DNA of 35,301 bases. Origin: Robiginitomaculum sp. Lineage in GTDB: Bacteria; Pseudomonadota; Alphaproteobacteria; Caulobacterales; Maricaulaceae. Location of the stretch: NCBI GenBank assembly GCA_016763315.1, contig JAESTZ010000080.1, positions 1-35,301 on the forward strand, in the 5' to 3' direction. Both the position numbers and the translations under genes were made by a program. The notes below the pieces were generated by a model that did not search any database, was not told the DNA's origin, and saw only the letters and a list, made by a program, of their open reading frames with translations. Positions within the stretch are counted from its first letter, which is position 1. Each line of letters starts with the position of its first letter. This document shows positions 1 through 35,301 of the stretch, piece by piece.

Positions 1-1
1 A

Positions 2-679
2 AGTTTGAAGCATCAGTATCAAATTTTTAACGACAAACACACATGGGCGATGACTGTCATTTACACCATGACCTTTGGTTCATTTATTGGTTATGCCGTT
101 GCGTTTGGTTTAGCGATCAAGGTTATCTTTGGCTTTTCACATGTAATGGTTGATGGGGTTATGATGCATAATATTCCCAACCCTGATGGGCCGTCTGCAT
201 TGATGTTCGCTTGGACAGGGCCATTTATCGGTGCATTGATTAGGCCTCTTGGCGGAATGGTTGCTGATAAAATCGGCGGTGCAAAAGTTACTCAAATCAT
301 TTCGGTGATAATGGTGGCGTCTGCTCTTGGTGTCGCTTACTTCATGAAGCAAGCTTATGCCTCGGCAACTCCGCAGGATTATTTTGTACCGTTCTTGATC
401 TTGTTCCTGATCCTATTTGCCGCCACTGGCATTGGTAATGGTTCAACATTCAAGACTATTGCTGTGGTGTTCAATAAAGAACAGGCTGGGCCGGTATTGG
501 GCTGGACAGCGGCGATCGGGGCGTATGGTGCTTTCATCATTCCTAAAGTGTTCGGCGAGCAGATCAAGGCAACCACTCCAGAATACGCACTATATGGTTT
601 TGCTGCATTTTATGTGCTTTGTATTATCATTAACTGGTGGTTTTACTTACGTAAAAACGCCTATGTGAAAAATCCATAA
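2..679 (+). CDS. narK: Nitrate/nitrite transporter NarK (NNP family), C-terminal part, 5' end outside window
   Basis: This is the 3' part of a major-facilitator nitrate/nitrite transporter; the frame is open to the window edge, so the true start lies upstream. About 225 residues are visible, forming roughly six hydrophobic segments. They include the MFS loop-2-like motif (RPLGGMVADKIGG) and the glycine-rich nitrate-signature-like segment GIGNGSTF, both typical of NarK. The protein would bring nitrate into the cytoplasm, or exchange it for nitrite, to feed the NarGHI reductase encoded directly downstream. Many alphaproteobacteria have a fused NarK1-NarK2 protein, and this could be the second half of one, but that cannot be seen here. 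The gene is followed by a 10-bp stem-loop and then narG on the same strand. Confidence 0.9.
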   Translation, partial: SLKHQYQIFNDKHTWAMTVIYTMTFGSFIGYAVAFGLAIKVIFGFSHVMVDGVMMHNIPNPDGPSALMFAWTGPFIGALIRPLGGMVADKIGGAKVTQIISVIMVASALGVAYFMKQAYASATPQDYFVPFLILFLILFAATGIGNGSTFKTIAVVFNKEQAGPVLGWTAAIGAYGAFIIPKVFGEQIKATTPEYALYGFAAFYVLCIIINWWFYLRKNAYVKNP

Positions 680-685
680 CATTCT

Positions 686-714
686 TTGTGGTGGGTTGTT
701 ACAGCCCACCACAA
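686..714 (+). promoter_or_regulatory. Stem-loop between narK and narG
   Basis: There is a perfect 10-bp inverted repeat, TTGTGGTGGG (686-695) and CCCACCACAA (705-714), around a 9-base loop. No T-run follows it, so it is not a classical intrinsic terminator. In this position it may stabilise or process the narK-narG transcript, or partly attenuate it so that transporter and enzyme are made in different amounts. The structure is seen directly; the function is inferred. Confidence 0.55.
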
Positions 715-755
715 CATTAATTCGATACTTAAATTCTATTGAAAGGGCCGTTTCC

Positions 756-3700
756 ATGAGTAATTTTATTGACCGTCTGACTTATTTCTCCAAAGCAAAA
801 GAAAAATTTTCCAACGGCCATGGTATAACTACTGGTGAAAGCCGGGATTGGGAAAAGGCATATCGTGGCCGATGGGCGCATGATAAAATTGTCCGTTCAA
901 CTCATGGTGTGAACTGTACCGGTTCGTGTAGTTGGAAAATCTATGTAAAAAATGGTTTGGTAACTTGGGAAACCCAGCAAACCGATTACCCGCGTACTCG
1001 TCCTGATCTGCCAAATCACGAACCACGCGGTTGTGCTAGAGGTGCAAGTTATTCGTGGTATTTATATTCAGCAGCCAGACTTAAATTCCCTTTGATCCGT
1101 TCGCGGTTGTTAAAATCGTTTCGCAAGGCCAAAGATGAATTGAATGATCCAGTTCTGGCGTGGGGCAGCATTGTTTCTGATCCCGATAAAGCAAACGATT
1201 ATAAAAAAATGCGCGGATTAGGTGGGTTTGTTCGCGCTAGTTGGGACGAGGTCAACGAAATTACTGCGGCGGCTAATATCTACACTACCAAAACCTTTGG
1301 CCCTGATCGTGTATTCGGGTTTTCACCAATCCCGGCAATGTCGATGGTCTCATATGCTGCCGGTTCTCGTTATATGTCGCTAATGGGCGGGGTCTGCCTT
1401 AGTTTTTACGACTGGTATTGTGACCTTCCGCCATCAAGTCCGCAAACTTGGGGCGAGCAAACCGATGTGCCGGAAAGTGCTGATTGGTATAACTCGTCTT
1501 ACATAATCGCTTGGGGTTCTAATGTGCCGCAAACCCGTACTCCGGACGCGCATTTCTTTACCGAAGTTCGTTACAAGGGAACCAAGACGGTATCGGTCAC
1601 TCCTGATTACTCAGAAGTCGCCAAATTAACTGATTTGTGGCTAAACCCGAAACAGGGTACGGATTCTGCTCTGGCAATGGCTATGGGACATGTGGTATTT
1701 AAAGAGTTCCACCTTGACCAAAAGTCAGAGTATTTTACTGATTATGTGCGTAACTATTCTGATATGCCTATGCAGGTTATATTAGAGAAAAAAGGTGATC
1801 ATTATATTCCGACACGGAATTTGCGGGCTTCTGATTTTGCCGGCAGTCTTGATGCAAAAAATAATGCCGAATGGAAGTCGGTTATTTATGATGAACGCTC
1901 TAAATCCCACCGGGTGCCAAACGGAACGATTGGTTCGAGATGGGGCGAAGAAGGTAAATGGAATTTAGAAGCCAAGGATAATGCTTCTGGCGAGGATATT
2001 TGGCCTAATTTAAGTAATATTGATGACTCTGATGAAGTCCTTGATGTGGCATTCCCGTATTTTGGTAATCAGGAGCATGAAAGCAAGATTTTTGCTCACA
2101 CTGATCATGATAGTGTGCAGGTACGCAAATTGCCGGTTCGCAAGGTAACATTAAAAGGCAAGAAAGACGTTTATGTTGCTACTGTTTATGATTTAATGGC
2201 GGCAAATTATGCGATCGACCGTGGTTTGGGCGGTGAAAATGTCGCCAAAGATTTTGACGATAATGTGCCTTATACCCCGGCATGGGCCGAGCATATCACC
2301 GGGCTGGATAGAGCTAAAATCATTCAGGTTGCCCGTGAATTTGCCGATAATGCTGATAAAACCCGTGGTCGCTCTATGGTGATTTTAGGTGCAGCGATCA
2401 ATCACTGGTATCATATGGATATGACCTATCGCGGGATTATAAATCTGTTGATCATGTGCGGTTGTATCGGCAAGTCCGGTGGTGGTTGGGCACACTATGT
2501 GGGTCAGGAGAAATTGCGGCCACAAACTGGTTGGTTGCCATTGGCCTTTGGTCTGGACTGGAACCGTCCTCCGCGGCAAATGAATTCAACATCATTTTTC
2601 TATAACCATTCTAACCAATGGCGATATGAGAAACTTGGCGTTGATGAAATACTTTCTCCTTTGGCTGATCCAAAAAAATGGGAAAACCATTCCTTGATAG
2701 ATTGCAATGTGCGCTCGGAGCGTATGGGCTGGTTGCCGTCTGCTCCGCAATTGGATGAAAACCCGTTGGGCTTGGCGGCAAAGGCTAAATCATCTGGCAA
2801 AACCACCAAAGACTATGTGGTTGAGAAGCTACAATCAGGTGAACTGGAATTTGCGGCGCAGGATCCTGATAAAGCTGACAATTTTCCTCGTAATTTGTTT
2901 GTCTGGCGTTCCAATATACTTGGTTCTTCCGGCAAAGGTCATGAATACATGTTGCGGCATTTATTGGGTGCGCAAAATGCAATGATGAGCGATGACCTTG
3001 AAGGTATGGGTACTGAAAAGCCATCAGAGGTAAAATGGCATGATGTGGCACCAGAAGGTAAACTTGATCTTGTCGTGACATTGGACTTTCGTATGTCGAC
3101 TACAGCTGTTTATTCAGACATTGTTTTGCCAACAGCTACTTGGTACGAGAAAAACGATCTTAACACTTCTGATATGCACCCGTTCATTCACCCGCTTAGC
3201 CGGGCTGTTGATCCGGCATGGGAAAGCCGTTCCGATTGGGATATTTTCAAAGGCTTAGCTAAGAAATTCTCTGAATTGTGTGTCGGCCATTTGGGCGTTG
3301 AAACTGATCTGGTTACCGTGCCGATTTTACACGACACCCCCGGTGAATTGGGTCAAGCATTAGGCGTTAGCGATTGGGGCAAAGGTGATTGTGAACCGAT
3401 CCCAGGTAAAACCATGCCAAATTTGGTCGAGGTCGAGCGTGATTACCCAAACCTTTATAAGAAGTTTACCTCGCTAGGGCCGTTACTATCGAAACTTGGA
3501 AATGGCGGTAAAGGTGTAGGCTGGAATACCGAAGCTGAAGTGGATTTGTTGGGCAAGCTCAATAAAACCGTCACCGAGCCCGGTGTGTCATTTGGCATGC
3601 CAAAGATTGAAACTGATATAGATGCCTGCGAGACTGTTCTCACACTGGCTCCGGAAACCAATGGCGAGGTTGCTGTTAAAGCATGGGCGGCATTGTCAAA

Positions 3701-4532
3701 AATTACTGGACGCGAGCATACACATCTGGCGCGACCAAAAGAGGACGAAAAAATTCGTTATCGCGATATACAGGCTCAACCGCGTAAAATCATTTCATCT
3801 CCTACATGGTCAGGGCTTGAGGACGAGCATGTTAGCTATAATGCTTGTTACACCAATATTCATGAGTTGATCCCGTGGCGCACATTAACTGGACGCCAGC
3901 ATTTTTATCAAGATCATGAATGGATGCGGGATTTTGGCGAGGGCTTGTGTGTTTATAAACCACCAATTTCAACCAAAACCATCACGAATTCGGTGAAAGC
4001 TAAAGGTGGAGACTCCAAACAAATTGCCCTTAACTGGATAACCCCGCACCAAAAATGGGGTATCCACTCCACCTATTCAGATAATTTACTGATGTTGACG
4101 ATGAACCGTGGTGGGCCAGTAGTTTGGCTGTCGGAAACTGATGCCAAAAAGGTTGATGTTGCCGATAATGACTGGATAGAGTTGTATAATGTCAACGGTG
4201 CAATTTCAGCCAGAGCCGTTGTGTCGCAGCGAGTACCAGAAGGTATGTGCATGATGTACCATGCACAGGAAAAGACTATGAACACGCCCGGAAGTCGTAT
4301 TACTGGCAAACGCGGAGGTATCCATAACTCAGTGACCAAAGCAGTGGTAAAGCCTACCCACATGATCGGTGGTTATGCCCAGCTTTCATGGGGCTTTAAC
4401 TATTATGGCACTGTCGGATCCAACCGTGATGAATTTGTGATTTTGCGCAAAACTAATACTGTTGACTGGATGGAAGAGCCTTATGAAGAGGGTCAACCAA
4501 TTAACATGCCAATAAATGAGGAGGTAAGCTAA
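756..4532 (+). CDS. narG: Respiratory nitrate reductase alpha subunit NarG (Mo-bisMGD catalytic subunit)
   Basis: NarG reduces nitrate to nitrite on the cytoplasmic face of the membrane, taking electrons from NarH. The ATG at 756 was chosen because GAAAGG lies just upstream (741-746) and because it reproduces E. coli numbering. That numbering places the FS0 cluster ligands at His50, Cys54, Cys58 and Cys93 (HGVNCTGSC; RGCARG). An in-frame TTG at 696 lies inside the stem-loop and is unlikely to be used. The YDWYCDLPP segment holds the molybdenum-ligand Asp, followed by the conserved TWGEQTDVPESADWYNSSY region. The length of 1258 residues matches the family (about 1250). The gene is coupled to narH: the A of the TAA stop is the A of narH's ATG. 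No damage is seen. Confidence 0.97.
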   Translation: MSNFIDRLTYFSKAKEKFSNGHGITTGESRDWEKAYRGRWAHDKIVRSTHGVNCTGSCSWKIYVKNGLVTWETQQTDYPRTRPDLPNHEPRGCARGASYSWYLYSAARLKFPLIRSRLLKSFRKAKDELNDPVLAWGSIVSDPDKANDYKKMRGLGGFVRASWDEVNEITAAANIYTTKTFGPDRVFGFSPIPAMSMVSYAAGSRYMSLMGGVCLSFYDWYCDLPPSSPQTWGEQTDVPESADWYNSSYIIAWGSNVPQTRTPDAHFFTEVRYKGTKTVSVTPDYSEVAKLTDLWLNPKQGTDSALAMAMGHVVFKEFHLDQKSEYFTDYVRNYSDMPMQVILEKKGDHYIPTRNLRASDFAGSLDAKNNAEWKSVIYDERSKSHRVPNGTIGSRWGEEGKWNLEAKDNASGEDIWPNLSNIDDSDEVLDVAFPYFGNQEHESKIFAHTDHDSVQVRKLPVRKVTLKGKKDVYVATVYDLMAANYAIDRGLGGENVAKDFDDNVPYTPAWAEHITGLDRAKIIQVAREFADNADKTRGRSMVILGAAINHWYHMDMTYRGIINLLIMCGCIGKSGGGWAHYVGQEKLRPQTGWLPLAFGLDWNRPPRQMNSTSFFYNHSNQWRYEKLGVDEILSPLADPKKWENHSLIDCNVRSERMGWLPSAPQLDENPLGLAAKAKSSGKTTKDYVVEKLQSGELEFAAQDPDKADNFPRNLFVWRSNILGSSGKGHEYMLRHLLGAQNAMMSDDLEGMGTEKPSEVKWHDVAPEGKLDLVVTLDFRMSTTAVYSDIVLPTATWYEKNDLNTSDMHPFIHPLSRAVDPAWESRSDWDIFKGLAKKFSELCVGHLGVETDLVTVPILHDTPGELGQALGVSDWGKGDCEPIPGKTMPNLVEVERDYPNLYKKFTSLGPLLSKLGNGGKGVGWNTEAEVDLLGKLNKTVTEPGVSFGMPKIETDIDACETVLTLAPETNGEVAVKAWAALSKITGREHTHLARPKEDEKIRYRDIQAQPRKIISSPTWSGLEDEHVSYNACYTNIHELIPWRTLTGRQHFYQDHEWMRDFGEGLCVYKPPISTKTITNSVKAKGGDSKQIALNWITPHQKWGIHSTYSDNLLMLTMNRGGPVVWLSETDAKKVDVADNDWIELYNVNGAISARAVVSQRVPEGMCMMYHAQEKTMNTPGSRITGKRGGIHNSVTKAVVKPTHMIGGYAQLSWGFNYYGTVGSNRDEFVILRKTNTVDWMEEPYEEGQPINMPINEEVS

Positions 4533-6097
4533 TGACCATTCGCGCACAAATAGGCATGGTTCTAAATCTGGATAAATGTATTGGCTGCCATACTTGCTCA
4601 ATTACCTGTAAGAATGTTTGGACAAGCAGGGGCGGGGTTGAATACGCCTGGTTCAATAATGTCGAAAGCAAGCCCGGCGTTGGTTACCCTAGAAACTGGG
4701 AAGATCAGTCAGAATGGAAAGGTGGTTGGGAACTTACCAAAGGTGGTAAGTTAAAACCCAAAATCGGTGGTAAGATGGGGGTGTTGAGTAATATTTTCGC
4801 CAATCCTGATCTGCCCCTGATTGATGATTATTACGAGCCGTTTACATACGAATATGATCACTTGAAATCAGCCAAGGAAAGCAAAACCGTACCGACTGCC
4901 AGAATGAAATCTGCAATTACTGGCAAGTTGAAGGAAAAGCCGGATTGGGGTGTGAACTGGGAAGAAATTCTTGGTGGTGAATTTGAAAAACGCTCGAAAG
5001 ACTATAATTTTGCCGATGTTGAAAAGGAAATTTATGGCGAGTTTGAAAATACATTCATGATGTATTTGCCGCGTTTGTGCGAGCATTGTTTGAACCCGTC
5101 TTGTGTTGCTTCTTGTCCATCTGGCGCGATTTATAAGCGCGAAGAAGATGGTATTGTCTTGATTGACCAAGACAAATGCCGTGGTTGGAGAATGTGTGTC
5201 TCCGGTTGCCCGTACAAGAAAATTTACTTCAACTGGCAGTCCGGCAAGTCCGAGAAATGCACATTTTGCTACCCGCGCATAGAAGCTGGCGAGCCGACAG
5301 TTTGTTCTGAAACATGCGTTGGTCGTATCCGTTACTTGGGCGTGTTGCTTTATGACTCAGACAAGATCGAAGAAGCGGCATCGGCAAAGGACGAAAAAGA
5401 CCTGTATCAAAGCCAATGTGATCTGTTTCTTGATCCGAACGATCCGGAAGTCATTGAACGGGCTTTGGCCGATGGTGTGCCGCAAAGCTGGATTGAAGGG
5501 GCGCAAAATTCGCCGGTTTATAAGATGGCGATGGATTGGAAAATTGCATTTCCATTACACCCTGAATATCGTACTTTACCGATGGTTTGGTATGTTCCGC
5601 CGCTTTCGCCAATTCAATCAGCCGCCGAAGCTGGTAAATTGGATCAAGACGGCATGATCCCAGATGTGCGTTCGTTGCGAATTCCTAATAAATATCTCGC
5701 AAATATGCTAACCGCAGGTGATGAAGCACCGATCATTAGCGCACTAGAGCGAATGATTGCAATGCGGGTCTATATGCGCGGTAAAACGGTAAACGGAGTT
5801 GAAGATCCGGCTGTTTTGGAACAAGTCGGCATGAGTAAAGAGCAAATGGACGAAATGTACCAGTTAATGGCAATCGCAGACTACGAGGATCGGTTTGTCA
5901 TTCCAACTAACCATCGTGAGTACGCCGGCGATGGTCCGTTTGATCAGGAGATTGCCTTTTCTGCCCGTTCTGAATGTGGGTTCTCGTTTGGCAATGATTC
6001 TAATACTGGAAGTAAAGCCAAAACCAATTTGTTTGGCACCCAGACCCATGCCAACACTCTTAGTGGAACACCACGCAAACCATCAGGAGGTTCATAA
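4532..6097 (+). CDS. narH: Respiratory nitrate reductase beta subunit NarH (iron-sulfur subunit)
   Basis: NarH carries electrons from the NarI hemes to NarG through four iron-sulfur clusters. The first ligand group is Cys16, 19, 22 and 26 (CIGCHTCSITC), at the same positions as in E. coli. Later groups are CEHCLNPSCVASCP, CRGWRMCVSGCP and CTFCYPRIEAGEPTVC. The Trp in CRGWRMC replaces a Cys, as expected for the [3Fe-4S] cluster of NarH. The length of 521 residues is normal. A strong ribosome site (GAGGAGGT, 4518-4525) precedes the ATG, which overlaps the narG stop (TAATG), so the two subunits are translationally coupled. The 3' end has the same TAATG arrangement with narJ. Confidence 0.97.
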   Translation: MTIRAQIGMVLNLDKCIGCHTCSITCKNVWTSRGGVEYAWFNNVESKPGVGYPRNWEDQSEWKGGWELTKGGKLKPKIGGKMGVLSNIFANPDLPLIDDYYEPFTYEYDHLKSAKESKTVPTARMKSAITGKLKEKPDWGVNWEEILGGEFEKRSKDYNFADVEKEIYGEFENTFMMYLPRLCEHCLNPSCVASCPSGAIYKREEDGIVLIDQDKCRGWRMCVSGCPYKKIYFNWQSGKSEKCTFCYPRIEAGEPTVCSETCVGRIRYLGVLLYDSDKIEEAASAKDEKDLYQSQCDLFLDPNDPEVIERALADGVPQSWIEGAQNSPVYKMAMDWKIAFPLHPEYRTLPMVWYVPPLSPIQSAAEAGKLDQDGMIPDVRSLRIPNKYLANMLTAGDEAPIISALERMIAMRVYMRGKTVNGVEDPAVLEQVGMSKEQMDEMYQLMAIADYEDRFVIPTNHREYAGDGPFDQEIAFSARSECGFSFGNDSNTGSKAKTNLFGTQTHANTLSGTPRKPSGGS

Positions 6098-6777
6098 TGA
6101 GAAGCTTTCGTGTATTGGCGCACCTGCTTGCCTACCCGCAAGCGGAGCTGTTGGAGAATATGGTCGAATTGACGGCGGTTATTAACGATGAGGGCTTGTT
6201 AAAAGGCCGGGCGCGTAAAAACCTGCTTAAATTTATGGACGAATTTGCAGCTACTGATCTTATGGAGCTTCAGGAACAGTATGTAGAGCTGTTTGATCGG
6301 GGCAGGGCGCATTGCCTGCATTTGTTCGAGCATGTGCACGGTGAAAGTCGTTTTCGTGGCCAAGCGATGATTGATTTGGCTGATAAGTATAAAACCAAAG
6401 GCCTGGAAATCGGCACTGGCGAGTTACCTGATTATTTACCGCTAATGCTCGAGTTTATATCGATCAGTGCTGCTGATGAGGGCTTGGAATTGCTAGAACA
6501 AGCTGCGCCGGTTATTGCCACTATTGGCGAGAAGCTAAAACGTAATAAATCCGGCTACACAAGCGTATTTACAGCGATTGTAACTTTGTCAGGTGCCAAA
6601 ATAACGGCAGCAGACATTGAAAAAGCTGCCGATGCGGCATTGCCTGATATCAAATCATTAGACGAATTGGACGAGCAGTGGAAAGAACCAGAAGCGTTTT
6701 CTGATGAATTAAATTGCGACACCTGTGGACCTGATGACATAATCATTCCCGAAGCCAGTGGAGGCGTTAATGGCTGA
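6097..6777 (+). CDS. narJ: Nitrate reductase molybdenum cofactor assembly chaperone NarJ
   Basis: NarJ is the cytoplasmic chaperone that holds apo-NarG during molybdenum-cofactor insertion and before membrane attachment; it is not part of the final enzyme. The 226-residue protein shows the family pattern: RVLAHLLAYPQ at the N-terminus, then QEQYVELFDRGRAHCLHLFEHVHGESR and YLPLMLEFIS. The start ATG overlaps the narH stop (TAATG) and has AGGAGG at 6085-6090. Its last codons overlap narI by 8 nt. The acidic, cysteine-containing C-terminus (CDTCGPDD) is of unknown significance. Confidence 0.95.
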   Translation: MRSFRVLAHLLAYPQAELLENMVELTAVINDEGLLKGRARKNLLKFMDEFAATDLMELQEQYVELFDRGRAHCLHLFEHVHGESRFRGQAMIDLADKYKTKGLEIGTGELPDYLPLMLEFISISAADEGLELLEQAAPVIATIGEKLKRNKSGYTSVFTAIVTLSGAKITAADIEKAADAALPDIKSLDELDEQWKEPEAFSDELNCDTCGPDDIIIPEASGGVNG

Positions 6778-7453
6778 ATATATAAATGAATTTTTGTTTG
6801 GCATTTACCCTTATATTGCCATTGTTGTAATGGTGGGTGGATCGATTTTACGTTATGATCAGAACCAGTATTCCTGGAAGGCTGATAGTAGTCAGTTATT
6901 ACATTCCAAAGGTTTGCGCTTGGGCAGTAATTTGTTCCACGTAGGAATTATATTATTGTTTTTCGGTCACTTGGTCGGGCTTTTAACTCCGCATTTTGTT
7001 TATGAGCCGTTTATTACAACCGGCCAAAAACAACTGCTGGCTATGACCGCCGGTGGTATTTTCGGCACAATGGCGTTTTTCGGCATGGTGATTTTGATCT
7101 GGCGTAGAACTACTCAGGATCGGGTTCGTGCCACTACCAAATTCATGGATATGGCTATTTTGCTGATCTTGTTTGTGCAACTTATTTTGGGCATGTTGAC
7201 CATTCCTGTTAGCGCCCAACACCTTGATGGCTCGTCTATGGTTGCCTTGGCAGAATGGGCGCAACATATAGTGACATTCCGTGGCGGTGCCGCTGAATTC
7301 ATCATGGAAGAAGCACTGATATTCAAGCTGCATATATTTTTGGGACTGACAATATTCTTGCTGTTCCCGTTTACTCGTTTGGTTCACATGTTCAGTGTGC
7401 CGATCAAGTACTTGCTACGCTCTGGCTATCAAATAGTGCGTAAGCGTGGCTAA
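6770..7453 (+). CDS. narI: Respiratory nitrate reductase gamma subunit NarI (cytochrome b)
   Basis: NarI is the membrane-embedded diheme cytochrome b that oxidises quinol and anchors NarGH. The start was placed at the ATG at 6770 because GGAGG (6760-6764) lies 5 nt upstream; an in-frame GTG at 6758 overlaps that ribosome site. The 227 residues form five hydrophobic segments. Likely heme ligands are His57 and His67 (LFHVG, FFGHLVG) and two histidines in the last helix pair (KLHIFLG and RLVHMF), which matches E. coli His56, 66, 187 and 205. The conserved LTIPVSAQHLDGS loop is present. This is the last gene of the nar operon, with a stem-loop 12 nt downstream. Confidence 0.96.
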   Translation: MAEYINEFLFGIYPYIAIVVMVGGSILRYDQNQYSWKADSSQLLHSKGLRLGSNLFHVGIILLFFGHLVGLLTPHFVYEPFITTGQKQLLAMTAGGIFGTMAFFGMVILIWRRTTQDRVRATTKFMDMAILLILFVQLILGMLTIPVSAQHLDGSSMVALAEWAQHIVTFRGGAAEFIMEEALIFKLHIFLGLTIFLLFPFTRLVHMFSVPIKYLLRSGYQIVRKRG

Positions 7454-7464
7454 TAAGGCCATAT

Positions 7465-7489
7465 GGAAGCTGTCCAGCGGGCAGCTTCC
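7465..7489 (+). terminator. Stem-loop at the end of the nar operon
   Basis: GGAAGCTG (7465-7472) pairs perfectly with CAGCTTCC (7482-7489) around a 9-base loop, 11 nt after the narI stop. No T-run follows, so it may act as a 3' end stabiliser or a Rho-assisted end rather than a strict intrinsic terminator. The stem and the GC-rich segment after it (to about 7540) differ in composition from the neighbours and may be part of a dispersed repeat. Confidence 0.5.
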
Positions 7490-7538
7490 AAGTCTCGCGT
7501 GCCGGGCATGTCGTAGGTGAAGTGAGAAACGGTTGCGC

Positions 7539-8315
7539 CTAGTCAATTTGGTATTGTCGTTTCTTTCTGGCTCGATCTAATTCTTCTTCTGTTGCTTTTC
7601 TCGTGTTTTGTTTGCTTTTTGGTGGCTCTGATATTGTTAAAAGACTCTTCCACCAAGGGGGTGTGTTTAACATTTCAGGCTCAAGTGTAACTGAACTGCC
7701 ACGGGGCCTTATGGCCTCAGGGTTAGTTTCTCGTAGAAACAGCCCGTCTTCGAGTGCTTTATCGAACGCTTTGTAATACTCACGTGTACTTTGCCAGCTA
7801 TCGGTTATTAATTTCTCATCCAGCCAAACACATTCCTGACTTGGCGGCATGGGATACCAGTTTACCAGTTCGGCTATTGATTCTGGCGGCATAGGTTTCT
7901 CTAAATATATATAGGCATCTGGGGGCTCCACATCCGTGGAAACAGCCCAGCCATGAATCATCCAGAAAAAGGCAAGAACAAATATCAACTCAAGATATCT
8001 TATTACCCCGGTTATTAATCTTTTTTCTGTTTTCTGAATAGTGTGTACGCAAAGAGCTAACCAGAATAAGAACAATAGGACTGCTATAAAATAAAGAAGA
8101 TTTATGACAGACGGTGCACCGGCAGGGTAATGTCGGTGAAAAGTACCAAGAGTGTCTATGCAGCCATAATCAGGCATGATGTGGCTAAAATAAAGTGTTC
8201 TTAAAAAAATAATGTATAAGGAATTTAAGACAATCCAGAACACTAACTCCATAGTGTCGAACGATGTTTTCTTATTGGTTCGTTTGTCTCGTCTTTTTTC
8301 CCATTTCCAGACCAT
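7539..8315 (-). CDS. Unrecognised membrane protein, 258 aa
   Basis: I do not recognise this protein. The ATG at 8315 is preceded by AGGAG at good spacing, and the frame is intact for 258 codons. A basic N-terminus (WKWEKRRDKRTNKK) is followed by three hydrophobic segments, at about residues 23-42, 70-90 and 105-123. A soluble, Pro- and Trp-containing C-terminal half follows, with a charged end (EEELDRARKKRQ). The N-terminus is therefore probably cytoplasmic and the tail extracytoplasmic. The gene is convergent with the nar operon and divergent from the FNR-box porin gene, so it shares an intergenic region with an oxygen-regulated promoter. No motif links it to nitrate respiration. Confidence 0.75.
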   Translation of the reverse strand: MVWKWEKRRDKRTNKKTSFDTMELVFWIVLNSLYIIFLRTLYFSHIMPDYGCIDTLGTFHRHYPAGAPSVINLLYFIAVLLFLFWLALCVHTIQKTEKRLITGVIRYLELIFVLAFFWMIHGWAVSTDVEPPDAYIYLEKPMPPESIAELVNWYPMPPSQECVWLDEKLITDSWQSTREYYKAFDKALEDGLFLRETNPEAIRPRGSSVTLEPEMLNTPPWWKSLLTISEPPKSKQNTRKATEEELDRARKKRQYQID

Positions 8316-8422
8316 TAAGTTCTCCTAAGAGATAGTAGCACATAGATTTGACTGTTGAACGGTTTTTGTAATTTAGCGCCGAACAACGGACATTCCATCT
8401 GCGACGTTTTGTCGTTAAGTGA

Positions 8423-8436
8423 TTGACTTAAATCAA
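8423..8436 (+). promoter_or_regulatory. FNR-type binding site and promoter upstream of the porin gene
   Basis: TTGACTTAAATCAA matches the FNR consensus TTGAT-N4-ATCAA at 9 of 10 defined positions. Its centre is 8429.5. A -10-like TAAATT lies at 8458-8463, which predicts a transcription start near 8470. That puts the site at about -41.5, the standard class II activating position. The porin gene is therefore predicted to be switched on when oxygen is low by an FNR/FnrL-type regulator. A dual role toward the divergent gene at 8315 is possible. Confidence 0.75.
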
Positions 8437-8496
8437 GTTGTTAAAATGCGTTGGTAGTAAATTTAATCGTACATCACATCAACAAAGGGAAATACC

Positions 8497-9735
8497 ATGC
8501 GCAACATTCTTCTTACCAGTATTGCAGTCTTGGCTTTAGGTAATATCGCAACACCTAGTTTTGCGGAAGAAGCTGATAGTTTAAGTGAAGCCATAACCAA
8601 AGGAAAAGCCTCTTTGACCTTTAGGTACCGCGCAGAAGGTGTCGAGCAGGTTGGCTTTGCCAAAGATGCTTTCGCTTCGACTTTGCGGACTAGGCTAAAA
8701 CTTTCGACTCTTGTGTATAAGGGTTTTTCCGGCGTTCTAGAGGTAGACAATGTAACCAATTTGGGTGCTACCGGATTTAACAGCACAGTAAATGGTAAAA
8801 CCACATTCCCAGTAATTGCCGATCCGGAAATTACCGAGATTAATCAGGCATATTTAGCATATACAGGAATTGAAAAAACCACTTTGCTGGCGGGCCGGGT
8901 AGCGCACAATATTGGCAATCAACGCTTTGTAGGTACTGTTGGTTGGCGTCAAAATGACCAGACATGGGATATGGCGGCGATGATCAATTCATCAATTCCA
9001 GACCTTACCATTACCGGAGCCTATGTGTGGAATGTGAACCGTATTTTCGGTAATGATCACCCGTTTGGTGACCTTGATACCAACAGCTTTATCTTTGATG
9101 CCAGATATAGCGGCTTGCCATTTGGTAATCTAGCCGCTTATGCGTTGGTTATCGATCTTAACGACCCTGCTGTTTATGGTTTATCTAGTAAAACATACGG
9201 GTTACGTTTTGACGGCAAACAGAAAATTGGCAATGGAAACGCATCATTTATCTATGAAGCGGAATATGCAGTACAAAGCGACAATGCTGATAACCCGACC
9301 AATTTTAGTACTGATTATTTCCTTTTGTCTGGCGGAATTGTTGTTGGCGGCCTGACAGCCAAAATAGGTTTCGAGCAATTAGGCAGTGATAATGGTATTG
9401 CTTCGTTCCAGACACCATTGGCCACTTTGCATAAATTTAATGGTTGGGCTGACAAATTCCTTGGCACCCCCGTTAATGGCCTTGAAGACTTATATTTTAG
9501 CTTGTCTTACAAAGTACAAGGTGATGGCGCGATGAAGGGCTTAAAATTTGATGCCATTTATCATGACTTTTCAGCCGATGTTGGTAATGGTTCTTACGGT
9601 ACAGAAGTTGATCTACAAGTATCAAAGAAATTTATGGAACACTATTCCTTTGGTTTGAAATACGCTAATTATCAAGCTGATGGCTTTGGTAGTGACACAC
9701 AGAAATATTGGTTCTCACTCGGCGCTGCTTTTTAA
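8497..9735 (+). CDS. Outer-membrane porin, alginate-export-like beta-barrel
   Basis: This 412-residue protein begins with a clear signal peptide (MRNILLTSIAVLALGNIATPSFA, cut before EEAD). It continues as alternating beta-strand segments and ends in Phe (KYWFSLGAAF), the usual outer-membrane assembly signal. The segment GRVAHNIGNQRFVGTVGWRQ resembles the alginate-export porin family (PF13372-like), although homologues of this kind are common in bacteria that make no alginate and their substrates are mostly unknown. AAGGGA precedes the ATG. The FNR box 60 nt upstream and the nearby nar operon suggest use during anaerobic or nitrate-respiring growth, perhaps for passage of small anions or organic acids; that substrate idea is inference only. 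Confidence 0.85.
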   Translation: MRNILLTSIAVLALGNIATPSFAEEADSLSEAITKGKASLTFRYRAEGVEQVGFAKDAFASTLRTRLKLSTLVYKGFSGVLEVDNVTNLGATGFNSTVNGKTTFPVIADPEITEINQAYLAYTGIEKTTLLAGRVAHNIGNQRFVGTVGWRQNDQTWDMAAMINSSIPDLTITGAYVWNVNRIFGNDHPFGDLDTNSFIFDARYSGLPFGNLAAYALVIDLNDPAVYGLSSKTYGLRFDGKQKIGNGNASFIYEAEYAVQSDNADNPTNFSTDYFLLSGGIVVGGLTAKIGFEQLGSDNGIASFQTPLATLHKFNGWADKFLGTPVNGLEDLYFSLSYKVQGDGAMKGLKFDAIYHDFSADVGNGSYGTEVDLQVSKKFMEHYSFGLKYANYQADGFGSDTQKYWFSLGAAF

Positions 9736-9824
9736 TGTAACTCGATGTTGATGAGCAGACTTAAATAAACTGCTGCGAAAAATAAATTTGCTAATTTGTA
9801 GAATTTTTCAGCAGGACAAATATC

Positions 9825-9857
9825 AAACAGCCGGCTTTTTTATTAAGCCGGTTGTTT
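9825..9857 (+). terminator. Hairpin terminator after the porin gene
   Basis: AAACA-G-CCGGCTT (9825-9837) pairs with AAGCCGG-T-TGTTT (9845-9857). This gives a 13-bp stem with one G-U pair and a 7-base T-rich loop, about 90 nt after the porin stop. The run of U sits in the loop rather than after the stem, so termination efficiency is uncertain. Confidence 0.6.
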
Positions 9858-10017
9858 AGTGTCTACTCGTAGTTGTTATCATAAAACCCACGTTTCATTG
9901 AGTTCTATAACTATTCACAATGTCAAACAGCCGTAAACTGCCCGGTTAAAGTCGTTTACAAGACCATTATAGCAAGCGCAGATAAAGCGGGTATGGTTGA
10001 AACTTATCCTCGCTGCT

Positions 10018-10133
10018 CAAGGGTTACTAAGGGTGAATGAGGGTGCAATATTTGCCAATTAACCCTTGCTTGAAGTAACATTTTTGCCAATGAGTGTTAA
10101 TTAAGGGTTCCCCTTAAGGGTCATGTGACCCTT
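10018..10133. repeat. Cluster of nested AGGGT/ACCCT inverted repeats
   Basis: CAAGGGTTA (10018-10026) is the exact reverse complement of TAACCCTTG (10060-10068). Further on, TTAAGGG (10101-10107) pairs with CCCTTAA (10111-10117) around TTC. The last bases of that hairpin also begin AAGGGTCA (10116-10123), which pairs with TGACCCTT (10126-10133) and is followed by the T-rich TCTTTCT. The two 3' hairpins share TTAA bases and are mutually exclusive. The last one looks like an intrinsic terminator on the plus strand. The structure is seen directly; its role is unknown. Confidence 0.55.
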
Positions 10134-10175
10134 TCTTTCTGTCTCGCGGTCAATTGCTTTTCTGGAGCAACCCTA

Positions 10176-10213
10176 AGTAAAAGTGGGCACCGGTTTTACA
10201 GCTAAGAATTGCG
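10176..10213 (+). repeat. Dispersed intergenic repeat, copy 1
   Basis: The segment starts AGTAAAAGTGGGCACCGG and continues through TTTTA to GCG. It matches, with few differences, the reverse-strand copy at 27605-27652 (AGTAAAAGTGGGAACCGG, then TTTTA and ATGCG). Short elements with an AAAGTGGGAACCGGTTTT core are known between genes in alphaproteobacterial genomes. Both copies here lie outside genes. Confidence 0.65.
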
Positions 10214-10401
10214 AACGCAAAAGTTCTACATACCCTCAAATACGCCATACCAATTATCACGCCATGAACACCTCGCCAATCACACTGGTGACAACACCAA
10301 TGGGAGAGGGTCGGGGTGAGGGGAACTATCATGAAAGTCTGACAGCAAAACCGGATCACCTGAATAAATCGAGTGATGCCGGCATTGATGGGGACAACCC
10401 T

Positions 10402-10439
10402 AAAAAATGTAGATGAATATTATAGTTTATTGTTCATCT
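10402..10439 (-). terminator. Intrinsic terminator of rne
   Basis: Read on the minus strand, AGATGAA (10439-10433) pairs with TTCATCT (10417-10411) around a 15-base AT-rich loop, then ACA and a run of six T (10407-10402). The stem includes the last codons and the stop of rne. This is a plausible though AT-rich Rho-independent terminator. Confidence 0.55.
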
Positions 10440-13195
10440 TTATCGCCACCAAAAGTTCGGCTTAGCCAGCTACGTTTGATCTTTTTTGCCGGCTTTTCAG
10501 TTTTAACTGCCACTATTGGCGCTGCTTTAGGCGCGACTTTGCTTGGCTCATCTGGTTTGGCTACTTGTTCTGTTTTTTTTGTCGCGGGCCTGCGACGAGT
10601 CTTGGTTGTGCTAGTCGCAGGCTTTTTAGTTTCCTGCTCGACTTTTTTAGCCGTAGTAGTTTTACGTGCCGTGGTTTTGCGTCGTGCCGATTTTTTGGCC
10701 ACAGGCTTTAACTTTTCAGTCTTGACCTCAACTAAATCATCGCCGGACGTTGTTTTGACCGGACGCTTGCGCACTTTTCTGGCCGGTTTCGACTTTGAAG
10801 TTGCAGTCTCTGGCTTTGGAGTTTCTTCCGTTTTAACCGGTTTCGTGCTGCTTTTTTTAGTTGCGGCTTTTGCTGGTTTTGAGGTTTGGGTGTCCTGAGC
10901 AATAGTTGCTGTAGGACGTTTACGAACTTTGCGTTTTACTTGTTTCGAGCTTTCCGGTTTTGTTTCCGCCTGTTTTGGGGCAGCAACTTCCTCATTAGTT
11001 ACCGGCTTTGTGGAAGTATTATCAGCTTTAGCTTCTTTACTGGCCTTTGTGCGGCGGGTGCGACGGGTTCTGGTCGGTTTTGTTGCTTTTTCTTCAACGA
11101 CGGCAACCTTGGTTGCAACCGGCGCTTCAGTAGTATTTGCATCGACATTTGTTTCAACATCGGTTGATTTACGACGGCGACGAACTTTGCGCTTCGGTTT
11201 GTCAGAGGTTTGATCCTGCTCTGCAGGCTGCTCAGTTGCAATTGGTTGCTGTTGTGCCGGCTGGGTTTCTGTTTTTACCTCTGTTGTGTTATCTTCTTTG
11301 TTCCTGGAACGTCCGCCACGGCGACCACGGCGGCGCTTTTTCTGACCGGAATTTTGATCTTCCGTAGTGCCATGCTGTTTTGGTGCATCAGGTTTTGTCT
11401 CAGATTGAGTATCTGCTGCAACCGCTTCTGTTTCGTTCTTCTCGACAGTGGTTTTTTCTTTTGGTTTACGTCCACGGCGGTTTTTACGACTTGCCGGTTG
11501 CTCGGGCTTTTCTTTTTTTGCAGATTTGTCTAATTCAACTACTTCAATTTCATGTTGTGGCGGTATCATTTGCAGGTCAGATTCAATCATTACCCGCATT
11601 TGCGCTTGTAACTCAATTTCTGCTAATTGAGCGCGTTTTTCGTTTAGAATATACAATGCAACTGTTGGTGGAGCGATTAGCTTTATAATGTTTGCCCGAT
11701 TGCGCATTCCCTCGGATTCTATCGCTTGCAATGCTTGTAAAGCACTGGATTCGATCGAGCGAACCACTCCAAGTCCGTTACAAGTAGGGCAAGTCTGACT
11801 GGTGCCTTCAATGACCGAAGCTCGTCTACGTTGTCGGGACATCTCGAACAAACCAAACATGGAAATACGACCAGCTTGAACGCGGGCGCGATCGCGTTTT
11901 AATGAGTCCTTCATGCGCTTTTCAACCGCACGATTGTTTTTGTTTTCGTCCATGTCGATGAAATCGATAACAATCAATCCGGCAAGGTCACGAAGTCGCA
12001 TTTGACGACATGACTCTTCTGCTGCCTCTAAATTTGTCTTTAGAGCTGTGGCTTCGATATTTCTTTCACGAGTTGCGCGGCCAGAGTTGACATCAATAGC
12101 AACCAGAGCTTCAGTTTGGTGTATTACGAGATAACCACCGGATTTTAGCTGCACTTCCGCACTGTGGATAGATTCTAATTGGTCTTCGACTTTATAGTGT
12201 AGGAAAATTGGATGTTTTTCTGTGTAGTGTTTAACCCTATTAGCATGTGACGGCATAAGCATTTGCATAAACTCTTTAGCTTCATTATATGCTTCTTCGC
12301 CTTCTACATGGATGCTATCAACGCCTTTATCGTATAAGTCGCGAACTGCACGGCGCACTAAACCACCTTCTTCATGCACCAGATTTGGAGCCGAGGACTT
12401 TAAGGTCTTTTCGCGAATGGTTCCCCATAACCGTGACAAATAATCATAATCGCGTTTTATTTCGGTTTTGTTTCGTTTGGCTCCGGCTGTGCGGATAATC
12501 AGCCCCATGCCTTTGGCTATTTCCAGATCCGAGGTGATTTTTTTCAATCTTTTACGGTCTGCAACATTGGTGATTTTACGTGATATTCCGCCACCTTTGG
12601 CGGTGTTCGGCATTAACACGCAATATCTGCCAGCCAATGACATATAGGTGGTCAAAGCTGCACCTTTAGTGCCACGTTCTTCTTTTACTACTTGCACAAG
12701 CATTATTTGCCCGTGCTTGATTACTTCTTGGATTTTGTATCGGCGATAGTTATTACGTTTGCGTCTCTCGCGCTTTTTGCTGGCCTCGATGGCTATTTGC
12801 GCTTCTTCGGCGCTATCGGCATCTTGTTCTACAACTTCTGTATCATCATCGCCACCATCACCGTCACTGGCAATTTCAGTCTCAATTTCCTCAGCTATTT
12901 CTTCTGCAGCTTCAGCTTCGGCCTCTAATAATTTTTGGCGATCTTCTACCGGTATTTGATAGTAATCCGGGTGAATTTCACTAAACGCAAGAAACCCATG
13001 GCGGTTGCCGCCATAATCAACAAAGGCCGCTTGTAATGAAGCCTCCACTCTGGTTACTTTCGCCAGATAAATATTTCCACGTAATTGTTTTTTGTTTGAT
13101 GATTCGAAATCGAATTCTTCAACTCGGCTTTCGTCAACAATCGCCACCCGTGTTTGTTCCGGGTGGGCGGCATCTATTAGCATTCTTTTGGTCAT
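10427..13195 (-). CDS. rne: Ribonuclease E (Rne/Rng family)
   Basis: RNase E is the main endoribonuclease for mRNA decay and rRNA/tRNA processing and the scaffold of the degradosome. The 922-residue protein begins with MTKRMLIDA and an S1 RNA-binding domain (about residues 36-180) interrupted by a strongly acidic then basic insertion (about 90-150), as in alphaproteobacterial RNase E. The catalytic Mg-binding aspartates are Asp368 (AIDVNSG) and Asp411 (VIDFIDMD). The Zn-link CPTC is at 469-472. From about residue 540 the protein is a long Lys/Thr/Pro-rich, low-complexity scaffold tail. It ends KRSWLSRTFGGDKDEQ, a weak relative of the C-terminal GWW peptide that binds PNPase in Caulobacter. 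The gene is divergent from amiC, the usual alphaproteobacterial order. Confidence 0.96.
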   Translation of the reverse strand: MTKRMLIDAAHPEQTRVAIVDESRVEEFDFESSNKKQLRGNIYLAKVTRVEASLQAAFVDYGGNRHGFLAFSEIHPDYYQIPVEDRQKLLEAEAEAAEEIAEEIETEIASDGDGGDDDTEVVEQDADSAEEAQIAIEASKKRERRKRNNYRRYKIQEVIKHGQIMLVQVVKEERGTKGAALTTYMSLAGRYCVLMPNTAKGGGISRKITNVADRKRLKKITSDLEIAKGMGLIIRTAGAKRNKTEIKRDYDYLSRLWGTIREKTLKSSAPNLVHEEGGLVRRAVRDLYDKGVDSIHVEGEEAYNEAKEFMQMLMPSHANRVKHYTEKHPIFLHYKVEDQLESIHSAEVQLKSGGYLVIHQTEALVAIDVNSGRATRERNIEATALKTNLEAAEESCRQMRLRDLAGLIVIDFIDMDENKNNRAVEKRMKDSLKRDRARVQAGRISMFGLFEMSRQRRRASVIEGTSQTCPTCNGLGVVRSIESSALQALQAIESEGMRNRANIIKLIAPPTVALYILNEKRAQLAEIELQAQMRVMIESDLQMIPPQHEIEVVELDKSAKKEKPEQPASRKNRRGRKPKEKTTVEKNETEAVAADTQSETKPDAPKQHGTTEDQNSGQKKRRRGRRGGRSRNKEDNTTEVKTETQPAQQQPIATEQPAEQDQTSDKPKRKVRRRRKSTDVETNVDANTTEAPVATKVAVVEEKATKPTRTRRTRRTKASKEAKADNTSTKPVTNEEVAAPKQAETKPESSKQVKRKVRKRPTATIAQDTQTSKPAKAATKKSSTKPVKTEETPKPETATSKSKPARKVRKRPVKTTSGDDLVEVKTEKLKPVAKKSARRKTTARKTTTAKKVEQETKKPATSTTKTRRRPATKKTEQVAKPDEPSKVAPKAAPIVAVKTEKPAKKIKRSWLSRTFGGDKDEQ

Positions 13196-13604
13196 GTATT
13201 CTCTCTATGTCCATCAAGTCCGGTAACACATGGCGGCCGATGGAATTTGTTTTTCGGGTCTTGCCGTTTTGTATATCCCCACGGTAGGGCGCAGCTATTA
13301 GCGCGCTCTGGTACCGTTTTGTGTGTGACGGGGTTGGCAAAAACATCGTAAGGTTAATCCTGATAATATCCGCCTCAAGCGGTATATGAATTCTGTATTA
13401 GAGCTTGTACCCGCTCTTGCCGGTAAAACTCTGTCTTGTCTGGCCAAGATGTGCAAGTGAAGTTAGTATCGATAATACTAACGCTGTTTCACGCAAATCA
13501 GCTGACCTAGGCAGTGTTATCTTGCACTAATCAAATACGCTTGAAAAGGGTGCAAATATAAAAGTATGAGTAATCAACCAATTATAAACCTGCGATGATT
13601 ATAA
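13196..13604. other. Divergent intergenic region between rne and amiC, 409 bp
   Basis: No gene is seen. The region should hold the promoters of both genes and the long rne leader, which in many bacteria is used for autoregulation by RNase E. The rne-proximal part (13260-13330) is GC-rich and rich in short self-complementary pieces. The only clean symmetry found is the inverted repeat at 13462-13482. The amiC-proximal part is AT-rich. Confidence 0.6.
13462..13482. promoter_or_regulatory. Perfect inverted repeat between rne and amiC, possible operator
   Basis: GTTAGTAT (13462-13469) and ATACTAAC (13475-13482) are perfect reverse complements separated by CGATA. The 21-bp size and AT-rich arms fit a dimeric regulator site, or a small hairpin in either transcript. 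No regulator can be named. Confidence 0.4.
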
Positions 13605-14918
13605 ATGCTGTCCGGTATTAGGTTTTTTGTTCTAATGGTAACAATAATTAAAAATAAAATCATACAATTATGGGTGAGCTATATATTTGTTGGCTGCTTA
13701 ATTCTGGTTTCTTCTGGGGTTTTTGCTGCTGAAGTCGTCAATTTGCGATTCTCTGGAAATTCAGAGCAAACCAGAATTGTAATTGAACTTGATAGCGAGC
13801 AGGAGTATCGCTGGTTTACATTGGCTAGTCAGGGATCACGGCTTGTCGTCGACTTTCCAAAATTGGGTTGGAACATAAACGGTTCCGGCGCGATAGATCA
13901 AGCAGAGGGTGGTGGACATGGGCTTATTGCCAAATACCGCTTTGCTAAAAACACCAAAGAAACTTCAAGGCTGGTTTTTGATTTATCCGAGCCAATCGAA
14001 GTAACAAGAGAGTTCTATCTTGCTCCTTCAAGTGATAATTCATCATATAGGTTGGTAATTGATCTTAAGAAGATTGATTTAATTTCTTTTATAACCAATG
14101 TCGGGGTTTATGAACCATTTACTCCCGCAGTAGACGAACAACAAGGCGGCCAATCCGAAACTACAATTCCCGAGCCGCAATTAGTAGTTGTATTGGCTCC
14201 GTCGTTAAAATATGGCGGGCCCAAAACTAAACGGGTGATAGTCATAGATGCGGGACATGGTGGTAAAGACCCCGGCGCTGTTGGTACTCATAAAAAAACC
14301 AGAGAAAAACATGTTAATTTACGTGCTGCTTTGGCATTAAAAAAACGGCTTGAAAAATCCGGTAAATATAAAGTTTACCTTACCCGAAGCACCGATCGTT
14401 TTATCGAACTTGAAGATCGGGTGAAAATCGCCCGTAACCGGCAAGCCGATTTATTTATTTCTTTGCACGCTGATGCTGCTGCAAACAAAAATGCAAGAGG
14501 TTCTTCGGTTTATACCTTGGCCGAGCGTGCCAGGGGACGATCAAGGCGCGAAATACTAAAGGGTAATGATTGGCTGATTGATGTTGATTTGGCAGCCGCA
14601 GCACCAGAGGTAAATGCAATATTGATCGATTTATCCGCAAGGCAAACCAAGAACCAATCGGCGGTATTTGCTGAATTATTAGTGCCGGAGCTAGCCAAGG
14701 CGGGGCCGTTACTGGGTAACACCCACCGTAACGGCAACTTGTTTGTATTGCTGGCTCCAGATGTGCCGGCGGTATTGATAGAAATTGGTTTCTTGTCCAA
14801 TAGGCAAGATGAAATAAAGCTGAATACCAAGCGGTACATCACCAAAATCACCAACTCTATTGGCGATGCTGTTGATAAATATTTTCGGCAAACTGATCGT
14901 TTGCATGCATCTAACTAA
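13605..14918 (+). CDS. amiC: N-acetylmuramoyl-L-alanine amidase, AmiC type (AMIN + Amidase_3)
   Basis: This periplasmic zinc amidase cuts the bond between N-acetylmuramic acid and the stem peptide, splitting septal peptidoglycan during daughter-cell separation. A signal peptide ends GVFA before AEVVNL. The AMIN domain (about residues 42-155) targets the division site, and a linker leads to the Amidase_3 domain (about 210-430). Zinc ligands are His218 (DAGHGG), Glu234 (TREKHVNL) and His288 (SLHAD), and the catalytic Glu393 lies in EIGFLSN. The start is uncertain: the ATG at 13635 (MVTIIKNK) would give a more ordinary signal peptide, and neither start has a clear ribosome site. The mrcA gene that often follows in alphaproteobacteria is absent; a strong terminator comes next. 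Confidence 0.94.
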   Translation: MLSGIRFFVLMVTIIKNKIIQLWVSYIFVGCLILVSSGVFAAEVVNLRFSGNSEQTRIVIELDSEQEYRWFTLASQGSRLVVDFPKLGWNINGSGAIDQAEGGGHGLIAKYRFAKNTKETSRLVFDLSEPIEVTREFYLAPSSDNSSYRLVIDLKKIDLISFITNVGVYEPFTPAVDEQQGGQSETTIPEPQLVVVLAPSLKYGGPKTKRVIVIDAGHGGKDPGAVGTHKKTREKHVNLRAALALKKRLEKSGKYKVYLTRSTDRFIELEDRVKIARNRQADLFISLHADAAANKNARGSSVYTLAERARGRSRREILKGNDWLIDVDLAAAAPEVNAILIDLSARQTKNQSAVFAELLVPELAKAGPLLGNTHRNGNLFVLLAPDVPAVLIEIGFLSNRQDEIKLNTKRYITKITNSIGDAVDKYFRQTDRLHASN

Positions 14919-14925
14919 AGATACA

Positions 14926-14957
14926 AGAACGGCGCTCTAATTGTAGAGCGCCGTTCT
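14926..14957. terminator. Bidirectional terminator between amiC and the M2 peptidase gene
   Basis: There is a perfect 14-bp inverted repeat, AGAACGGCGCTCTA (14926-14939) and TAGAGCGCCGTTCT (14944-14957), with a 4-base loop. It lies between the ends of two convergent genes. T-rich bases follow on both strands, so it probably ends both transcripts. Confidence 0.85.
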
Positions 14958-14977
14958 AATTTAGAAAACAACAATAA

Positions 14978-16816
14978 TTACCAACCGCAATCGCTGTCTT
15001 TGTTTTCTTCTTCCAGATAGCTGATCAATGGTTCAAAATAAGAAATAATAGCCGAGCCATCCATTTGCCGCGTGCCGGTAAAGGCTTCTAAAGCATCTGG
15101 CCATGGTTGTGACTGTCCCATTTCCAGCATTTTCTGAAATTTCTCCCCGACTATATCCGATCCATAGATCGAGCAGCGATGTAACGGGCCTTCCCAACCT
15201 GACATTTTGCAAGCCGCTTCATGGAATTGAAACTGCATAACGAATGACAAGAAATACCGCAAATACGGAGTGTTGCCCGGAATGTGGTATTTTGCACCCG
15301 GGTCAAATGCATCGGCAGGACGCTCACCGCCCGGAGGGACAATTCCTTGATATTTGGTGCGTAAATCCCACCAGCCTTCATTGTATTCTTCAGGGGTTAT
15401 TTCACCGGCAAATACCTGCCACCGCCAATTATCCATCATATAGGCAAATGGCAAAAAGGCGATTTTATCCAACGCTGCGTTAAGTAACAATCCAGTATCG
15501 GCATCGGCATCAGGGATCATGTCTTCGGTGATTAGACCAATATCAGCAAGGTATTTTGGGGTAATCGATAGCCCAATAAAGTCACCAATTGCTTCGTGAA
15601 AACCGTCATGAGCACCAGAACGGAACAATACCGGTTGGTCTTTATAGGCGCGTTGATAATAGTTGTGACCAAGTTCATGGTGCATGGTTTGAAAGTCACT
15701 GGCATTTATCTTGGTGCACATTTTTATGCGAATATCGTCTTTTCCATCGAGATTCCATGCCGAAGCGTGACAGACTACATCACGATCCTGTGGCTTGGTG
15801 AACAATGACCGATCCCAGAACGTATCTGGCAATTCAGCCAATCCGAGTGACGAGAAGAAATCCTCTCCGGTCTCGGCCATTTTTATGGCTGTATACTCTT
15901 GTTTTTTAAGTAATTCGGTTATGTCATAGCCTACTTCGCCGGAGTTTTTTGGTGCAACCAATGGATATATGTCGCCCCAGTTTTGCGCCCACATATTACC
16001 AAGTAAATCGGCGCGTATTGGCCCGGTGGACGGCTGGACATCATCACCATATTGCTCGTTTAGGCCGTTTCGGACATAACAATGTAATTGCTCGTATAAA
16101 GGCTTAACCTGTCCCCATAAACGATCGACTTCTGCGGCCATTTCATCGGCGGACATATCATAACCAGAAAGCCATAATTCGCCAAGATCCGAAAAGCCAA
16201 GTTCACTTGCCCCCTCATTACCAATTTCAACAAGACGGGCATATTTGGGTGCCATAGGTACGGAAACTTCGCGCCACTTTGTCCAGATTTCTTGTAAAAC
16301 CTCTGGATCGCGAACTGTTCCCATCATTTCTTCCAAATCGGTGCGCGGTATCATAACTCCGTTCATCTCGATTTGCCCTTTAGCGTAAGTCGAGCCAAGC
16401 CATGTGGATATTTCACTTAGTTCTTCGGCAGCTCCTTCAACCTTTGAAGGGGCGGGCAGGGTAAGGCTGATTTTCAAGAACTTCATCTTGCGTGCTAATT
16501 CCGGCGGCAAGTCAAGGTCGTTAAATCTTTTAGCTTCATTAGCCAGATCAACACCCAATTTAGTGTATTCAGCACCAACTTTAGTGGCTAGCCAGTCCGT
16601 ATCTTCGGTAATGAAATTGGCGTTGATCCAAAATACCTTTGCTCCATATTCACCCAATTCAGCCATTTTCTTTTCTGCATCATCGACAAAAGCTTGTGCC
16701 TCGGCAATGGTTGGCGCATCGGATGTTTCAATCGGCTCATTATTGGTTTGCGCGTTATAAATTGGTTGGCAGCCAATTAACGCCAAAGTAGCAACGCCCA
16801 TAAGTAGTTTTTTCAT
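14978..16816 (-). CDS. M2 family metallopeptidase (ACE-like peptidyl-dipeptidase), lipoprotein
   Basis: This is a zinc metallopeptidase related to animal angiotensin-converting enzyme, which in bacteria removes dipeptides from peptide C-termini. The start was placed at the ATG at 16816 because GGGGAAG lies upstream and because MKKLLMGVATLALIGC then forms a perfect lipoprotein signal with the lipobox Cys. An upstream ATG (16855) would bury the signal. The protein has 612 residues. The HELGH zinc motif is at about 380-384 and the third zinc ligand Glu at about 408 (HEAIGD). SGAHDGFHE and the conserved C-terminal YLRYFLSFVMQFQFHEAAC are also family-typical. The enzyme is probably anchored in the periplasm for peptide scavenging. 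It is monocistronic and convergent with amiC. Confidence 0.93.
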   Translation of the reverse strand: MKKLLMGVATLALIGCQPIYNAQTNNEPIETSDAPTIAEAQAFVDDAEKKMAELGEYGAKVFWINANFITEDTDWLATKVGAEYTKLGVDLANEAKRFNDLDLPPELARKMKFLKISLTLPAPSKVEGAAEELSEISTWLGSTYAKGQIEMNGVMIPRTDLEEMMGTVRDPEVLQEIWTKWREVSVPMAPKYARLVEIGNEGASELGFSDLGELWLSGYDMSADEMAAEVDRLWGQVKPLYEQLHCYVRNGLNEQYGDDVQPSTGPIRADLLGNMWAQNWGDIYPLVAPKNSGEVGYDITELLKKQEYTAIKMAETGEDFFSSLGLAELPDTFWDRSLFTKPQDRDVVCHASAWNLDGKDDIRIKMCTKINASDFQTMHHELGHNYYQRAYKDQPVLFRSGAHDGFHEAIGDFIGLSITPKYLADIGLITEDMIPDADADTGLLLNAALDKIAFLPFAYMMDNWRWQVFAGEITPEEYNEGWWDLRTKYQGIVPPGGERPADAFDPGAKYHIPGNTPYLRYFLSFVMQFQFHEAACKMSGWEGPLHRCSIYGSDIVGEKFQKMLEMGQSQPWPDALEAFTGTRQMDGSAIISYFEPLISYLEEENKDSDCGW

Positions 16817-17095
16817 AGTACTTCCCCAAATTTCAGTTTGATGCCGAAGCTTCATTTTTCCAATTTGTTTTAATGTAACCAGAACCTGCGTGGGGTCAAT
16901 CAGGTCAGCGCATTTGTGTTTTAACTTTGTTACATTAAATCACACCGCAAGCGATTGTCTTGATTTAAAGTACGCAATTTGAATTTTACTAACCAGATAT
17001 TTACTGATTCCGGTGATTATACGCAAAAATAAGCGCGGCAGAATACCGTAGCAATAAAGCACAATCGCAGAAAGCGGCGTGTAATACGGGTGAAA

Positions 17096-17386
17096 ATGTC
17101 GCAGCTTAAGCGATTCATGCCAAGTTTTGGCATTGCAGTGTTGATTTTGTATTTTAGCTATCACGCGCTGAGCGGAGAGCAGAGCGCCTTAAAATGGTCC
17201 GGGCTTAGAAATGCTGAAATTGTAACCAATGCAGAGTTAACAGCACTAATAAAAGCAAAAAATGATCTTGAAAAACAGAACAGCCTGTTACGAAATGCTT
17301 CTCTTGATCTTGATTATCTCGATGAACGAGTGCGGACAAAGCTAAATTATATAATGCCCGAAGACATGATTGTTGTGACTAAATAG
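17096..17386 (+). CDS. FtsB/DivIC-like septum formation initiator protein
   Basis: This is a small bitopic membrane protein of 96 residues: a short cytoplasmic N-terminus, one transmembrane helix (FGIAVLILYFSYHALSG), then a coiled coil (TALIKAKNDLEKQNSLLRN) and the family-typical end DLDYLDERVRTKLNYIMPEDMIVV. FtsB/DivIC proteins link the divisome subcomplexes in the periplasm. GTG at 17090 is an alternative start in the same frame; upstream spacing does not decide. In many alphaproteobacteria this gene sits beside the pyruvate dehydrogenase genes; here it stands alone between a peptidase and a TonB receptor gene. Confidence 0.85.
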   Translation: MSQLKRFMPSFGIAVLILYFSYHALSGEQSALKWSGLRNAEIVTNAELTALIKAKNDLEKQNSLLRNASLDLDYLDERVRTKLNYIMPEDMIVVTK

Positions 17387-17439
17387 AGTGTTTTTTAGCT
17401 TATACCATAATCTTGTATTGCGATTGGTTTAATGCAAAA

Positions 17440-19491
17440 TCAAAAAACTAAAGTCAAGCCTAACTTAAAGTTCCGCCCCGGCAATGGAACGCTTTCTTTT
17501 AAGTAAGAGGTGTGCTGTCTGGCTTCACTATTCAGTAGGTTATTGATACTACTGCGTAAGGTAATACGCTCACTGATGCGATAGCTGGATTGTAAGTTGA
17601 TCAACGCAAAGACATTTGTAGGCAAGGTATTTGGGGCGAGATCGTTTTGCCTGGCCGCATAGTCAATTTCGGCTCGTAAGCGCCAAGTATCATTTTGCAA
17701 AACCAGCCCTGCTCCCAGACTAAGTGGCGGAATGCGCGGTAAAGAAATGCCTTCTAAGACAAGGTTGGCATCAACATATTCTAATGTGATGTCGGCTAGA
17801 ATATCAAAGTTATTGATGCTTGCTAATTTGACTCCGGCATCAATTTCAAAACCTTTGAACACAACATTGGCTGCCGTGAATTGAAACTCCGGCAAGCTGT
17901 CTTGTTCGTTTCCTGTGGCGCGTTCATAGATATAATCTCTATAATAGGTGGTAAAAATGTTTAGGCTGATCCGAGCTTCACCTTTACGAAAACGAACTGA
18001 AATCTCACCGCCGGTCGCGGTTTCATTATCTAGGTTAGAATTACCGACTTCAAACTGATTGGTGGCCAGATGTGGGCCGTTTGAAAATAGTTCTGCCGTA
18101 TTTGGTGCTCGCGAGGTGTGAAAAAAAGTACCACCTAATCTCGTGGTTTCGCTCAAGTGATAATCAGCTCCGACAGCAAAACTGAAACTGTTAAAATTAC
18201 GGGAAATACTATTCGTGTCATTTTCATGTCTGTTGTTTTCATAGCGTACGCTGCCTTCCAGATGCCAATTTCCCAAATTTAGCTCGTGAAAGCTAAACAG
18301 GCCAATTTGCGCCGAGCTTGTGGGCGGCACAAAGGCTTCTGCTCCAATAGCCGAGAAATCTCGATTTTGTATTTGTATGCCGTAGGCGGCCTGCCAGTTG
18401 CCGTGTTTTGCCTGCACTAATTCTGCGCGTAGTTCGTAGCCTTTATTGGCAAATAGCGTACCTATCCCACCATCAGGCTCAATCTCGGTATGTTGATAAT
18501 CGCCGTAACCACCATTGATAGTCAAAGTCTCGAACAGGCCGCTAAATTCAATACGGGTAACACCATCTATGCGGGTTTGCTTAAGATCAATGGTAACGCC
18601 GCTACCTTCTTCTTGAGGATGCTCACCATGTCCGCCAGGGATGCCGTATTGACTATCAAGATTGCGCACTGCCAGTCCGGTCATGGCGACGTTACCAATC
18701 CAGGATAGACCGCCCGCAAAGGCGCGGGATCTTGTTGCCGAGTTTTCAACAATACCGAAAGGCTCTTCTTCTTCGCTCGCATGCAATAAAGCATTTTCAG
18801 CAAAACCGGGTATGTTATAGTCGTTAGTTCTTCGGCTGCTGGTATTTAGATGTCCGACCATAGTACCGCCGCCTAAATCGCCAATTTTGAGATTAACGCC
18901 AATGGAGCCTTCAATACCATCATCAACGCTGGACGCACCAATACGGGCAGCGCCTGTGATAGCATTATCTGGAATACTGTCTGGAATGCGACCATCAATA
19001 ACATTGATAACACCTCCAGATGCGGAACTACCATAACGTAATAAACCCGAGCCGCGAATGATCTCGATGCGAGAAGCCATGGCCGGTTCTACTGATGTTG
19101 CATGATCGGGGCTGGCGGCGGCGGCATCAATAGAGCCTATGCCATTATCCAAAATACGGATACGCGCGCCACCTTGCCCTCGAATAATCGGACGTGAGGC
19201 GCCAGGACCAAAGAATGTCGAAGATAGCCCGGGGGTTTTCTTCAAGGTTTCACCGAGCGAACCGGATAGATTATTGGCCAGTTCCTCGCCGCTAATGACC
19301 GAAACACCGATCAGACTTTCGCCTACGGTTGCCGATAATGGCGATCCGGTAACAATAATTTCATCGGAAATGGGTTGTTGCTGGCTGTTAGAGGACTCGG
19401 TTTTAGCAAACGCTTGATCAGATAAATATATAACTAATACCAATAGCGCACACTTGGTGCGCAAAATAATAAAAAACATAGTAAATTCCAT
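17440..19491 (-). CDS. TonB-dependent outer-membrane receptor, ZnuD-like (probable zinc uptake)
   Basis: This is an outer-membrane gated transporter. A signal peptide ends DQAFA, and the TonB box DEIIVTG comes soon after. The plug domain (about residues 55-165) contains RPIIRGQGGARIRILDNG and the EIIRGSGLLRYGSSASGGVINV motif. A 22-strand-type barrel ends in LGLTLVF. The loop YGIPGGHGEHPQEEG matches the His-containing loop of ZnuD zinc receptors (Neisseria, Acinetobacter), here with fewer histidines. The start is unsure: ATG at 19491 lies in a hairpin stem, and ATG at 19479 (MFFIILRTK) has GGAA at good distance. The small His/Cys protein gene lies just upstream on the same strand, probably in one operon. 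No Zur box was recognised. Confidence 0.9.
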   Translation of the reverse strand: MEFTMFFIILRTKCALLVLVIYLSDQAFAKTESSNSQQQPISDEIIVTGSPLSATVGESLIGVSVISGEELANNLSGSLGETLKKTPGLSSTFFGPGASRPIIRGQGGARIRILDNGIGSIDAAAASPDHATSVEPAMASRIEIIRGSGLLRYGSSASGGVINVIDGRIPDSIPDNAITGAARIGASSVDDGIEGSIGVNLKIGDLGGGTMVGHLNTSSRRTNDYNIPGFAENALLHASEEEEPFGIVENSATRSRAFAGGLSWIGNVAMTGLAVRNLDSQYGIPGGHGEHPQEEGSGVTIDLKQTRIDGVTRIEFSGLFETLTINGGYGDYQHTEIEPDGGIGTLFANKGYELRAELVQAKHGNWQAAYGIQIQNRDFSAIGAEAFVPPTSSAQIGLFSFHELNLGNWHLEGSVRYENNRHENDTNSISRNFNSFSFAVGADYHLSETTRLGGTFFHTSRAPNTAELFSNGPHLATNQFEVGNSNLDNETATGGEISVRFRKGEARISLNIFTTYYRDYIYERATGNEQDSLPEFQFTAANVVFKGFEIDAGVKLASINNFDILADITLEYVDANLVLEGISLPRIPPLSLGAGLVLQNDTWRLRAEIDYAARQNDLAPNTLPTNVFALINLQSSYRISERITLRSSINNLLNSEARQHTSYLKESVPLPGRNFKLGLTLVF

Positions 19492-19543
19492 AAATCACAT
19501 CGCTCTAGAAGAGCGTTAAAAATAACAAAAAGGTTGTGATTTA
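19491..19543 (-). promoter_or_regulatory. Nested hairpins between the small exported protein and the TonB receptor gene
   Basis: An outer inverted repeat TAAATCACA (19491-19499) / TGTGATTTA (19535-19543) encloses a perfect inner hairpin CGCTCT (19501-19506) / AGAGCG (19510-19515). The outer stem reaches the first possible start codon of the receptor gene and abuts the stop of the upstream gene. It could reduce or condition translation of the second gene. The structure is seen; regulation is inferred. Confidence 0.5.
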
Positions 19544-19840
19544 TTAGGCTGGCGGCTCTCTGGCGTTGACAGATAAGTGAATTATAGCACTGAGTATATT
19601 GCTTTTATGTTGTGCAAATACTGGGCTATAAATGATGACTGGTAGATAAAAGGCTAAAGACAATATAAATATGTCTTCGGGATCATCTTCAGACAACAAC
19701 TTTACAATACATGCTTTGCCATCATGCGTGTGTGGAGAACTACCATATTCTGCCGAATGCCCGACCGCAGAAACGGTTGTAATCATAAGCAAGGTAATTA
19801 GTAGAGCTTTTACAGCTTTTTGATGAAGGAAACTAAGCAT
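19544..19840 (-). CDS. Small exported His/Cys protein (DUF2946/CopL-like), upstream of the receptor gene
   Basis: This 98-residue protein has an N-terminal hydrophobic signal (KALLITLLMITTVSAVGHSA), a metal-binding-like cluster HTHDGKAC at about residues 38-45, a second hydrophobic stretch (ILSLAFYLPVIIYSP), and the ending AREPPA. This plan resembles small periplasmic or inner-membrane proteins of the DUF2946/CopL group, which often sit beside metal-related TonB receptors. It is 52 nt upstream of the ZnuD-like receptor gene on the same strand, which suggests a shared role in metal sensing or handling. The family assignment is tentative. Confidence 0.65.
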   Translation of the reverse strand: MLSFLHQKAVKALLITLLMITTVSAVGHSAEYGSSPHTHDGKACIVKLLSEDDPEDIFILSLAFYLPVIIYSPVFAQHKSNILSAIIHLSVNAREPPA

Positions 19841-19892
19841 GTCTTCAGTTTAGTGAGTAACATAGGGTTTTTCAAGAATAATATGTTCTGCA

Positions 19893-19921
19893 TTGATGGA
19901 TTAGTATGCGCTTTCTAATCT
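19893..19921 (+). promoter_or_regulatory. Candidate sigma-70-type promoter of the phasin gene
   Basis: TTGATG (19893-19898) and TAATCT (19916-19921) are separated by 17 bases, the optimal spacing, about 55 nt upstream of the phasin ATG. This was found by eye only. Confidence 0.4.
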
Positions 19922-19976
19922 TTTCCCCTAAACAGTGATCATACAAATTTTACTTATCAGTCACTGGAGAAAAATC

Positions 19977-20510
19977 ATGGCTAAGAAATCAAAAACTACC
20001 GTCGAGCAATCAACCGATCTGGCTCGTAAAATCTGGCTAGCAGGCGTTGGTGCTTATGGCCAAGCATACACTAATACTCGTGAAGGCATGGAAAAAGCTG
20101 GCGCATACAGCTCCGAAGTATTTGACGAATTGGTGGAACGTGGCGAAAAAATCGAAGAAGAAGTGCGTGAAACTGTGACCACTAACGATCGTGTGAGCAA
20201 GGTTGTCGAGGCTGCCGGTAAATTCGGTGCCCGTCGTCGCGCTTTGTTCTCCGAACGTGTTGGTGCGGTTCGTAAAGGTCTAGGTTTGGATCGTGGTGTG
20301 TTCACTATGGACGAAAAACTTGATGCATTAACCGAGCAAATGAGCGCATTAACTAAAGAAGTTGCTGCAATTAAGAAATCAGTAAAGCCTGCTCGTAAAA
20401 CAACTGCAAAAAAAGCGGCATCGAAAAAAGTAGCAACGAAAAAGGCTGCTCCAAAGAAAGCTGCTACTAAAACAGTCGCTAAAGCTGCTACAATAAAAAC
20501 AGCCGAATAA
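19977..20510 (+). CDS. Phasin-family polyhydroxyalkanoate granule protein with histone-H1-like tail
   Basis: The start was placed at the ATG at 19977, preceded by GGAGA (19966-19970); the upstream in-frame ATG has no support. The 177-residue protein has the PF05597-type signature ARKIWLAGVGAYGQA, then amphipathic helical and coiled-coil segments (FDELVERGEKIEEEV; LDALTEQMSALTKEVAAIKK). It ends in a tail of about 45 residues of Lys-Ala-rich repeats (KKAASKKVATKKAAPKKAA). This is the PhaF/PhaI design: the N-terminal part coats PHA granules, and the basic tail can bind DNA and help share granules between daughter cells. The gene is convergent with a PhaD-like regulator gene, which supports a PHA role. 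No PHA synthase lies in the window. Confidence 0.88.
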   Translation: MAKKSKTTVEQSTDLARKIWLAGVGAYGQAYTNTREGMEKAGAYSSEVFDELVERGEKIEEEVRETVTTNDRVSKVVEAAGKFGARRRALFSERVGAVRKGLGLDRGVFTMDEKLDALTEQMSALTKEVAAIKKSVKPARKTTAKKAASKKVATKKAAPKKAATKTVAKAATIKTAE

Positions 20511-20537
20511 CACTAAAAGAATTATGGGTTGATGAGG

Positions 20538-20575
20538 AAAGCGGGGTCAGGAATGGCGCCGCTTTTTCATTTTGA
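20538..20575 (+). terminator. Intrinsic terminator after the phasin gene
   Basis: AAAGCGG (20538-20544) pairs with CCGCTTT (20559-20565) around a 14-base loop that contains the self-complementary GGCGCC side. It is followed by T-rich TTCATTTTG. It lies between the convergent phasin and tetR genes. Confidence 0.7.
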
Positions 20576-20580
20576 TTGAA

Positions 20581-21219
20581 TTATTTATTTTTTGTATTTT
20601 CTTGCAATAAACGGATCATGCCCTGCAATGCACCAAAACCAGTTTCGCCCATATATGGTACACTTAAAGCCATGATCTGAAAAACAGTTTGATGTATTGC
20701 TGTGCTTGCTGAGGTGTGTCGATTTTCTAATTGCGCCAGATTAAGCCAATAGGTAAGGCCAAGTAATATTTGCTCTACCAGGGCATCTAGCAATACTGGC
20801 TCTATGTGTAAAAAACCCAGTTTTTGTAATTGTTGTAAATTTGCTTTTATGGCTTTGCGCTTGTCGCGCAATAATTGCTGAAACTTTGGCAAAAGAGACG
20901 GGTATTGCAGTAAAATGGTATCAAGATTGCGATAGAAAAATCGAAAATCCCAAATTTCCTCCAGAATTATATAGGCGAAAATCCATTGATCCTCGATAGC
21001 GCGAATGTCGTTTGGTTCAGATTGTAATATTATCTGCATTTCTTCGGTAAACAGCTCGAACAAAGCCGGTATGATTTCTTCTTTGCCTTTGTAATGATAA
21101 TAAAGATTGCCGGGGCTAATATCCATAACATTGGCAATATCAACCGCGCTCACTGTCGCTTCGCCCTCTTCGTTAAGTAAAGCCAACGTCGCCGTTAATA
21201 TTCTTTCCTTGGTGCTCAT
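20581..21219 (-). CDS. TetR-family transcriptional regulator, PhaD-like
   Basis: This 212-residue regulator has an N-terminal TetR helix-turn-helix (KERILTATLALLNEEGE ... VSAVDIANVMDISPGNLYYHYKGKEEII) and an all-helical C-terminal ligand domain. The sequence around SPGNLYYHYKGKE and the pattern FAYIILEEIWDFRFFYRNL resemble PhaD, the TetR activator of pha genes in Pseudomonas. The adjacent phasin gene fits this reading. It is the last gene of an overlapping operon: its ATG overlaps the metC stop (ATGA). The ligand (in PhaD, thought to be a PHA-metabolism intermediate) cannot be told from the sequence. Control of the operon's sulfur genes is an alternative. Confidence 0.85.
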   Translation of the reverse strand: MSTKERILTATLALLNEEGEATVSAVDIANVMDISPGNLYYHYKGKEEIIPALFELFTEEMQIILQSEPNDIRAIEDQWIFAYIILEEIWDFRFFYRNLDTILLQYPSLLPKFQQLLRDKRKAIKANLQQLQKLGFLHIEPVLLDALVEQILLGLTYWLNLAQLENRHTSASTAIHQTVFQIMALSVPYMGETGFGALQGMIRLLQENTKNK

Positions 21220-22370
21220 ATGTTAAGTGCTTGGCTAAGGTCTGCAATCAAATCATGAGGCTCTTCCAGTCCGATGGACAGGCGAATGATGTTGCCCTGA
21301 TCTGGCCATTTAGGGTTTGTGCGGATTAGCTGTGGGTCACAATGTATTGCAAGGCTTTCATAACCGCCCCATGAAAAACCCAGCCCGAAATATTTTAAGG
21401 AATTGAGAATTTTAAAAACTTGGGCTTCGGAAGTCGGGTGCAAAAGAAATGAGAATAATCCTGAGGAACCGGTGAAATCCCTTTTCCATAATTGATGGTC
21501 AGGGTGACAGGCAAGGGCAGGGTGCAGAACTTGCGCGACTTTCGGGTGTTGTGATAACCAGCTAGCAACTTTTAAAGCGCTGGTTTGTTGCCGTTCAAGC
21601 CGTGCGCTCATAGTTCGTAAACCACGAAGAACCAGCCATGCGTCATCTGGAGAGACAAAATTTCCGCTATCGGTATCAAACCGTTGTAAAACCTTATCTG
21701 CTTTCTTTGAACCGGTTGCAATCGTTCCCATTAAAACGTCCGAATGTCCACATGGGTATTTGCTAGCTGCTTGAATGGAAAAATCTACTCCCATTGTAAT
21801 TGGCTTTAAGAACCAGCCCGCGCCCCAAGTGTTATCAACCAGTGTCCAGATGTTGCGACCCTTTGCAACGGCAACGATTGCTGGAATATCGGTTAGCTCC
21901 ATAGTCAAAGAGCCGGGGCTTTCCATGAAAATTGCTTTGGTGTTGGATTTGATATGTTCCAGAATATTATTGGAGTTTTCCGGGTCAAAAAAATCAAATT
22001 CAATATTCAATCTAGGCAAATGGTTTTCACAAAATCTTCTAGTCGGGCCGTAAATATTATTGCTTAGCAAAACATGGTCACCAGCAGAACAAATAGCCAG
22101 CAAAGGCATGGTGCAAGCGGCAAGTCCACTAGGAGCCAATACGACGCTATAAGCTTGCTCAAGGGTGCAAAATGCTTCTCGTAAACTGTCATGCACACTC
22201 ATACCCACAATACCATAAGAGCGTTTAGGCTTTGAGCTGTAAAGGTCTTCAGCGCGTTCGAACAATATAGTTGAGGCGCGGTGAACAGGGGGATTTACAG
22301 CTCCTTGCAAAACTTCCTCATCGCGCGACAGGTGTGCTAGTTTGGTATGATCACTCACATTTTTGCTCAT
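21216..22370 (-). CDS. metC: Cystathionine beta-lyase-type PLP enzyme (Cys/Met metabolism family)
   Basis: This 384-residue PLP enzyme of the trans-sulfuration family carries its cofactor lysine at Lys204 (QAASKYPCGHSDVLMG). The ordering YGI (Tyr52), APSGLAA, LVDNTWGAG and the C-terminal RLSIGLEEP are typical of bacterial cystathionine beta-lyases that make homocysteine from cystathionine. A related gamma-lyase or C-S lyase activity cannot be excluded. The start ATG overlaps the cysK stop by 4 nt, and its own TGA overlaps the tetR ATG, so translation is coupled across the operon. Confidence 0.88.
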   Translation of the reverse strand: MSKNVSDHTKLAHLSRDEEVLQGAVNPPVHRASTILFERAEDLYSSKPKRSYGIVGMSVHDSLREAFCTLEQAYSVVLAPSGLAACTMPLLAICSAGDHVLLSNNIYGPTRRFCENHLPRLNIEFDFFDPENSNNILEHIKSNTKAIFMESPGSLTMELTDIPAIVAVAKGRNIWTLVDNTWGAGWFLKPITMGVDFSIQAASKYPCGHSDVLMGTIATGSKKADKVLQRFDTDSGNFVSPDDAWLVLRGLRTMSARLERQQTSALKVASWLSQHPKVAQVLHPALACHPDHQLWKRDFTGSSGLFSFLLHPTSEAQVFKILNSLKYFGLGFSWGGYESLAIHCDPQLIRTNPKWPDQGNIIRLSIGLEEPHDLIADLSQALNI

Positions 22371-23389
22371 ATTTCTGGGCTAACATCTAGCCAGTTTGGA
22401 ATTGGTAATCCTTTGGAGGCCAAGAAGTCTGGATTATAGAGCTTCGAGGCATAACGATTTCCGTAATCGCAAAGCAAGGTGACAATAGTATGACCCGGCC
22501 CTAATTCATTGGCCATTTTGATTGCGCCGGCAATATTGATCCCGCTAGAGCCTCCAAGGCATAGACCTTCATTTTTAACCAAAGCAAATAGAACCTTTAA
22601 AGCTTCGTCGTCGGTAACTTGCCACGACATATCAATTTCGACATTTTCAAGATTTGTTGTGATCCGTCCTTGACCAATGCCTTCGGTGATCGAGTCACCC
22701 TCGGACGATAACTCGCCCTTGGTGTACCAGTTATGTAATTTGGCTCCCATGGGATCAGCCAAAGCGATTTTTACATGTGGGTGGTGCTGTTTCATAAACA
22801 TTGAAACACCGCCAAGTGTGCCACCGGTTCCAATAGCACAAATGAACCCGTCTATTTTTCCATTTGTTTGTTTAATTATTTCTGGCGCGGTTGTTTGATA
22901 ATGAACAAGCCTATTGTCGGTATTATCAAACTGGTTAGCCCACCAGGTTCCGCCATCAGTTTCTTCATTAAGTTCTTCTGTCAACAATCTGGAATAATTG
23001 GCAAAATGATCAGGATTTGTTGCGGGAACTGGCGGGACTTCGATTAGTTTTGCCCCGAACAGGCGCACTGCCTGTTTTTTCTCGATGCTCTGGTTGTTGG
23101 GCATAACGATGATAACCGGATGACCCAATGCTGCGCCTACCATGGCCAAACCAATGCCGGTATTGCCAGCAGTGCCTTCAACGATGGTACCACCGGGCTT
23201 TAATGCGCCGGATTTCTTGGCCTCTAACACCATGCCCAAAGCTGCGCGGTCTTTTACCGATTGTCCGGGGTTCAGGAACTCTGCTTTGCCGTAAATTTCA
23301 CAGCCGGTAATTTCTGAGGCATGTGATAATATGATCAAAGGGGTGTTGCCAATTAAATCGATGATATTCGTTTGTCTTTTAATTGTCAT
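22367..23389 (-). CDS. cysK: Cysteine synthase (O-acetylserine sulfhydrylase family)
   Basis: This 340-residue fold-type II PLP enzyme makes cysteine from O-acetylserine and sulfide. The PLP lysine is Lys46 (NPGQSVKDRAA). VEGTAGNTGIGLA is the substrate/phosphate loop, and GTGGTLGG binds the PLP phosphate. GLCLGGSSGIN and the C-terminal LLCDYGNRYASKL are family-typical. Some relatives act as cystathionine beta-synthases; pairing with metC makes either reading sensible, but no regulatory CBS domain is present. The 5' end overlaps the end of the DUF3089 gene by 11 nt, and the 3' end overlaps metC by 4 nt. Confidence 0.9.
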   Translation of the reverse strand: MTIKRQTNIIDLIGNTPLIILSHASEITGCEIYGKAEFLNPGQSVKDRAALGMVLEAKKSGALKPGGTIVEGTAGNTGIGLAMVGAALGHPVIIVMPNNQSIEKKQAVRLFGAKLIEVPPVPATNPDHFANYSRLLTEELNEETDGGTWWANQFDNTDNRLVHYQTTAPEIIKQTNGKIDGFICAIGTGGTLGGVSMFMKQHHPHVKIALADPMGAKLHNWYTKGELSSEGDSITEGIGQGRITTNLENVEIDMSWQVTDDEALKVLFALVKNEGLCLGGSSGINIAGAIKMANELGPGHTIVTLLCDYGNRYASKLYNPDFLASKGLPIPNWLDVSPEI

Positions 23390-24593
23390 TTTTTACTGAA
23401 TCCGGTGTTTTGTTGATGGGGCTATCGCGTAACTCGACTGTTCCAGCAAATGGAGGAGCCAACCGACCCTCAGCTTCAAATTTAAAGTTTAAGGCAATTA
23501 TCCGGTTTGTTACGTCTCTGGAAAGATCAGCATAGAATAAATTAAAAGGATCAGGTTTGAAACGTTTTCCTAATGAAAGTTTCTTGCGCAGGCTCTTGGA
23601 TCGCGCTGGTTCTACCAATAAAACGCCCTCTTCACATTGGGTGCTGGTTTGGCCGGGAATTGGCGCCGGATCTGCACCCCAATCCAGACCGGAAGCTGCC
23701 GCTCCGCCAAGATGTAATCGTGCTGGAGCAAAATCATTTACCGCTGCTCCTAAAACCGGATTTACGCATGCCAAGGCTCGCCCAAGAGTGTTTTGTAATC
23801 TGCCTTTTTGATCCCAAACCATACTGCGTTCGCGAAACCGGGTGATTTCCAGATCATCTTCTTCAGCAAATGCATTATAAGTTACTACACACTGTGTTGA
23901 TTGCGGGGTCTTGCAAACTCGCAGCCCTTTTAAACCGGTCTCGAACAAATCAAGTGGAACCGCAAAATCAATCACATAGGCAACTGCCAGCCTTTCACGC
24001 ATATGTTGGTCATGGAATCGGTCTTGTAATAAACCAAGAACATGTAAGCCACCTTGTTCAACCCCGACCAGAACAATTGGCCCATTGCTATCGATTGCAG
24101 AAATGAATTTATCGAATGCAGACAAAACATCACCATAAGCCAATGCTCTGGCTGCTCTTGCATCATGGCGAGTAGTTAAAAATGAATACAAAGAAGCCGC
24201 GCGGTATTTTGGAACTGCAACATGTCCTGCACCTCTAAAAGGCCCCGCCCAATTAGGTACTGCTTCACGTATCAACCGGTCATTGCTATTTTCATCGTCA
24301 AGGCTTGTGTTCCAGTCTTTTCCGCCCCAGTAAGTCGTTGGTGTGACCACAAAAATGTGTGTGTCCTTCGGGTCGGTTTTCAACTCCGGAGTTAGAACCC
24401 AGCTTGCAGGATCGTTATAATCGGGCTGTGCTGGCGGGGTATATGTTTGGTATGGTACTCTTGGGTCAAGGAAGAATCTGAATAAATTATCTTGCCCGGC
24501 AATGGCCGCAGCAATGACTAGGGTGATAAACCCAATTGCAATTATTAATGCAATACGTAAGACTTTTAATTTATCTAACACCTGATCCCTCAT
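23379..24593 (-). CDS. DUF3089 alpha/beta-hydrolase-fold protein lacking the expected nucleophile Ser
   Basis: The start was placed at the ATG at 24593 (MRDQVLDKLK), which puts a short cytoplasmic end before one transmembrane helix (about residues 12-32); a start at 24638 is possible. The 404-residue protein matches DUF3089 throughout: HIFVVTPTTYW, AVPKYRAASLYSF, and the position of the nucleophile elbow at 177-182. There it reads GVEQGG, where DUF3089 relatives typically carry GHSQGS or a similar serine motif, so Glu179 replaces the serine. It is probably membrane-anchored with the domain in the periplasm. It is the first gene of the overlapping operon with cysK, metC and tetR. Its function is unknown; it may not be a hydrolase. 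Confidence 0.8.
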   Translation of the reverse strand: MRDQVLDKLKVLRIALIIAIGFITLVIAAAIAGQDNLFRFFLDPRVPYQTYTPPAQPDYNDPASWVLTPELKTDPKDTHIFVVTPTTYWGGKDWNTSLDDENSNDRLIREAVPNWAGPFRGAGHVAVPKYRAASLYSFLTTRHDARAARALAYGDVLSAFDKFISAIDSNGPIVLVGVEQGGLHVLGLLQDRFHDQHMRERLAVAYVIDFAVPLDLFETGLKGLRVCKTPQSTQCVVTYNAFAEEDDLEITRFRERSMVWDQKGRLQNTLGRALACVNPVLGAAVNDFAPARLHLGGAAASGLDWGADPAPIPGQTSTQCEEGVLLVEPARSKSLRKKLSLGKRFKPDPFNLFYADLSRDVTNRIIALNFKFEAEGRLAPPFAGTVELRDSPINKTPDSVKNDN

Positions 24594-24707
24594 ACGAATC
24601 TTATTATAACCATATAGCTGTCGCGTGCATGGTATCAAGTAATAGCTGGTAAAACTGCCTTGTCAGAATCACTTACATAACTGAAAGTGTCTAAAAAGGA
24701 ATTTGAT

Positions 24708-25421
24708 ATGACTGATCCTGCCGACAAAGAGCCTCCCGCTAACAAACGAGGTCTGTTATTATGGCTTCGGAACAGTTTTTTAACCGGAATCGTTATTACG
24801 GCTCCTATTGGCGCCACCCTTTGGGTTGTGGTTAGTTTTATCAGTTTTGTCGATAATTCTATATTACCGATTATACCGGAGAAATATAATCCCGAGACGT
24901 ACCTGCCGATAGATTTACCGGGGCTTGGCTTGGTGATTGCCGTAGTAGGCTTGACGTTGCTCGGGGCATTAACCGCGAATATTTTCGGCAGAACCCTGAT
25001 TGGCTTTGGTGAAAGCTTGTTACGGCGGGTTCCATTTGTCAGCAATATTTACGAAGCAGTCAAACAGATCATTCACACGATTGTTACCGGCTCTGAAAAA
25101 TCTTTCCAAGACGCAGTAATGATCCAATACCCGCGTGAAGGCCTCTGGGCGGTCGGTTTTATTACTGCTGATGCGCGTGGCGAATTAAAAGAGTTTCTTG
25201 ATGATGATGTGGTTGCTGTTTTTGTCCCAACCACACCAAATCCGACATCGGGTTTTTTATTGTATGAAAAACGCGAGAACTTGCACGACCTAAAAATGAG
25301 CGTTGAAGACGCTGCTAAACTGGTTATTTCTGCTGGTTTGGTTTATCCGGAGCCCGGCAAGAAAAACAAAAAGTCGAAAAAAAACGGCAAGAAAAATAAT
25401 TCACCCGCTACCAAGCAATAA
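24708..25421 (+). CDS. DUF502 family integral membrane protein
   Basis: The start was placed at the ATG at 24708 with AAGGA at 24696-24700; the GTG at 24687 is in frame but overlaps this site. The 237-residue protein has two transmembrane helices (about residues 19-45 and 70-92), with ITAPIGATLWVV and GRTLIGFGESLLRRVPFVSNIYEAVKQI typical of DUF502. A soluble domain includes VFVPTTPNPTSGFLLY. It ends with a Lys/Asn-rich tail. The family's role is not established; the gene is often found beside recG in alphaproteobacteria, as here. The last 21 bases overlap the end of recG on the opposite strand. Confidence 0.9.
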   Translation: MTDPADKEPPANKRGLLLWLRNSFLTGIVITAPIGATLWVVVSFISFVDNSILPIIPEKYNPETYLPIDLPGLGLVIAVVGLTLLGALTANIFGRTLIGFGESLLRRVPFVSNIYEAVKQIIHTIVTGSEKSFQDAVMIQYPREGLWAVGFITADARGELKEFLDDDVVAVFVPTTPNPTSGFLLYEKRENLHDLKMSVEDAAKLVISAGLVYPEPGKKNKKSKKNGKKNNSPATKQ

Positions 25422-26117
25422 TAAGGCCTGATCTTGTTCAAATAGGTAAAGCAGAGTTTTTAATGCTTCACTGCGGTTGCCGATAAGTTCAGGATCATTT
25501 TCGACTTCCATTCTTGCTTGTGTGCGAGCAATTTCCAGCAATTCACCGTCTATGGCCAAATCGGCAAATCTGGTTCGTAATTGTCCCGATTGCTGCACTC
25601 CAAGCAAATCGCCAAATCCACGTAAAACAGCGTCTTTTTCTGCTATTTCAAAGCCGTCTTCGGTCTGGCGCATTATTTCCAATCGCTGTTTGGCGGTTTT
25701 ACCCAGTGGGTCAAGATATAGTAAAATACATGAGGACGGTTTATCCGAACGACCAACACGTCCACGTAACTGGTGTAATTGTGACAAACCAAAGCGCTCT
25801 GCGTGTTCAATGATCATCACGGTAGCATCAGGCGCATCAACGCCAACCTCAACTACTGTTGTTGCAACCAGTAATTTAATAGCGCCGGTTTGGAATTCTT
25901 CCGTTACTTGTTGTTTTTCTTTTGCCGTCATTCGTCCGTGTACTAAACCAACTTGTGATCCAAATATTTTTGACAAATCTTCAAATCGTTGTTCGGCAGC
26001 AGCAAGATCAGACTTGTCACTTTCTTCGACCAGCGGACACACCCAATACGCTCTTCCTCCGCTTTTTATAACCCGTTGCAGTCCGGAAATTACTTCTGGC
26101 ATTCGTTGTAACGGCAT
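25401..26117 (-). pseudogene. recG: RecG helicase, C-terminal part downstream of an in-frame TGA
   Basis: This is the second half of the ATP-dependent DNA helicase RecG, in the same frame as the first half and separated from it only by one TGA and six sense codons. It carries helicase motifs IV-VI intact: AYWVCPLVEES, LLVATTVVEVGVD, and QLHQLRGRVGRS with its arginine finger, followed by the RecG-typical DGFEIAEKDAVLRGFGDLLG. Without readthrough, this half could be made only from an internal start such as the ATG at 26117, which has a poorly spaced AAGGG. The coding sequence shows no further damage, so the stop is either very recent, a sequencing error, or tolerated. The 3' end overlaps the DUF502 gene tail-to-tail by 21 nt. 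Confidence 0.85.
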
Positions 26118-26135
26118 GGCCCTTGTGGTTATTGG

Positions 26136-27482
26136 TCATCTTCCGGTAGGTTTTTCGCGTATTTGTGATAATTCCATATCGCCAAAAGCCGCTAGTGTTA
26201 AAGTGCGCGGAATTGGTGTTGCAGTCATCACCAGTAGATCGGGACGCAAGCCCTTGGCTAATAATTGCAACCGGTTTGAAACTCCAATTCTATGTTGTTC
26301 GTCGATTATTACTAATCCTAATTTTTGGTACTCTACGGTCTCTTGGAACAGGGCATGAGTGCCGCAAATTACGTCAATTTCACCGGATTTTAGTCGTTGC
26401 AATATGTCTTTACGTTTTGCTGATTTGTCGCGCCCTGTTAATACCTCGACAGTAATCCCGGCAGGAGCCAATAATGAATTTAGCGATTTTCCGTGCTGTC
26501 TCGCCAGAATTTCCGTAGGTGCCATAATTGCCGATTGTCGTCCTGCTTCTAACGCATGAGCGCAAGCCAGTGCGGCAACAAAAGTTTTTCCTGATCCGAC
26601 ATCACCTTGCAACAAGCGGCTCATTTGTTCTGGTAATTGCATATCTTCGGCAATTTCACCATAAACTTTTATTTGGTCATTTGTTGGTGTAAACGGCGCG
26701 TTATGGATTACCTTTTCTATCAATTTGCCAGTGCTTTTTTGACTAAACCCGCCAAGTGACATTCGTTTGTTGCGCACCAATGCCAGTGCAAGTTGTTTTG
26801 ATAATAGCTCATCATAAGCAAGACGAGTTCGAATTGGATCCCGATCTCCAGCCTTTAGTGCCATCTGCGGATTATGTAATTGCACTATGGCAGCATTCCA
26901 GCTTGGCCATTTGCGCTCGATCATTAATGATTTTGAATTCCATTCAGCCAAGGCCGGAGCGCGCTTTAAGCTTTCGGATATAGCCTTTAGCAAGGTTTTT
27001 GATGCCAATCCTGCTGTCATCGGATAAACCGGCTCCAGGGTCGGCATTTCATCAGCTTTATTAAGCGGCAAAATATAATCTGGATGTAGCATTTGTAATT
27101 CACCGGCAAAGCGTTCAACATTGCCACTAACTATACGGGTTTCGCCTATGGGCAATTGCGATAATAACCAGTCTGGTCGTGCGTGAAACCAAGTCAGTGT
27201 GAGCCAACCACCGGCCTCTCTTGTTCGCACTTTGTATGGTAGGCCTTTGCGCGGTGCCGGTATGTGATCTTCGACTTCAACCTCAAAAGTTGCGATGCTG
27301 TTGCTTACGGCATTTGCCACCCCCGGACGCGCCCGACGGTCAATAATCGAATTTGGAACCATGAATAATAAGTCGACTATTCGACTAGCACCAAGCTTTG
27401 CCAGATTTTGTGCAACTTTAGGCCCGACACCGGATATGGTTTCGACAGGTGCAAATAATGGGAATAGTATTTCCGGGCGCAT
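26136..27482 (-). CDS. recG: RecG helicase, N-terminal part ending at an in-frame TGA
   Basis: RecG remodels stalled replication forks and Holliday junctions. This 448-residue part holds the N-terminal wedge/OB domain (about residues 10-190) and the first helicase domain. That includes FTPTNDQ, Walker A GDVGSGKT (293-300), APTEILARQH, the DEQH box (394-397), and TATPIPRTL of motif III. It stops at TGA (26138-26136 on the minus strand) right after IREKPTGR, where relatives continue with a residue such as Lys, Arg or Thr and then P. The next in-frame codons read PITTRAMPLQRM, the expected RecG continuation. The two parts plus the TGA codon total about 693 residues, a normal RecG length. The truncated product alone would lack motifs IV-VI and so should be inactive as a helicase. 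Confidence 0.9.
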   Translation of the reverse strand: MRPEILFPLFAPVETISGVGPKVAQNLAKLGASRIVDLLFMVPNSIIDRRARPGVANAVSNSIATFEVEVEDHIPAPRKGLPYKVRTREAGGWLTLTWFHARPDWLLSQLPIGETRIVSGNVERFAGELQMLHPDYILPLNKADEMPTLEPVYPMTAGLASKTLLKAISESLKRAPALAEWNSKSLMIERKWPSWNAAIVQLHNPQMALKAGDRDPIRTRLAYDELLSKQLALALVRNKRMSLGGFSQKSTGKLIEKVIHNAPFTPTNDQIKVYGEIAEDMQLPEQMSRLLQGDVGSGKTFVAALACAHALEAGRQSAIMAPTEILARQHGKSLNSLLAPAGITVEVLTGRDKSAKRKDILQRLKSGEIDVICGTHALFQETVEYQKLGLVIIDEQHRIGVSNRLQLLAKGLRPDLLVMTATPIPRTLTLAAFGDMELSQIREKPTGR

Positions 27483-27604
27483 TGTTAGATTATACCGTAA
27501 ATCAATTCAAAGGCGAGATGGATTGTATTATACTAAAAACACTGAATTAAACTCTAGTTTTTAGCATACTTTATTTTTGTGATCCATCAACTTATCCAAA
27601 AATA

Positions 27605-27652
27605 ATTTTAGTGGTCGCATTTTCTTGCCATAAAACCGGTTCCCACTTTTAC
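27605..27652 (-). repeat. Dispersed intergenic repeat, copy 2
   Basis: On the minus strand this reads AGTAAAAGTGGGAACCGG, then TTTTA, and further on GAAAATGCG. It is the close relative of the plus-strand copy at 10176-10213. It lies in the 215-bp gap between rnhA and recG, where nothing else is recognised. Confidence 0.65.
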
Positions 27653-27697
27653 TGGCAAATGCTTCAGGCTCACTTTTTGGGTCGATGGAGTATAAAA

Positions 27698-28144
27698 TTA
27701 TTCACACAACCAGTTTTCTAGTCCCTGATTGGCTAATTCATCAGCACGCTCATTTCCCGGATCACCGGCATGGCCTTTGACCCATATCCATTCAATGGTA
27801 TGTCTTTTGGCCGCCGCATCAAGTTGTTCCCACAAATCACGGTTTTTTACCGGTTTTTTTGCTGCAGTTTTCCAACCACGTTTTTTCCAACTTTCTAGCC
27901 ATTTTGTGATGCCATCACGGACATATTTGCTATCGGTGTGTAAGGCGACCTTGCAAGAGCGTTTTAACAGGTTCAAGGCGCAAATGGCTGCCATCAACTC
28001 CATGCGGTTATTGGTTGTTTCGTCTTCTCCGCCGCTTATTTCTTTTTCTATACCCCCAAAAATAAGTAATGCTCCCCAACCACCAGGGCCGGGATTGCCA
28101 CGGCATGCACCGTCAGTGTAAATTTCTACATTGTCTTGCTTCAT
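27698..28144 (-). CDS. rnhA: Ribonuclease HI
   Basis: RNase HI cuts the RNA strand of RNA-DNA hybrids. The 148-residue length is normal. Catalytic residues are Asp11 (IYTDGAC), Glu49 (NNRMELMA), Asp71 (HTDSKYV) and Asp135 (NERADELA), with the conserved catalytic-loop His125 (VKGHAG). The ATG overlaps the ispH stop by 4 nt (ATGA), so the two are translationally coupled. In many alphaproteobacteria thrB lies between ispH and rnhA; it is missing here. Confidence 0.97.
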
Positions 28145-29070
28145 GATTGTAATATTTGTGGCAGTTTGAAAGAAATATTTTCGGTAGCGGTTTCTAAAGT
28201 CTCTATATGAATTTCGGTTCTTTCTGCAATTGCCTCTAATAATTCCGTTATAAGGTTTTCTGGAGCAGATGCTCCTGCTGTTAAGCCCAATGTCTTTATG
28301 TTTTGCAATTCATTCCAGTCAATATCGGATTTACTCTCGATGAGTCTGGCTTTTTTTGCGCCGGATTTTTTTGCCACCTCGACAAGGCGCATTGAGTTTG
28401 ATGAGCTTGTTGCGCCAATAACCAGGACAAGATCGCATTGCTCAGCCATCGCTTTAACTGCGGCTTGCCGATTGGTTGTTGCGTAACAAATATCTTCTTT
28501 ATGCGGCTTAGTAATTTGCGGAAATTTGGTTTGAAGAATTTCGATAATTTCTTTGGTATCATCAACTGACAAGGTTGTTTGAGTCACAAAGGCTAAATTG
28601 TCGGGGTCTTTAACTTGTAACTTTCTTGCATCATCACAAGTTTCAACAAGAATCACCTCGCCCAAGGGTAATTGCCCCATTGTACCGATTACCTCCGGGT
28701 GTCCTGCGTGACCAATCAAGATAATTTTTCGCTTCTTTGCAAAATGACGTTCGGCTTCTTTGTGAACCTTTGATACTAATGGGCAAGTTGCATCAAGAAA
28801 CAGCATGTTTCTTGTTTTTGCTTCTTTGGGTACTGATTTTGGTACTCCGTGTGCGGAAAATATAACTGGTCGATCATCGGGACATTCGGACAATTCTTCA
28901 ACAAAAACAGCACCTAATTTTTTCAAACGCTCAACAACATAAGGGTTGTGCACAATTTCATGGCGCACATAAACCGGCTTGCCGAACTTGACTATTGCCT
29001 GTTCGACAATTTGAATTGCCCTATCGACACCGGCGCAAAAGCCTCTTGGAGCAGCCAGAATTATTTTCAA
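28141..29070 (-). CDS. ispH: 4-hydroxy-3-methylbut-2-enyl diphosphate reductase IspH
   Basis: IspH is the last enzyme of the non-mevalonate (MEP) isoprenoid pathway, reducing HMBPP to IPP and DMAPP with a [4Fe-4S] cluster. The three cluster cysteines are Cys12 (PRGFCAGV), Cys96 (DATCPLV) and Cys195 ([11 protein letters not shown]). The catalytic Glu126 lies in GHAGHPE, and the conserved SAHGVP and TTLS are present. The length of 309 residues is normal. It is the first gene of a minus-strand pair with rnhA, overlapping by 4 nt. Confidence 0.97.
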
Positions 29071-29230
29071 AATGGAACCTCACAAATAATCTAAATGGAT
29101 TTTTACTGAATTGATCGCTTGTCCTTGCTTGCCGATAAGCAATCAAGAGGGTACACGAGTGCTTTCTAACATAGGTTCGGCAAAGGTGAACACCAAAGCT
29201 GGACATATCAAAAAGGCTTGTTTGTTTGTC

Positions 29231-29812
29231 ATGAAATTATCTCTTCTTTTTGCTGCTGCCACAATGGTGTTTATTTCCAGCTGTAACAATCCCCCCAAGA
29301 TTATATCAGGAATTTTTGCGCCTGTTGAGGCGAATGAGGGGCCTTGCCCTCAGGCTCTGGTATTGTGGGATGTTTCGCGCAAAGTGGAAATAAGTAAGCC
29401 GGAAAACTTCTCTAATGTTGGCTTTACCGGCGAAATTTTAAATGTCAGTTCATTTTGCACTTATGTTGGGGATGCCCCAATTGTTGCAAATCTTGAAATT
29501 AATTTTGCTTTTGGCCGCGGGCCGGCAGCTGATGGAATGGTCGAGGATTACCCGTATTTCATTGCCGTTACTCGCAAAGATAAAGCTGTTATTTCAAAGG
29601 AAACTTTCCCTTTACAGGTAAAGTTTCGTAATAAAGAAGAAATTGTTTATGTAACAGAAAAATTTAAATCTATTACTATTCCCCGCAAGCAACAAAATAC
29701 TAGTGGGGTAAACTTTGAGATATTGGTAGGGTTTGAATTAACCGAAGACGAGTTGGAATTTGCACGATCCGGAAAAAGATTTCGAGTACCTGCTGGTTCA
29801 CACCCAGAATAA
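29231..29812 (+). CDS. Small putative lipoprotein upstream of argS
   Basis: The start was placed at the ATG at 29231, because MKLSLLFAAATMVFISSC forms a lipoprotein signal with the lipobox Cys; the upstream in-frame sequence has no such logic. The 193-residue protein then shows PCPQALVLWDVSRKV and a second conserved-looking Cys (SSFCTY) in a probable beta-sandwich domain. I recognise the general type, periplasmic lipoproteins with a CP...C pattern found in alphaproteobacteria, but no function. It ends 13 nt before argS and is probably co-transcribed with it. Confidence 0.75.
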   Translation: MKLSLLFAAATMVFISSCNNPPKIISGIFAPVEANEGPCPQALVLWDVSRKVEISKPENFSNVGFTGEILNVSSFCTYVGDAPIVANLEINFAFGRGPAADGMVEDYPYFIAVTRKDKAVISKETFPLQVKFRNKEEIVYVTEKFKSITIPRKQQNTSGVNFEILVGFELTEDELEFARSGKRFRVPAGSHPE

Positions 29813-29825
29813 CGGATAACCAATC

Positions 29826-31589
29826 ATGCAATCCATTAGAGACCAACTTTCTGGCGAAGTCGGTGACGTATTTGTTTCGTTGTCATTACCAAAAGAGCTT
29901 GGTTCTGTAACTCGTTCAAGTCGGGCAGGGCAGGCACCGTTCCAGTGTAATGGTGCTATGGCTGCGGCAAAATTAGCCAAGAAAAACCCCAGAGAACTTG
30001 CGGTGCAAATTGTAGAGGGGTTGAAATCAAGCCCGTTGATTAAAAGCATTGAAATTGCAGGGCCCGGTTTTTTGAATATTGTTCCGGCGGATAACCTTGT
30101 CAAATGCCAAGCCGCAGAATTGGCAAAAGATCAAAGAACCGGTGCAAATATAGTAACAGCTCCAAAGAAAATAGTCATTGATTTTGGCGGGCCTAATGTC
30201 GCCAAACCAATGCATGTCGGGCATCTTCGTTCATCGGTTATTGGTGATTCATTGCAACGATTATTGCGATTTGCCGGTCATGAGGTGATTAGTGATATTC
30301 ATCTTGGCGATTGGGGTTTGCAAATGGGGCAGTTGATCACCCAATTACAATTGGAGCAGCCTGATCTGGTATATTTTTCCAGTGACTTTGATGGCCAGTG
30401 GCCAAAACAGCCGCCAGTGGATATTGATGATTTATCACGAATGTACCCATTGGCTTCTGCTGCTTGCAAAGCAGACGAAACTAGAATGCAACAAGCAAGA
30501 AAAGCAACTGCAGAATTACAGGCAGGACGCGCCGGATATAGGGTGCTGCTGGATCACTTTATTGCCGTTTCAATTGCTGCCTTAAAGGTTGATTTTGCTG
30601 CTCTTGGCGTGCATTTCGATCTTTGGAAAGGTGAAGCTGCCGTTGATCCGTTAATCGCACCAATGATCGAGAGTTTCAAACAAGGCGGATATACCGAAAT
30701 AAGCGACGGTGCATTGATCATCAGGGTTGCTAAAGAAACTGACAAAAAAGAATTACCACCACTTATTCTGGTCTCTAGTGCCGGTGCTGCTCTTTATGCG
30801 ACTACTGATCTGGCAACTATTATTGACCGCAAAGATAATATTGCGCCTGATATAATTTTATATGTGGTTGATCTTGGTCAATCATCGCATTTTGAACAAG
30901 TGTTTAGAGCTGCTGGTAAAACTAAGATATTTGATGAAACTGCTTTGGAGCATATAAAATTTGGTACAGTAAATGGCACTGATGGTAAACGGTTCCGTAC
31001 CAGATCTGGCGGCGTTATGCGCTTGTCAGATTTGTTACAACAAGCCAATGATGCAGCTACTAAAAGATTGTCAGAGGCTGGACTTGCACAAGAATTTGAC
31101 GCGATCGAGCGTTCGGAAATAGCTAGATTGATTGGGTTGGCTGCTATTAAATTTGCTGATCTTCGTAATCAGCGAACCACAAATTATGTCTTTGATATAC
31201 AGCGTTTTACCGCGTTTGAAGGTAAAACAGGTCCGTATTTGCTGTATGCGTGTGTGCGGATGAAATCAATATTACGCAAAGCCCAGTCTGCAGGAATATC
31301 GGTTGGAGAAATAAAGCCATCGGCCAAAGAAGAAAGTGCGTTGGTGCTAATGCTTGATGAGTTTGATCAAGCTTTGCACGCTGCTTGTGGTCGTCGTTCT
31401 CCGCATATTTTGTGTGAGCATTTGTTTGATCTAGCACAGGCTTTTTCCAAATTCTACGCTAGCTGTCCGGTCTTGGCTGCCAAAGACATCGCTGTTCAGT
31501 CTTCACGGTTACAACTTGTCGAAACTACTTTGCGGCAATTGCAGACAGGACTTGATCTTTTAGGGATTGAAACTCCACAGCGTATGTAA
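29826..31589 (+). CDS. argS: Arginyl-tRNA synthetase
   Basis: This class I synthetase charges tRNA-Arg. The 587-residue protein has the N-terminal Add-1 domain ending in GPGFLNI, and the HIGH-type motif HVGH in FGGPNVAKPMHVGHLRSS. IHLGDWGLQMGQLI and the catalytic-domain segment GKRFRTRSGGVMRLSDLL stand in place of a KMSK motif, as in most bacterial ArgS. The anticodon-binding DALR domain is at the C-terminus (about residues 465-587). A weak ribosome site (AACGGATAA) precedes the ATG. The glycine riboswitch begins 45 nt after its stop, so the gcv operon is separately controlled. Confidence 0.97.
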   Translation: MQSIRDQLSGEVGDVFVSLSLPKELGSVTRSSRAGQAPFQCNGAMAAAKLAKKNPRELAVQIVEGLKSSPLIKSIEIAGPGFLNIVPADNLVKCQAAELAKDQRTGANIVTAPKKIVIDFGGPNVAKPMHVGHLRSSVIGDSLQRLLRFAGHEVISDIHLGDWGLQMGQLITQLQLEQPDLVYFSSDFDGQWPKQPPVDIDDLSRMYPLASAACKADETRMQQARKATAELQAGRAGYRVLLDHFIAVSIAALKVDFAALGVHFDLWKGEAAVDPLIAPMIESFKQGGYTEISDGALIIRVAKETDKKELPPLILVSSAGAALYATTDLATIIDRKDNIAPDIILYVVDLGQSSHFEQVFRAAGKTKIFDETALEHIKFGTVNGTDGKRFRTRSGGVMRLSDLLQQANDAATKRLSEAGLAQEFDAIERSEIARLIGLAAIKFADLRNQRTTNYVFDIQRFTAFEGKTGPYLLYACVRMKSILRKAQSAGISVGEIKPSAKEESALVLMLDEFDQALHAACGRRSPHILCEHLFDLAQAFSKFYASCPVLAAKDIAVQSSRLQLVETTLRQLQTGLDLLGIETPQRM

Positions 31590-31634
31590 GTTCTTGTCAT
31601 GAGCAGGCAAACTTGTTAGAGAATCATATATCCC

Positions 31635-31807
31635 ATTCGCGGGAGAAGCTTGGCAACAAGTACCGAAGGAGCAACCGCCCCGGAAACTCTCAGGTAAAGT
31701 GGACCGCGAATTGGCTCTAAACGCTGGAAAGTGCTGAAGTTCAGTACACCGAAGGAGTAAGCTGACGTAAGTTTTGTTGGTGAATCTCTCAGGTACCAAG
31801 GACAGCG
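31635..31807 (+). ncRNA. Tandem glycine riboswitch (gcvT RNA element)
   Basis: Two adjacent glycine aptamers are visible. Aptamer 1 is closed by ATTCGCGG (31635-31642) and CCGCGAAT (31704-31711) and contains ACCGAAGGAGCAA and the conserved GGAAACTCTCAGGTA. Aptamer 2 is closed by CGCTG (31722-31726) and CAGCG (31803-31807) and contains CACCGAAGGAGTAAGC and GAATCTCTCAGGTACC. This element binds glycine and normally switches on glycine cleavage genes. It lies directly before gcvT. The likely expression platform is the small hairpin TGACA-GGAA-TGTCA just downstream (about 31824-31837). Confidence 0.96.
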
Positions 31808-31870
31808 GGGGCATGAAATTTATGTGACAGGAATGTCATTTATTACATGCCTTTATGCGAGCCTTGGAAA

Positions 31871-32986
31871 ATGACTGATCAAAATTTAGCTTCTACACCC
31901 CTAAAATCCTTGATGGAAGAATTAGGCGGCAAAATGGTGCCGTTTGCCGGATATTCTATGCCTGTTCAATTTGCGGCAGGAGTGCGTAAAGAACACATCT
32001 GGACTCGTGAAAATTGCGGATTATTTGATGTTTCACACATGGGACAAGCAAGATTACGGGGTGATGATCCTGCAAAAGCGTTAGAGACGATTGTCCCGGG
32101 AAACATGCAAGGCTTGGCTGCCAATATGCAGCGATATACGGTACTGCTCAACGATGATGGCGGAATAATTGACGACTTGATGGTCTCGCGCCCCGATGAT
32201 GATGGTTTGATGTTGGTGGTAAATGCTGCTTGCAAGGACAAGGATTACCAAAGAATAACAACAGCGTTGGCTGGTATTGCCGAATTGGAGCCGATAAATG
32301 ACCGCGCTTTGATTGCTGTACAAGGGCCAAAAACGGCTGAAATATTTGCCAAATTCATGCCGGCTGCTTGTGATATGGTGTTTATGCAATGCGGGCATTT
32401 CACATTGTTTGGTCATGATGTGATTGTTTCAAGGTCTGGTTATACTGGCGAGGACGGATTTGAAATCTCCTTACCTAGCGCTCATGCCGAAGAAATAGTC
32501 CGTGAAATACTTGCCGATCAACGGGTCAAGCCCATTGGCCTTGGCGCCAGAGACAGTTTACGCCTTGAGGTTGGTTTGTGTTTGTCCGGCCATGATTTTA
32601 CCGAAGATCATACGCCGATCAGTGCTGGTCTGGCTTGGGCTGTGCCGAAAATACGTAGAGAGCGCAAAAATTTTCCCGGCGCAACGCGCATGTTACAAGA
32701 ATTAACCGCCGAGCCCGAGGATATCCGCGTCGGGATTTGTCCTGATGGCAAAGCGCCTGCGCGTGAAGGTACTGAAATTTTTAAAGACGGGATCAGGGTA
32801 GGGCAGGTCACATCCGGTGGTTTTGGGCCGACTTTTGGCGGGCCGGTGTCAATGGGGTATGTCCGGGCTGATTTGGCCAATATTGGCAGCAAAGTTGATT
32901 TACTGATACGTGGCAAAAACTATCCGGCGACAATTACTAAAATGCCATTTGTGGCACAAAATTATTATAGGGGAAAAGGAGCTTAA
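31871..32986 (+). CDS. gcvT: Glycine cleavage system T protein (aminomethyltransferase)
   Basis: GcvT takes the aminomethyl group from lipoyl-GcvH and makes 5,10-methylene-tetrahydrofolate and ammonia. The start was placed at the ATG at 31871 (MTDQNLASTPLKSLMEELG), which matches family N-termini; the in-frame ATG at 31847 adds eight residues with no resemblance and no better ribosome site. Conserved blocks include KMVPFAGYSMPVQF, FDVSHMGQ, YTVLLNDDGGIIDDLMV, SRSGYTGEDGFEI and RDSLRLEVGLCLSGHD. It has 371 residues. It is the first gene of the riboswitch-controlled operon and ends 1 nt before gcvH. Confidence 0.95.
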   Translation: MTDQNLASTPLKSLMEELGGKMVPFAGYSMPVQFAAGVRKEHIWTRENCGLFDVSHMGQARLRGDDPAKALETIVPGNMQGLAANMQRYTVLLNDDGGIIDDLMVSRPDDDGLMLVVNAACKDKDYQRITTALAGIAELEPINDRALIAVQGPKTAEIFAKFMPAACDMVFMQCGHFTLFGHDVIVSRSGYTGEDGFEISLPSAHAEEIVREILADQRVKPIGLGARDSLRLEVGLCLSGHDFTEDHTPISAGLAWAVPKIRRERKNFPGATRMLQELTAEPEDIRVGICPDGKAPAREGTEIFKDGIRVGQVTSGGFGPTFGGPVSMGYVRADLANIGSKVDLLIRGKNYPATITKMPFVAQNYYRGKGA

Positions 32987-32987
32987 C

Positions 32988-33362
32988 ATGGCTGATTTAT
33001 ATTTTACCGAAGAACACGAGTGGTTATCTGTCGAATCTGATACTGCGCGGGTAGGAATAACTTCCTATGCCGCCGAGCAGTTAGGCGATATTGTATTTGT
33101 TGAACTACCGGATATAGGAAAACAGGTACAGGCTGGTGGCGAAGTTGCTGTGGTTGAATCAGTAAAATCCGCCAGTGAATTATTTGCGCCGATTACGGGC
33201 GAAATAATTGCTGCCAATACGGAATTGGAAGATGCCCCCGAAACAGTAAATGAAGATCCAACGGGCAAGGGCTGGTTCTTTGAAATTAAGGTTAGCGATA
33301 AGTCCGAGCTTGATAAATTGATGGACAAGGCGGCTTATGACGCTTTTGTGGCGGAGCTGTAA
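32988..33362 (+). CDS. gcvH: Glycine cleavage system H protein (lipoyl carrier)
   Basis: GcvH shuttles the aminomethyl intermediate between the P, T and L proteins on a lipoyl-lysine arm. The start is ATG at 32988 with AAAAGGAG just upstream. The 124-residue protein has YFTEEHEWLSVE, the lipoylation site VESVKSASE with its central Lys, and the conserved NEDPTGKGWFFEIK. It is packed between gcvT (1-nt gap) and gcvPA (3-nt gap). Confidence 0.97.
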   Translation: MADLYFTEEHEWLSVESDTARVGITSYAAEQLGDIVFVELPDIGKQVQAGGEVAVVESVKSASELFAPITGEIIAANTELEDAPETVNEDPTGKGWFFEIKVSDKSELDKLMDKAAYDAFVAEL

Positions 33363-33365
33363 CCC

Positions 33366-34718
33366 ATGCGTTATCTACCGCTAACCGATGTTGATCGGCA
33401 AAAAATGCTGGCAACAATTGGTGTTGCAAACATTGACGAATTGTTCTCCGATATTCCAAAGGCAGCTCGACTTGCGGACGGTTTAAGTGATTTGCCAGAT
33501 CACGCACCTGAGCAATCGGTCGAGCGCCATTTCACCCAAATGTCAGCGCAGAATATCAGTGCAGGTTCAGTGCCGTTTTTTTGCGGTGCAGGGGCTTATC
33601 GTCATCACGTACCGGCCAGTGTTGATCATTTGATCCAGCGGTCAGAATTTTTAACCGCCTACACACCATATCAACCGGAAATCGCGCAAGGTACTTTGCA
33701 AACCCTGTTCGAGTTCCAAACCCAAGTGGCGCAAATTACCGGCATGGGCGTGGCCAATGCCTCAATGTATGATGGCTCTACTGCATGTGCCGAAGCGGTA
33801 TTGATGGCGGCAAGAATTACTAAACGCAAAAAATGTATTTTAGCATCAGGCTTGCACCCGCATTATGGTCAAACCGCACGCACTGCTACCCATACTTTTG
33901 ACATTGAAATCGAACAAGGCGGCGCTGGTATTGGACTTGAGCATAAGATTATTGATCAAATTGATGACGAAACTGCCTGTATTGTTGTGCAAACACCTAA
34001 TGTATTTGGCGAGGTGATAGACCTTGAACCATTTGCCGCCGCCGCCCACGAAAAAGGCACGTTATTGATTGCAGTAACTACTGAAATCGTCTCATTAGGC
34101 TTGCTAAAGAACCCCGGTGAAATGGGTGCGGACATAGTCGCCGCCGAGGGGCAATCCATTGGAAATGCACTTAATTATGGCGGGCCGTATGTTGGTTTAT
34201 TTGCTTGTCGTAATGATCGTAAATTTATCCGTCAGGCACCGGGGCGTTTTGCTGGACAAACTGTTGATGCCAATGGCGATCGCGGTTTTGTATTGACGCT
34301 CTCTACCCGCGAGCAACATATTCGACGTGAAAAAGCTACATCGAACATTTGTACTAATTCTGGCTTGTGTAGTTTGGCCTTTACCATACATCTTTCGCTG
34401 TTGGGTGATAAGGGCTTTAGGCATTTGGCAAGGCTCAACCATCAAAAGGCTTGCGAGTTAGCTGATCGTCTGTCTGCTATCTCCGGAGTGGAATTGTTGA
34501 CTCCTAAGTTTTTCAATGAGTTTACCTTGCGGCTTTCCAAGAGTGCCAACGAGGTAGTGGAAAACTTGGCAGCGAAAGGAATTCTAGGCGGTATTCCAGC
34601 TTCGAGGTTATATGGTGCTGGCAAGATGGAAAACCTACTATTGGTGACGGCGACTGAAACCAATACTAACCAGGATATGGATCAATTCGCGCAAGCCTTG
34701 GCCGGAGAATTATCATGA
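33366..34718 (+). CDS. gcvPA: Glycine dehydrogenase (decarboxylating) subunit 1
   Basis: This is the N-terminal half of a split P-protein, which decarboxylates glycine with the PLP-bearing partner GcvPB. The 450-residue length fits. Family blocks are [72 protein letters not shown] and the C-terminal [13 protein letters not shown]. Its TGA stop overlaps the gcvPB start (ATGA), so the two halves are made in a coupled way. That TGA is a normal stop here, which matters for interpreting recG. Confidence 0.95.
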
Positions 34719-35301
34719 GTATGAATAAAACCGGACGACCAACAAGCCCGAAAAACACTAATTCAAACACCAAATTTGGCAGTGCCTTATTGCAAGATGA
34801 AGGCCTGTTATACGAAGTTGGAAGCATTGATAAAACCGGTGTTGATCTTGAAAAACTAAGTGATACGAAAACTCGACTTGGCGATATGGAACGAACCAAA
34901 GCCACTGGTCTTGTTGGTTTGAGCGAGCCGGAAACCTTGCGTCATTATGTGCGGTTATCACAAAAGAATTATGCAATTGATTTAGGGCTATATCCGCTTG
35001 GTTCTTGCACCATGAAGCACAATCCGCGCCTTAATGAGAAACTAGCCAGATTACCGGGTTTTGCTGATATTCACCCATTGCAGCCATTATCAACGGTGCA
35101 AGGTGCGTTGCAGTTAATGCAAGAATTAACCGATTGGTTATTGCAGATCACCGGCATGGACAGTGTGGCGTTATCACCCAAAGCCGGAGCGCATGGCGAG
35201 ATGTGTGGCATGATGGCAATTCGAGCAGCTATTGCCGCCAAGGGAGAATTGCAAACCCGCAAAAGGGTTTTAGTTCCTGAAAGCGCCCATGGCGCCAATC
35301 C
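34715..35301 (+). CDS. gcvPB: Glycine dehydrogenase (decarboxylating) subunit 2, 3' end outside window
   Basis: This is the first 195 codons of the PLP-binding half of the split P-protein. The ATG at 34715 overlaps the gcvPA stop; a second ATG at 34721 is also possible. The segment [16 protein letters not shown], then [10 protein letters not shown] and [17 protein letters not shown], is diagnostic for GcvPB. The PLP lysine lies beyond the window. The window ends inside PESAHGAN. Confidence 0.95.

Follow-up and report, generated by a model that had tools for sequence, protein, structure and literature searches.

In a draft genome of Robiginitomaculum sp. (G000), the gene of the DNA helicase RecG is interrupted by a single in-frame TGA, which raises the question of whether the organism has lost a working RecG, produces it in an unusual manner, or carries an intact gene that is misrepresented in the assembly. 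The window, i.e., the whole stretch of DNA that was analysed (35,301 nucleotides), comprises the complete contig C57 of a draft assembly of 2.52 Mb in 122 contigs, which is 92% complete and, by its look, a metagenome-assembled genome.

The interrupted frame and its relatives

The gene is located on the minus strand and comprises the following features:

25401..27482, minus strand: recG frame of 693 codons, counting the interior stop, followed by an ordinary stop
26136..26138, minus strand: in-frame TGA at residue 449 of 693; the next base is C
26139..27482, minus strand: upstream half of recG, with the wedge domain and the first motor (Walker A, DEQH, TATPIPRT)
25401..26117, minus strand: downstream open reading frame of 238 amino acids, with the second motor (QLHQLRGRVGRS) and the C-terminal part

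The initial annotation had described a lone TGA (26138-26136) between two otherwise intact halves that are in the same frame, and this description holds. The 448 open codons before the TGA (27482-26139) are followed by 244 open codons that lead to the ordinary TGA stop (25403-25401); reading of both halves revealed no frameshift across the frame, and no further lesion was seen. When scanned separately against the family model NF008164, which is 704 positions long, the halves match positions 3-459 and 461-704, each alone scoring below the whole-protein cut-off. The order of the domains (wedge, two helicase motors, C-terminal part) is correct both when the halves are scanned separately and when the stop is replaced by X. 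The gene thus shares domains, motifs, and full length with ATP-dependent DNA helicase RecG (NF008164, TIGR00643; 1gm5, 9wm0) but differs in that its assembled reading frame is broken by the TGA. The stop aligns with residue 552 of the RecG of Thermotoga (1gm5), which we take to be the point where the first and second motors join. No second recG was seen in the assembly; the remaining helicase matches are far weaker and presumably represent Mfd and PriA. A 293-aa open frame runs antisense to recG (window 25477-26358, plus strand); it contains two stops in the nearest relative, G003, and by this evidence is not a gene.

All 17 relatives in the genus have a match to recG, the matched part being free of stops in each, and 16 of them reach residue 449 (the match in G015 is a contig-edge fragment that falls short of the site). 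The alignment of close relatives that the initial annotation had proposed as a check shows a sense codon at this position in all 16 (Leu in G003, whose RecG has 91.6% amino-acid identity, Lys in eight, Thr in four, and Gln in three), which makes the TGA private to G000. The residue tolerates change, and the suggested origin of the stop from a CGA codon finds no counterpart among the relatives, none of which carries Arg at the site. In the order as a whole, 286 of 299 genomes match recG at 1e-120, and among the matches listed at that threshold, only G000 has a stop in the gene; the other 13 genomes have either partial or paralogue matches at 1e-25 (11) or none (2). In G205, a single-contig genome of the same order, recG is found in two frames around residues 326-339 (L122, L141), which is due either to a genuine loss of the gene or to an erroneous indel. 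A search with the RecG of G000 found six named loci, a set that may omit the window's own record; four of them belong to Robiginitomaculum MAGs with 75-76% identity. The titles and abstract openings of the papers retrieved on RecG with premature stops, pseudogenes, and split genes mention no interrupted recG, and the recG of Wolbachia is described in an excerpt of PMC4224334 as being under strong purifying selection.

The selection on the C-terminal half was a further check that had been proposed. The comparison of G000 with G003 yields a dN/dS of 0.073 for the part preceding the stop (dS 0.75) and of 0.025 for the part following it (dS 1.0); the values of the control pair G004-G010 are 0.058 and 0.026, respectively, and four other computed pairs were unusable because their synonymous sites are too diverged. 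On the branch of G000, clear amino-acid changes number 4 in the downstream part and 10 in the upstream part, with 5 and 19 further unclear ones, respectively (counts that exclude the eight N-containing codons in recG of G003). Neutral evolution along the whole branch would have caused about 160 to 200 nonsynonymous changes in the downstream part, which therefore was free of constraint along at most a few per cent of this length. Relaxed selection after the stop was not found in these comparisons, and the strong constraint on the downstream half implies that the stop is either very young or absent; a very young pseudogene is still compatible with the data. An excess of odd residues in recG, apart from the stop itself, was considered as well and is absent, which counts against a consensus error: among 304 sites that are invariant in 15 other relatives, G000 differs at 5 and G003 at 7, one of the latter in an N-bearing codon. 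Given the full constraint on the downstream half, the loss of RecG mentioned in the initial annotation is unproven.

Interior stops elsewhere in the assembly

A comparison with G003 places the stop in recG among other lesions of the same assembly. When 250 of 954 open reading frames of G003 were paired with 0.95 Mb of G000 (at least 75% identity; 93,607 aligned residues), six interior stops were flagged in G000, and seven weak ones near the ends of alignments were set aside. Three of the flagged stops (L117:475, L153:2684, and L149:8177) were dropped on inspection by eye, which located them before the true start of over-extended open reading frames (in the case of L153, a downstream start was observed). 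The three that lie in real genes are the TGA in recG, a TAG in purM (L143:14972, contig C23), and a TAA in pyrB (L105:17964, contig C15). The stops in purM and pyrB were again seen in G000 alone and in none of 15 relatives, two genomes being unmatched in each case; the site is occupied by Leu in all 15 relatives in purM and by Glu in 11 of 15 in pyrB. Since purN, which adjoins purM, and a dihydroorotase-family gene adjoining pyrB are both intact, the two pathways do not look abandoned. An intact second pyrB was not found in the assembly, where the only other match (148 bits) remains below the cut-off of 237 bits; at 92% completeness, an unseen second copy is possible.

Two open reading frames of the forward survey matched in two frames. 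One is the over-extended frame in L149, in which the shift precedes the gene; the other, a 399-aa frame in L062, adds one frameshifted long open reading frame to purM and pyrB as the other conserved genes of G000 that are broken among the 250 pairs. The latter (about position 1319 of L062, contig C113) encodes a membrane protein that is shifted relative to G003, appears permease-like by eye, and has no match among the NCBIfam models.

The reverse survey, which paired 260 of 783 open reading frames of G000 with G003, yielded two interior stops, both in the frame antisense to recG, and none in a real gene of G003; seven weak stops were set aside. Four open reading frames of G000 match G003 in two frames, three of which are long (664, 917, and 356 aa). 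The contrast of three stops with none is small, recG was preselected for its stop, and G003 is no clean control, given these two-frame matches and its 3,867 N in 0.80 Mb, which may mask miscalls. The recG of G003 itself contains eight single-base N; the Ns of this genome are possibly masked polymorphic or low-quality bases.

Judging from the sequences compared here, the TGA in recG probably stems from one erroneous base in the G000 draft consensus, and the gene of the organism would be intact. This reading is favored because the same assembly contains three different stop codons, each of them alone in an otherwise intact gene, and because purM and pyrB are biosynthetic genes whose pathway neighbors are intact. 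Thin coverage may have left miscalled bases scattered in the consensus, and such miscalls would be the common cause of the stops in recG, purM, and pyrB; that a base of a minority strain was taken into the consensus is less likely. This reading falls short of certainty, since few stops distinguish the two genomes and G003 is rich in N. Since 332 of the 6165 possible single-base changes in recG of G003 create a stop, the presence of three in 281 kb of coding DNA corresponds to roughly 2 miscalls in every 10,000 bases, a rate that counts recG, which was itself picked for having a stop. The kind of base change was considered as a sign of miscalling and proved uninformative; all three changes are transversions, an outcome whose probability lies between 0.2 and 0.5 for the ratios applied. 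Among the options that the initial annotation had listed side by side, i.e., error, nonsense mutation, readthrough, and a split protein, the error is best supported, and programmed readthrough finds no support, given that a stop is absent from all 16 relatives.

There is a precedent for such an error. According to an excerpt of Cooley and Wright 2024 (PMC11017572), many pseudogenes with internal stops are assembly errors that are tied to low coverage and poor reads; indels arising from long reads are mentioned in an excerpt of PMC6785717. The case of G000 resembles the spurious pseudogenes in the excerpted account of PMC11017572 in that an isolated in-frame stop with intact flanks is absent from relatives and that several unrelated genes of one assembly are affected. 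It differs from that study, which, according to the same excerpt, re-assembled reads, in that the stop of G000 is known from the assembled sequence alone; moreover, the nearest relative (G003) falls well short of the 99.9% nucleotide identity that the filter described there requires. The interrupted recG is most likely an assembly mistake rather than new biology and, as biology, has little significance. The lesson is that an isolated in-frame stop in a single gene of a draft genome calls for a look at the rest of that assembly before one invokes recoding, readthrough, or gene loss; in the case of recG, purM and pyrB tipped the balance.

Readings with a true stop

A real nonsense mutation that is very recent or still segregating, which would cut RecG after the first motor and leave the cells without a working enzyme, is rather unlikely but the most credible of the readings that accept the stop. 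recG is often dispensable, and because this is true also for Escherichia coli, a real nonsense mutation in recG is not implausible. Codon 449 is only one base away from the codon of G003, the two-frame recG of G205 indicates that breakage of the gene may occur in the order, and the repeat element just upstream of recG, which is absent in G003, could be a second hit. These points are opposed by the few amino-acid changes after the stop, which amount to a small fraction of those expected under neutrality, and by the stops in purM and pyrB, since a joint loss of these two genes would be unexpected in a self-sufficient cell.

It is improbable that the living population carries the TGA and produces RecG either as two pieces, cut exactly between the motors and restarted 18 bases on, or in small amounts through readthrough. 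Both forms stay compatible with the data in view of the full constraint on the downstream half, and in either of them the fork-rescue activity of RecG would be dosed by translation. A real stop would make the organism a natural test of whether RecG can work in two pieces.

Low-level readthrough of a real TGA that yields some full-length RecG, which is the slightly better of the two forms, is very doubtful. In E. coli, termination at TGA is weak when the next base is C, and the C after the stop, to which the initial annotation had drawn attention, is indeed present; the tolerance of residue 449, which is Leu, Lys, Thr, or Gln in the relatives, and the constraint on the downstream half also fit this reading. 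By contrast, no stop occurs at this codon in any of the 16 relatives, and the C that comes next is part of a Pro codon shared by 15 of them, so that the context requires no selection for leakiness. A structure after the stop is absent: the 77 bases that follow it fold less well than the majority of shuffles (z +1.45; 191 of 200 shuffles fold at least as well), in line with the earlier statement that no convincing SECIS-like hairpin is present, and a 97-base piece spanning the stop has a z of +0.59. Moreover, TGA ends 63 of the 182 genes of G000 that were aligned to their last residue, and the interior stops of purM and pyrB are of different kinds (TAG and TAA, respectively).

Even less credence is due to a split RecG, in which the TGA would end a chain of wedge and first motor, an ATG 18 bases on would restart the second motor, and the two chains would cooperate. 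The location of the stop at the presumed motor-motor junction suits this arrangement, as does an AAGG shortly before the ATG at 26117, which is absent in the five relatives compared (G003 is one base away from it). The same ATG, however, is present in all five of these relatives, whose recG is unbroken, and none of the 16 full-length relatives has a split gene. The end of the AAGG is just 3 bases ahead of the ATG, a closer spacing than usual.

Recoding of the TGA, either as selenocysteine or in a changed genetic code, is practically negligible, even though the frame is open after the TGA as in selenoprotein genes, which G000 does not otherwise resemble: SelA was found in none of 18 genomes of the genus (in the control, 4 of 14 genomes including E. 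coli had a match, one over the cut-off), the only tRNA-Sec match of G000 over the cut-off (C113:57461) is a tRNA-Ser with anticodon TGA (in every one of the 14 controls, the model also matches tRNAs of other kinds), the hairpin is lacking, and none of the 16 relatives has Cys at the site. Neither SelA nor a true tRNA-Sec was thus found in the 92% of the genome that is represented, and no tRNA with anticodon TCA was detected in the window and the 40 of 60 stretches of G000 that were scanned. Selenocysteine, which had been considered unlikely from the outset, was rejected on these negative results for SelA, tRNA-Sec, and hairpin. A changed code was rejected because TGA ends genes normally, both in the window, where it terminates 7 of the 23 main open reading frames listed, and in the gene pairs of G000 and G003, where 65 of 66 genes that end with TGA in G003 end with a stop also in G000 (56 with TGA and 9 with TAA; the remaining one has TGG). 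The assertion that the code is not globally changed and that TGA serves as a stop for gcvPA, ispH, and metC (gene labels by eye) is thereby borne out.

The repeat element upstream of recG

The gap between rnhA and recG comprises 215 bases in G000 and only 51 bases in G003, where it is free of the repeat. The additional sequence in G000 contains the following feature:

27529..27697, no strand assigned: one copy of a dispersed mosaic repeat, lying in the rnhA-recG gap and missing from that gap in G003

Further copies are located in L117, L105, L153, L155, L051, L097, and others; blastn pieces of the repeat number 59 in 0.95 Mb of G000, including that of the window, and likewise 59 in 1.18 Mb of G003. 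The repeat consists of outer arms (TATACT...AGTATA) and a REP-like middle module, which is variably present: it is missing in one copy (L083:18108-18004) and stands alone in another place (L173:9925). It looks like one small element nested within another, and a 150-base part of it folds well (z -3.4).
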